This document shows positions 1 to 64,000 of a DNA stretch of 64,000 bases, one piece after another. A program made the position numbers and the translations under genes. Each line of letters begins with the position of its first letter. Position 1 is the first letter of the stretch. The DNA is from Anastrepha obliqua (taxonomy: Eukaryota; Arthropoda; Insecta; Diptera; Tephritidae): positions 82,963,784-83,027,783 of the forward strand of contig NC_072893.1 of NCBI RefSeq assembly GCF_027943255.1, read 5' to 3'. The notes under the pieces were generated by a model. The model made no database searches, was not told the DNA's origin, and was given only the letters and a program-made list of their open reading frames with translations.

Positions 1-975
1 TTGTTGTTGCTGCTACAGCGTAGCGCGATGCGTTGCTTTGTATGCCCATAAAATTACCACATCGTAATAATTTCGATACAATCAGCCATTCAAGCCGTCG
101 AGAATGAGTTAGCACCACAGCGAGTAAGAAGGCGCGGGCTTCGCTGATATACCAGGAGGTTAGAGGTGTTTGCGATGTGTTGCATAAATGTTGTAAATGC
201 ATTTCGACCGCCCCATGCAACCGCACACCATACACCGTATCTCACTCTCCCCCAACTCCACTTACTCCACTAACCCGCGCGTTTGTCGCTTACACAAACT
301 TTTAATCTTTCGGCGCTCGCCTTTCCAGTGCACTCCTCGTATGCGCCGCTGCTCCTCCCCCCTACACATTGATGGGGTATTTATGCCAGCGATGAGTGCA
401 AATTACCACAACTGAGGGGCGTTTTGTGCGCGTCGGCAATCGGCAATAAGCGTTAATGGGTGCAGCAGCTAGCAGTCAGCAGCAGAACAGCAAGAAGAAG
501 AACAGCAACACACACACACACGTGTGCAATGTTGTTGTTTTTGTGTGTATTGTATTATTAAATGCTACAAACTTAAAGCATTGCGGTATTCGTAAGTTCT
601 CTACACTTGTTGTTTTTGTTAAATAAAGACGATTATTGCAGAGGTTATTGCTATTGGATTGGTTTTAGTTGCAAAGCGTGGATCCGCGCACGTACCTAAA
701 TAGATAACATTTACTTGTGTCATTATTAATAATAAATATTGTATTACGAGCGCAGAGTGTTCGGCGCCAATGATGACAACCGCAGATATCATTAAAGTAA
801 TGCAAATAAACAGCAATAAAGCTTAGTTATGCTCTTATGGTATATTAGCGTCTTATGTGATGGTAAAAACAACATTTAGTGAGAAATCCGCGGAGATGTC
901 AAATAATGTTACAGAGAGGTCGACTGAAACTTAATTTAAAGGAATTATAAAACGTTCTTATAGTTTTTCTTTATT
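1..975. other. noncoding DNA, no gene seen
   Basis: Short chance reading frames only; none resembles a protein family I know. The stretch is rich in CAG/CAA and GTT triplets, as is usual in higher dipteran noncoding DNA, and has a short (CA)n run near 508-521 followed by GTGTGC. Confidence 0.6.
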
Positions 976-977
976 TA

Positions 978-2219
978 TTGGGAGGTTGAATTAGTTTTAA
1001 AGGTTTTTTCGAAGATTTGGGGCTTTATTGTGAAAAAACGGTACAAAGTATTTTATTCGAAGTATTGGCCATCGCTAGCTACAACTTTCGCCCATCTTTC
1101 GGGCAATTTCCGGATGCCGTTTCTCCAAAATTCTGGCCGCTGCTTGGCTATCCATGACTCAACCCATATTTTGGTAGCCTCGTACGAGGAGAACCGCTGG
1201 TCCGCCAAATCGAGACTCATATGCCGGAACAAATGATAATCGGAGGGAGCTATGTCTGGACTATACGGCGGGTGGGGTAACACTTCCCAGCCAAGCGTTC
1301 CAAGGTATTTTTTGACAGGTTGAGCAACATGCGGCCGAGCGTTGTCATGTTGCAAAATAACCTTGTCGTGCCTTTTTACCGTTTCCGGCCGTTTTTCTTT
1401 CAATGCCCGGCTTAAACGCATTAATTGCAGTCGGTAACGATCCCCCGTGATTGTTTCGCCCGGTTGGAGCAGCTCAAAATATACGACGCCGACCTGATCA
1501 CACCAAATGCAGAGCATGATTTTCTTGCCGTGAATATTCTGCTTGGCCGTCGACGTTGATGCGTGGCCGGGCAAACCCCATGATTTTTTGCGTTTTGGGT
1601 TATCGTAGTGGATCCATTTTTCGTCGCCAGTCACCACCCGATGCAAAAAACCCTTCCGATTTTGTCGCTCGATCAGCAATTCGCACGGGACCCAATGTCC
1701 TTGCTTTTGGATCATTCCCATCGCTTTTAGACGCTTGCAAACGGTTGATTTATCAACGCCCAATGATTCAGCAAGCTCTTCTTGGGTTTGGCACGAGTCC
1801 TCGTTTACCAATTCCCCCAATTCCGCGTCCTCGAACTTTTTGGGCTGGCCAAGACGCTCCTTGTCTTCGGTGTGAAAATCACCACTTTTGAATCGTCGAA
1901 ACCAGTACTCACATGTTGAAATCGACGGAGTATGGTCTGGGTAGGCCTCCTGCAGTAATTCACGGGCTTGGGCTGTATTTTTTTCAAATTGAAGCAGAAA
2001 AGCAAAGCTTCCCGCAAATTGCGTTTCGACGGCACGAAAGTTGACATACTCGGAGGACGAAAACACTGCGTTGTTTATACTTCAGCGAAATGACAGATAC
2101 TGATAAACAAAGCCTAGGGATGAGGCTTTGTCATGAATATATATTCAGTATTGCCAACGCGATAAAGTGATAAATAGCGCCATCTGTGTGTCACCTTTAA
2201 AACTAATTCAACCTCCTAA
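978..2219 (-). mobile_element. mariner element, full length with both TIRs (defective)
   Basis: A 1,242-bp Tc1/mariner element. The left end at 978 reads TTGGGAGGTTGAATTAG and the reverse complement of the right end reads TTAGGAGGTTGAATTAG; the match continues through TTTTAAAGGT. Each end is flanked by the TA dinucleotide (976-977 and 2220-2221), the duplicated mariner target. The transposase runs on the minus strand and fills most of the interior. The termini are nearly identical, so the insertion is not very old, yet the ORF carries a frameshift and a 42-bp deletion. The element could therefore move only with transposase supplied by another copy. Confidence 0.93.
1053..2047 (-). pseudogene. 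mariner transposase (DD34D), frameshifted
   Basis: The protein would cut and paste its own element at TA sites in the nucleus. Translation from the ATG at 2047 gives a typical mariner N-terminus (MSTFVPSKRN, then LREALLFCFNLKK). At a seven-T run (1978-1984) the family match jumps to the neighbouring frame and continues with ELLQEAYPDH to the stop at 1053. The helix-turn-helix region (TQEELAESLGVDKST), the first Asp in TGDEKW, the second in LQHDNARPH and the third in IAPSDYH are all present, with 34 residues between the last two. Relative to the intact mariner at 27.4 kb, 14 residues are missing just after WVP, in the conserved WVPHEL region that follows the DNA-binding domain. An uninterrupted frame also runs upstream to 2066, but from a GTG and without family similarity there. 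Two lesions make it a pseudogene. Confidence 0.9.
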
Positions 2220-2221
2220 TA

Positions 2222-3640
2222 TTTATTTAAATATGGAATTGAATAATATTCTTAGTAGATATGCACTCATAAAAAGGATCTATGGGTTTGTATATGACCT
2301 ACGACTAAGTTTTTCAATGCCGTTCTAGTAAATGAGAGCTCATTTATGGAGTTAGGGGTAGTCAGAATTTTCAAAACATTGGACCTTTTTTTTGCATTTT
2401 CTTAAAGTATATTACCTTAAAAATATTGTGTGAAAATTTAAAATGAATCCGACGAATAGTTTTATAGTCATGCAACAATTAACAAAAGGTGCTCGGACAC
2501 TCCGGAGCGTTGGAGAGCAAGTGGCTAGCAGCTGCAAGCAACCGACTTCTCGGGGTTGATTGTTATGAATGTAGAATGCTGTGTAGGCAACAGCAAATCG
2601 ATATTTTGGAAGCTGCTATGACGACTGAAGAACTATTATATGGCCCAGAAGAGATGACACAGTGTAACAATTCATTATGCTTTCCATTTCGATTGTAACT
2701 CAAATATGTTGCTCTCTGGTAAAAATAATGAGACACGTATTTTTTTGTTCGCCCGATAATTTTTTTTTTCAAGATTTATTGGCAATTTTGTTTTTCGGCT
2801 CAAAATCGATTTTTTTAATTATATAAGAAATTTTTTTTTTAAATGCTCATAACTTAGTCAAAAATGAACCGATTTTAATGATTACTTGCACGAGCGACTT
2901 CATATAGAAACAATTACAAAAAAGTACTTGAAAATTTTTTATTTATTGCCTACAGCTAACCCCCTGCGCTTAGTTCATTTGCGCATTAGGATGATGTCTC
3001 AACTGAAACTTCAGTCTGAGATGACTTTTCAAGGTTTTCTTGTTTCAGTTTGTAAAAGTAAGAAATGTACCCTTTCCAATAATGGTCCGAGTAAAAACAA
3101 TTTGTTACGACGTGGCAACCGTACGCCCTAACAGAATTCGAAATAGTCACAAGAATCTTCTGCTACACTATAAAGGTGAATGTCTGTACGTTGTCTGCGC
3201 ATCACTACGAAACGACAACACCAAATGACGTAAAAATTTTTAAACATTCATATTTTCACCCAATGAAGGTTATAGGCATGTTTTTATGATGGAACTCCCT
3301 TCCCACGGCCCCCAGGCCGCGCCACCACTCTCATTCGCACTAATAATCGAATATTTGATTCAATTTAATTTAAAAAATCTTAGTTTTTCCTATTTCCCAC
3401 TATTTATAGCACACTCTAGACTTCATAATCCGCATAAGCTGTTCAACTATGACCCAAATGCAAAGTTCAAAAACGGTTTGAGATAGAAAATTAATAAAAT
3501 TAATTTTGCTTGATATTTTTCTGATTGGTTGTTTTGATTTTATTCAACAAGGCATAGAAACGGATGCCGGGTATTGTAATATTATGGTTATTAATAAAAA
3601 ATTATTTTCTATGAAATTATTGTTTGTAATTCTTTTATAC
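2222..3640. other. AT-rich noncoding DNA
   Basis: No recognisable gene. A 69-codon frame at 2489-2698 has no similarity I know. Positions 3040-3240 (GTGGCAACCGTACG, then a stretch ending near ACGACAACACC) may be the eroded body of the Helitron-like element whose 3' end lies at about 3704, but this rests only on position. Confidence 0.4.
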
Positions 3641-3659
3641 CTATACATATCCTAAATCC

Positions 3660-3704
3660 CTCAAAACTACTCCTACGCGAGTGGGGCCGCGGGTTAAAGC
3701 TAGT
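3660..3704 (+). mobile_element. Helitron-like 3' terminus
   Basis: The sequence at 3673-3704 (CTACGCGAGTGGGGC followed by CGCGGGTTAAAGCTAGT) has the layout of insect Helitron 3' ends: a GC-rich, partly self-complementary segment a few bases before a terminal CTAGT, followed by T in the flank (insertion between A and T). Helitrons make no target duplication, so none is expected. I could not identify a 5' TC end or a RepHel protein, so this is probably a non-autonomous or truncated copy. A chance match is possible. Confidence 0.5.
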
Positions 3705-5280
3705 TGCATATAAACGTAAATTTAAAAAAATAGTAATTTTCAAATTTATTCAATGTTGAAACATTTTTATAAACTTTTTTTTTTATTTTTATTATTATAT
3801 TATTTATTTTTATTTTATTATTATTATTTTATTATTTTTTAATTTATATTTCCTTGTACACTCCGCTCGAGAGCATAGGGACTCGAAAACACTCTTTCAT
3901 CGCACACGGCTAAGGGCTGTTGTTCTGCTCGCTCGCACAACATAGACCTTCTCCAAGTTTTCTTTGGCCGACCGCGACCTCTGCTGCCTTCCGGATTCCG
4001 CTACAGTGCCGAGCAAAGGATAAAGTATACCTATTTTCAAAAAAAAAAAATTTAAATATATTTAAATATGATATTTTTGTTTAAAATTGTTGGCTACAAT
4101 TTTTTTATTTTTTATTTTTAATTTGGCAATTTTATTTTTATTTCCTGAAGTTAATGTACTCGTATTGCATCATAAAACTTAAATCAAAAATTTATAAAAT
4201 TGTCAACAAGAATCTAAGATGTTTCGTTTAGAGAACTCTGTACAAAAATTTTCAATATTTAATAAATTTCAAAATGATTAAAATTTTTCCAAATTTTTTT
4301 TCCGCTTTGTACTATGCTCACGCCTAAAAATAGAGCACTTTTCGTCAATATTTATTTATTTTAGGAAAAATGTATGCAATACCCAAGAATAGATCACTTG
4401 ACATAGGGAATCACTCATATACTCATATCCACCTTTCTATTTCTATTCCTTTCAAGTAGATTTTCATTGATTTCATATTTTTCAAGTCACCAGCTACGCC
4501 AATTTAATTCCGATGCATTTTAAATTTGTTTCTTAAATTGTTATGATTTTCAAAATTGTGTTTGTTCGGTATGTACATATGTATGTATGTGCATATATAT
4601 TATTTATTTGATTGAGGCATGATTGTATTTGTGTAGTCATACGTGGTTTATAGCAATAATTACAGTACTTGAACTGGACAATTGTCCACAAGTACTGATA
4701 TCACTGATTGTACGTGCTTTATTGTTTGTTGTTTGATTTTAATCATTTGTTTGCCACTTACTTTTCATCCAGATAAGTGTGTAAATCAACTTTTGATCTG
4801 TTAATACGATTATCATTACACATAATTACATTGTTGTTGTGTGTTGAATCTATGTTGCTATCTTTTGTGGTTGGCTTCAGCAATTAACAGACAATTTAAC
4901 CGTTTGGTTGCTAACAAACAAAAGTACAGATGCAAATGACACGCGTTTGTTGTTGCTATGGTAAATTAAATGTTATTAAAAAAATTAACAAACAAGCGCA
5001 CATTTAAAAATTCTATTATTTTCCTATATTATTTAATATGTACATTAATTGTAAATAAAGTTTAAGTTCAATTATTTCCAATTGAAAAGTTCAATATTCT
5101 ACAACTCCTGCTAAGATTTGAAGATCAATTTATTCTCGACTTCCTCCAGCCATTAAGATGACGCGCCTTTCAAAAGTGGCACCTAGATGTCACTAGTGAA
5201 TAACTCCTAGCGGTACTGTCTATGTATATGACATTTGATATGTATATGACATAACATTTGCTATGTGTGAGATATACAAT
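3705..5280. other. AT-rich noncoding DNA with a LINE-like scrap
   Basis: Homopolymer-rich TTTTATTTT sequence at about 3770-3850. Positions 3851-3885 (TCCTTGTACACTCC ... GAGCATAGGGACTCG) match 44591-44625 at about 30 of 35 bases, each time just after a low-complexity TTTTATTT tract. The following 3940-4010 block, with CTTTGGCCGACCGCGACC, resembles the end of a non-LTR retrotransposon ORF read on the other strand, but is too short to name. Nothing else is seen to 5280. Confidence 0.4.
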
Positions 5281-5289
5281 TTTCCATCC

Positions 5290-5580
5290 GTTACACATCA
5301 GAAGAACGTGTTAAAATTATTAAAACTTGTTATGAAAATGATCGATCTTTAAGAACAGCATATCGCAAAATTGTTATTTTTTTAGTGGAAATAATAGTTC
5401 GAATCAATTCAACGGTTGGTAAAAGAATTTCAAGAAACTGTGCAAGATAGAAAAAGTACTGGCAGACCAAAAACGGGATGTTGCATTGAGAATGTTGCTG
5501 CTGTAGCGTAAAGTGTAGCTACACACCCTTCAACATCGATATCTCGACGTTCTCAACATTTAGGTATGGTGTGGTGGATT
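5290..5580 (+). pseudogene. DD41D (rosa-type) mariner transposase, N-terminal remnant
   Basis: Plus-strand translation, with frame changes, gives SEERVKIIKTCYENDRSLRT, then VKEFQETVQDRKSTGRPKT, then ATHPSTSISRRSQHLG. These are the N-terminal helix-turn-helix and linker pieces of the DD41D transposases whose better copies lie at 8.3, 21.1 and 32.4 kb. The catalytic region is absent and the match ends near 5580. I see no clear terminal repeats. This is an old, truncated copy. Confidence 0.6.
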
Positions 5581-5954
5581 TTACCAGAAGACGAGCAGAT
5601 GGTGAGCATTTAAATGATGTAATTTTTCTTATATAATTTTTAAAAGCCGTGTTTTACATAAACATAGTGAAATTTAAAAAAATCTAAATAGTTCTTTTTT
5701 AATATTTTGTTTGAAAATAGCATACAGGTGCTTCTTTTGAAATACCCTTTACTGCAATTTCAAACTTACATCAGTGACTGATATGTTTTGGAGACTTAAA
5801 TTTCACATTTATGCCTTCGAGTAGTCTAAAAAATTCCTGGTAGGGATCGGAAAATTTGTGCATCTTTCGTAATATGCATCGCAACTGGTCTACTAAGGTA
5901 ATATTTTTTATGGATTTTTTAATGAAAACTTATTTGTATGTCAACTTGAATCTC

Positions 5955-6050
5955 AAGGTGGGACCTACAGTTTTATGTCGCCTCCGTCAACTGTCGAGGA
6001 GCGACCGCTATTAGTTTGCACCAAGCCATTCGGCTACGGCGGCCGCCACG
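5955..6050 (-). repeat. tRNA-derived SINE, internally deleted copy
   Basis: Read on the minus strand this begins GGCGGCCGCCGTAGCCGAAT, the head of the SINE described at 7468-7788 and 47614-47929. It then skips most of the body, keeps AATAGCGGTCGCTCC, and ends at the GTAGGTCCCACC segment. The B box and the TA-rich tail are missing. No target duplication is visible. Confidence 0.7.
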
Positions 6051-6084
6051 TACGATTAATTTATTTCTTAACTTTCTATTTATA

Positions 6085-7330
6085 CACAGGGTCCGGCACT
6101 CGAAGTGTAACCAATTAAAAAGGCCATAAATTTAGTTTCGAAAACTACTTTTATTCAATTCAAAGTAAAAAAATATGTGCAAATAATGAAAAATTATGAA
6201 TCAATTTACTTTTCCTCGATATGATGACCTTTTACCTTGACTATGTCCTTGAGACGGTCCAGAAACAAATCGCAAGCAGCCCGCATATGACTTTCAGGTA
6301 TTTTGGACCACTCCGGCCAATGGCTTTTTTCAGCGCCTCGAGACTAGTGAATCGTTTCTCTTGGACCTTGCTCTCCAAAATGACTCAAAGAGAATAATCC
6401 ATCGGATTCGCGTCTCGTGAATTTGAGAGCCATGATGTTCGGAAAGTTGTTTTTTAGCCATTCTTGGTTCAGACGAACTTTGTGAGACAGTGTCGAGTCC
6501 TGTGGAAACGTCCATGGTCTGCCACCGAAATATTTGTCATCCCACGACTTCAAAGCAACCTCCAGAATACTTTCCCCATAATATTTCACATTTACCTTGA
6601 CCCCAGGCGCGATTAAAACGGTTGCAGCGGCCCAAAGCACTACCTGTGGCGGGTGCTGCCTTCTGGTGGCCAATCGATGACTCAAATTCTCGTATGAATG
6701 GGTGGTCAAGTAAACCCTTACGTTTTGGGAGTTTTACGAATTGTTCAATTGCGAAGCAACTCCTTCACTCTCTCAAGTCTGACTTGTTGCTGCCTTGGTG
6801 TGAGACTATGCACCTTTGGGATCTGATAAGGCTTGACTTTGAGATCATTTTTCAGTACGCGATGGATGCTATGATCAGAATTTTCAGTTGTTTCGCCATT
6901 TGACTGGCACTTCGTCGGGGATTTTGCTCAAGTCGCTTTCTCACTTTTGAACCATTTCCCGTGACGTTGCAGTCTTTTGATGACGACCTCCATGACGTTT
7001 CGCGATGGTACCAGTATCATTGTCACGAGTAATGGAGCTATAAACAAAACTTTATTTACTTTAAGGTGTTCGAGCTCACGAACTATCGCTGGTTGTGATT
7101 TTCCAGTCAAATATAATACAATCACACTATCACGTTTGAAATCCATTGCTGGGTTTCTAGCTAAATTAGAAATTTCATGGCTGGTTTACCATCAACTTCT
7201 GCAGCGTATATTAGGTGAACCCATTCAGACGCACATTGAAAATTAGAACTGATTAAGCAGCGACGCAACTTCGAAACAACGCAAAACGAAATGACGCAAA
7301 GCGAGGTATTGGTGTACTTTTTTGTAAAGG
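6085..7330 (-). mobile_element. degraded mariner/maT-type element
   Basis: The left end is a clear terminal repeat, CACAGGGTCCGGCACTCGAA at 6085, next to TA. The decayed transposase on the minus strand reads away from the far end. The matching right end should lie 100-200 bp past the start codon at 7146. Only a weak resemblance (ATTGGTGTAC near 7305) is visible there, so the right boundary is a guess. The element is older than the neighbouring 8268-9570 copy. Confidence 0.65.
6206..7146 (-). pseudogene. mariner/maT-type transposase, multiple frameshifts
   Basis: It starts at the ATG at 7146 with MDFKRDSVIVLYLTGKSQPA, a Tc1/mariner N-terminal helix-turn-helix. The frame breaks after HLKVNKV. 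The catalytic region reappears in another frame as KYFGGRPWTFPQDSTLSHK (second Asp in QDS) and EWLKNNFPNI. A third frame holds the last Asp in DANPMDYSLW followed by KRFTSLEALKKAI. The C-terminus is VKGHHIEEK with a stop at about 6206. The GRPWTFQQDS and NPLDYSLW motifs suggest the DD37D (maT-like) group rather than DD34D; spacing cannot be counted exactly because of frame breaks. The gene is dead. Confidence 0.8.
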
Positions 7331-7467
7331 TGTACCACCTAGATCAAAAAGATACAGGTTTATATTCACAAAACTCAATGTAGAAGTTAATCTCTCAAAA
7401 ATGATAATATCGCCTTCAAAGTACTCTCGATGGCCTGTCACTATGTTCTACCCACGTTGTCCTCGAT

Positions 7468-7788
7468 ATATTATATATATATGTATAATTGGCGCATAAA
7501 CCCTTTTTGGGTATTTGGCCGAGCTCCTCCTATTTGTGAAGTGCGTTTTGATGTTGTTCCATAAATGGAGGGACCTACAGTTTCAAGCCGACTCCGAACG
7601 GGAAATGTTTTTATGAGAAATTTTTTCATGGCTGAAATACACTCGGAGGTTTGCCGTTGCCTGCCGAGGTGCGACTACTATTAGAAAAACTTTTTCTTCA
7701 TTTTGGTGCTTCACCGAGATTCGAACCAATGTTCTCTATGTGAATCCCGAATGGAAGTCACGCACCAACCATTCGGCTACGGTGGCCG
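7468..7788 (-). repeat. tRNA-derived SINE, near full length
   Basis: On the minus strand the element starts with a tRNA-like head containing an A box (TAGCCGAATGG) and, about 40 bp later, a B box (GGTTCGAATCTC), the internal RNA polymerase III promoter. The body follows (CACTCGGCAGGCAACGGCAA-type sequence, then TGGAGTCGGCTTGAAACTG), and the element ends AATTATACATATATATATAA, a TA-repeat tail. A CTCGAT hexamer occurs at both borders (7462-7467 and 7789-7794) and may be a short target duplication. Relatives lie at 5955, 20758, 28603, 47614 and 51702. It encodes no protein and must have borrowed a LINE's reverse transcriptase. Confidence 0.85.
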
Positions 7789-8267
7789 CTCGATGCACTC
7801 ATGATATCTTGTCAAGCGTTAATGCCACTCGTAAACGTCTGTTTTCTTAAAGTATCATTACCGAATCAGTTTCCCAACATTTCTATGTTTTTCCCTTGAA
7901 TCCATTTTTGACGCAAAATTTAATACAAACTCGTTGTTGCCAACTCAAGACTATTTTTAAAAGTGAAAAAAATCGAAAACACTTTCAGAGGTAGATTTAC
8001 TTAACACCGCGTAAATTTTATAAATGTCAAGCAATGGCGATAAAATTATGGTACTAAGTTCAATCAGAGATGTGGTAACCTAACAAAAAACAGAACTGAA
8101 ATCAGTTGACTCAGAGCGTCACCTGGTGGTTACTCCGGGAACTTTCCATTCATTCTATAACAAATTCCAAATAACAATGGCAAAATCCGCCAGATTTTTA
8201 GTCAAATTTCAAACATTTATATCGGGTTTAAAAATAAAAAAAAGGTATGTACGTAGTTTTATATGTA

Positions 8268-9570
8268 AAGGGTGATTTTTTAAGAGCTATAGAAAAGTTT
8301 TTCAAAAAAACACACGTAAAATTCAGAAAAATTCAAGAAATTTTTACTCAAATCGATAGTACAGTCCATATAATTTAATGTTTGAAGATTATTTCATGCA
8401 AATGTTGACCGCGACTGCGCTTCAAATGGTCCATCCGCTTAGTCCAATTTTGGCATACTCTTTCCAATGTTTCGGCCGGTATCTCACATAAAAATGCTTT
8501 AATGTTGTCTTCCAATGCGTTAATTGAAGGAGGCTTGTCTGAATAGACATAAGCTTAAACATAGCCCCACAAAAATAATCTAAAGGCGTTATATCGCACG
8601 ATCTGGATGGCCAATTGACAGGTCCCGAACGTAAAATAAAATGTTCACCGAACTCGCCTCTCAACAAGTCCATTGTTACGCGTGCTGTGGGGCATGTGGC
8701 ATCTTCTTGCTGAAAACACATGTCATGCAAGTCAAGGTCTTGCATTTTGGGCAAAAAAAAAGTTGGATATCATTTCACTGTAGCGCTCACCATTCATAGT
8801 CACGTAACGATTCGCAGCATCTTTGAAGAAGTTTGGTCCAATGATACCTCCAGCCCATAAACCGCACCAAACTGTGACGTTTTCTGGATACATTGGTAGC
8901 TCTTGCAATTCTTCTGGCTGATCTTCACTCCAAAATCGACAATTTTGCTTATTTACGTATCCATTGATCCAAAAATGAGCTTCGTCGCTGAACACAATTT
9001 TTCGATAAAAAAATGGATCTTCGGCCAACTTTCCAAGAGCCCATTCACCAAAAATTCTGCGTTGCGGTAGGTCGTCCGGCTTCAATTCTTGCACCAGCTT
9101 TATTTTGAAGGGCTTCACACCTAAATCCTTTCGCAAAATTTTCTACGTTGTCGAGTAACAGAGGCTCAATTGCTGCGAACGGCGACGAATCGATAATTGA
9201 TGGTCATCATTAACACTGGCCGATACAGCTGCGATATTTTCTTCAGTTCGCACTCTACGACAGCGTGTTGGTGGTTTGATGTCCAATAATGCAAATTTGG
9301 TTGTAAATTTTGTCACAATAGCTCGAATAGCCGCTTTAGTGGGTGGATTAAACTGCCCTAAAATGGAAGAAGCACGCTATAAACTTTCTTAACAGAACAC
9401 GCATTTTTATAATAAAATTCTATGATTTGCAAGCGTTGTTCGATTGTAAGACGATTTATGGTTAAATTATAGACCAAACTGAAGAGATTTGATGGTGAAA
9501 CAAAACACGAAACGTGCGTCAGCTGTTTAAACCAACTGTTTAAAAAGATAATAGCTAAAAAATCACCCGT
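8268..9570 (-). mobile_element. DD41D (rosa-type) mariner, full length with TIRs
   Basis: A 1,303-bp element. The left terminus at 8268 is AAGGGTGATTTTTTAAGAGC; the reverse complement of the right end is ACGGGTGATTTTTTAGCTAT. Each is bordered by TA (8266-8267, 9571-9572). The interior encodes one transposase on the minus strand that covers nearly the whole element. The ORF is broken, so this copy is non-autonomous, but both ends are in place. Confidence 0.92.
8375..9459 (-). pseudogene. DD41D transposase, frameshifted, altered active site
   Basis: The N-terminus reads NRLTIEQRLQIIEFYYKNA, with ATA where the initiator ATG is expected at 9459. The helix-turn-helix and linker follow. A long frame (9136-8732) then gives RKDLGVKPFKIKLVQELKP, the first Asp in VFSDEAHF, and VTVWCGLWAGGIIGPNFF. 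The second catalytic segment, normally WFQQDGATCH, reads CFQQEDATCP: the Asp is replaced by Glu and the Gly by Asp. The third Asp in DITPLDYF is kept, 41 residues on. A shift follows, and the C-terminus RSRGQHLHEIIFKH ends at the stop at 8375. No start codon, several shifts and a changed catalytic residue: inactive. Confidence 0.9.
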
Positions 9571-9572
9571 TA

Positions 9573-11890
9573 ATTTGAAAATTCCGTTAAATTTCAACAA
9601 TTTTTTTCTGCTGAAGGTTTTGCCATTCCTTATATGGAGAAAATATAAAAGACCGCCGCAAAGAAACATTTACAAAACATCAGTGCGATTTTAGCAACAC
9701 AAGGCACTAAACTTGGAATTTATTGTATCAAAATTTAATGGGCGATAAAACTACCTACTCGAGATATTTTTAGAGAACCTTTTTTTTGGTTTTGATTTAT
9801 TCATCTTAGATAATGTTTTCAATATTATTTTTTTTGGTCACTAGTTTTTAGTCATTTGACTATTTTTTGGTTTTTGTGTTGTATTTTTGTAATTGTATTT
9901 TTATTTGAGAACATTTCTAATTTGGTTTAGAATTTCATTATTCACCTTGAACCACGAAAATGGTTATTTAGTCATGAATGGTTATTTAGTCTTTACCCAA
10001 ATTGTGTGCATTGGTTGCAATCAAAAAGTGTTCGTAAATGAATGCGATTTAAAGTCAGGATGGCTGCATTCTTCAGCACCTCTCATTTAGAATCATTTGA
10101 CTGTCATTTACGCTACCAGTTAAAATGCTTATTGAACTAGCGCTTACACTGAATTAGAAACTTGCTTTCCTAGTAAAATTTTTCTTCGCGCAGAGACGGA
10201 GCGATTCCACACGCCAGTCAACTCCTTTCATATGAACACTCAATATATTTAAAGATAAACCAAATCAAATACACATTTGACACGAAAAACCAATCAAATC
10301 GCATCCGACACACAGCGAAATGATGGAACGTGCAATCTATCAAATGACATACATACATGTACACACACATAAACAACCAAATAAGCATACAAGTACACTA
10401 GAGTATGATGCGACTGTTGGTCTTCGGTGCAAGACAATAGATTGCACGAATTACCGCCAAGAAATGCCGGTGCGAATAATAACAATAGCATTGGCACTAA
10501 CAACAACTATAACACTAACAATAGTATTGTAAAAAAATACTAAAAGTCATATACGCCAACATAATTTATTATTGCGGTTTTTTATTGCAAGAAATAGGAG
10601 AAATAAAAATCAAAAATAAATAGAGAAGCAGAAATCAGAAAGACATATATGTATTGAGTAGTATGCACTCACAGGAGTATGTAGCCTGGTGAGTCGCAAC
10701 CGCCAACGTTGCTTCTGCAAGTTTCTACTGACATCTGCCTGCATCTGGCCGGCTGTGGGGTGCTTCGTGCGGCGCGTTGTGTGTGTTTTGTGTCATGTAA
10801 AAGCTGCATTTATGGCATTGCATGATTTCAATCATAAATTGCATGTACACAACAAATATTAACAATAAAAATAAGAACAACAACAGCAACAAACAAAACC
10901 AAAATATCGATTGAGTGGGGCAAATCAATGGGAATGTTGCAGCAATAGCGATGACGAAGACGGCGACTACGACTGCCAAATGTGGGACTGCTCCGGTTAT
11001 CAGCCAGCACCTATACACATACATGTTCGTTTTCGCAGTCTTGTACTCGCCGTACACGAAATCCAGACAGATTTGAATGCTTGCGACGTGCGGTAGTTGT
11101 GCATGCGCAGTTTCTGGCGGCTACTTCGCGGCACATCTCATGTGCGCGCGGCATACAAAGACACAAACACCCATAGGCGCGTGTACGTGCGCGCAACGAA
11201 TTACAGCGAATGCGCCTTTCTTGCCACAAATAGTATGCAGCATGCAGCTGTTGGTGGAGGAAATTATCTTTTCAATTTTTCACTCGGTATGCAGGTCGGC
11301 AACATCATCATAGGAGTATGTGCAACAAGCCATGCTATTGACTCACATACGGTGGCAGTGGCACGCGTTGCAAGTTTTTGGTAAATTATTATAAGTAATT
11401 CACTGCAAAAGCAAAAAATAAAAAAAATGAAATAGCAAACTGAAAAAAATTACTGCAATTCAAACAAAGCTTTTGCGTAGCCTTAGTGCACTTGCAACAT
11501 GCCACCAACACGCTGGTGTGTGGCAATGCCACCCACACCTTGTCGAGCGTGTAAGTGTCAAAACGATCTGAAGTTGAACTGAATCAAACTGATGATGCTG
11601 AAGAAAAATGAGCCAAGAAATGCCGCAGTGACTTCAAAGCTTGCCGCATCAATTTCATTCAACATTCAGCATACAATATGCGGTAAGCTATTTTTCAGTA
11701 CTCACGGGCGGGCTTTATGAAAAGTTACTTTGGTTCAAAACCTTACCTCCATATATTTGCAACATTTTCTATTTCCCACACGGGCAGTGGGCACCCTGTA
11801 AGAAATGTGATGCAATGTGTCCGCGTATGCGAAGTAACTGACTATTAACTGTACATTAAGTGACTGTGGCAGTAAAACTTTTTACCTTGA
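9573..11890. other. noncoding DNA, no gene seen
   Basis: About 2.3 kb with only chance frames. Frames of 60-110 codons cluster around 10.7-11.4 kb on both strands, in CA/TG-rich and GC-richer DNA, and look like overlapping random translations with no family signature. No element termini were recognised. Confidence 0.5.
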
Positions 11891-11894
11891 GTTC

Positions 11895-12920
11895 TTCCAT
11901 ATTACCTAGGTATGTAGGTAAAATAGCAAGAGTGCCACAGGCACACTTCAAGTAGCACTTACGTGCCGTTTTGATACCATAATGTGAACCACTACCTGTG
12001 CAAAGAAAAGTTATGGGAAGAGAAAACCTTCTACAGCCATCCAGTGCTGTTGATGTAGTGGAGGAGAGAAAAGGGATCTAGGCTGGAGAATTTGTTCAAG
12101 TCATCTCGAAAGGGCACACTAAGGAATCTCAAGCGCCTAGCCGTCAAAGCCGGACATTTGCAGAGAAAGTGTTCAACAGTCTCTTTCTCTGTAGGATCCC
12201 CACAGCTTCTGCAATAGGGGTTGTACGGAATTCCAAGCTTCTCCGCATGAGTACCAATCACCCAGTGACCAGTGAACACCGCAGTGAGTTTGGAAATTGA
12301 ATGGCGGGGATTCCCATCACCTTAAGCGTTCTATTTCTATTGTATTGGGGCCATAGTGTTTACGAAATAGCGCACGATGAGACAGACCTCCATCTGTCTT
12401 GCGCTTTTCCTAGAAAGAAATTGTGTAGTTTCCCTTTAACAACGGACAAAGGGACACCGATGTCTGCGAGGGGGACATCTGAAACCAGTTCTGTCGACCC
12501 CTTCCTGGCAAGCTCGTCGGCAATTTCATTTCCCCAGTGCCCAGGAACCCAGATAAGGGAGATGTTTCCTGCTCAATCGAGATGTTTGAGTTGCTCCTTA
12601 CAGTAGTTCACCAAAAGAGAGCTGCAATACGGGGACGACAGTGCCTTGATCGCAGCTTGGCTATCGGAAAAAATATTAATGTCTCCCTCCCAACAGCGAT
12701 CTTGAAGTATTTTGCATGCCTACAGGATCGCGGAGACCTCTGCTTGAAAAACGCTGCTCGTTTCCAGCAGTTTAAAGGAGACCGAAATGCTGGCTGATTT
12801 AGAGAAAACCCCAGTTTGGGGAAAAAGAAATCCATTACCCAGAAATTCGGTAGATGACTGCAGTGATTGATATCTCGTAAAAAATCGATCAAATAATTTA
12901 AGGGTTATGCTCATTGCCAA
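11895..12920 (-). pseudogene. LINE (LOA/R1-like) RNase H and C-terminal region
   Basis: The 3' portion of a non-LTR retrotransposon on the minus strand. The order is SVFQAEVSAIL, with an in-frame TAG where Tyr is expected, then ACKILQDRCWEGDINI, then FSDSQAAIKALSS. These are the Glu- and Asp-bearing motifs of RNase H. Next come WVPGHWGNEIADELARKGS, another RNase H motif, then GIPYNPYCRSCGD and EKETVEHFLCKCPAL, a C-terminal Cys/His knuckle. Past the ORF the 3' end approaches TTACCTACATACC near 11900, closely like the 3' end of the plus-strand LINE at 37.2 kb. Endonuclease and reverse transcriptase are missing, the usual 5' truncation of LINEs. Stops and shifts make it non-functional. Confidence 0.85.
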
Positions 12921-12929
12921 GGTGATATT

Positions 12930-13480
12930 TCACACTAAAAAAATGCGTTTGCTGTTTTTTGTTTGTTCACAGTAAAACTGTTATAGTCCGGAGTGTCTGA
13001 TTTTTGTTTTTTTACGGAGGGTTAAAGTGAATTTTAAAAATGTAAATTTTTCACCCTTTCCCAAAACAAATATTATGAAGCTTTATAAAAGAAGGCAGTT
13101 AGAGTATCAAATTGTTACACATCAAGCTCTGAACACTAGGGTGAATGAATTTGTGCGGAGAGCAATTTTGTGACTAACTGTCTCACATAAGTTGAAATAA
13201 AATGATTTTGAAGCATTTTTTCTAACGAAGCAGAAAGCAGCTTACTGAACCCTGTTTGGACCATCAGTTGTAGTTAATGTCTCTAAATAATAGGTTTAAT
13301 AAACAATTTGTTTCGACGGGATGAGACCACTGAGCGAAGGTGCTAGATGAGTTCGTTGAAGTGGATATGTGGATATATCATTGTAGCGTTCCTATACATT
13401 TGAGTATATTGGTGCCTCAATATTGGATGAATACGAAGTTACCCTTCCACAATATCGTAATGGTGCAAAGGTGACGCGGA
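12930..13480. other. noncoding DNA, no gene seen
   Basis: AT-rich sequence with no recognised coding or repeat feature. Confidence 0.4.
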
Positions 13481-13489
13481 TATCATAAG

Positions 13490-14560
13490 GCACCTGAAGC
13501 GCTCCTCTCTGTGAAGGGTGGTTTCCTTTGGTGACATTTCGAGGTAAGATTTATAGAAAATGGTGTGGTCTGTTGGTGATTTCTGACGCGACTAGAATTC
13601 CAGCAGATGTCTGCTGGGACGGCATCGTCAAAAATGCTTATTGAGCATAGTTTAGTGTCACGTAATTGCAAGCATACACATCTCACCGTATATGTATGTG
13701 ATGTTCTAAGGATAACGGAAGGCATGGCATTGCACTCGCCAAAACCCACTCGTTCTCGGCAATCAAAGCGCATTGAATAACTTCGAACTGAAGGGCTGAT
13801 TATCTTTCTCAATGTGCTGCCGACTAGAGATCTGTGAATCATTTTCCGTTTTCGAACTTTAGTAGTAATCGCCAAGCAGGATAACAAGTTATCAAAGATG
13901 ACGTTTAGTAGCTTGGGTTATTTATAATCGGAATTGATATGTTATTGACTTGAACCTTCAGTTATAGCTTGGTCTTCTTTCTCTATGAACAGAATATCCA
14001 GGAACAGAATAACCAGGAACAGAATAACCACAGATTTACAAAGGCAGAGTTTGAACTTCACGCCGTGAAGGGACGAACTGAAGGATCAATACCGAGCACT
14101 AATCAGCTTTGATATGTAGAAGTAAAGAAAGCCAACCTCTTAGACTCTTTGAGCAATTCTCCTCAGTTTTGAGGCTTAGTCTTGAATAATTACAGATCAT
14201 TGCCGACTCAGCTTGTTTGGCGATTTTCGCCGCATTCAGAAGTGGGATCACTCTACTTGTTTTCTACTTTTTGCAGAATATATGTTAGAAATGGTTACAA
14301 ACAAGTTAAAAACGATTATGGAATATTGCGCTCAATCTGTTTCGAAGTGGTATAGCATCAGCATGCTTACTGCGTCAGGACCAATCGATTTTAGCCTTCT
14401 TTATAGCCATCCGCACTTCATCGTTAGTGAAAACAAGTAGCGCGCAGCTTTTTGGCAGGCCGTCTGATTACACGACGTCTCGTTTTATACACCGAAGAAT
14501 ACGAAATCGATCGAGAAAAATCTCACTCATCTCTTCGGGACCAACGAGATGTGGGTAATG
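13490..14560 (-). pseudogene. jockey-like LINE reverse transcriptase fragment, degenerate
   Basis: Minus-strand translations across several frames give, from high to low coordinate, EEMSEIFLDRF, VFTNDEVRMAIKKAK, SRVIPLLNAAKIAKQAES and finally NVIFDNLLSCL with HRSLVGSTLRK. In this order they resemble the start of the reverse transcriptase domain of jockey-type elements (TNDEVR ... GPDG ... VIPLLKPGK) and the later LGV-FD-L and LAGST segments. The catalytic YADD box was not found and there are many frame breaks. A 134-codon open frame at 13483-13887 falls inside this remnant and should not be read as a host gene. Assignment is by motif order only. Confidence 0.5.
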
Positions 14561-14569
14561 GTGATGCGC

Positions 14570-17425
14570 ATCGATGGTGCTAACGGTGCACCATAGCTTG
14601 CACATACCAGAGAAGAAATTACAGCTACTTAAAAGCTCTTGAAAAGTTCAAAAGCTCTCTGTAGTTTTTACACTCGAATAGGAAAAGGAAGTGGAGGTTT
14701 TTCACATAGAATATTGGTTTTTTGTGCAACTCTCGAAAAATGTGTGCTAAAATATTTGAATTACTTATTTTCTTAAAACTCAGGCAATAGTTAATTCATA
14801 TATATTTGTTTAGAGAAATTGGCAGAAATACTTCTCCAGCTCAATGTTCTTCTGATTGCATCGGTAAAGTTGCCACGCCCACCAAAACAACCTAAAAAAG
14901 AACGTGCTTTTCCCCACTGGGTCGGTTGGCAGGCTCCGCATGACTGATAGCGAGTCAAACTGCATGACCAGCGAATATGTTAATGGAATATTAATAAATT
15001 GCACAACAAATTGCGTATTCAGTGCAGGTTGCCGCCGATGTGCGGTGGCAATGACAGTGATGGTGGCGGTAGCTGCAAGAGTGTATTGCATTTCTGTTGT
15101 TTTTATTGTTGCAGTCACAAATAGCCAAATGGCCTATTGTGGTTGGTGGCTTCACTCACAGGCTCAAACATTTACATACACACATATACATGCATCCGCA
15201 TCTGAATATATAAGGCCACAAATCCAAACTGATTCAGTAGCACCACGGATGGACGTCTGGTAGACGTATGGAAGTTTCCCAGCCAACAACAGCATTGCGA
15301 ATGCAGAAAAAAAGTAACTCGACTTGTTAAACAACTGCGGAGGAACGCCTTATGCGTTTGTGAAACTACATACACAGACACAACCACTTGAGGCAAACCG
15401 CAATACCGGCGAATACCGAATAGGCGACACTACAGCGATGGTCAGTGTTGCCAAGCGCGGCGGAAGGTCATTTTTCTATTTTGTGACAAATTGATCGGCA
15501 ATCGAATCTGCGCAAGAGCAGCAATAACAACTGCTGCTACTATCCACACCAAATGTACAGCTGCCGGCCGGTCGATCTACTGACGGTTGCACATGCAACA
15601 CGCAAGAAAAATGATGATTAGATGGACACGGACAGGCAGCGACAGCAACAGCAAAGGACATACGGAGTTTATTCGTTGTGTAAATGGACAAGCGAAGAGT
15701 CATGACAGCACACTTGCAACACCAATAGCAACAATAAAGTCAACTGTCTAGGCATAGGTAGGCAACTGCAACGTCACAAGTGGCAAATCAACGTTGCAAA
15801 TACATTCAAAGGAAATGAACGAACGATTGGCAATGGCTGGTGGCAGCACCAATAACAACAAAACACCTAACTATTGCAGGCTGATTGTTGCCTATGTTGG
15901 TGGTGGCGGCGGTATTTGTTGCTTGACAGTTGACATGGTTTTTGCATGGAATTTCTCGCGAATTTGCGGCAGCAATGGTTGGAAAGTGTTGTTGTTGTTT
16001 TTTGTGTACTTACTCACGCTTTTGTCGCTTGCAGTTGGGTGGTATTACTCTACTGCGTTATATTGTGCTTTATAATTGTTTTTTGTATTTTTGGTTTGTT
16101 TGCCTGAATCTCTACCTGATGTTCCTTCTTTCTCGCGTTTGCTTCTTCATTCCATTTAGGAAATGAGAAGGTAGTGAGCTGCTTTTCCAAACTATCGCTA
16201 TTAACCAACTGTGTGGCAATTATAAATTGCTCAGGCCTATTTTTAGTTTGTTGCAAGTAAGTCATGTGCGAGATCGCTGTTCCAAGTAAGCAGGGATGAC
16301 GAGCGGGCATTTTAATCATTTTGCTTGTGACAATCTTCAATATTGTTTAGATTCTAATGGCTTTGTTGTTGGTGATAATTGTTTGTACCTTGGACTCTAT
16401 TGGGTTTTCCATTAAGGATTAAATTGGTATGATTTATTTTTTATAATTTTTTATAGTTTGTTACTACAACAAACACCATATAACTCAGAGTTTCAAATTT
16501 TGCGCAAAATTTAAAAAAATTCAACGGTCTTGTGAATTTTCCCCATATGAAAAAAATTTCGTGCAGTCGTTATTTGATAAAAATGCATAACAAAAAAATT
16601 TGAAATAATTTCGAAAGTGACAAAAAAACTTGTACACCAAAGTTAAAGCAAAAAAATTTAATTTGTTTCAAAAACAAAATTTTGCAATAAGTATTTTTTA
16701 TTTTAAAAATTAAAAAAAAAAATTTTAATAAAATAGTTCATAAGTTATTTAACATTAAAAAATTTCATACCAAAATTTTCAACGCTGAATAAGTGTAAAA
16801 ATTGTAAAATTTTTTTTCACAATTTTCTTCGGCTTACATCTAATAATACTCAGGCTTACAAATAAACCAATTTTCAAAGAAATTGAAGACCACTTCTAAA
16901 ATATTTGGATCACTTGCCATGGAATCGTTTCATCTCTACAGCTTTTCTGCAACTACCTTAGGGATATTTAGCGAATATCGAACTGTAGGTACCCAGCCGA
17001 CTCACAGATTGTAAGTAGTGAAAAGCCAAGAGATATGAAAGCTAGCTGCGAATAAGCAAAGGCAGTCCCGGAGAGCGTTCAGCGGTTAGGAGGGGAGAGT
17101 CTCTGAAAGGGTTTTGGCCTTCACCGAACTCCTTATCAATCCTGAGTACTTTTGATCCTCTTAGTATCATATGAGCGTTTTGGCGCCATGGAATAACCAA
17201 TCATGCTTATAATCTATTCTTTGATGCATAGCGAGTCACTAAAGGAGTCGGTAGGCTCATGTCGTACTTACTAACGCAGGAGGTCCTAGTTAGCCAATGG
17301 TAGTGTCCACAGACTTCCGAGAATTTTACCAGCAATATGTGTTTGGTCATCAAAGTATGGTAATTCTTACTAAGCTCCCGCTTTGTGCTTATGACTATCG
17401 CGGGAAAGAACTCAACTTAGAGTTA
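14570..17425. other. noncoding DNA, no gene seen
   Basis: About 2.9 kb. The 14.8-16.3 kb part is GC-richer with CAA/CAG and GTT runs and only chance frames; 16.4-16.85 kb is A/T homopolymer-rich. Nothing in 16.85-17.4 kb was recognised. Confidence 0.4.
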
Positions 17426-17429
17426 ATTT

Positions 17430-18125
17430 GAACATGGAAGAAAACGCCATGATTGAAAATTTTCCAAGAGATAAGAGAAATTAAACTGCTTCGGCGGGCT
17501 GCATGTCGGATTTTTCTTCTTAATTGGCGCAATAACCGACAATAACAACCTTGTGCGATTCTGGCTGAGATTAACAAAGCGCGCCAGTCGTTTCTTTCTC
17601 GTGCTAACCGATGCCAGTTGGACACACCAAGTAGAGCCAAGTCCTTCTCCACCTGATCTTTCCAACGCAGAAGAGGCCTTTCTCTTCCTCTGCTACCACC
17701 AGCTGCTACCGCATCGAATTCTTTCAGAGCCGAAGCGTTTGTATCCACTCGGACAACATGACCCAACCAATGTAGCTGCTGGATTTTTATTCGCTGCGCT
17801 ATGTCTATGTCGTCATAAAGCTCATACAGCTCATCGTTCCATCGCCTACGAAACTCACCGTCACTAACGTGCAAAAGTCTAAAAATCTTACGCAGAATCT
17901 TTCTCTCAAACACTCCAAGCGTGCCTTCATCGGGTGTTGTCATCGTCCACGCTTCTGCGCCCTACGTTAGGACGGGCATGATGAGAGTCTTGTTGAGTGT
18001 TATTTTTGTTCGTCGAGAGATTACTTTACTCCTCAATTGCCTACTTAGTCCAAAGTAGCACTTATTGGCAAGAGAGATTCTACGTTGGATTTTAAGGCTG
18101 ACATTTTTATCGATGTTAATGCTGT
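17430..18125 (-). pseudogene. LINE ORF2 C-terminal region (GHVVR type)
   Basis: The C-terminal part of a non-LTR retrotransposon endonuclease/reverse transcriptase on the minus strand. Reading from 18125: IQRRISLANKCYFGLSRQL, TLIMPVL, an in-frame stop, GAEAWTM, then an open frame from 17943 with LGVFERKILRKIFRL, IQQLHWLGHVVRVDTNA, GSRGRERPLLRWKDQVEKDL, NWHRLARERNDWRALL and ISARIAQGC. The element should end soon after, near GCGCCAATTAAGAAGAA at 17512-17530; the residues encoded beyond that are probably flank read-through. The stop in the YGAEAWT segment and loss of the whole 5' part make this a dead, 5'-truncated copy. The exact clade (RTE/CR1-like) is uncertain. Confidence 0.82.
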
Positions 18126-18129
18126 ACGA

Positions 18130-19734
18130 AGTCCTTTACAATCCCGGAATATTAAAAAAATTTTGTTGAAAAAGCAATTAATGTGTTGCTCGTTTTGTTA
18201 AAACTAAAGCAACCGAGAATCATAAATAGTTTTAGTTTAGTAGAGGTGCATGGAACGTATCTTCATAGAACTTGTCTTAGTTTTTTTACGCCTACCAACT
18301 ACACTCATGAAAATGAGGTATATCACATATGAAAAAAGTTAGTAAAAATTCTAAAACGAAAGGTGGGAAGCTGACCAATATAAGTGAGAGGAGGCAAAGG
18401 CAATGGCATTGAAAAAGAGAAAGTAGATTTTCGATAAGAAAGCTTTCACTTAACTTTAAGCTTTCACTTGGGGTTTTTTTCAAAAGGGTGAAATAATAAA
18501 CTGAATATTGTTAAGCAATGTTTTGTACTATTGCAAGACGATGTAAGTCTCAAGTCCCTAATCTGTAGGAATTAGTTACTTATTTGCTGGAATAAAAAAA
18601 TATATATTAAAAAATTGTATACCTTAAATTTTGTTTATTATTCAAACCCTCATCATCCATTTGTTTTCCAAAGCTGTTGTTAATGTCTTCATAAATTACA
18701 GCTGCACGCGCCTGCCTACCAACAAAAGAGGCGTGATAACCGTAAAAGCAGCGCATATTCAAACATGTAGCAACGAAATAAACAAAAACAATAGCAACAA
18801 GTGCACTGCAAATTCATGGAGTTAAGCGACAACGAAAAAGCAATTATGATTAAAATGGGAATTTATTGAACGATTTGCCAAACATCGTGCGACCAGCCCA
18901 CAAATGTACCCCAGCACTATTTCTACCAATCGCGGTAATTCTCTTTCGCTACAACATTCAACTGACTTTGAGTTGAGTCTACCACTATTTATGTAGATAC
19001 TATATACTTATATCTCTACACATTCATGCTTCTAGTTGCATTACTGCACTGCGTTGCCCATAAAACAACTTTGGTATGAAAATATCCTTCGGCATCGCCT
19101 TGTAATGCGCATAATTTCCATTTGTAATAAAATAATCGACAAAATCGTTTTGACGGCACAGGCGCAAGCGCATTGAGATAGCTGCTGAGCCGCTGCCACA
19201 AATTTATGTACATACATATATACGTATATATGTGCCTGTATGCTGTATTTACACTTGTCCGAGTGGCAATACTCAATTCGAAGTAGCAACAATATCATTT
19301 AGAGCTTCAAAGGTATCTGCGATCAAGGGGCAGTGTCGTTGCGAACATAGCAACAGCGGCAGTGGCAGTGGCAGCGAGCGTGGCGTTGTGCGTTCCGCTT
19401 CCAGCAACAGAGCAAATGCAAAGCATACAAAGCAATGTCCTTATGCGACTCATCTTCCAACTGTATTGCCGTTTTAGCCACTGCAAGTTTGTTTGGATTT
19501 CGCTTTGAAAGTGCATTTTTGTATTATTTGAAGTCCTCCAGCAATTTGTTGAAAATTGAGTCACGACTCGAAATTAAAGTTGTAGATTTGGAGTTCTGGA
19601 AACATCAAACTGTAACATCAACTAAAGGCGATGTCAGCGTAAATATACAGTGGCGCAGTTGATGAGAAAACGTGCATAGAATTTGTAGGGAAAATACGAA
19701 TATGGATATGGAGGTGTAAGTATGAATCTGAGCA
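18130..19734. other. noncoding DNA, no gene seen
   Basis: Only chance frames. A TATA-rich microsatellite-like stretch lies at 19205-19240 (ACATACATATATACGTATAT). Confidence 0.4.
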
Positions 19735-21066
19735 TACGAGGTGTGTTCAAAAAATATCGCGAATTTCGAATTTTCCCTGGTTACGTATACTCGAATTTCG
19801 ATTTTTTTATGGCGATATGTTGGTACTCATGTCTCTCACTCATGCCGACGAGTTCGACCATTTTGAATGTTCAGTTAATTGTTGACAGCTGCTTTGCTTG
19901 CACGTGTTTCGGCTTGTCTTCGATTTTTACCTATTCAAAAAGATGGATCAAAGAAGCTGTATAAAATTTTGTGTGAAAAACGAAACTAACGAAATGAAAC
20001 GAAATGTTGACTGTGTCATACGGAGAAGCTACTTTGGACCAAAGCAACGTTTATCGGTGGTACAAAATGTTCTCAGAAGGCCGAGAAAATGTGAACGACG
20101 AAGAGTGTGCCGGACGCCCGAGCACTTCAACAACAGACCAAAAAATTGATGAAGTGAAGAAAATGGTATTGGCCAATCGTCGAATCACCGTTAGAGAAAT
20201 TGCTGAGAACCTAGACTTATCGATTGGCTCGTGTCATTTGATTCTTTTCAATGATTTGGGCATGAGACGGGTCGCCGCAAAATTCGCACCGAAACTGCTC
20301 AATTTCGACCAAAAGCAGCATCGCATGAACAATGCTCATGAGATGTTGGACTCTGTCCACGACGACCCAAATTTGCTCCAGAGGGTCATAACTGGTGACG
20401 AATCGTGGGTTTTTGGTTATGACGTGGAAACCAAAGCTCAATCAACTCAATGGAAGCTGCCGCACGAACCATGAGCAAAAAAGCGCGCCAAGTTCGGTCG
20501 AATGTAAAAATTTTGCTAACCGTTTTCTCCGATTAGAGGTGCGCTGTGCATCAAGAGTTCTTGCCACAGGGTAAAACGATCAATATGGAATATTACCTGC
20601 AAGTTATGCGCAATTTGCGCGAAGCAATCCGCCAGAAACGCCCGGATTTGGGGAAGAACAAAAATTGGCTCTTGAATCACGATAACGCCCTTGCTCACAC
20701 ATCGTTGCTTGTGCGCGACTTTTCGGCCGAAAACAACACACTAATGATGCCACAGCCGACCGCCGTAGCCGAATGGGTTGGTGCGTGATAACCATTCGGA
20801 ATTCACAGAGGGAACGTTGGTTCGAATCTCGGTGAAACACCAAAATTAAGAAAAACATTTTTCTAATAGCGGTCGCCCCACGGCAGGCAATGGCAATCCT
20901 CCGAGTGTATTTCTGCTATGAAAAAGCTGCTCATAAAAAAATATCTGTCGCTCAGAGTCGGCTTGAAACTGTAGGTCACTCCATTTGTGGAACAATATCA
21001 ACACGCACACCAAAAATGGGGAGGAGCTCGGCCAAACACCCAAAAAGGGTGTACGCGCCAATTATA

Positions 21067-21664
21067 CAGGGTCCGCCATATAACTTTACGGAATTAAAAA
21101 TGCTATAAAAAAGAAACTACTCAATATTTTTCCAAACTGTTTTTTTTTATTTTGAAGTACAATCCTTCCGGTTAATGATGGAATACAACTTCATTCATAT
21201 GGCTGCCTCGGTTAGCCATGCACCATCCCATACGATTTGGATGTCTCCGAAATGTCGAATTGTTGAGAACGACGGTGAACTGATGTTCCTGGTGATTCAC
21301 GAACACTCTCGGCCACAGCAGCAATATTTTCGGGTGTACGCACGGTTTTTGGTCGGTCACGCGTTGGTTTGTCAATAAGCAACCCAGTTTCTCTTATTTT
21401 TATCGCAAAGTAACGCACATATGCTTCATTCGGTGCTTTTCTTTTTCCCATTGCCGTACGTAATTTTCGTACACATTCTGCAACATTACCATGATTTTCA
21501 AAGTAATGTCGCAATATTTCCCAGCGTTCTTTGAGCGTATACACAACCATTTTCGTTCAGCGGAAGAATAAAACTAATATTCTGTCAAATCAGATGACAG
21601 CTAAGTGTTACCATTCTCCAAATAATACCTAGTTCAAATCCGTAACGATAGATGCCGAGCCCTA
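21067..21664 (-). mobile_element. DD41D mariner deletion derivative in a SINE tail
   Basis: A 598-bp element with ends CAGGGTCCGCCATATAACTT (left) and, reverse-complemented, TAGGGCTCGGCATCTATCGT (right). The TIR match is imperfect and continues to TTACGGA. It is bordered by TA, sitting in the SINE's TA tail. The interior has the N-terminal coding region joined to the C-terminal end of a DD41D transposase, with the catalytic centre deleted. Confidence 0.88.
21172..21550 (-). pseudogene. DD41D transposase, N-terminus fused to C-terminus
   Basis: From ATG 21550: MVVYTLKERWEILRHYFENH, a helix-turn-helix with the long linker KIRETGLLIDKPTRDRPKTV, and SVHRRSQQFDISETS. The frame then breaks and the next recognisable piece, read in the neighbouring frame, is GWCMANRGSHMNEVVFHH, the extreme C-terminus of the same family, ending at 21172. 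About 200 central residues, including all three catalytic Asp positions, are gone. The product could at most bind DNA. Confidence 0.85.
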
Positions 21665-21992
21665 TATATATATATATATATAATGATGCCACAGCCACCG
21701 TAATTCCCAGATCTGGCCCCCTGTGACTTTTTCTTGTTCCCGAAACTGAAGAGGCCCATGAAAGGACGACGCTACGCTACGATTGACGAGATAAAGTCGG
21801 CATCGAAGGAGGAGCTGAACAAGTTAAAAAAAATGAGTTTTTGAAGTGCTTTGAAGATTGGAAAAAACGTTGGCACAAGTGCATAATATCTCATGAGGAT
21901 TACTTTGAAGGGGACAAAATAGATATTAATGAATAAATACATAATATTTGAAAGAACACACAATTCGCGATACTTTTTGAACACACCTCGTA

Positions 21993-23890
21993 AATATGTG
22001 TAGGAGCATACAAAATTAATATGAATATGGATATAAATATGAAAAACAATATAAACAAGAATGTGATAGTATGAATATGAGTACGACTATTTTCTTATAT
22101 ATTTTTTGTAAATACTTCTTTATGCGTATAAAATATTGTACATTTTTTAATTCTAATACATTTTTAAGTGACCACTGTGATTACTAATACATGTATGAAT
22201 GTATATACGTACATACATATGTATATTATTGGCATACGCATACAAAGCAACGCGCCGACCTACGATTTGCGCCTTAGCATCCTGGTGCCCTGCCACTCTG
22301 GCCTTATCTTGACGGGCAATTAAAGGCGTGCCCGGCCAATTCCATGTTTGTGGCTATCAAGAGCTCTGCGCTGGCATTGCGTTGGCATTTAAAACTTAAA
22401 AGTCAGGTTGACTCTTTTTGTTCTGCGCATACTTATAATTGTACGAGAGTGTGTGTGGGTTGCCATGTGTTTTGCTTAATATTTAAGCTGCTATATTTGT
22501 TTGGCAATTTAAAAACGCTTTTGATTGCTTTTTCGCACAACAACAAATATCAACATATCGATTGCATGTAAAGCGATTTTTATTTGGTATTTTTATGAAA
22601 TTTTAATTTGTTGCCGCAACACCTGCAAATTCAACTGCAACACTTCTCACACTCACACAGTTTACACTAAAGAGGTTTATATGGTGTGGCGATTTTTTAT
22701 TACTCCGTATGCGTTCTTCACTCATGCATGTACATATGTACACACGTGTGTGTATGCGCGTACTTATGCATCTGTTTGCCACCCATTTTGCTTATCGTCA
22801 TTTGTTATTACAGTTTTTTTATTGCTTTTATGAACAGTGAAAGAAATTTAAGCGCTTTAATAGCAACAACTTCGACACCATCATTTTTTATCGTAGCAGC
22901 GCCGGCTTCCTTTTAAAAGGGGTTGAGCTGTTGTTGTTGCTGTTTTTGTTGAACAGTTGATGTTCAAATTAAGCCGTGAAATGAGTGTATTAGTGGTTAA
23001 AACTGACATATCTTCCCTGCTGATATGACAGCCAGACTTGCAGTGCAGCAACAGACTCAACCGACAAACATATCGCGACGATCTGTTGCTTGAGTTGCAG
23101 GTTCAGCATCTACTTTCGTTTAATTTATTTAGTGTTAAGATAAAGATTCACACCACTGATGTCTAAATAAAAAATATCGAAATGGCACACTTGTTCCTTA
23201 CTTAAGACTTTGAGAATTTTCGATCTTCAGAATTTTACTGCGCGCTCCAAAATCTCAGTGCCTTCAATGCCATTTCCTTTTCTGGGGCATGATTGAGTGC
23301 GCGTTTAAAATTAACGGTTTCATGATAATAAAAAGCGCATAGAATGCTGCTATTATACCAACAAATGTTTGGTACTAAACATAAAGAATGCAAATAATAT
23401 TAATGTTACAAAATAGTGAAACAAATTTTAGAAAAATTTGTTGAAAACAAACTATAAGCCAAAATCAAATTATAGTTCTGTTTTTTTGTTTTCGCGCGTT
23501 TAAATATTTTCATTTGTTGCAGTGTAACAGGAATTTAACTTGGTTTCACTAAAATGTTTTTGTATTTTTAACACACTTTTATTAGGTCGGGTTGTATGTA
23601 ACGGAATCTTTGAGCTTAATTTTCACTGACTTCTAAAAATCTGATCGACTTGAAATTTCGCATACCTATCAAGGACCGATGACAATGCAATAATTTGATA
23701 AAAGTTTTCCATTATCCTTATTAGGATTGCCAGGATTAATATTTTCTTTTTTTTACTGTGGGCAAAAAGTAAGGTGAAATCCACGAAATATCACGGCCGA
23801 TAACTGCATAGCTTTAGACTCACAGTCGATAAGAAAGGAATTAAATATAACACGAATATATCGAATCATTTATTCACTGACCGCAATGAT
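21993..23890. other. noncoding DNA, no gene seen
   Basis: AT-rich in part, with TACATACATATGTATAT near 22205-22230 and a (GTT)n-like patch near 22930. No coding or element signature was recognised. Confidence 0.4.
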
Positions 23891-23998
23891 AACAATAATT
23901 TTCATTCATAATAAAAAAAAATAGTTTAAGGAAACTAAAAAATACGCCTTTTTGCTAATCGAACTAAAAAGTAGAAAATAAAAAATAGTTAAAAAAAA

Positions 23999-24444
23999 TA
24001 AAAAACACGCTTTTATTGCTAATCGAACTAAAACGTAGAAAATAAATTTTAATGACAAAGGGACCTATAATGAAGTAATAGCAAATCGAACGATCAGTCA
24101 TAGTCAACTACCTCAGAACAGAATTATAACAAAAATTAAGATACAAATAGAGTAATTCAAATTAGAGTTAAAAGCGTGGGATGCTTGATATAGTAAATAT
24201 TACAATCATTCTATTAGCAACTACCTATATACAGAGGGTTATGAAAGTGAAGCAAAATGCATCCCACGCTTTTAACTCTAATTTGAATTACTCTATTTGT
24301 ATCTTAATTTTTGTTATAATTCTGTTCTGAGGTAGTTGACTATGACTGATCGTTCGATTTGCTATTACTTCATTATAGGTCCCTTTGTCATTAAAATTTA
24401 TTTTCTATGTTTTAGTTCGATTAGCAATAAAAGCGTGTTTTTTA
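23999..24444. repeat. 186-bp near-perfect inverted repeat (palindrome)
   Basis: The arms 23999-24184 and 24259-24444 are reverse complements with a single mismatch that I can see (CGTAG versus CATAG), separated by a 74-bp spacer. The inner end is GCATCCCACGCTTTTAACTC. Weaker similarity extends outward to about 23896 and 24480, where the left arm carries one extra copy of a roughly 65-bp segment (GCTAATCGAACTAAAA repeated). A transcript would fold into a long hairpin. No coding potential. It may be a foldback/MITE-type element or a hairpin-RNA locus. Confidence 0.9.
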
Positions 24445-24489
24445 GTTTTTTTAAACTATTTTTTATTTCATTATTAATTTTCGTTGAGC

Positions 24490-27209
24490 ATTCAGAGGAT
24501 TTTGTAAAAAAAACAAAATTCTTTAAAAGAAATCCATAAAAAATATAAAAATATTCCAAATACTTAATAAATAAAGTATTTAATTTCGTGTCAAGTTGTT
24601 CAATTATTTTGGATTTCGTTGTAATTTCTTATGAAAATTGGTGGATTCGTAGGTCTGAGTATAATAAGAAAACAAACTGTAGAAGAAAAATTGAAAGCAA
24701 AAATTTATATGAATGTAATTCGCTTAAAAATTTTAAAATTTGTATGTATTTAGTTGTAAAAGTGGTAAAGTTTTAATTTGTAAAATTTAAGAGTTTTGGT
24801 TTTTAATAATTTGGAATAAATAAATTCTTATCAAAATTTTTTGGGACAAAAATGATACCTTTTTAAGCACATTTCTTTCGCAGAAGTATTATACTTTTTT
24901 GTTCATAATTTTTCGAGGAAAATTTTTTTAAAATCATCGCCCTCTTTTTTTCATTAATAGCTGCCATTATGCTCAAGTAATCCATAAAAATTGCATAAGG
25001 CATTCCCATAACTTTTCGAGTTATATTCAAATATCAGTGAAAAATCAGTACAAAATTCTGCTCTAGCGAAGCTCTAAATACGTACTCGTATATTAAGCCC
25101 GTTCGCTAATTGACCGAAGCTTCGCTAGGTACATTAAGAAGCAAATCTACGATAATTGAAAAATCATTAAACAATTTTATTTTATAAGACATTTGAAAAA
25201 TATTGATTTTTTGATAAATGAAGCCATTAGATTTAGGTAAATTTAGAGTCAAATATAATATTTAGCAAACGTACAAAAGTAATTTAGAGTCAAATATGCT
25301 TTTGACTCAACTTTTGCTGCTGTGAATTCCACATTTAGAAGCATACTTGCTTTCATGTTTGGCTTAAGTCTTCAACTTCATGCAACTTGTGGTGTCGATG
25401 GCGATGATAAACAAACTTGCAACATGGTTTTCAAGCGCATATCAACTAAACTGTTTTGTTGTATTCGAGCTACGTCGGTCTGTTCAGCAAATGAGTCTAG
25501 CCGGTGACGCTTTGTGCTCGCTTGGTGGTTTTGGTTGCACAATCTGCGGTAATTAAGACTGAAAAATAGGTGAAAAACAACCAAATACACGACGCGCTGG
25601 CAATGAGTAAATAACAATGAGCAAAGCCAGCTCATCAACGGCGACAGCAATATGTCAAGTGATAAAGTAACATTCAGGTAAAAACAGGCAGCATAAGAGG
25701 GGAATTCGTAGAAAAGTCAATTACATGGCCACTTGAAGCAACAATTGCAGCTTGCCTCACATCTTGCTAATGAAGCGTTCGGTTGTGTTTATTTTTATTT
25801 TGTGTGTGTGTGTGGAGAACGCTAAAAATAACTGCAGAACTATTACACAAGTGTGCTAAGTTGATGTATTTGTTAATGTGTGTGCGTGTGTCTTTGCCGC
25901 AGCTGCATCACCAATTCATTGTCATCATTTTAATATCGGCAATAATTTCATAATGGCAGCTGCGCATGCGCAAAAGCAACAACACAAACCGATTGGGCCA
26001 CCCATAAAGCTCAATCAAGCGCAGCTCTGACAACTCGCGCTATTCTTACCCCAGCCTCATTCATGGTCCAAGCAACAGCAGCATCGCCAACATCATTATG
26101 GCCGGTGTGGATCCCTCCGCAAATACTTACCTGCTGACATTGCACTTAATTTCCGTCATTTATTCCCATGAATTTGCTACAAAAAAAGTAAAAAATTAGA
26201 CAAAACAAAAAAAAAAATGTAATGCAACAGACGAACGAGAAGAAGATGCAATGAAAAACGAAGAACAATAAATTTATACTTGTAGTGTAGTGAGCATCTA
26301 CCTACACTCAGTAAACAGTATTGTTGCAACTATGAGCATAAGCGACGCCAAAGTCACCCGCGAGCCTCAACTGCGTTCATCAATAGCGCAACGGCACCAA
26401 TGCGCTTGGCAAGTTGGCATCGGTTGCATGCAGAATGCGAGCAATTACGCTGCCACATGAACGATAATCAACGGCAACATTGAATGCAGTACTGCCATTG
26501 CCGATGCACGAAGAACTTCTTCATACTCTCCCATTATTTTGTTTTCGTTCTTAGACATTGTTTCGCCAAACACGTCCCTACTTCCATCTTCATTGAAGAC
26601 GTCATCGTCATCATCATCAGTGTCAGTATCAGTATCAGGCATTGCCGATGTGGACCGCAATCCATTGTCAGGTTCAGTTTCTTACCTTTTTCTGACCATT
26701 TCGAAATTAAAACAACAAAAAAAAAAAATAGCTGTAAGCGTGGTTTGCGCTTTCGGTGACGCCGGTATTGCATCACGAAATTTTTCATTTGGTAAAATAA
26801 AGAATTCAAAACAGGAACACGCGCCTTGTGCTTGCCCATCTGCGCAGATACTTATGGAGGCTGAAGGTTGAGTAACCGTTTCAATAAAATAATCGGTGTG
26901 TGGCGGGGTGAGAAACAGAGGGCCCATCAAAGCAAACATATATTGGTTTTTTTTTACTTTACAGCCGCTTTTTTCGATATTGCTGGGAAGTATCTATTTG
27001 CAAAGAATTGAAGAGTAAAAATTGTTGGAACACGTGTCTATGATTGCTTATTTGATTATGTTATGATACCAGTCCGTATGTTTATTTTTCAATACGACAT
27101 ACTTTTATAAATAGAAGTTTAACTGATTTCAGCTTTTTTACGTTCCTGTCTGATATATGGCACTTTTATACTTGTCTTTGTAAGTCATCGAATCTGTTGA
27201 AGCCAATAT
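24490..27209. other. noncoding DNA, no gene seen
   Basis: 24.5-25.3 kb is AT-rich and has loose similarity to the dispersed repeat at 52.3 and 54.6 kb (cattaatagctgcc, gagttatattc). 25.3-27.2 kb is less AT-rich, with a (TG)n run at about 25801-25813 and CAA/CAG patches. Frames near 26.5-26.9 kb overlap on both strands and show no family motif. Confidence 0.4.
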
Positions 27210-27211
27210 TA

Positions 27212-28484
27212 ATAGGACTATGAATAAGTTCGTGCGGTTTTACAACAGATGGCGTAACTTGATTATTATTCCATCGATCCACATTTCCAAACATTCATTG
27301 GAGAGCTACTGTCGTAAGGCACAAACGTCAGTATAAGTTTTTTATTTGAAGCGTAAACAACAATATTTTTACCACACTTGAAAATGTCGAATTTCGTGCC
27401 AAATAATGTGTTTTGCGGGGAATTTTTTAATATGAAGAAAAAAGCAGCCGAAAGTCATCGTATCTTGGTGGAAGTTTATGGTGAGCATGCTCTAGCTGAG
27501 CGAACGTGTCAGAAGTGGTTTGCACGCTTTAAAAGTGGTGATTTTGGCTTGGAAGACGAAGAACGCGAGGGTGCGCCGCCAAAGTTCATGGATACCGAAT
27601 TGGAGGAATTGCTCGATCAAGATCCGGCTCAAACGCAAGAAGAGATTGCAAAAACTTTGGGAGTTGATCAATCAACCATTTCCAAACGTTTAAAAGCCAT
27701 GGGAATGATCCGAAAGGTAGGCCATTGGGTGCCGTATGAATTGAAGCCAAGAGACGTTGAACGCCGTTTTATGGCATGCGAACAACTGCTTCAACGGCAC
27801 AAAAGAAAGGGTTTTTTGCATCGAATTGTGACTGGCGATGAAAAGTGGGTCCATTACGACAATCCAAAACGTCGGGCAACGTATGGATACCCTGGCCATG
27901 CTTCAACATCGACGTCGGCGCAGAATATTCATGGCCTGAAGGTTATGCTGTGTATCTGGTGGGACCAGCTGGGTGTTGTGTATTATGAGCTACTGAAACC
28001 GAATGAAACGATTACGGGGGGTGTCTACCGACGACAATTGATGCGTTTGAGCCGAGCACTGCGAGAAAAACGGCCGCAATACGCCGATAGACACGACAAA
28101 GTTATTTTGCAACATGACAATGCTCGGCCACATGTTGCACAAGTGGTCAAAACATACTTAGAAACGCTCAAATGGGATGTCCTACCCCACCCGCCGTATA
28201 GTCCAGACCTTGCGCCATCCGATTACTATCTCTTCCGATCGATGCAACATGGCCTGGCTGACCAGCACTTCCGTAATTACGATGAAGTCAAAAAATGGAT
28301 CGATTCGTGGATTGCGGCAAAACCGACCGAATTTTTCACAAAGGGAATCCGTGAATTGCCAGAAAGATGGGAAAAAGTAGTAGTAAGCGATGGACAATAC
28401 TTTGAATATTAAATTTGTAACCATTTTACGTCAATAAAGTTTCAAATTTCAAAAAAAAACCGCACGAACTTATTCATAGTCCAT
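27212..28484 (+). mobile_element. mariner element, apparently intact
   Basis: A 1,273-bp element. The left end is ATAGGACTATGAATAAGTTC and the reverse complement of the right end is ATGGACTATGAATAAGTTC; the match runs on through GTGCGGTTTT. TA borders lie at 27210-27211 and 28485-28486. The flanks rejoin as CCAATAT-TA-ATATTATC, a plausible empty site. The inner 5' region is about 170 bp and the 3' region about 70 bp with an AATAAA at 28431. Unlike every other element here, its transposase frame is open from start to stop. Confidence 0.93.
27384..28412 (+). CDS. mariner transposase (DD34D), intact ORF
   Basis: A 342-residue transposase, the usual mariner length. The ATG at 27384 (MSNFVPNNVF) is chosen because it gives the standard N-terminus; the frame is open two codons further up, but from a TTG. 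The N-terminal DNA-binding half holds two helix-turn-helix regions (AAESHRILVEVYGEHALAE; QEEIAKTLGVDQSTISKRL). The linker has GHWVPYELKPRD, the WVPHEL-type motif. The catalytic Asp residues are D152 (VTGDEKWVHYDN), D245 (LQHDNARPH) and D280 (YSPDLAPSDYY); D245 and D280 have 34 residues between them. The C-terminus is VVSDGQYFEY. It would excise and insert the element at TA as a dimer. No lesion is visible, so this copy may be, or recently was, a source of transposase. Activity is inferred, not shown. Confidence 0.95.
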   Translation: MSNFVPNNVFCGEFFNMKKKAAESHRILVEVYGEHALAERTCQKWFARFKSGDFGLEDEEREGAPPKFMDTELEELLDQDPAQTQEEIAKTLGVDQSTISKRLKAMGMIRKVGHWVPYELKPRDVERRFMACEQLLQRHKRKGFLHRIVTGDEKWVHYDNPKRRATYGYPGHASTSTSAQNIHGLKVMLCIWWDQLGVVYYELLKPNETITGGVYRRQLMRLSRALREKRPQYADRHDKVILQHDNARPHVAQVVKTYLETLKWDVLPHPPYSPDLAPSDYYLFRSMQHGLADQHFRNYDEVKKWIDSWIAAKPTEFFTKGIRELPERWEKVVVSDGQYFEY

Positions 28485-28602
28485 TAATATTATCTAGGAT
28501 AGACACTAGCATACGTAACGGGCTGCAGTCTCTTTGTCTTTCAGGTACGCGACACACAAAAACTAGGCTCTAATGTCGTTCCTCTAAAGTTCTTTCTTGA
28601 GA

Positions 28603-28809
28603 CATGGAGGGACCTACAGTTTTAAGCCGACTCCGAACGGAAGATATTTTTATGAGGAGCTTTTTTATCGCAGAAATACACTCAGCGGTTTGCCATTGCC
28701 TGCCGAGGGGTGACCACTATTAGAAAAAACTTGTTCTAGTGTTTCGTGCACGGGGTTTTGAACCTATGCACTTCGAAATGGTAGTCGCGCTGCAACCCGG
28801 TGGCCGGCA
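28603..28809 (-). repeat. tRNA-derived SINE, truncated copy
   Basis: Contains the body segments GGGACCTACAGTTTTAAGCC and GGTTTGCCATTGCCTGCCGA of the SINE read in reverse. It ends at GGTGGCCGGC on the tRNA-like head side. The TA tail is missing and the head is eroded (the A box is lost), so it is an older, partial copy. No target duplication was found. Confidence 0.8.
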
Positions 28810-29199
28810 TTCTTAAAGAGTTTGGAAATTTAGAAAAATAAATAAAGTCAACAATGTTTATGAAATAACCCGCTTGAGCTCAGCTGATACTTGGTTCTAA
28901 CTAAGTCTCAGGCGCCAAGGAACATTTTGTATCGCCAGCGTAATTCGAGTTCCTAAAGCTTCTGCGTCAACATAATAGATCGCCGCGTTTTGCAAAGCTG
29001 AACTGCCACGCAACCGGAGAGGGCTCAGTAAATTTACCAACCAAGTATCAGTGGGACTTTTACCGAGTTCAGTTGGGTTTATGGGTTGTTCTAAATTATT
29101 ATACACATATTTTTTTTCTATTATACATACACTGTCCTATATTTTTTTAGACTAAAAATGATAAATAAATCAAATTTTAAACCAATCTTTCAATAGTAT

Positions 29200-29775
29200 A
29201 GGTTAGGTTGAAGAGGTTGTCTACTATGAGACACATTCAGGCTCATATCCCATTGTGATGCCGCGTGGGGTACTTGTCCTTATCACTCCTAAAACCAGTG
29301 TGCCCTATTCAACAATTTTAGAAGATCCTTGATTTCGACAGGACTAAGATCTTCCGCATCAACGATGGCCTACCTAAAATGGTGAGTCTATGTCTCGATA
29401 GAACAGAACAGGACAGTGGCACAAAAGGTGCGGGGTTGTCTCTTCCTCATCTAGACAACTTCTGCAGACTTCCCATCCTCTGGGCGTGCCTGCCGATTAA
29501 GCTAAGACTGTGCTTATCTCGTCTTAGCAGAGATTTTGTGCGTGTAGCATTGAGAGTTGGCTCCAGTTGTCGGGTGGTTCTGTATGTGGTTTCATTATAT
29601 CATCTTTAATTCTCTGCTCTTATAATTTCCTCAAAGATAAACAGCTTACATTTTTGCAAGGGTATGCCTATATCATTGTCTATGTACTTATCGGCCAATT
29701 GGCTCTGTAGTTTCACCCGATGTCACAAAGGCCAGGAATCCATATTTCTTTAGGTGAAATAACTCAGCTATCTCT
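29200..29775 (-). pseudogene. LINE RNase H / C-terminal fragment, split by an insertion
   Basis: Minus-strand pieces, across frames, read KEIWIPGLCDIG (the WVPGH motif of LINE RNase H), LADKYIDNDIGIPLQKCKLF and RRDKHSLNLIGRHAQRMG, the segment before the C-terminal Cys/His knuckle. They are in the same order as in the 11.9-12.9 kb LINE. The sequence continues on the far side of the TTAA-flanked element: joining 29779 to 30511 restores a continuous line (TATCTCTTTAAGAGATATG), and the LINE-like sequence runs to about 30680. Highly decayed. Confidence 0.6.
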
Positions 29776-29779
29776 TTAA

Positions 29780-30506
29780 GGGGGAGGTATGGTTTAGCGC
29801 TAAAAAAAAAACACTTTTTTTGTGAATTTTTTACAGAAATATGGCTTAAGATACTTTAATAAAATCAGTTACATGTTATTGTACATCTTTTCAATAAGTT
29901 TTTAAAAAATATTAATAATAAAATATTGACAAATAAGCCCATGACAGAGTTTTTTTGGAGATATGTTTTTCGAGAGGCGCTCTGCGGTGCCAATCGGCAT
30001 TCGTCGTAGAATCATCTGAAACTAAAAAAGTCGAATTTTTCAGTTAAAGTATGACGTAATGCTCCCCCCTACATTAATAAAATTTTTTTTTTTTCATTTT
30101 TGTAGTTTTGGTGGCAAAAAAACGTAAAACGAGCATTTTTGGCGAAAAATTTCGCCATATTTGTAAGTGAAAAACAACCTTAAAAAACAAAAAATAAAAA
30201 AAACAGTGTAGGGGGGAGGTATTTTTGATTTAGAAAACGTGTGCCAAATTTGAAAAGAATCAGTTGAATAGTTTCGGAGTTGTGATTGGCACCGACTTTT
30301 AGGAAGTCGTTTCGGGAAAAACGCGTTTGAAAAAATGACTCTGAGAAATTATCGATGCTCCGCATTCGAGGTAGAGTGCCTACAAAGGCTATAACTTTGA
30401 GAGTTCTGCTCCGATCCACTTAAAATTTTGACACAACATTCTTGAAATGATTTACTATAAGATGAGTGAAGAAAAAAAATTTCGATTTTGTGACCCTAGC
30501 CCCCCC
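29780..30506. mobile_element. TTAA-flanked non-autonomous DNA transposon (piggyBac/Kolobok-like)
   Basis: A 727-bp insertion with TTAA on both sides (29776-29779 and 30507-30510) inside an otherwise continuous LINE fragment. The ends are G-rich: GGGGGAGGTATGGTTTAGCG on the left and, reverse-complemented, GGGGGGGCTAGGGTCACAAA on the right, a short imperfect TIR. A related GGGGGGAGGTATTTT occurs inside at about 30216. There is no ORF of note. TTAA duplication is shared by piggyBac and Kolobok; the purine-starting ends fit Kolobok somewhat better, but this is a guess. Confidence 0.7.
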
Positions 30507-30699
30507 TTAAGAGATATGCGGCATTTCATGGCTGCCTTGGAGATTGTCGATTGCTGTGTGAGGATTGTAATGCCAACCGGGACGGCACAGTCTACCCATC
30601 CGGGAAGGTCCAAAATGCCATCCGTATTAGACTACTTACTCAAAGTGCTCAGACTTATTGCCGCACTACACGGCATCTGCCGCACTACACGACATCTGT

Positions 30700-31965
30700 T
30701 GCATTCCACCATGTTGCGATACCACTTACTATTAAAAAAATATTTGTTTTTCATTTTAATAAAAATAAAAATATAGTACATATTATATGTTACAACTAAA
30801 ACATTATATTATGGAAAAATCTGAGGTACCCGATGTAAATTTGAATTCAAACAAAATCACCGCAAATTGCATTTTAAGAAATACGAATTGGTTGGGTGGA
30901 GCATTACCATAATTTAACTTGATTTATGTGGGTTTTGCCTATTTTCATATCCATTCTGAAACCCTTTCTATTATTTATCATGCCTGGTATCACTCTCTTT
31001 TGGTTTTCTGATATTAGTACACACCTTTTTCATCATTTGGTGTTTTATATTCCTAGAAGGCTTCGGACTCGGCATCTTATTGTTAATCACACACAATCAG
31101 ACTCAAACACTGCAGCGGTCTCAATAAAATTTTGGAAAAACCGCTGTTTTCTGCCTCCTTACTGCGTCTAACTACTTAATCTGTTCTCAATTTTTCAATA
31201 TTGGCCTCGATAAATTCCTGTTTCTCATTTCATGTCTGAAACTGTTTAAATCGCCACATTTTCATGCCTCGAATGTCTTAAGGTATGCGCTATAACGCCT
31301 GATGTGGCAAGTTGCTACACTTGACTGCTGCAGGTGTCGCATAGTCGAAAATGAAAAAAAAAACACAAAAAGACAACGAAAGCATAAAGTAATTTGTGCC
31401 ACTTTTGCAAGCGCAGAAAATGCAGTAGTAATGAAAAATACCAATATTTACATATTTGTGTGGTAGGCAAATGAACGCGCAGTGGCAAGTAGATAGAAAG
31501 ATCGACGGTGATTTTTGTTGTAGAACACGATGACTAGCAAACGTACGTGCAATGAGACACTTGGCAGAAACACTGCAATCCCACAATATCGCGTTGCAAA
31601 GTCAACCTTGTGCAACAGCGCAAGTGCGCACCACAGCGTTTCATTTGCTTATAAGTGGTAAGCGCAGTTGCAATTAACTGGAGCAACAAATGACGAGAAA
31701 TGGCGCAAAAGTTGAGATTGCTGCCGAGGGGTAGTCGCTTCTCGCTTTAAGTGTAGCTTGTTTGGAGGAGAGAGCAGAACATAGGAAATTCGCGAAAAAG
31801 TGTGTATTTTTTGTTTTAGTCTTACACTTTATTGTCAGTGGGGACAAGTAAACCGCTGTTGTACTTGCTTGTATAGGGTTCTCCAATAGAAGTGACGAAA
31901 TGTATATTATCATTGAACTGCAGCTGCTCTCGCCGTATATAGTTATGACCTCGCCAATGACTACA
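30700..31965. other. noncoding DNA, no gene seen
   Basis: No element termini or coding motifs recognised. Frames of up to 98 codons near 31.3-31.6 kb have no family signature. Confidence 0.4.
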
Positions 31966-32476
31966 TGGAGCGGACATACACTTTAAATAGTGACGTCACC
32001 GGTATTGGATAACTAACGCCCCTGAAGATCTCCCAGCATATGCAATGGAACATAACTTTTGTTGGGGAAGTGAGTTCATTCTGATACCATTGGCGGTAAC
32101 CATATAACCTCTTCTTTCTAATCAGATTTACGTATATTAAAGACCGGACCGGACATCTAATGGAGGTAGAAATTTTGGGAAATTATGTGTCCGAAGGTTC
32201 TACAGGTGAATACTCCAGCAGCCACTAACCTCCTGGCGGGTTTTGCTGCCAGGTTTTCCGCCATAAGGTCAATAGGTGGCATGCTGAGTATCATTTTCAA
32301 CGCCGCCGTTGGAGTGGTTTTCATCGCTCCTGTTATGTGCAGAATCCAGTTGCATTAAGTACAGGGTGGCTGATGAAAGCCGCTACCAAAAAAAAAATTG
32401 AATAACTTTTTTTCTTTTTAAGTTATCTGTTCCATTTTTGTTTTAATTTGCAGATTGATCTTTAAAATTTATTAAA

Positions 32477-34019
32477 ATGGATAACTGGGACACGCAAACA
32501 AGAATTTGGATAGTCCGCCGCTATCACGCACTGGACCGTAGTTTTGGTACAGAGAGAGTACAGGCGGATGTTTGGCGGCGATCCCCCGAGCAGATGGACC
32601 ATAATGAGACTGGTGAATAATTTTGCTGAGCAAGGAACAGTCGCAAGAAGGCCTTATCATCGAAACCCACCAGTTCGGACGGAGGAAACGATCGCTGCTG
32701 TAGCTGCAGCTATACAAAGCAATCCAAGGGTTTCAACAAGAAGCTTATCTGCTCAACTTGGTGTCAGCCGACAGTCTTTGCAAACAATGATGCACAAAGA
32801 TTTAGACTTATTTCCCTACAAAATTCAAATGGTTAACAAACTGAATGCAGCAGACTTTCCGATTCGCTTGGAATTTTGCCAGAAGATCCTGCGAATGGTG
32901 GAAGAAGACCAAAACATGTTAAACTGCCTTTTCATGCCTGATGAGGCCCATTTCGATTTAAACGGCAATGTGAACAAACAAAATTGTCGAATATGGAGTA
33001 CAGTAGGTTCTGTTTTTATGCGGTAGATACGTTCCGCAAGAAACAGCATAAAAAAAAAACAGCATAAAAAAAGCTACTAGTTCTATAGTAAAACTATAGA
33101 TACGTTTCAAACGCTAAAACCGCATAAATCTGAAATAATGTAATAAAATCGCATAAAAAAGGGCACTAGTCCCATATTATTACTATAGATACGTTCCATA
33201 GACCGCATGAATCTGAAATAATTAAATAAAATCGCATAAACAAAATATTGTATCTTTGAAAATTATATCTTTATATATCTTCCATACTTGTAGGGTTAGC
33301 TTTTCTGATGTAATCTGTGATGAGTTTTTGCTTAGCTGGTTTAGAATCTTGTTTATATGTACAATTCCCGATAGGTCAACATGCATTTTGTAATTAAAAA
33401 AAAAAACCGCACTATTTCAAAACCGCATAAAAAAAAGCCGCATAAAAACAGAACCTACTGTACTTCTAACCCACAGATACTCCACGAGACGGTATTGCAT
33501 CCTCTTCGCGTGACAGTGTGGTGTGCGGTTTCTTCACGCTGTATTGTCGGGCCTTATTTTTTTGAAGAAAATGGTCACACCGTTACGGTTACTGGAGACC
33601 GTTATTTGAAAATGCTGAAAGAATTTTTCTATCCAGAACTACGCCGAAAGAGAATTCCTTTCAACTCTGTGTGGTTTCAACAAGATGGGGCAACGTCTCA
33701 CATAGCCCAGACTGTTATGACATAGTTGCGACGAAAATTTCCCAATAAACTGATTTCAAGAAACTCCGAATTTCGTTGGCCCCCCAGGTCGCCTGACCTT
33801 ACTGCACCTGACTTTTTCTTGTGGGGTTTATGTAAACAAGAAGTTTATAAAACAAAGCCAACAAATTTGGATGAACTAAAACAATCCATTCGGGCAACAA
33901 TTGCGGCTATTCCTGTCGCAACTCTCAAAGCAGCAATGAACAACTTTTTACTAAGATACCGCACTTGTGTCAACGAGCAGGAGGGACATTTAAATTCAAT
34001 TATTTTTAAAACTAGTTAA
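32477..34019 (+). pseudogene. DD41D transposase, frameshifted and interrupted by a MITE
   Basis: It starts at ATG 32477 (MDNWDTQTRIWIVRRYHALD) and shifts frame near 32545, where the longer frame takes over with TVARRPYHRNPPVRTEETIA, a helix-turn-helix region, and RSLSAQLGVSRQSLQTMMHK. The first catalytic segment reads FMPDEAHFDLNG. The gene is cut after NKQNCRIWST by the MITE at 33001-33460 and resumes as NPQILHETVLHPLRVTVWC. The second Asp is in WFQQDGATSH. There is a TAG stop after AQTVMT. The third Asp is in LTAPDFFLW, 41 residues from the second. The end is GHLNSIIFKTS at 34019. All three Asp positions survive, but one shift, one stop and the insertion make it inactive. Confidence 0.92.
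33001..33460. mobile_element. pogo/Tigger-like MITE, 460 bp
   Basis: The ends are perfect inverted repeats, CAGTAGGTTCTGTTTTTATG on the left and its complement on the right, extending into GCGG. TA borders lie at 32999-33000 and 33461-33462. The CAGT start and TA target resemble pogo/Tigger ends. No coding capacity. Inside are two imperfect direct copies of a roughly 90-110 bp unit (CTATAGATACGTT ... CCGCATAAATCTGAAATAAT at about 33090-33160, and again at about 33182-33240), and the terminal motif CGCATAAAAA recurs many times. It sits inside a DD41D transposase gene, which reads through cleanly if the MITE and one TA are ignored. Confidence 0.88.
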
Positions 34020-34138
34020 GCTACATTTAATAAAATTTAATGACCTTCAACTTGAAAAAAAAAATAAATGAATTCCATACACTAAAAAAAAAGTTATTTG
34101 AGTTTCTTAATGTAGCAAAATTCATCAGCCACCCTGTA

Positions 34139-35203
34139 TGTCAGTTTTCTTGTCGCAGTCCACCATACTAAGGCCCCATACAGCAATATCGGTCTAACTA
34201 CTGCCGTGTAGCACCAATGCATCAGAGAGGGTGATAGACCCCAAGTAACGCCCAGCATTCTTTTACATACGTACAGCGCATTACTGACATTTTTTACCCT
34301 TTCCTCAACATTGTGCTTCCACAGCAATTTACTGTCCAGTATTACTTCGAGATACTTCGAATGATCTTTGAGAAGTAGTTCGTTGTTGCCTAGCTTCGGG
34401 GGGTTCCACGCCGGGATCTTGTTATTCCTGGTAAAAGTTATAATGCCCATTTTTTTCGCGTTTATCGCTAGCCCTGCGCGATATGTCCATTGGTGCACAG
34501 TGTGAAGTATGTTATTCATCACATTACTGATGGTGTCCAGGTACTTTCCCGTAACTACTATAGCTATGTCATCTGCATACGTCACTAGTTTTGATGCCCC
34601 TCGGTCAAATTTCTTGGGTAGTTCATTTGCTACAAGTAACCATAATAGCGGCGATAGTACCTTACCTTGCGGAGTACCTCTACATGCATACATCGTTGCT
34701 CACATCGTTCCATTCCGCTCTTATCTTCCTGCTGGCTAATAGCTGCTTTATCCATAGATAAACCGCGGGTTACACACTAAGTGACTCCATGCTATTTGAA
34801 ATAGCATCTTTTGTCACGTTGTTAAAGGCCCTTGATATATCTAGAAATACTCCTAGAGCATACTCCTTATATTCTAACGCCTTCTCTATGTGTAGTACAA
34901 GTGAGTGAAGTGCAGTTTCAGTAGATCTGCCTTTAGTGTAAGCGTCCAAGGTTCAGGACAATTCCTCCGAGGCAATTGTGTCTCTAATTTATGCGTCTAG
35001 AATCTTCTCTAATGTTTTCAGGAGAAAAAAGTCAGTCTAATGGGCCTGTATTCCTTAGAGTAATTAGGGGTGTTTTTTCCTGCTTTTAGAATAAACACAA
35101 CTCTCGCTTCTCTCCACAATACAGGAACATAGCTGAACCTCAAGCGCCCCATGAATATCGACCTTAACCATGGTACCACAAGATGGCTTACCTTTTGGAG
35201 CAT
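34139..35203 (-). pseudogene. LINE reverse transcriptase domain, frameshifted
   Basis: Reading from 35203: VPVLWREARVVFILKAGKN and YSKEYRPIRLTFF, the opening of the RT domain. A middle section follows in other frames (ETALHSLVLHIEKALEYKEY; ALGVFLDISRAFNNV, with the FxDI-AF motif). Then a 199-residue frame from 34693 holds RGTPQGKVLSPLLW, the catalytic box VTYADDIAIVV, HSKYLEVILDSKLLWK and LLYGALVWWTATRKL. It copies the element's RNA at the target site in the nucleus. Key RT motifs survive at the residue level, but the frames are separated by stops, so no full-length enzyme can be made. Confidence 0.88.
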
Positions 35204-35899
35204 GACTGGGGAGATTCCATCCAGTCGTGGCGATTAAAATGGGTCGAAACTGCGTATCTATCTTGTTAGTCGTAATTACGTTCGTCGGGATATCGTGCAC
35301 AATATCTCTTCTAAGCTCGAGAGCTATAGTGTTCGCTGTGTGCTGACTAGCTCTTTTAGAGAATCCTCGCAACTGTCATACTCACAACTAAAGTGGCTTA
35401 ACTCTAAACCCATTTCGTTACATTTGGCACCTTAATTCCATGTCGGTGGGTAGGCGCTTATTTCTACTATATAACGCCAACAGAAACTTAGAAAAAAATC
35501 ACAAAATTCTAAGCTTTAACTAAACATATGCAAATAGATTTTTTCAAAACTTTTTGTTTTAATAATATTTTATCATAAAAAAATGGTATGAAATATGCAA
35601 CGTGCAGTAGTTTCATAAAAAACGGGCCGGTCACGAACGACCATCGACATGCGATGAGCGTTAATTATGTGAGCAAAAGTGTACTATATTTACCAAGTTT
35701 CCAATAGAGTTGTTCATTTTGAATAATTGTTTGTTTGCTAAGTTTTGTGAATCAAAGTCAGTTTATACCAGTGCTGGCATAGCTGACTTAACCAAGTTGG
35801 AGTACTCTGATGCAACTTGTTTACAAAAGATTAGGGCTGGTATGTCTCCCTTAAAGAAGGTTGACGACTGAAAGAGAGAGGGGGGTCAAAATATAAATT

Positions 35900-37206
35900 A
35901 TAGAGAAACAGGTGCACCTTTGTTGGAGGCATGAACTACCAGGAATATTGTAAGTAATGCTACCAGGCAGATGATGTTGCAATATTAATAAGAGGGAAAT
36001 CCCCAGAAACCCTCTGCAACATAATGCAAAATGCTTTGAACGATGTAAGCCAGTGGGCTGTATCGAATGGTCTTGGGGTAAATCCCAGCAAAACAGAACT
36101 AATTATGTTCAGCAGAAAACACAGGATACCTGTTCTAAACCCTCCCACCCTTGAGGGAATCACACTGTCAATTTCTGGAAGAGGCAAGCTACCTAGGATT
36201 AGTATTAGATTGGAAGCTTTCGTGGAAACAAATGATTAATGATAGAGTAAAAAAAGCAGCCACAGCCACACTCTATAGATACATGCAAAAGAATTGTGGG
36301 AACAAAATGGGGCCCAACCCCAAAAATAGGATACTGGGTATATACAGCAGTGATAAGGCTCTCATGACATACGGTGTCCTAGTTTGGTGGCCAACACTTG
36401 AGAAAAGAGCAACAGTAAAACGCTTAGAAAGTATTCAAAGGGGTGCTAGTCTCTACATATGCGGGACACTAAAGACTACGCCCACGGCAGCGTTAAATGT
36501 CATGTTGCACTTATTACCGATTGAGGCCTACAGCAAACAGCTGGCGGCGAAATCGGCACTTAGTTAAGAGAATCTTCTAACTTAGCCACTAACAGACGGG
36601 GTCACGCAAGAATACTAGACGAATACCCCTTCTTACATCAAACGACACACTTTTGGAACTCAGTATGTTGTATGTTGCATGTAAACACCGATCCAACCAG
36701 ACAAAGCAACTTATAAAATGCTTATAGACAAACACACTATCAGAGCTGCCAACTGTCTATGGACCTAGTCCCTGACCTGTGCAATAAATAGAATGACGTG
36801 GCCAGAATGGAACATGGACCGCACAAACCCACTATTTAAACTGAACAGGAAGAACATGAGAAATCTTCTCGGGGTCCTAACAGGGCATTGTCTGATTGGC
36901 AGGCATCCCTGTAGGCTAGGAACACCCTATAACGACTATTGCAGAAGCTGTAACGACATTTCAGAAGAAGAGACTATAGAACACTTTCTTTGCGGGTGCA
37001 TGGCTCAATAATTTAGGAAAAAGTTCCCTGAATAACTTGGCAGAAGTAGCCAATATAAAAATAACAGGCCTTGGTATTAAAGCCACAGGTTGGTTCAATG
37101 GAAACAATGTAGAGTGAGGAGAGGGGACAGCCCTGGTGGTATCACAATGGGCCTACAGCAGGCCTAGGCGTGTCAATTGACAACCACTATACTTACCTAC
37201 GTACCT
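35900..37206 (+). pseudogene. LOA/R1-like LINE, 3' half (RT to C-terminal knuckle)
   Basis: A 5'-truncated plus-strand LINE. It opens at the RT active site (QADDVAILIRGKSPET; the usual YADD has Gln in place of Tyr). VSQWAVSNGLGVNPSKTELI and NPPTLEGI follow, and in the next frame SYLGLVLDWKLSWK, YGVLVWWPTLEKRATVKRLE and GTLKTTPTAALNVMLHLLPI. After a decayed gap the C-terminal region gives NLLGVLTGHCLIGRHPCRLG and YCRSCNDISEEETIEHFLC, a Cys/His knuckle. The RNase H core is mostly gone. The 3' untranslated end runs to TTACCTACGTACCTAC at about 37191-37206, matching the style of the 11.9 kb copy. Several frameshifts; inactive. Confidence 0.85.
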
Positions 37207-37209
37207 ACA

Positions 37210-39350
37210 CTCAAGATTTATTTTAAATATAATTTATTAATATTTTAAACTTATTGGCGAAGTAATCGGTTTTCTACCCGCAAAATTAGAATTTAAAAAC
37301 ATACTTAAGCATTTAATGACAAAGGATAATAAATTACGAAAAGCAGCCTTAGAAGTATTTCAGATGCTGCTCTTGAAACATGTATTAAAACTCAATTCAG
37401 CGTAAAAGAACCTGAAAACAAAGGCAAAATGAACCAAAGTAAAACCCTTCAAATTCAATTTGTAGCGCAATGTTTTAGTTGCCTTGCAATGTTGTAACGA
37501 TGGCGCTATTGCAGTGCCACGCCCACTTGTTCTTGTGCTAATATAATAGGAAAATAATAACGTACATAAAACTTAATAATGAAAATTGCATTGCAATAGC
37601 TATTGGCAGAGGAGGAAAAAGGAGTAGAAAAGTACTGAAGTATGTAGTGGCCACAATTTTCTGTTGCTTTACCGGCTGCCTGTCATTGGCAGTTGTAACG
37701 TGCCACGCATTACGATCAAGTATCGCACACATTGCAATACTTTCGTACATATACACGAACCCATTAGGGTGTATCGATTCTTTGGCAGCCTTATGGCGAT
37801 TGCCAAAGCCGATGGGTTTGTGGGTGACTTTTGTTCAGTTCATTTGATTTCGATGGTCATTGCAGACATGAAATTGTTTTTTCAAAGGAGCAAGCAAATG
37901 TGCCTTACGAGTGCATTTATGAATCAAGAAACCTTCTCGTAAAACCTTTTGCCTTTTGGAGGTGGCATGGAACTCCATAGGTCTCTCTCTTGTGGGAGCA
38001 CCACTGATTGGGGCAAAGTTCTGCCAAGCACCACGTACATAAGTTAACACAAACGATATAAAAATTGGACACCACAAACCAATTGAAGTAGCCGCAGCAT
38101 ACTTACGGAGCGTACCAGCAACGAAAAACAACCGCCACACATATTACCATATTCGTGGGATCCGCTGACGCAGCTCACTTGCAATTGGCAGAGGACTAAC
38201 AAACAACATTAACAAGGCACCACACATATAACTAATGTTGGACTGCCGCTATGGGAGAGGTGCGCAGACTCAAAATGCTAGTGATCATCAATTGTTTAGC
38301 GTAAAACCTTCTCTTCGAAGCACACAGCGATGGCTTTAGAGTAAGCGATTTTTATTTTGACATGAAAATTATAAGAGCACCAACAGAGCACCGAATTTTG
38401 TGAAATTTCGCATGAAAATTAGAAAATCGGCTACTGAAATTTACATAAAATTTGTTCAAAGAAATGTATATTTTATTATTCCATACTCCTTTAGGAACTT
38501 AAGGATTCGCCAAAAGTTCTCCAAACATTTGTATTTCTACCCACAGGTCGCAGTTCATTAAACCATTTTTCAGTTCCATTGCGAATAGTACGAGTACAAT
38601 ACTTTGCTAAGTCATCAGTGGTCTGACTTTTCTTTTCGTTACTTACAGGTTTCAAGTCAAGGCGGCGAGCGGTATTTCATCGTATCCATATTTTCTCTTT
38701 TTTTTCGTTATGGAACTTGAATGAATACATTGAATATTTGTCGCGTTGAAGTATTTGTGAGTAACTCAAGCGTTCTCAAGATTACCAAGGTATTCCTCAT
38801 CTCACCGTGTTCTCATGGAAGGATTTCACGCCCAAGTCACCCTACTTCCATATTAAACACGAAAAGGTAGGTAATGTGTTCCAATTTTTCTGAGTTCCTT
38901 GTAGCGAAAACACTAGTCAACATTACAGTATCGTCACGTTCTTGGGGAACTCCGAGAAAATAAAGTCCTGCGTACTTAACTAAAACAATACGCCTGCTTG
39001 TTCCGCAAAGTTTCTAGACGAGCTCAACATCCCAGCGAGAGACCATCTGCCTATTCCCAGAATCAAGCGCCGTGCAAATTGTATTTGATTTCTAAGGTCG
39101 AAATTGCATTAAAAGGCCCAAAATTTAACCCCGTTGAAGATGTGAAAGGAAAGAGAATCGCGTCCTGCAGAAAGCAAGTATTATTAAATATATGTATATT
39201 TCTGCCACTGTGTCGAGCAATGGTACCTGCGCACGTAGCGTATGGAGTAGGATAGAGGAGGATTGTATATTCAAGGCGAGTAAGTATGTATGAATTCAAA
39301 ATAATATATCTCACAACGTCGGTTACTATAAATTGTATTTATTTTTTTTT
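37210..39350. other. noncoding DNA, no gene seen
   Basis: About 2.1 kb. Overlapping frames at 37.5-38.1 kb on both strands have no recognisable domain. No element ends were identified up to the inverted-repeat element that starts at 39358. Confidence 0.4.
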
Positions 39351-39357
39351 TTAATAA

Positions 39358-39898
39358 CACTGGTTTACAGCCAAAATGCACCAGAGACGCCGTTATGAAA
39401 TTCCTATGTAAAATCACCGTCTGATTCCGAAAATCAAGGTTATTTTTTATTCTATGGTAACGTTTTTGAGATATTTACGAATTACCGTTATTTCAAAAAA
39501 ACAAAAAATTGGGCCCACTTAATCATATATATCTCGAAAACGAATTGAGCGATTCCAAAACCGTTTAAAGCTTTTAAAAGGTAATAAAATTTCCTATAAA
39601 CTGTGTGTAAAACACTTTTTGCTAGGCCCTGCAGATTCAAAGATAACGAACTATCATAACGGATTTTTTAAATTTTTTTAGTAAAAATATAAAAAAAATT
39701 GTACTTTGAGAGAAAGGATCTCGAAAACTTTTTACTTTTTCGTGTATTTTTTGTTTTCACTCTAAGCTCTGTTTTATTACAAAAAAAATAAACTTTGATT
39801 AAACAAAATCGATGAACTAATACAAAAGTTACAAGCATTCAAGTAAATATATCCATATAGTAAAACTTAAGTATCCTACAAATAATAGCATATGTACT
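39358..39898. repeat. left long TIR arm of the 2.87 kb element
   Basis: Begins CACTGGTTTACAG and ends GCATATGTAC. It pairs with 41678-42227. The stop codon of the internal gene lies 21 bp inside the arm's inner edge, so the arm may also carry the gene's 3' processing signals. It contains several A/T runs but no ORF. Confidence 0.9.
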
Positions 39899-39918
39899 GT
39901 ATGTATTCTGTCTTAACT

Positions 39919-41630
39919 CTATGATCTTATTTTATAATTGAAAAAGTTATGTGTCTTGTTTTGACGCTTATTTATATAAGGATCGGTTTCTCTTATGAGA
40001 AACCAACAGTAGTCACCCATCATAGCGACATCCCAGAATCCTTGATACCGACTTTCAATCATTTTCATTTGCTGGTGAAACGTTTCGCCATGCTCGTCAC
40101 TTTCGTCGCCAAGATTTTGCGGGAAAAAATTTAAATGGGAGTGCATAAAATGAATTTTTAAAGACATATTTACTCCTGAAAGAAAATTAAAAAAGGAATT
40201 AGATAAATACGTAAGTGACACATTAGCATATAATTTTCTTAGGCTGGGTTAATCTTCCAATTCAGAACAAATTTTGGTCGTTCTTGTTTGTTCGGAGCAG
40301 GGCATTAAATTTAGATTAAGAGCTATATATTCTCATGTAAATTTAAAAATTTGCTTTAACATTTTTTGTTTAGTTTTAAAGTTAACTGAGAAAACGGTCT
40401 TATATACATATATATATATATTGTATATATAACGGTCTTATATGTGTTTTTTATTTACCCATTTCCGCATTGTTTTTGATTAAATCGTTCTCTATCAGCT
40501 CGAAGGACTTTTGTGTTTGCCTAAAAAAGAAGTAACGACCTTTTCAAAAGAGTCCCACGCCGCTGCCTCCACTGGTGACAATAGTTCTTTGAAATGGGTA
40601 TTGACCATTATTTTCCTTATTTGCGGCCCCACAAAAATCCCTTCCTTTATTTTTGCTTCTGAAATCTGTGGAAAGATTGTTTTCAAATAATGAAAAGCTT
40701 CGCCTTCTTTGTCCAAAGCCTTGACAAAGTTTTTGATAAGGCCGATCTTGATGTGGAGCGGAGTATGAGTATTTTATGTTATCCACCCCAACTTGAAACG
40801 CGATTCGTTCTGGCCAATCCTTTATGATGTAGTGGTCTTGACGTGCTCGGCTATCTCATTTGCATAGAAAGCAACAGTATTTTGTGTATCCAGGTTGTAG
40901 ACCACATAGCTTTCCAACGACTTTTAGATCGGTACATATTTTTCAATCATGTTCTTCGTATTTAATTAATTCAAGCAATTTTTGCATTGTCTCATATGTT
41001 TCCTTCGCATTTACTGCATGCGCGATCGGGATAGATGGCTTTTGGTTGCCAATATGCAATAATACGGCCTTTAAACTTAATTTATTGGCGTCTATGAACA
41101 ATCGCCACTCTTTTGAATCATATGGTTCACCAAACTGTTTAAATAGACCAGCAATGTTTTTGCAATAACAAATACTGTCCTTCTTCGTATAGTACTGGGA
41201 GAATTGTTCGTGACGAGTCCTATAATATGTTACCTTAACATCGGATGAAACAAATTTAAATTGTTGCATACGAGAGGCGTGTAGTTTGGCCTTTTCTTTT
41301 GACAATTCCAAATCCCTTATCCAATCATTGAGTTGTGCTTGTGACAAAGGGTTTCTTTCGTTTTCCGTTTGCAATTCAGTACAACATGATGCCGCGTAAT
41401 CAGATACTGCTGTTGACAATGAAACTGGAGCCGAAACTAAAGTTAAATTTGATTCTGGCAATGTAGCTTCCGTTGAATTTAGTTCTGGTAATGACACTGT
41501 AGATACGCTCGCATAGGTTACTTTTCTTGACTTTCCAACCCCAAATACTTTTGTAGTACAAATATAGCAGTCCGTTGAATGGCAAGTTGGTTCCCTCCTC
41601 TTCATTGGTGTAATAAATTTCATATGTCGC
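39919..41630 (-). pseudogene. candidate DDE-type transposase of an uncharacterised protein family
   Basis: I recognise this as a widespread uncharacterised family of cnidarians and arthropods. The exon starts at 41630, after a splice-acceptor-like CTATCTATTTAG. HSTDCYICTTKVFG is a zinc-binding-like opening; LSQAQLNDWIRDLELSKEKA follows, then YRTRHEQFSQYYTKKDSICY. LFIDANKLSLKAVLLHIGN may hold the first acidic residue and CTDLKVVG the second. It continues YTKYCCFLCK, PLHIKIGLIKNFVKALDKEG, EGIFVGPQIRKIM, an intron (40176-40458) joining AEMG to VNMSLKIHFMHSHL, then DESDEHGETFHQQM (possible third) and MMGDYCWFLIRETDP, with a stop at 39919. Lesions: two TGA codons at conserved Trp positions (after YEEHD and before DSRA) and at least two frameshifts. 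The catalytic role is inferred from context and the D/D/E-like pattern. Confidence 0.8.
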
Positions 41631-41677
41631 CTAAATAGATAGTTTAAGAATCATATGTACATATGACAGAATCATAT

Positions 41678-42227
41678 GTACATATGCTACTATTTGTAGG
41701 GTACTTAAGTTTTACTATATGGATATATTTACTTGAATGCTTGTAACTTTTGTATTAGTTCATCGATTTTGTTTAATCAAAGTTTATTTTTTTTGTAATA
41801 AAACAGAGCTTAGAGTGAAAACAAAAAATACACGAAAAAGTAAAAAGTTTTCGAGATCCTTTCTCTCAAAGTACAATTTTTTTTATATTTTTACTAAAAA
41901 AATTTAAAAAATCCGTTATGATAGTTCGTTATCTTTGAATCTGCAGGGCCTAGCAAAAAGTGTTTTACACACAGTTTATAGGAAATTTTATTACCTTTTA
42001 AAAGCTTTAAACGGTTTTGGAATCGCTCAATTCGTTTTCGAGATATATATGATTAAGTGGGCCCAATTTTTTGTTTTTTTGAAATAACGGTAATTCGTAA
42101 ATATCTCAAAAACGTTACCATAGAATAAAAAATAACCTTGATTTTCGGAATCAGACGGTGATTTTACATAGGAATTTCATAACGGCGTCTCTGGTGCAGA
42201 AAAAAAGTTGAAATTTGTGATCCAGTG
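41678..42227. repeat. right long TIR arm of the 2.87 kb element
   Basis: Reverse complement of the left arm; its outer end reads TCCAGTG. Just inside the arm, ATCATATGTACATATG occurs twice (41650-41665 and 41672-41686 region). The arm lies only about 48 bp upstream of the first recognised exon, so a promoter and any 5' exon would have to lie within the arm, or they have been lost. Confidence 0.9.
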
Positions 42228-42298
42228 TAATTTTATAAATAATCATATCATGAAATCATGGTAACTATCAGCAGAGACTATCGACCTGACTAATATTT

Positions 42299-42480
42299 TA
42301 TTATTATTATTATTTGCTATCGCGCCGACTGGTGGCGCAAAGTGCCGATCCATTCCATTGGGTTCGATTTGCAGCATTTGCCTTTATCTTCGGCCAAGTA
42401 AGCGAGTCGTCAGATATTCTGAATTCGCCATGCAAACTTCGTCTCTATGTTCCCTTCGGCCGTCCTCTTCGTTAACTACT
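42299..42480 (-). pseudogene. LINE 3' end fragment
   Basis: On the minus strand this translates, with frame breaks, to LAEDKGKC-like and IEPNGMD, followed by GCGCGATAGCAAATAATAATAA. It resembles the last codons and the TAA-repeat 3' tail of a CR1/RTE-type non-LTR retrotransposon. Only the last ~150 bp is present, as expected for extreme 5' truncation. The reading rests on the 3' tail and a few residues, so confidence is low. It lies 70 bp from the 2.87 kb element. Confidence 0.4.
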
Positions 42481-42489
42481 TTTTTAAAT

Positions 42490-43545
42490 TTTATAAAATT
42501 TTTTTACGTGCCTTTTTGAGAATTATCGTAGAGCGATTCGGAGGAAGTAAACTTGAAAATGTTTTTGATCAAAATTTTTATTATTATTTTTCAGTCAAAA
42601 CTTCTTAAGAGTGTGTGAATATCAATATTTGACCTATAACGGTTGGAAGATTTCCATTCAAAGCGATTTCTAGAAGTATTTTAGTACTCGATGATATACA
42701 ACTTTTCCCCATCACAAACATATCGATCCACCCTAATACACATGCCTAGAAATGGATGTTATTTGGCGCATAAGTGGCTCGCAGTTGCGGCGCAGGGCGC
42801 ATCTCAAGCACCACGTGGCGAGTCCTTCAGAAAATGAGTTTTCCATGGTTGATTGTTGTTGTTAGTTCACCTCACCCGCCACAGTTAGCTTGTTGCAATT
42901 TAAAGATAAGTCCGTGGCGTTAGCAACAGTAGTTTCCATTATATTCGTATTTACTGTACGATTTAGTTTCGCTGCACTGGGCAAAGCGCGGAAATAGCAT
43001 TTTTCCATTTGCTCTCTTGTTTGGCAGTTTTCTTGGTTTTTTCCGCTGGTCAACCACTTTTGAACGCATATAAAACTGCTATAAAATCTGTTTGCAAAAT
43101 TGGAAATTGAATTTTATTTTATTAAGCAGAAAAGTTACTGAATATAAAAAACAAGGATAAGTGAAAAGAGAAAATACCAACAAATGCGTTATGCGGAAAG
43201 CTTGCGGTATTGCTTTATTAGTATGCTCATAGTCTTAGCTTGGATGGACGAGATTAGTTTATAAAATTTAAAGCGGATTTGGGGCATTACGGTTAGACGA
43301 TTGTTTTTTTGTCGGTTGAAAATTCAGAAGTAATTGTAACAGTACAGTATTCGCGATTTATTTGGGAATACGGTTTAAGTACTTGGATTTCTTTTTAGAA
43401 GGTTTATTTAAAAATGTTTAAGCGTGACATAAATCTCCCCTCATAATTTTAATGCAAAATTTCAGATCCATTCAATTCGATTCGATGATTTTGCGGAAAA
43501 TTCAATTAAAGTTTTATCTGCACCTAAGACCACCTCCGCTACAAC
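42490..43545. other. noncoding DNA, no gene seen
   Basis: AT-rich, only chance frames. Confidence 0.4.
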
Positions 43546-43547
43546 TG

Positions 43548-43610
43548 CTCAAACTGGCTCATTCCACTTGCGCCGTGGAGTGCACAAACTTTTTTATACA
43601 TTTATTATAT
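43548..43610 (+). repeat. partial copy of the AT-rich dispersed repeat
   Basis: GCTACAACTGCTCAAACTGG followed by TTGCGCCGTGGAGTG matches the left end of the repeats at 52292 and 54606. After about 60 bp the sequence dissolves into the low-complexity block. Confidence 0.6.
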
Positions 43611-45830
43611 ATTAATTTATATATTTTATAATTTTCGAACTCTTTTCACTTGTTTCTTCTTGTTTTTATTTTAGTTATACTCTGATTCATTCTATATTAA
43701 TTTTTTTATAGAATTTTATTTAATTTCGATTTACCTCTTTATTTTTTGAAGTTGTAGCTTAATTTATTAGACATATATTTATTATGTTTTTATTTCTATC
43801 TTTTGCATAATTTTGCGTCACTTAATTTAAAGCTGTTTTAATTAATTTACTTATTTTATTTTATTTTGTTTTTTTGTTTGTTTTTATATTAAATTTATTT
43901 TATTTCATTTAATTTTCCTTATTTTAATTAATTAACTTTTTCTATTGCATTTTAATTTTTATTTATTTTATTACTTTTTGTTCTTCAGTTCTTTTTCTAA
44001 ACTTATTTGATCCCATTTTCTCTTATTTTCTTTTATGTTAAATTTATTTTATTTCATTTTAACTAACTTATTTATTATTAATACGGAATAATTTAATTAA
44101 TACATTTTAATTCACCTTTTTATTTTTTGTCTGACAATAAATTCAATTTTTTTAATTTATTTATTTTACAGAGTTTTTTTTCACCTAATTTTAAACTAAT
44201 TCAATTAATTTACATATTCCGTTTTATTTTAGACTTTATTTTTTTAATTCTTTTTATATTAAATTGATTTTATTTCATTTAATTTTACTCTATTTAAACT
44301 AATTTATTTTTTCTATATGATTTTAATTTTTTATTTATTTTACTATTATTTTTTTTCAGTTTTTTTATTTGAAACTTATTTTCTTTAATGCTACATTTAT
44401 TTTATTTCATTTTAATTAACTTATTTATTGTTAACTCGGAATAATTTTATTAGTTTCATTTTATTTTTTTATTTTTTGAACTGACATTAACAAATTTCTT
44501 TTTTTTTTATTTATTTTATATAATTTTTTCACTTTATTTTAGGTTTTTTTTAGTTATTTTTATATTAAATTAATTTAATTTAATTTTTTTTCCTTGTTTA
44601 CTCCACTCGGGAGCATAGGGATTCGTTAATCTACATATTTTGCTTTGTGACAGGGTAGATGATTAGTCTGCCGCTACCAGTCCTAAGTAGTGCGAATGCC
44701 CACCTGTCTTCCTGCTTGAAGCGCCATCTGCGATTCACATTTTTCTGACAGAAGGATCACACAAATGGTTGAGGACTTCGCTAAATTTGGTGTGTCTACG
44801 CTATTACCCTGATTTCTCGCTTCCTCTTGCTGGCGCCACTGATGCAATGTGTAACTGTCTTTTTCTTGGTGTGTTTTTTACTTGTTTTAGCAGCCACAAT
44901 GCAAGTAATGCGCTGACTTTTGTGCGGAAGTAAGGATCGGAAGAATAAGGTTGTGGGGTGTTAATTTAATTTTACTTTATTATCATACATTTACTTTTTG
45001 TATTTTATTTAAATTTTGTATTCATATTTTATTTTTATTTTATTTTTTATTTTATTTATTTTATTTTATTCCACTTCATTTTATTTTATCTGACGTTATT
45101 CTATTCTACGTTTATATTATTATTTTTCAATTCACTTTTCATATTTTCAGTTAATTCAATTTTTTTATATAATTTGAATTCAACTTTTTATTTTTGGAAA
45201 TACCAATTAAAAATATTGTTTATTTTATTTTTTGTTTTTTTAATTAATTAATTTTATATAATTTTTTTATTATATTATTTCATGAAATTTGTTTAGTTGG
45301 TTTTATTTTAATTTAATTTAATTTTATCACGTCTTATTTCATCCTAATCTATTTAATCAGATGTTGTTTTATTTTATCTTAATTATCTTTTTTAGTCTTC
45401 GTTAATTCGGTTTAATTAAATTAATTTAATTTTATTGTGATTTTTATATTTTGAGGTAATAGTCCAACTTATTAGTTATTATTATACATTTCTTTTTTTT
45501 TTGTTTATTTTATATAATTTTATTTGACTTTATTTTGTATAATTTTCTTATACAATATTATTATTTTTTTATTTATTTAGTTGTTCATTTTACTTCATTT
45601 TCATTAATTTTTTTTTCTTTTGTTAATTCACTTTATCTTATTTTAGTTTGTTTCGTTTAATATAATTTTATTATTTTAATTTGTTGTTGTTTTCCCCGAC
45701 CTTTATTATATATAGGTATTATTAGTCATTATTTTTTATTTTATTTAATTTTAGTTTTTATTTTTTACAATTTTTTATTTAATTTCATTTCCTTTAGTTT
45801 TATTTTATTTCGTTGAATACAAACATACGT
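43610..45830. repeat. T/A low-complexity block, 2.2 kb
   Basis: Almost entirely runs of the form TTTTATTTTATTTAATTT on the plus strand, with strong T-over-A strand bias. The block is broken at 44587-44945 by ordinary sequence that starts with the 35-bp motif shared with 3851-3885 (TCCTTG ... GAGCATAGGGA). It is probably a decayed A-rich simple-repeat expansion on the minus strand. No coding content. Confidence 0.85.
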
Positions 45831-45834
45831 ACAT

Positions 45835-47600
45835 GTTTAAGAATACGTGTAGCGCCTTTGCCACAGAAGCAGTTGAAATAATAACAACAAGAGCAGCAGC
45901 GAACATCACAATCGATTATTGCACCCGATTAAATTGTTTATTGGTTTTCATTAAATGGAAATGGGTATTCCTCGTATGATATCGCATTGCATGCTGCATA
46001 CCGCAGTCTGCTGCCGCTGCCTCATACGGCGCTTTGGCCCCCTGTCACGGCCGTCTCGCATCAGTTGCTTACTGGCATCGGACGACTGCTGTTGCGGCTT
46101 TATTAAGCGATAATTTACAACATTCGTATGCGGTGGCAGTGATTAAAATCGCTGCCGAATCAGCAGCAGCTATGGCACGCGCATCTTGACAGTCACCCGC
46201 GCCTGCAATTGAAAGTACATACTTATATCACACATACAGGCACAGTGGTGGCAGGTATGCGCAGTTGTTGTGGAATGCTACCGTTATATGATTAAAATGT
46301 TTGATTCCAACACTTTTGTAGCCGTTGCATTCCGATCTGTATGTGGCAGCGTGTGAAGGGAGCATAAATAATAAAAAATGGAAATTAATCGAAAAAGTTA
46401 AAGCACAAAGTGCTTAATGTAGCATGCAACATGAACGCATGTGCAAATACAACTGCATATGGTATATATGAATGCTTATATGTCAGCGGGGTAGGTGCAG
46501 AATGCAAACTTTGCGATGTTTGGGGCGGCTGGGTTGGCATGCACCGTGCAACTTGCCGCACCAGCAATATCTGTAACACCTACAACAATCTCCATACCTG
46601 CTCGTTGCTATGCGCCACAAATATGTGCCGTTTTACCTGTTACCAAATTCAACTGTGAGTTCACACACAAACATATGCGCATGTGTGTATAATAAAGCAT
46701 TACTGGAATTTCGGTGCGCAATAATGAAATGATCTAAATGTTAAATCAGACTCAGAAATTTCAAGATATGTTGCTAGAGGAATTTGTCGCGCAGAATTTT
46801 TTCTCCACTCCTGCGGAACTTGACCATCGATTCCCTATTGCGAGAAGCTAAATGGCTAAAGTTATTCCCTATGGCGGTTATATTTTGATCTCGTACAGAT
46901 TTAAATGGTTGTCCATTCAATGTGAGCTAAGCACCAACTCGAGCAGAGTAGAGCTTTTCCTCTTAACAGAAGTATATAGAGTGCCATTGGTATCTCCATA
47001 CAATAATAAGAGCGTAGAAAGGAATCTTATATCAGCATTACAAGTCTTTAGTTTTTAGTTGTTTTTTTTTAATGTCACGAATGGTTCTACACAAAAATAA
47101 CAAAGATTGCCGAATCAATTTGAATTTTCGATGTTTTATTTAAAGTAAAATCCGATACCTCTAAATTGATCACCCCTTGTAAGAAGAGCTATCTTCTTAT
47201 TTAATAATAAGACGGATGCAGCAAAGCCCAGTGGTCATTCACGCTCAGTTCCGAACTTGCGATCTTAAGGAGATGGCTAAATAAAGCAGACTTCACTTCA
47301 ATTGGAACTCAATCCATAGAGCCTTGGAGGAGAAAGTCAAAAGTAGATGAACTTGCAAAGCAAATACATCCAGATCCATTTTGCTATAAAACTATGTTTT
47401 GGTGTGTCGTCAGGTATATGTATACTATGACAGTGAAGTTTAAATTCACAGAACTGGTGATAGATGGGTTGAAAGCACGGTTTGTTGTACTCTCTCAAAA
47501 CCGACAATATATTTATCTACTTTGATATACGTTTTTGCAGGGCCATGGCTTTTTGAATTCGTTATAGGAAATATTACTTATCGCCTCTGTGACTAATGGC
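45835..47600. other. noncoding DNA, no gene seen
   Basis: 45.8-46.7 kb is GC-richer with CAG/CAA patches; frames at 46.4-46.7 kb overlap on both strands without motifs. Nothing was recognised in 46.7-47.6 kb. Confidence 0.4.
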
Positions 47601-47613
47601 GAATATTGATTTA

Positions 47614-47929
47614 TATATATAATTGGCGTGTACACCCTTTTTGGGTGTTTGGCCAAGCTCCTCCTCCTATTTGTGGTGTGCGTCTTGATGTTGTTCCACA
47701 AATGGAGGGACCCACAGTTCCAAGCCGACTCCGAACGGCAGATATTTTTATGAGGAGCTTTTTCATGGCAGAAATACACTCGGAGGTTTGCCATTGCCTG
47801 CCGTGGGGCGACCGCTATTAGAAAAATGTTTTTCTTAAGTTTGGTGTTTCATCGAGATTTAAACAGACGTTCTCTCTGTGAATTCCGAAAGGTAGTCACG
47901 CACCAACCCGTTCGGCTACGGCGGCCGCC
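47614..47929 (-). repeat. tRNA-derived SINE, full length with TSD
   Basis: A 316-bp copy flanked by a perfect 12-bp duplication, AATATTGATTTA, at 47602-47613 and 47930-47941. On the minus strand it opens GGCGGCCGCCGTAGCCGAAC (A box) and has a mutated B box (GTTTAAATCTC). It then carries the body CCCCACGGCAGGCAATGGCA, TCTGCCGTTCGGAGTCGGCT and CAAACACCCAAAAAGGGTGT, and ends CGCCAATTATATATA. This copy defines both ends of the family. Confidence 0.93.
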
Positions 47930-49103
47930 AATATTGATTTAGACCTTGTAAATTCATGAGAGGCAATGGATATTTCCGCGAGTTCGACTACCAAGACAAG
48001 CCGTGATAATGCAATTAGTGTCTAACTTTGGCCTAAGTGCGTGGATCGTTGGAAATGTGGAAGCCATTTTGACTTAAATCGTAATGACTGGTATTCCTTT
48101 AGAAAATGAGATTGACTGTCTGGTAGATAATTGGCTTAAAAAAATTTCTCTAAAAAATTAAGAAATGAAATGAAAATAAAATTTTTAATTTTAAGATTTA
48201 TTCAATGTCGAAAATATTTTTACATAAGCTTTTGAAGCGAAATATCTTAGGTCTTTTGCCACATACATTTTTTTTGAGGATAAATTAAACAATTAAAAAC
48301 AAAAACGGTTGCAAAGAAATTAAAAAAAAAAATAATTTTTTGTTAAAAATAAAAAAAAGACATTTCTTGGCAAAAAATTAAATAAAAGCTGGTTTTTCAT
48401 TTTCGAATTGCACCTGCCCTTTTCCTTTCATTAACAGCTGAGACTATGGTCAGTAATCACTGTTACTTTCATAGTGAGATTTCCATAGCTTTTAGGACAC
48501 ACACAGTGAAGCAGCGAGTTTATTCAATCATCGGCTATTTTAACAATTTTTATAAACTTTTTTTCGCATTTTTTAAGATAAAATCTACTTTACAAAAATA
48601 TATTTTGGAAACAAATTTAATAATTTTGTTCAAAATTTAAAAAAATGAGCCCCCACCCGCTTACCCTCAGATTCTTTCTTTCTTATTTTTGAAATTTGAG
48701 AAAAAAATTTGCTTCAAAGAATTTATTTTTTTTTTGTTAGAAATTCTTACAAGAATAAATAGAAAAAAATTAATAAAAATATTTCGAACACAAAATCAGT
48801 TTTCTCCCAAACTGTTTTCTTTAGAATGTTTGATCCCAAAAACTAAAAACAATATTAGAAAACTTTATATACAAATTTTAAGAATTGAATAAATTTCAAA
48901 ATTATAATTTTGTTTAAATTTTTTAAGCTTTGTTAAACAAATATTTCATAATGTAAATATTTATACCGAAGCGGAAATTGTCAAATTCTACGTGACAAAG
49001 AAAAATTGGTGCATTTAGCTGATTCATGTTACATATTCAAGAAAGGTGAGTTGAAGTCACTGTCATTAATTTATACAAGCACATTTAGGTCGATATTTTG
49101 GTG

Positions 49104-49144
49104 GTGGTTTGACTAGCATAATATCACAATGCTAGTCAAACCAC
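49104..49144. repeat. short perfect hairpin
   Basis: GTGGTTTGACTAGCAT (49104-49119) and its exact complement (49129-49144) are separated by 9 bp (AATATCACA). The stem is 16 bp. It could be a relic of a small inverted-repeat element, a cruciform or an RNA hairpin; it is short for a typical microRNA precursor, and I see no extension of the pairing. Confidence 0.75.
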
Positions 49145-51701
49145 TTTTATCTGCATATATGACTTGCTCAGCCTTTCAACTGTATTAACAGGAATCTCAG
49201 AAGTAGATCTAAAATATTGCTCTCCAATTGCACTTTATGTACAAATTTCTATAAGCATTCAAAGAAAGCATGAGACCTACAGGATAATATGAATAATTTC
49301 AGTGTTGCACTGTCAGAGGTTAATTCTACGCCAGTGCAAAAATTGCGCTATTAGGATGTTTTTTTCTTAATTCACTGATTAGTTCAGTGAGTCTGAATTA
49401 AATATATGTAGCTATAGATATATTGAAGCCCTTAACTTAAAAATTAACTATTGTCTTCGGCCTGGCTAGTTTTTTTATTTTTTATTTTAAGGCATATTTT
49501 CAGGGCGTACTTTTTACAGAGATTTTCAGTTGCTCCTGTAAAGAAATCTCTCCGAAACAAATCGTCATTGTAAACAATTCAATCAATGACTTAAGTTTCA
49601 CCGGGGCTCCCGGTGCATTAGAGTACATATCACGAAGTGGCTTAACCCATCTTGCGCCTTGTGCGATTAGGCATTCCTTAAATTTCTTTAGCGAGAGCTA
49701 ACAAATCTTTCGGCCATATAATATAGTTTAGCAGAAAACGGGCACTTCTATTCCTGATCACCTCCCTCTGTCAGAATACGATAGAGTTCAGAATTTTTCT
49801 TCTGTTATCAAAATTGTGTAACTTCTTGTGTTAGAGATTCGAACAAGGAATATAACAGTGAACAACTCACATCTTGCGTTGATTACACTGCTGCCCCCGA
49901 TAGCGCGTTCACATCACCAAATGTTGGGGTTATGTACCCCTGTGCACAATCCACAAGCCTTTTAACGGACTGTGTTCGTACTGTCCTTTCATGCTTGAAA
50001 AAAAATCCCGACAGAAGTACGATGGCACTGCACTTTTTTGTTTAGGACTATTTGAAGTCATTGATTGATCTATTTGAAAAAACCAAAAATCTTTGGTCTC
50101 GAAGTAAGAATTCGTTACATATGGCCTCAAATGCTCGAAAATGCCTCATTAATTGAAAATTTATTATTCAAATCAACGCACCTCAAACGCTCCTGCGGTG
50201 GGCTTATGCCCGAAATCATTTTAAATCATTAAATACACAAAATTGGTAGCATAAAAGAAGCATAATTTCCCTAACTTGAACTTATTATTTATGATTTATA
50301 AACTTTTGTGCTTTCCTTAAGGCAAATCATCCCTCGTTCGGTCACTTGAAAGAAGCGTTCCGTAGTGCAATGGCCGGCGTGTTATTTTTGTAAGCGATAT
50401 TCTTTCTTAATTTTGGATGACTAATTTTTATGAAAAAATAATAGAACATATATTTCTTTGTTGGCTGAACCGAGACCGGTCTAAACACAGTCTACAAAAA
50501 TAACTTTATTTCAGGCAAGGTGCATTGAGCAAGGAGCAGCAGTAGAGGTTTAATTTATAAAGGACCTTCTTTTATTTTACGAATAAAAGATTTTTAAGCA
50601 CAGCAAAACTTTTTCAAAAGTATCCAGATGCAAACACAATGACCTGCTTCCAGCATATCCACATTGTTGTTAATAGTGCGAGTCACTAACTCATACATAT
50701 AAGTGAGGTCATACAGCAGTGAAATCGCATTTGCAGGATAACACATCCTCTTAACCATATGAAAAGTAAGTACACCTTTCGCACCCCATAGAAATGATGC
50801 ATTTTATGAAAATTTAAAACCAAATATTTATAAACCAAAAATATGGTTTTGAGTGTTAATAGCTATTCCTACAACAGCTACAACACGGTTGTAATGACCA
50901 ACCTCAATGACATTGAATTCACGGAGGCATGTGTGAAAGCATAACGTATACATATTTTGAGTGACAAACCGCGATTAAATGTATGCCAGACAGGCCAATA
51001 AATGCAAATATATATCCGTATGCAGCTATCAACGTTGGCATCAGTGGAAGTATTTCAAGCAAAGTTGTGGTGTTTGCGAATTCTGCCCCATGGCGCTCAG
51101 TCGGTTGAAAATGTGTGAAAAATGCGATATATTTGCTATTTATAATTTCGTTTCGATTCAATTATGTCCTGCAGGAAAATCCACTAGTACCTACCATGTC
51201 CGCGTCTAGTGAATTTAAAACTTTGTTATTTGTCTTTTCCATATTAGCAATTGTTGGACACAGTGTGGTTCGAGGAAGCGTTAATTATACCCCGCTCTAA
51301 CCCCACCTCGATAGCTCCGTATTGGTACGAAATTTGAAAAATCAGATCCAGCGCACTTCTTGTCTCCTTTTTCATCATTCTGAACTATTGCTCTAGACAG
51401 ATAGACGCGGATGGCCAATCTCATATTATTAAACAAAAAAGTATATCCCACTTATCCAACTTCAAATCTTGACTTATAATATTAAAGTGATTAAAAACTT
51501 TGATGATGTAATATTCTGTATTCTAGATTCTGTACTCAAAATTTCTGCTGCTGAAATTCCGTATTGTAAAATTCTTTTTGACCAAATTTTTGTTGCTAAA
51601 TGATGTGTTTCAAAATTTTCCGTACATAAATTCGCTTTGCAATATTATCAAAAATTCAGAAAAGATTCAAAATGAATTTCTGCAGAACAGCTTTAGTAGC
51701 A

Positions 51702-51741
51702 GCCACCGTATCCGAATGCGTTGGTGTGTGACTACCATTCG
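51702..51741 (+). repeat. tRNA-derived SINE, head fragment
   Basis: GCCACCGTATCCGAATGCGT followed by TGGTGTGTGACTACCATTCG matches the first 40 bp of the SINE head, including the A box region (one change in TAGCC). Everything downstream is absent. Confidence 0.7.
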
Positions 51742-52291
51742 TTCCAAAATTAGCATCTGAATTTTGACAATTTATGCACATTTTTCTCGTCTGTTTTACA
51801 CGAGATTGCTTATATTCTTCAATTTTAGGATCTAGAACCTCCATAGAGAAAAATTATTATTGTATCCCATGAACTAATACTTAATGAAAAGTTGATCACA
51901 GGCATCTCCAGGTTTCAAATAATTTGATTTCTTTCAGATTTCTTTTGCCTCACATAGATTACTTGATGAATATTTAAACTATTTAAAGCATTTTTTTGGA
52001 ATCGTTTTTGTAAAGTCTCATCAATGTGTTATGTGCGCTATCGTTGTTGTGTCCCCCCAGCCGTATTGCCATTCTTGCTATTACCGAAGCCAACAAGCAA
52101 AGCCGCTATATTTTTAATTTATTTATGTGTTTAAATAATTTCTCTTTTTTACGGGGGCAGCTCTTCCAGACAACGAGCTTGCCAATCATTTTGTACGAAA
52201 AATTGAGAGTACTTATTATTTTAGAATAAATTGCATATTAATATTCATTCTTAAATGAATATCCAAAATTAAAAAAAAAAAAAATGGCGAC

Positions 52292-52720
52292 GCTACAGCT
52301 GCCCAAACGTGGCCCCTTTCATTTGCGCCGAGGAATGTACACCAATTTTTTCATTAAAATAAGTTATTCCGCCTTGCACTCACCTATTTTTAACAAACAC
52401 AAAAAAGAAAAAATTAAAATTTGAAGTGAAGAAGAAACCAACTACACTTTTTTTATAAACAAATTGAACAAGATATTATGTTCAGTGATAATTAATCTAA
52501 CATTTGAGGTGCATGCAAAGCTAAATATGTTGAAGAATATCCCTGTAAAATTTAAGTTGTTATCTTGATTACTTTTTGAGTTATATTCGACAGCGCGGAA
52601 AAAAACGTAACTGCTTAGACTTTCTATTAAGCTTAAAAAATTGAAAAGATATTCCCTAGATTTTAAATGAATTTTTAAAGAAAAAAAAACCTGGAAAATT
52701 TTAAAGTGCTGGAGAAGCTG
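52292..52720 (+). repeat. AT-rich dispersed repeat, copy 1
   Basis: Starts GCTACAGCTGCCCAAACGTG and ends GTGCTGGAGAAGCTG. It shares ordered blocks with copy 2 at 54606: TTGCGCCG-GGA, TTATTCCGC-TTGCACT, ACCTATTTTTAACAAA, GAGTTATATTCGACAGCGCG and AGACTTTCTATTAAGCTTAA. Relative to copy 2 it has a small deletion after AAAAAACGTA. The two ends are weakly inverted (GCTACAGCTGC against CAGCTTCTCCAGCAC), so it may be a MITE. The class is unknown. Confidence 0.75.
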
Positions 52721-52729
52721 TTAACTGTT

Positions 52730-53755
52730 TTTGGTTACACTTTGCCAAACTAATTCGCCTCTTCCGCCTAATTTTGAATAACTACTTATGCACCCAGTGC
52801 AGTGCCCTACAGTGTTATGTATATTTTTTTATTAATAAAACACAAAAAAAAACAAAAATAATTGTGAGTGAAGGAAATCTTTGTTTTGACTTTTAGGCGC
52901 TCCATTGCTTATTTCTTTTTATACTGCAGCTGTCACAGGTGTCGAATATGATTGACGTACGCCGCCATTTACAAGAATTATAAATCTCCGAGAGAGTGAT
53001 TAATTTTGCAACTTGTCGTATATGCCAAAACGAATTGTATACCATAATTTTTAGTAAAAATCGACAAAATTTTCTGGGAAACGTCTCGTTACTATTTTAT
53101 TTAACATCATCACCTTTCCTTTTGTTATGAGAAAAAAATATAATAATAATAGCACCAACGCGTTTCGTAGGAAAGCCAGAAATATGTTTAAATAAGGAAT
53201 ACAAACGAAAAACCCGTTTAAGAAGAAAATTCTGAGTCTCATAATAATTACGTCTAGCGTACTGAAGTGCATCATATGGGCATTTAGTGAGAATTTATTA
53301 AATTTTCAATTAACTGGGAAACACGGCGAGGGGGAATAAATGGTACCGCAAAACGTGTTCACTCAACCAACGCAATGAATTGAGTCATCAACAGCCTAAG
53401 TTGAGGAATGCGCACCGCAGTGAAAACCGCTGGTCCAGAACTAGTACGATTTCGGCATTTGCGAACCAGTGAGCTACTCATGTCGTGAGTAACCAATTAT
53501 GTTTGTTTTGTTCAGATTTGCCGGTTTTCGTCATCACCTCACATGCCTTTTATCTCATAACTATAAATATTAAAGCTTATTTTATTTCTCAATGACTAAA
53601 ATTTATGAAATATTTATTCACTATTAAAAACTAGCGAATAACCTTAACCTTTAATTGTATTATAAGCATTTGGAATCGAGTAACTGAAAATCTCTTTCAG
53701 TACAAGTCCTAAGCTAAGTGGTGTTAGTAATATTTTGACTGAAGTATTGGATTTC
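52730..53755. other. noncoding DNA, no gene seen
   Basis: AT-rich sequence with no feature recognised before the mariner remnant. Confidence 0.4.
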
Positions 53756-53759
53756 AGAG

Positions 53760-54325
53760 AGCTGTGGGCACAATGGGTGCCGCTTTGGCGAACAATGGAA
53801 CAAAAACACATTCGAATGCGACTTTGCCAGCAACATTTCGAGCGTTTTCGAAAGAATAAAGTGGATTTTGTGCGTCGATTCATCACTATGGATGAGACTT
53901 GGGTCTATCACCATGATCCTAAATCAAAATAATCGACTGAAGAGTGAACCTAGTTCCTCAGCTCCGAAACGAGTTAGTGTCTAGAAATCAGCAATGAAGG
54001 GGTTGGCATCAGTTTTTGGGATGCGAACGAAATTTTATTTGTGGATTACTTGCAAACTGGTAAAACAATAAATTCTGAATATTATAAAAACATTTCGTGA
54101 CAAAAGGCGCAGTTTGTAGAAAAAAATTATTTTTCATCACGATACTGCACCGTGAATTTAAGCTCGAATTTTTTGAACATCCACAGTATTCACCATATTC
54201 GACCCCTAAGAAGTTCCATCTAAAAAAATGTATTCATGGAAAGCATTTTTCATCAAATGATGAAGTCATAAAATTCATGAAAGCGTATTTTGCAGCGCTC
54301 CCAGATTCTCAGGGATGGATCTCAT
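53760..54325 (+). pseudogene. mariner transposase remnant (irritans-like), degenerate
   Basis: A plus-strand fragment. LWAQWVPLWRTMEQKHIRMR covers the WVP linker; FERFRKNKVDFVRRF and ITMDETWVYHHDPKSK carry the first catalytic Asp, in the TMDETW variant typical of irritans-type mariners. After stops and shifts come ISFWDANEILFVDYLQTGKT with INSEYY, then EHPQYSPYSTPKKFHLKK, where the third Asp motif (SPDLAPSD) has become SPYSTPKK: the catalytic residue is lost. The N-terminal domain is missing and no terminal repeats were found. An old remnant, between two copies of the AT-rich repeat. Confidence 0.85.
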
Positions 54326-54605
54326 AAATTGTCACTGACACCTCCTCACTGGGTAGGAATTTTATCAGTGCTTCATCACGGTTTTAATTCAGAGTTTTGC
54401 AACGGGGCACATGAACCTAGTTCAGTGAAGTTCTCTTCAAAAGCCTAGGTTGTGCATATGGTGTTAGAACAGAAAAACTCTTGTTTTTTGTTATATGTGT
54501 ATCTCTTCTATCTAGCTCCCTCTCTTTTTCTAATATTTTTTAGAACAGATGGCTACGGTAGTCCAATGAATGCTCTCTTGCATTCTCCACCTTGGCCATG
54601 GTGGT

Positions 54606-55097
54606 GCTACTGCTGCTAAAACACGACTTCTTTAATTTGCGCCGTGGAGGCTGTACATTCCTTAATTGTAATCAATTGAAATCAACCGGACAAAATTTTC
54701 TTACTACTATAATTTATTCCGCTTTGCACTTACCTATTTTTAACAAAAAAATTAAAATTTGAAATGAAAAATAAAAAAATTACACGTTTATTTTAAAAAC
54801 AAATTGAACAAAACAATATTTTTAGTCACAATTAATGTAAAATTTGAGGTACAAGCAGAGGCCAAAATGCTAAAGAATATCCCTGTAAAATTTTAAGTTG
54901 ATATGTTGATTACTTTTTGAGTTATATTCGACAGCGCGTAAAAAAACGTATTTCGTGCGACTTTATAGGCACTTTACTGACTTGATAGGGACAGTTTAGA
55001 CTTTCTATTAAGCTTAAATCAATGAAAAGATATTTTTTAGATTGCAAAATAATTTCCAAAGCAAAAAATTGAAAATTTGAAAGTGCTGGAGGAGCTG
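54606..55097 (+). repeat. AT-rich dispersed repeat, copy 2
   Basis: Starts GCTACTGCTGCTAAAACACG and ends GTGCTGGAGGAGCTG. Same block order as copy 1, in the same orientation, about 2.3 kb away. It keeps a roughly 35-bp segment (TTTATAGGCACTTTACTGAC) that copy 1 lacks. No ORF. Confidence 0.75.
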
Positions 55098-55099
55098 TC

Positions 55100-55870
55100 T
55101 CCCTTAAAATTAAAAAAAAACTAGACTTCCCCGAAAGTTATTTACTTATCATATGAGTAGCCTTTGCCGCTTCGAGAATCAAATTTTATGAAGAGTTAAT
55201 TTCTAGGCCTGTAAATTAAGTCAATCACTTAAGAAAAAGTATAGACACTAAAATAAAAGCGGAAAATGTTTTTGACTTCCTTAAGAAGTGCATCTAGATT
55301 TTTTCGAAGGACAATGCCCTTACTGAAGTGATTGGAGCATGGTGAAAAGAATCCAGAAAGAGTGACCCAAGAATGATGGATTTACCAGATTTGCACTTAA
55401 GTCATGGTGAAAGAGAAATTGTGAGAATTGTTTGCACAATCATTTCACACACTCGTCCAATCAGTGGTTATTCAGACGGCATCGAAGTGTCACTGACTGA
55501 TTGTTTTTCGCATATCACCAACACAATCTGAGTTATTGTGTCGTGATCACGGTTACGTTAGCTAATCAGCTTATTCCTTCAAAATCGTTGAGAGCAGTTA
55601 ACAGTCTGATGGTGCCCACACCTCTGCATTTTGTATTTTGTGCTATAATTTATCGCCCATGATCGCCAGGCAATAGATCACTAAGCACTCTCTGAAGACA
55701 CATGTGTGTCATGCACATAACAGTACAAAAGCGAAAATATGGCTGGGCTCCTCTCTGAACCTGTACACTCTCATGGAATTTATTATTTGCATGAGGGAGA
55801 ATGATGGCCGCTGATATACTCTGTGACTCTCTTTGTCGTTTACGCAGGGCAACTGCGATGTGTGCAATAC
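55100..55870. other. noncoding DNA, no gene seen
   Basis: Only a 63-codon chance frame; nothing recognised. Confidence 0.4.
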
Positions 55871-56342
55871 GTACAGTGGCTCAATAAAGAACTCGGACAC
55901 CCAAGTGATATGGTTTAAATAAAAAAATATATATCCAAATGTTCAATCTTCGAGTGTAATTTTTCAAAACTACAAAAAATTAAACGAACTTCTTCTCATT
56001 CGTACATAGAAAATACACAAATGGAAGCTTAGCACATTGCTTGACAAAAAAGAACTCGGACATTTACATAGAGTAGAGTTAGGCAAATAATATTTAAGAA
56101 AAAACAATGTAATTAATATTTGGTCGGCAAGCCTTTATTCTTTCTCACAACATTTAGATTTCTTGGTATGTATTCAACCAGCTTCTTTTATGTTAAGGAT
56201 ATATTTTCTCGCACTCTTCTTTAATAGCAACTTCTTGGTCTGTCTTCTTTCTAATAACATGCTTTTTCAGTTGGTTTTCTAAATGAGTCCACAGATGTTG
56301 AACTACATTGATGTCTAGAGATTGTACATTTAGACCGTTGTA

Positions 56343-56945
56343 CAGGGTGGGCTATATAGCGTTTGCTTTTTGAACCACCTATTTTTTGAGAATGGTAACA
56401 CAAATGACATGTCAAATGTGTTCATGATTTACTTAAAGGTTTGACATTTACGAAATGGGACGCTATATGCTTGAACAAAATTGGGAAATATTGAAAAACT
56501 ATTTCCAAAGTGGTGAGTCTTCTTCTTCTTTTCTGATTTTCACATCGGTGGCTACGTCAATAAGCTAAATTGTCGGATTTGGGGCTTAGAAAATCCACAC
56601 GTTACTGTAGAAAAGCAAATGCATCCACAACGAGTCACTGATTGATGCGGTTTTTGGTTAAGGACAAATGCTATGCGAACCATCCAGAGACGATTGATGC
56701 TTTAAAACACGAAATCGAAGTTGCCATTCATGAAATTGGAGCCCAAACATTCGAGAGTGTGCTTAAAAATTGCGTTGATCGAATGGCCTATTGTAAAGCC
56801 AGTCGTGGCAGTCATTTGAACGATATTATTTTTCATTCATAAATGACAATGTTCAATCTTCAAAATAAAAAAAAAAAGTTTGAAAATATATTTATTAGTT
56901 TTTCTTTATAGCCGATTCAAAAATCAAATTTTACATAGCCCACCC
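56343..56945 (+). mobile_element. DD41D mariner deletion derivative nested in the Tc1-like element
   Basis: The left end CAGGGTGGGCTATATAGCGT follows TA (56341-56342). The reverse complement of the right end is AGGGTGGGCTATGTAAAATT; the last two bases and the TA on that side look damaged (CCCACCCTAGAG). About 603 bp, with coding scraps of both transposase ends but no catalytic core. Confidence 0.82.
56455..56842 (+). pseudogene. DD41D transposase, N-terminus joined to C-terminus
   Basis: ATG 56455 opens MGRYMLEQNWEILKNYFQSG, the first helix region. The frame then closes, and from about 56642 a new frame gives KDKCYANHPETIDALKHEIE, then AQTFESVLKNCVDRMAYCKA and SRGSHLNDIIFHS, the family C-terminus, ending at 56842. 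The core with all catalytic residues is deleted, as in the 21067-21664 derivative. The two C-termini (GSHLNDIIFH and GSHMNEVVFH) show that they are close relatives. Confidence 0.85.
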
Positions 56946-58046
56946 TAGAGCCATTAGACGAAGATCAAGCGCTTTATCCTAGTAATCATTGTCTTGATGG
57001 TACAGGGAATTGTCCTTAACTCCTAACTTGTCAGTCCTTTGAACTAAATTTTCTTTCATAATTGTTAGGTACTGTTTGTGGTCTATATTGTCGTTAATGA
57101 AGCACAAATTTCAAGTACCAGCAGCGGACATACAACCTCACATCATTAACGACCCACCCGCAGACGTAAGTTTTTTTTGCAGCAGTTCTTTATTATGTCT
57201 TCTCACACATATGGTTGTCCATCTGACCTAAATATGTTACACTTGATTTCATCCGCAAACAAAACGTGCTTGCAGCACTCGAAATTCTTATCCCCATGAC
57301 GCTTTGCGAATTTTATTCTCTTGTGTTGGTTAATCTCGTTGATGAAAGGCTGTTTTCGTGCAACTCTTCCATTATAATTATTCTTTCGCAGCACTACACG
57401 TATACTTTGGGCGTTAAAATTAATATTGAGGTGTTGGGTGACTTTTGTTGCGAGCTTAGAAGTGCTCTAATTTTAATTTTTTTCACTATCCACCGTTCAT
57501 CTGCATTCGAAAACAGTTTTGGCCGTCTCGATTTCTTCCTATTTTACGCGGATTTTGTTTCTTTAAAACGTTTTATCACGTCGTATACAGTCAAGCGGGG
57601 TCGATCCACTATTTCTCAGATTTCTTGAACGGTTTTACCCTTTTCATGATGACTAATAATTAAATTTTTGACTTCATTTGAGCTTTGTCCACGCTGCTAG
57701 CCATGTTTATAATTTGGACTTTTATTCAACAAAACACGACTGAGATTTTATTTTAATTAATTACGTTTGGTTCGTTCTTTGCACTGTTCTAACGAGATCA
57801 TATGAATTGTGTGATTCCCCGTTTTAAAGTGCCAAGCAATCGGAATAATGCAATATGTCCGACTTTTTTGTCATCAGAACAAGGAGGTAATGGCTTTGTA
57901 AATTTATTACTATTTATTAAAATTCTAAAATCCTAAGATTACTATTTTTAAACTCCTATTTGAATACCCAATACAAAAATATAAAAAAAAAAATATTTAA
58001 CTTGCATTTAGCCGCTTATTGAGCCGCTGTACATCCCGCTATTATA

Positions 58047-58986
58047 AGGCGTTTTTCAATAGGTGCGCTTCAATTTTTTTCCGATAGGGAGGGCGAACGA
58101 CGCAATATTTATTATTTTTCGCTTGTCATTTGTAAACTTCATTAGTATACATTTCATCATGGAACGCTACACACTTGAGCAACGGTTGCAAACCGTGCAA
58201 ATTTTTTATGAAAATAATCGTGCAAATTTTTTATGAAAATTTATAAATTTTCCAAAAAATCATCTTCAGTGATGAAGCTCACTTTTGGCTCAATGGCTTT
58301 GTCAACAAGCAAAATATGCATTACTGGGCAGAAAGCAATCCACACGTGATTCATGAGGCACCGTTGCATCCCGAAAAAATCACTGTTTGGTGCGGTTTAC
58401 ATGCCGGCGGCGTAATTGGCCCATATTTTTTCGTTGACGAGAACGATCGCCACGTTACTGTGAGTGGAAATCGATACCGCGACATGATAAACGATTATTT
58501 TTGGCCGCAATTGAATGGTATGGACTTAGACGACATGTGGTTTCAACAGGACGGGGCCACAAGCCACACAGCACACGCTACAATTGATTTGTTGAAGAGT
58601 AAGTTCGATGAGCGCATTATTTCCAGATATAGACCGGTCGAATGGCCGCCGCGCTCGTGTGATTTGACACCTCTAGACTATTTTCTTTGGGGTTATGTGA
58701 AGTCATTGGTCTACAGTAACAAGCCGGCGATGATTTGTGAGCTCAGAGCCAATATTGAACGCGAAATTGCTGGAATTTCGGCCGATTTATGCAAAAGAGT
58801 GGTCGAAAATTGGGTTCAACGATTGGACTTCGTAAAACGTGCACGCGGTGGTCATGCAAAAGAAATCGAATTTCATACTTAAATGTATATGTTCAAACGC
58901 GATAATAAAAAAAAATTAGTTAAAAAAGTCAAACCGGTTGTGTTTTATTAAAAAAAAAGTTGAAGCGCTCTTATTGAAAAACGCTT
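58047..58986 (+). mobile_element. DD41D (rosa-type) mariner, internally deleted
   Basis: A 940-bp element. The left end AGGCGTTTTTCAATAGGTGC and the reverse complement of the right end AAGCGTTTTTCAATAAGAGC share a long TIR that continues through GCTTCAA. TA borders lie at 58045-58046 and 58987-58988. About 360 bp of the 5' coding region is missing. It starts 17 bp after the Tc1-like element at 55874-58029. Confidence 0.92.
58159..58882 (+). pseudogene. DD41D transposase with N-terminal-half deletion
   Basis: ATG 58159 gives MERYTLEQRLQTVQIFYENN. The sequence then runs into a 22-bp direct repeat (CGTGCAAATTTTTTATGAAA at 58194 and again at 58219) and a stop. The code resumes with KIIFSDEAHFWLNGFVNKQN and stays open from 58316 to the stop at 58882. 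The catalytic half is complete: first Asp in FSDEAHF, second in WFQQDGATSH, third in LTPLDYFLW, with 41 residues between the last two; the C-terminus is GGHAKEIEFHT. The DNA-binding half between residues ~20 and ~145 is deleted, so the protein could not recognise its ends. Confidence 0.92.
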
Positions 58987-58989
58987 TAT

Positions 58990-61300
58990 TATGAATTTAG
59001 CTCAGATTTGGAACTATTGGAAAAGCGATACAGTGCTTAATACCTCAAATCTACCAAATTACAAGGTCTTCTATCTATCGAAAAAAAGGTTGCGGAACAT
59101 AATCGATCTCTTCTGAAGAATTTAGGTCTTATGTGCGAGCAATATCCGCTTCCTAAGTCGTTATCACTTAAACTTTACTCATAGATATGAAAAGAAGTAC
59201 GAATATGAATAAGCCATGGCCCTAAAGTCATTGAAAGTGCACCAGTTCGATAAAACGAGCAGTACATTTCTCTATAGGGAGAGAGCAAAAATGCATCGGC
59301 ACCGACACATACATATACATTTATATTTACACATGGATTTGTATTTCCGCTAGGAAATGCTTCTTAAATGCTTAATAAATTCTGGAATTTACATAAAAGT
59401 CAGCTGAGCGAAAAATAAAGGGTGGCACTATGGCGAAAAGACCTAGACGGTAGGTGGCGAATGAGAAAAATTAACTGCGAATGCTATACTTTTACTGCGA
59501 ACTATGTAAATATGTTTGAAGAAAATTTCCGCGAAAAGCAATAAATCATCAACAACAACCAAAATTAACTCACGTTCATGTATGTATGTACTATACAAGC
59601 AAATGCATTTTATTGCCCTCGAAAATTCATTGCAAAAACTATAATTAAAGTGAATTGGCGAACCGACAGTCGGACAGCTGAATACAGCAACACCGTTCAG
59701 CTTAAAAGGCTGAGTCAAGTGCAGCAGCGTTGCCTCTTGTTGTCGGAATTGCTGTGCTGCAATTAACGTGTGCAACAATGTAGCGACTGATCGTGGATGA
59801 AACACAGCATAATGCGCCACAGAGCGTCGTTGTTGTTCATCTAACCAAATCAGCAGCAGAAAATAATAATGTAACAACAAGCGTAGGAAGAACCAACACA
59901 AATTTACGCAGAGCAAATAAAATCTTTCGAACTCGTATATGCTCGTATATGAAAAACGAAGCACAAAAACAAGAACAATAACAAAAGGTTTGAAACGAAA
60001 AAACAAACTCCATTGCAGAACGAAGCAATAATGAATGCACCACAAATGATTGCAACTTGTAAAAATTGTATGCAGCATAGCAATTTTACGCTCGGCTTGC
60101 AACATATTTGCACCGGGAAATACGAATTGCAGCACAACTAAAAAAACTAGTGCAACAGCACCAAACCAATGTCAGCAATGCAATATTTACGTAGCTCAAA
60201 GAAAAGCAGCTATTTTGATATAAAATAAAAAGTGGTTTAGAATACATAAGCGAAGAGTTTTTTAGTCATTTGTACACTTAATTCATCTCGTATCTTTCTC
60301 TCTTTCCTTGGAGTCTTTACCTGCTTTTTCATTCCTCAAGCAAAAGAGATCTTCAAGAATCATCATCAATCCTCATAATATTGAATTTACTACGAGTTTT
60401 TTGTTGTTCATTAATTTTTTCATTAAAATATTTGCTTGAAACAATATCGCTGTTTTTGTTGTTACAGTTAGCATAGTTCATTGTTTTATGGTCCACTCCA
60501 GAAAGTACATAGGTATATATGGATATATGTATGTATGTGGTCTAATTTACTTATATCACAATAAACTTTTTAAGGGGAATTTTCAAAAAATCAATTTTTT
60601 TTTTACAGATTATTACTCTTTATAGTTTCAGGAATATTTCTGTAGAAGTCAATTGTAAAAATTTTCCATAGATACAAAGTTATGGTGAAAAACTGGCCAA
60701 CGAGAGTTTGATGCGCACAGCTAGCTGTCCTTCGTTTGACAGCGAAAATGCCCTTTAAAGTTTAAACTCGTTTTTCTCGAAACTACTTTTTCGGGCGGAG
60801 TCTGCATGATGACTCATACAGTTTTTAATATTTTTTTAAGCGGTTTCTTTAAAATATTCAAAAGTGTTTTCCCTATAGTTTGTTGAGCCGGATTTTTTGA
60901 TATTTTTATTGAAAAATATTCGAAAAATTGCGAAATTCAAAAATCCGGCTCGACAGACTATAACTACAACTTTATTTTACAAGAATTTTTTTACTTTTTA
61001 CAGATCCATCAACATTTCAAGGAGAAATAATGCAGACCGTGGAGCAACTTTTTTTCATTGTATATACTTTCAGTCACGTGACTTTTTATGTACTAATTTT
61101 TGTAAAGAAAAATTAAAATACATTTTTTATAAAGTTCAAGTATTAATAAACAATGCATAACATTTTTTTTATATTTATTTCTATTTTTATCCCTTCTAAA
61201 AACAGTTTTTCTTTTAGCGCATTTGTGGCGCTGCTAGACGTATGTAACGCCTTAAATTTTCTAAAAAAACTTTGTTTCACACTTTCGTCGAAATTCCTCC
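58990..61300. other. noncoding DNA, no gene seen
   Basis: 59.4-60.2 kb has CAA/CAG-rich DNA with a 230-codon minus-strand frame that I do not believe is a gene: no motif, and it reads low-complexity antisense. At 60.88-60.96 kb an inverted repeat (TGAGCCGGATTTTT against AAAAATCCGGCTCG) sits in AT-rich sequence. TTAAGGGGAATTTTC at about 60570 looks like the end of a TTAA-type element, but no partner end was found. Confidence 0.4.
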
Positions 61301-61306
61301 AAAATA

Positions 61307-61765
61307 AAGGGAAAGCCCCCAGGTTTATTTCTCTATAAATAGGAAGGTATGGCGTTAATAGTGGAAAATAACATCAGGCAAATTATTGTACAACCACGAC
61401 CTCGCGTATAGGACAATATCCTTTTCTTGCAATTTTCCTTAACTGAATTGCAAAGTGGCTGCCCTATGTCCTCGATAGCCTCACGAATTCCATCTTTGAA
61501 GTTTTGAACCGACCCTTTCCCGTGGCCCCAAAGAAAAAAGTCACAAGATGTTGAATCACAAGATCTCGGTGGCCAATTGTGATCACCTTTTCAAGAGATA
61601 ACAAGGTCCGGAAACTTTTCCCGTAAAATATCAACGTAGCGCCGTTTTGTTGAAAATAAACGTTGTCCAGATCAATACCATCCAATTCTGGCCATAAAAA
61701 ATCGTTAATCATCTCTCGAAATAGCACCTGTTATTCAAAATAATACCTGTTATTGGAAAACCCTT
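61307..61765 (-). mobile_element. DD41D-type mariner deletion derivative
   Basis: The right end, reverse-complemented, is AAGGGTTTTCCAATAACAGG next to TA (61766-61767). The proposed left end AAGGGAAAGCCCCCAGG at 61307, next to TA, matches it only in part, so the left border is uncertain. The interior holds the C-terminal part of a transposase on the minus strand. About 459 bp. Confidence 0.65.
61395..61727 (-). pseudogene. DD41D-type transposase, C-terminal remnant
   Basis: From 61727: FREMINDFLWPELDGIDLDN followed by VYFQQNGAT, the second catalytic segment with Asp changed to Asn (QQDG to QQNG). A small deletion follows, then VITIGHRDLVIQHLVTFFFG, a frameshifted version of the PPRSCDLT-DFFLWG segment, and further frames with IEDIGQPLCNSV. 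The N-terminal two-thirds is gone. Inactive. Confidence 0.78.
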
Positions 61766-61999
61766 TATTATTGCCCTTAGCTTTTTCGAATAACCGAAGC
61801 GTTTTTGCTAAAAAATATATTTATAAAATAAATACTCGTACTTTAACGCGCTGAAAATTTTTGGTAAACAAAGTGATATTCTATATTAAATATTGCATTT
61901 AATACTTATTTATGTATGATATTTTGCGGTCAAAAGAAACATGCTATATAGGGAGTACGTGGGTCTTAGTTATGTTGAAGCAAAATTGTTTCTACCAAT

Positions 62000-62060
62000 T
62001 GGTATTTCATGCCCGGATATTCGAGCCGGGAAGCTATGCACTAGCCCATACGGCTTCATG
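62000..62060 (-). repeat. tRNA-like sequence, possible SINE head
   Basis: On the minus strand: GGCATGAAGCCGTATGGGCT (A-box-like AGCCGTATGGG) then, about 20 bp on, GGCTCGAATATCCGGGCA (B-box-like GGCTCGAATAT). The spacing is too short and the arms do not fold into a proper cloverleaf, so it is not a functional tRNA gene. It may be a fragment of a second tRNA-derived SINE family. Confidence 0.35.
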
Positions 62061-62099
62061 CCAATGCTAAAATTCAGCAGCCGGCTTATATCCAGACCT

Positions 62100-63730
62100 G
62101 CTAAATAATGAGGACCAGATGCCTGGAACGTAATATAGTAAAAGAAGGACAGCTTAGGAGTAGATGCTAAAATGATTCATGCTCGGGACTCGAATTAATG
62201 TCAAGTCCAACCGCATGGATACCTAATAGACAATGTTCGGTTAGCTCAACGTACCACCCTAAGCGACATTTAAGGCTTTCTAACCTTAAGAATTCCCTGC
62301 GCTCTTCGGGTGGTCAAAAGGATCTCGCGATGCTATAACCTAGCCATCGGTAACTTAAATTGGTTTTAAAACTAGAATATCAAGATTATCATCAAAAGCT
62401 TTGAATATGTCGAGAAGCACTAGAATGGTCCGTAATTTATTGAAAATATTTGGTACCAATGCTCAACAAATTTCAAAACAATATTTTTTAAGTAAACTAT
62501 GAACTAAAGTAGTGATGGGCAAACTCAGCACATTTGCACTGTGCGGCAGCGTGTGCTTCTGCGTGCTTAAAAGTGCTAGGTGAAGGGGGATAACAAAGCA
62601 CAGGGAAGAAACGGAAAAATTGAGCGAGTTGTGTCTGTGTTTGTATCCTGAATGAGAGAGCAATTATTTATGAATTCTTACCAGGGATGCCAACTTTTAA
62701 CTTCGTATCAACAAATTTCTAAAAAAATAGGTTTTTTTGGTAGATTTTTCTTCAATAACTAAATTTAATACATATTAAACTTTCTATTATAATAATGAAT
62801 TAAGATAATGAAGAACAATAAACAAGCAATTAAACATTTCAAAAGTTCGCGTAATACTGTTTTTTAATTGCTATATGTAAAGAAGATTAAGACCTCTGAA
62901 AATATTCAATTTGAGATTAAATTGCAATCTTACATATTGGAAAGCAATGACAGTTAAATCTTCAATAATATCAATTCAATATATCACTGCATATACTGAC
63001 GAATCTGTAAATTATTTACACTTATCTTATGATTACTTAAATGTTTTTTGAGATCGGATATATTTTTTTAAAGTGATGTTTTTTAAATTGAGTTAAGAAA
63101 TCCAGAAAATCAATTTTTTTAGCAAATTACTTTATAAAATTGCAAACTCTCTTCAGCTACCGAAGTTTGTCAAATGATACCATTTTTTCTTTTATTTTTC
63201 ATAAAAAATGGACGTGATTGAAAACTAATTTCGCGTATCTAAATCCAATACACTCTGAAATGCACAACTGTAAATAAAAATAAACAACCAATAGTATATA
63301 CTTACATATGTATATAAATCATGAATAATAAAATCAACAATTTCCAAAATTGATTCCCACATTTAACAACTGCGGCAACTCTTACTCATAAGTTTTGACA
63401 TTTCATAAATAAAATCAGTTTTTTCGTGATTTCTTCATTTTTCGACGATATTTTTTGAGACCGTAAGTTACATATTATTGTCGCATAAAAAACCACTAAT
63501 ATTAAGTGTATTTGTATGGTGTGGATGCAGAGAAAGTGCTGAAAATTCTATTTAAAAATTTGAAACGGCGAACGTCAAAACAAAGTGCACAGTGTTCAAC
63601 TGCCGACAAAAACATAAATTTATTTCTAATGTGTAATATATTATTCTGTTTTAACTTTTAATTTAGATAAGCAAAGTTAAATAAAATATTAAATATAAAA
63701 CATTTGGTTCAGCATGAGCTAAAATAAAAG
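62100..63730. other. mostly featureless; hAT-like terminus at 62510
   Basis: TAGTGATGGGCAAACTCAGC at 62510 resembles the 5' end of many hAT transposons, and GTGCACAGTGTTCAACTGCC at 63585-63604 has a CAGTGTTC that could be another. If 62510 is real, the reading frame at 63735 could be that element's transposase. No 3' partner lies in the window. The remainder is AT-rich. Confidence 0.4.
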
Positions 63731-63734
63731 AACA

Positions 63735-63980
63735 TTGTTTAATTTGAATCCGAAGTGGAGTGTAACTTTTTTATGCAAATATGTAGACGGAGAATCACAA
63801 TGCCTTGTATGTGAAAAACGTGTGGTGTGTAAGGTTTTTAACATAAAGAGACATTATGAGCTGCACAGGAGTGAATATGTAGGAGAAGAAAGGAAAAGTA
63901 TATACAAATCCTTAAGTCTAAACGAAGAGCCCGATTCGGTGTGCCAAATTACAGAAGGTCGGAAAAATTCAAATTATTAA
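63735..63980 (+). CDS. BED-finger N-terminus, GTF2IRD2-like hAT transposase (partial)
   Basis: An open frame at the right edge: PKWSVTFLCKYVDGESQCLV, with a zinc-finger-like pair (CLVCEKRVVCKVFNIKRHYE, a Cys-x2-Cys followed by His), then LHRSEYVGEERKSIYKSL. This is the N-terminal BED-type finger of the hAT-derived group that includes GTF2IRD2, EPM2AIP1 and ZBED-like proteins (the motif order W-F-V-CL-C-NIKRHY is typical). The frame opens with TTG at 63735, not ATG, so the true start or an upstream exon is unresolved. It stops at 63980 after KNSNY. The window ends in TTTTTAATTTCTTAG, which looks like a splice acceptor, so the coding sequence may continue in an exon outside. Whether it is a mobile or a domesticated gene cannot be told. 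Confidence 0.6.
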   Translation: MFNLNPKWSVTFLCKYVDGESQCLVCEKRVVCKVFNIKRHYELHRSEYVGEERKSIYKSLSLNEEPDSVCQITEGRKNSNY

Positions 63981-64000
63981 AATTTTTTTTAATTTCTTAG

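Follow-up and report, generated by a model that had tools for sequence, protein, structure and literature searches.

A probable non-autonomous Chapaev3 transposon with an unlike pair of ends in Anastrepha obliqua

Chapaev elements terminate in CAC/GTG; the transposase of Chapaev3 has 556 aa and carries C(2)C, LH and H(4)H motifs, and the TWA duplications of Chapaev3 always lie between A and T (main text of PMC4079192). Chapaev3 was named in papers of 2007/2008 cited in PMC4411706, where one superfamily is drawn around Chapaev3, Chapaev, Transib and the RAG-bearing TransibSU, and where Chapaev3 is credited with a RAG1-like Chapa zinc domain. Elsewhere the clan is named CMCT and Chapaev3 is treated as a sublineage of Chapaev (PMC12730594). 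Chapaev3 has been listed in another fly (PMC3630058). EnSpm elements have CAC..GTG ends and 3-bp duplications (PMC12730594), and Transib and RAG-like elements have 5-bp duplications (PMC4411706, PMC7204232).

Unlike ends have been described in part of this clan. According to PMC8355894, some Transibs are the only known case of 12/23 asymmetry beyond V(D)J recombination, the amphioxus ProtoRAG has a 27/31 asymmetry and an oyster RAG-like element has asymmetric ends. Invertebrate RAG-like elements have been proposed to be rather insensitive to the 12/23 asymmetry, and the nonamer-binding domain of RAG1 is described as sitting on a hinge (PMC7204232). Here we describe a stretch of fly DNA that is very probably a non-autonomous Chapaev3 copy of the CMC/Transib clan, with an unlike pair of ends and with intact relatives encoding a RAG1-like DDE transposase.

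The element and its genomic copies

The window, which is the whole stretch of 64,000 nt analysed here (C2:82963784-83027783 in the 836-Mb Anastrepha obliqua assembly), contains a transposon of 2,870 bp at 39358-42227, with termini CACTGG...CCAGTG and TAA on both flanks (Table 1). The original prediction of CACTGG ends with TAA on both sides is borne out at the level of single bases, and the arms that it described as apparently identical over ~500 bp are real, being 100% complementary over 521 nt. The further description of 0.55-kb TIRs holds for the identical inner arms but not for the extreme ends, where 19 bp on the left and 29 bp on the right differ; this inequality of the two ends before the shared block had been overlooked. 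Comparison of the window with itself returned the element, its arms, two internal stretches of 30-35 nt and nothing else, so that a second copy is absent from the window.

Table 1. Positions of the element's parts, and of other genes presumed to be of transposon origin, in the window
Feature	Position	Strand	Remark
Target site duplication TAA, left copy	39355..39357	.	3-bp duplication at the same position in 38/38 other copies
Short end, 19 bp	39358..39376	+	CAC-N6-ACA core; gene's 3' side
Left inner arm, 521 bp	39377..39897	+	100% inverted repeat of right arm
Gene piece with C-terminal motifs	39919..40248	-	H(4)H region; SDEHGE with likely catalytic E
Gene piece with all-helical insertion	40495..40773	-	LH motif (PLHIK)
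Gene piece continuing in another frame beside the all-helical insertion	40544..40855	-	
Largest open gene piece, 235 aa	40943..41650	-	First catalytic D (FID), putative
Right inner arm, 521 bp	41678..42198	-	
Long end, 29 bp	42199..42227	-	CAC-N6-ACA core; gene's 5' side
Target site duplication TAA, right copy	42228..42230	.	Same 38/38 basis
Long open frame	27357..28412	+	Presumably mariner transposase-like
Long open frame	1053..2081	-	Presumably mariner transposase-like
Piece of another gene	32514..33026	+	Presumably transposase-like
Piece of the same other gene	58247..58882	+	Presumably transposase-like
Fragment	34094..34699	-	Presumably resembling LINE reverse transcriptase

A search of the fly genome with the left arm (40 scored of 578 first-look candidates) gave at least 40 places printed as 100% identity. 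From these, 39 other places were retrieved, and 38 of them have both ends within 6 kb. The boundaries, which the original prediction had proposed to fix by aligning genomic copies, are the same two in all 38 same-genome copies, each with a perfect 3-bp duplication; 34 of the duplications are TWA and the others are TAC, CTA, ATA and CAT. The base before the duplication is A in 39/39 cases and the base after it is T in 37/38. The remaining place, L016, is split by ~2.0 kb of other DNA, perhaps a nested transposon, lying near element position 1,205, where the two element pieces overlap by 6 bp.

The 200-bp left flanks of 39/39 copies are mutually different. Empty sites, also proposed at the outset as a check, were sought with the joined flanks of 39 insertions (the 38 copies and the window) and were found as spanning stretches lacking the element for 7 of them. 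All seven are paralogous and carry a single 3-bp unit, with the same letters for L025, L042, L043 and L045 and with one letter changed for L021, L039 and L046; the sites of L043 and L045 are supported by alignments of 74-77% identity, and the alignments of L046 are A/T-rich, one of the four being shifted. It is noted that L021 and L058/L059 place the window family and family B at the identical spot of one genomic repeat (...CCGAA-TAA-TCAGCC), and that L046 and L019 contain this repeat in its empty version.

The 39 copies diverge from their majority by ~0.2% on average (225 substitutions, ~2,870 bp each), and the burst is therefore recent. Genome-wide, at up to 2 mismatches, there are 263 left-type ends (27-bp pattern) and 272 right-type ends (37-bp pattern), and the reversed control patterns of either end gave no genomic match at the same threshold. 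Viral contigs and other genome contigs were scanned for relatives and none was confirmed; every DNA comparison therefore stays within the fly's own genome.

The transposase and the assignment to Chapaev3

The gene of the window copy lies on the minus strand in frame-shifted pieces, and its main frame is broken by two TGA codons; the second D (TDLKV) and the C(2)C motif lie behind a TGA, in the same frame as the 235-aa piece. About 0.89 kb of a coding relative, gene start included, is replaced by 54 bp in the window copy, which lacks most of the N-terminal region and is otherwise 96-98% identical to that relative. A single enclosed gene of a candidate transposase family had been predicted: the transposase candidacy is borne out by the modelled RAG1-like core described below, and the quoted protein motifs are all present in the gene pieces, but the gene is not intact. 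The deletion was checked directly in the window copy and judged in its siblings by length and 99% identity. Because the ends are shared and the gene is broken, the window copy and its siblings appear to be a deletion subfamily moved in trans.

Coding relatives are present in the same genome. One of them, L056 (C1:56787708-56791399), is 3,692 bp long, has a short end and a long end (the latter with one changed base) and TTA on both sides, and has an open frame of 508 aa, the C-terminal part being encoded in a frame of its own; another, L048, encodes 579 aa. The main block of L056 matches at least 42 places, at least 35 of them with the 508-aa frame and at least 30 of these stop-free, all lower bounds from 78 scored of 3,888 candidates. 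A homologue search gave relatives in Bactrocera (70% identity over 97%), other insects, a horseshoe crab and a spider. When P0002, a longer relative, served as query, 2,624 proteins were found at E <= 0.001; among the 120 listed, many have 550-570 aa. A 238-aa relative, P0114, on a 716-bp contig recorded as Klebsiella pneumoniae, most likely reflects contamination with animal DNA. The literature was also searched as text for the family's motif strings, and no paper came up.

The original prediction proposed a structure comparison of the protein. The predicted model of a relative has a RAG1/Transib catalytic core, and RAG1/Transib entries head the fold comparison, in which the best Transib row and RAG1 lie about equally close, and three of the four HzTransib entries are no better than the P element, within a 1-unit tie. 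In the numbering of the modelled relative, D261 is conserved in 72/73 rows and D315 in 73/73, and E510 and E513 are found in 59 and 60 of the 62 rows with letters. The D (FID), D (TDLKV) and E (SDEHGE) suggested earlier thus fall on conserved positions, with the E narrowed to E510 or E513, between which the analysis does not distinguish; D261, D315 and one of these two would form the catalytic triad. The C(2)C cysteines C334 and C337 are each present in 70/73 rows, L382 and H383 of the LH motif in 68/68 rows with letters, and H491 and H496 of the H(4)H motif in 61/62 and 61/61.

For the N-terminal Chapa zinc domain, domain searches of the family members gave matches below cut-off: PF12560 (RAG1_imp_bd) in 7/73 members with a best E of 0.0064, and zf-AD in 16/73 with a best E of 0.00035. 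L056 matched only zf-AD, at 0.11, and L048 had no domain match. The RAG1 N-terminal chain 21wb_A was reached at E 0.75, with unrelated rows following at 0.99-1.5, and the likeness of the family proteins to the RAG1 N terminus is too weak to count.

The protein had not been recognised as belonging to any named superfamily. A new superfamily, having the same architecture and no kin among the named groups, would accord with the finding of no Pfam or NCBIfam model at cut-off for the family proteins, and with relatives that are nearly all unnamed among the 120 listed of 2,624. However, the traits tested match those published for Chapaev3: CAC...GTG termini in the window copy and 38/38 others, TWA duplications with A and T as neighbors, a single transposase of about 556 aa (the 550-570-aa relatives, L048 and L056) and the three motifs. 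The predicted fold is moreover that of RAG1/Transib, where the literature places Chapaev3. A new superfamily is thus highly improbable; since the settled traits agree with Chapaev3, we consider the element a member of a new Chapaev3 family, an assignment that rests on published traits and not on direct alignment with a named Chapaev3 sequence. Merrow, Garfield and Conan (PMC4079192) share the ends, the TWA duplication between A and T, and the transposase length and motifs, and are alike also in having animal hosts, deletion derivatives and, in some families, a split gene. The window element differs from them in its 521-bp perfect inner arms and in its short and long ends with a 10-bp offset, which go unmentioned in the main text of PMC4079192; 'asymmetr', 'TIR' and 'subterminal' have no match there, supplements aside.

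Membership in another branch of the clan, EnSpm/CACTA or Transib, was also considered. EnSpm too has CAC..GTG ends and 3-bp duplications (PMC12730594), and in the fold comparison the closeness of the best Transib row speaks for Transib. Against these, a TWA target between A and T is a published Chapaev3 trait. The duplications of Transib and RAG-like elements have 5 bp, in contrast to the 3 bp in 38/38 copies here, and HzTransib lacks a RAG1-like N-terminal region, whereas the window family has an N-terminal cysteine/histidine region. PF02992, which we take to be the CACTA (Transposase_21-type) transposase model, was absent among the 25 listed of 39 families (73 members, E <= 10). Either placement is very unlikely. 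A Harbinger-type transposase, considered for the TWA duplication, was likewise absent among the 25 families listed of 39; the absence of Harbinger rows from the fold comparison excludes nothing.

Short and long ends in several families

The two ends of the window family have CAC-N6-ACA in common and differ in the sequence after it. At the end on the gene's 3' side the shared inner block begins after 19 bp, and at the opposite end after 29 bp, giving an offset of 10 bp and, counted as heptamer plus spacer, 12 and 22. The short end is exact and the long end gap-free in 38/38 copies.

Other families were located in the fly genome with P0135 as query. With J and H counted as one group and A and B as another, an offset of 10 bp is found in 5 of the 6 family groups for which both ends were located, namely the window family, A/B, C, F and G. 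Family A/B, whose transposase is 41% identical to that of the window family, has the short end CACAGGTCGACACTGAAAA and the long end CACTGGTCGACAAAAAATGATTATTTTTC, followed at both by TGATTCAAG. The common block is AAAATATCTTG at 18 and 28 in family C, TCTGATGA at 18 and 28 in family F (4 copies), and TGCGGCA at 20 and 30 in copy G2 of family G. Copy F2 (C5:107484123) shows the offset, is flanked by CTA on either side and stands second to a chance candidate in the ranking. In family E a long-type end of 28 bp faces a decayed partner, in which the block lies 10 bp nearer with no CAC and no duplication; because of that decay the family was left out of the count. The ends of families D and M were sought and not located; in family A, no short end could be recognised in copy C9, and none lies within the piece of copy C4 examined.

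It should be mentioned that families H and J (L068-L071, L084) form a second Chapaev3 lineage, in which the arms are tandem repeats of a unit bearing GAATCCGAATCCG.

Is the 19/29 difference an indel accident without function, retained through descent from few founders? Group J/H, with symmetric CAC-N6-ACA ends and good duplications, would fit such an accident, as would copy G, in which a GCGGCA run lies at offset 8 across an A-run and the longest run at offset 22. The C1 copy of family A (L055) points the same way: ~23 bp of its long end are in tandem and the outermost CAC is 23 bp further out. The flanks of L055 form a matching pair (CTA) when counted from the outer repeat and not otherwise, which makes the outer CAC the one probably used. 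On the other side, the same offset recurs at the same positions in families with unrelated-looking inner blocks, and in our own approximate dinucleotide shuffle the run length and an offset of 10 were attained jointly in 1 (C), 5 (F) and 7 (G2) of 1000 cases. The short and long ends also differ in kind: after ACA, 5/5 long ends are A-rich, and 3/5 end in a T tract. In family A, moreover, the unlike pair is retained with the gene in both orientations, the long end being 5' of the gene in copy C2 but 3' of it in copies C9, C4 and C1 as well as in B. This suggests that the interior may flip by recombination between the long arms while the unlike outer ends stay put. In the window family, 14/14 coding copies matched to listed short ends have the gene oriented as in the window. 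We regard an accident as a serious possibility, if slightly less than probable.

A possible pairing rule and the RAG signals

The 100 short and 76 long ends that match exactly on C1, C2 and the initial 43 Mb of C3 form, within 15 kb, 71 convergent short-long pairs and 0 like pairs. Left unpaired are 5 long and 29 short ends; 14 of the latter belong to coding copies, of which the one checked has a changed base in its long end, and 15 are unexplained, one of these (L029) having a right end. The 71:0 count was rejected as proof of a rule: the copies of a founder inherit its unlike ends, and common descent alone would yield this ratio.

What speaks for function is instead that the offset stays constant while the inner blocks differ between families. 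The difference between the two ends amounts to one turn of the DNA helix and is reminiscent of the paired signals of the immune system. Differences are evident, however. The RAG 12/23 signals are offset by 11 bp, in contrast to the 10 bp (12/22) of the window family; RAG1/RAG2 and RAG-like transposons make 5-bp duplications and not 3-bp ones; and the Chapaev3 families have no common nonamer, their inner block varying by family.

We envisage that a RAG1-like DDE transposase supplied by intact relatives in the same genome would bind both ends, cut at CAC and insert the element at A-TWA-T, where a 3-bp staggered cut would give the TWA duplications; the window copy and its near-identical siblings, having lost part of the transposase gene, would have spread in trans. 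The ends are a fixed unlike pair, short with the inner block from +20 and long with the inner block from +30, and the transposase would need one of each kind. By analogy with the hinged nonamer-binding domain of RAG1, the inner block may be read by the N-terminal region, carried on a linker modelled at low confidence (residues 139-166, pLDDT under 50).

We put forward tentatively, as possible rather than probable, that Chapaev3 has a pairing rule of its own, in which a short end (heptamer+12) is synapsed with a long end (heptamer+22), a flexibly linked N-terminal region reading the distal block. The 12/23 principle would then be old and recurrent in the RAG1/Transib/Chapaev clan, and would operate without RAG2. 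No report of unlike ends in Chapaev3 was found in the literature searched, which lay outside Repbase Reports, supplements and most subscription papers, so that one may be in print.

The element is one more Chapaev3 family, yet a young and abundant one. Its 10-bp offset, kept across unlike inner sequences, may offer a single-protein system in which to probe the origin of 12/23-like pairing.
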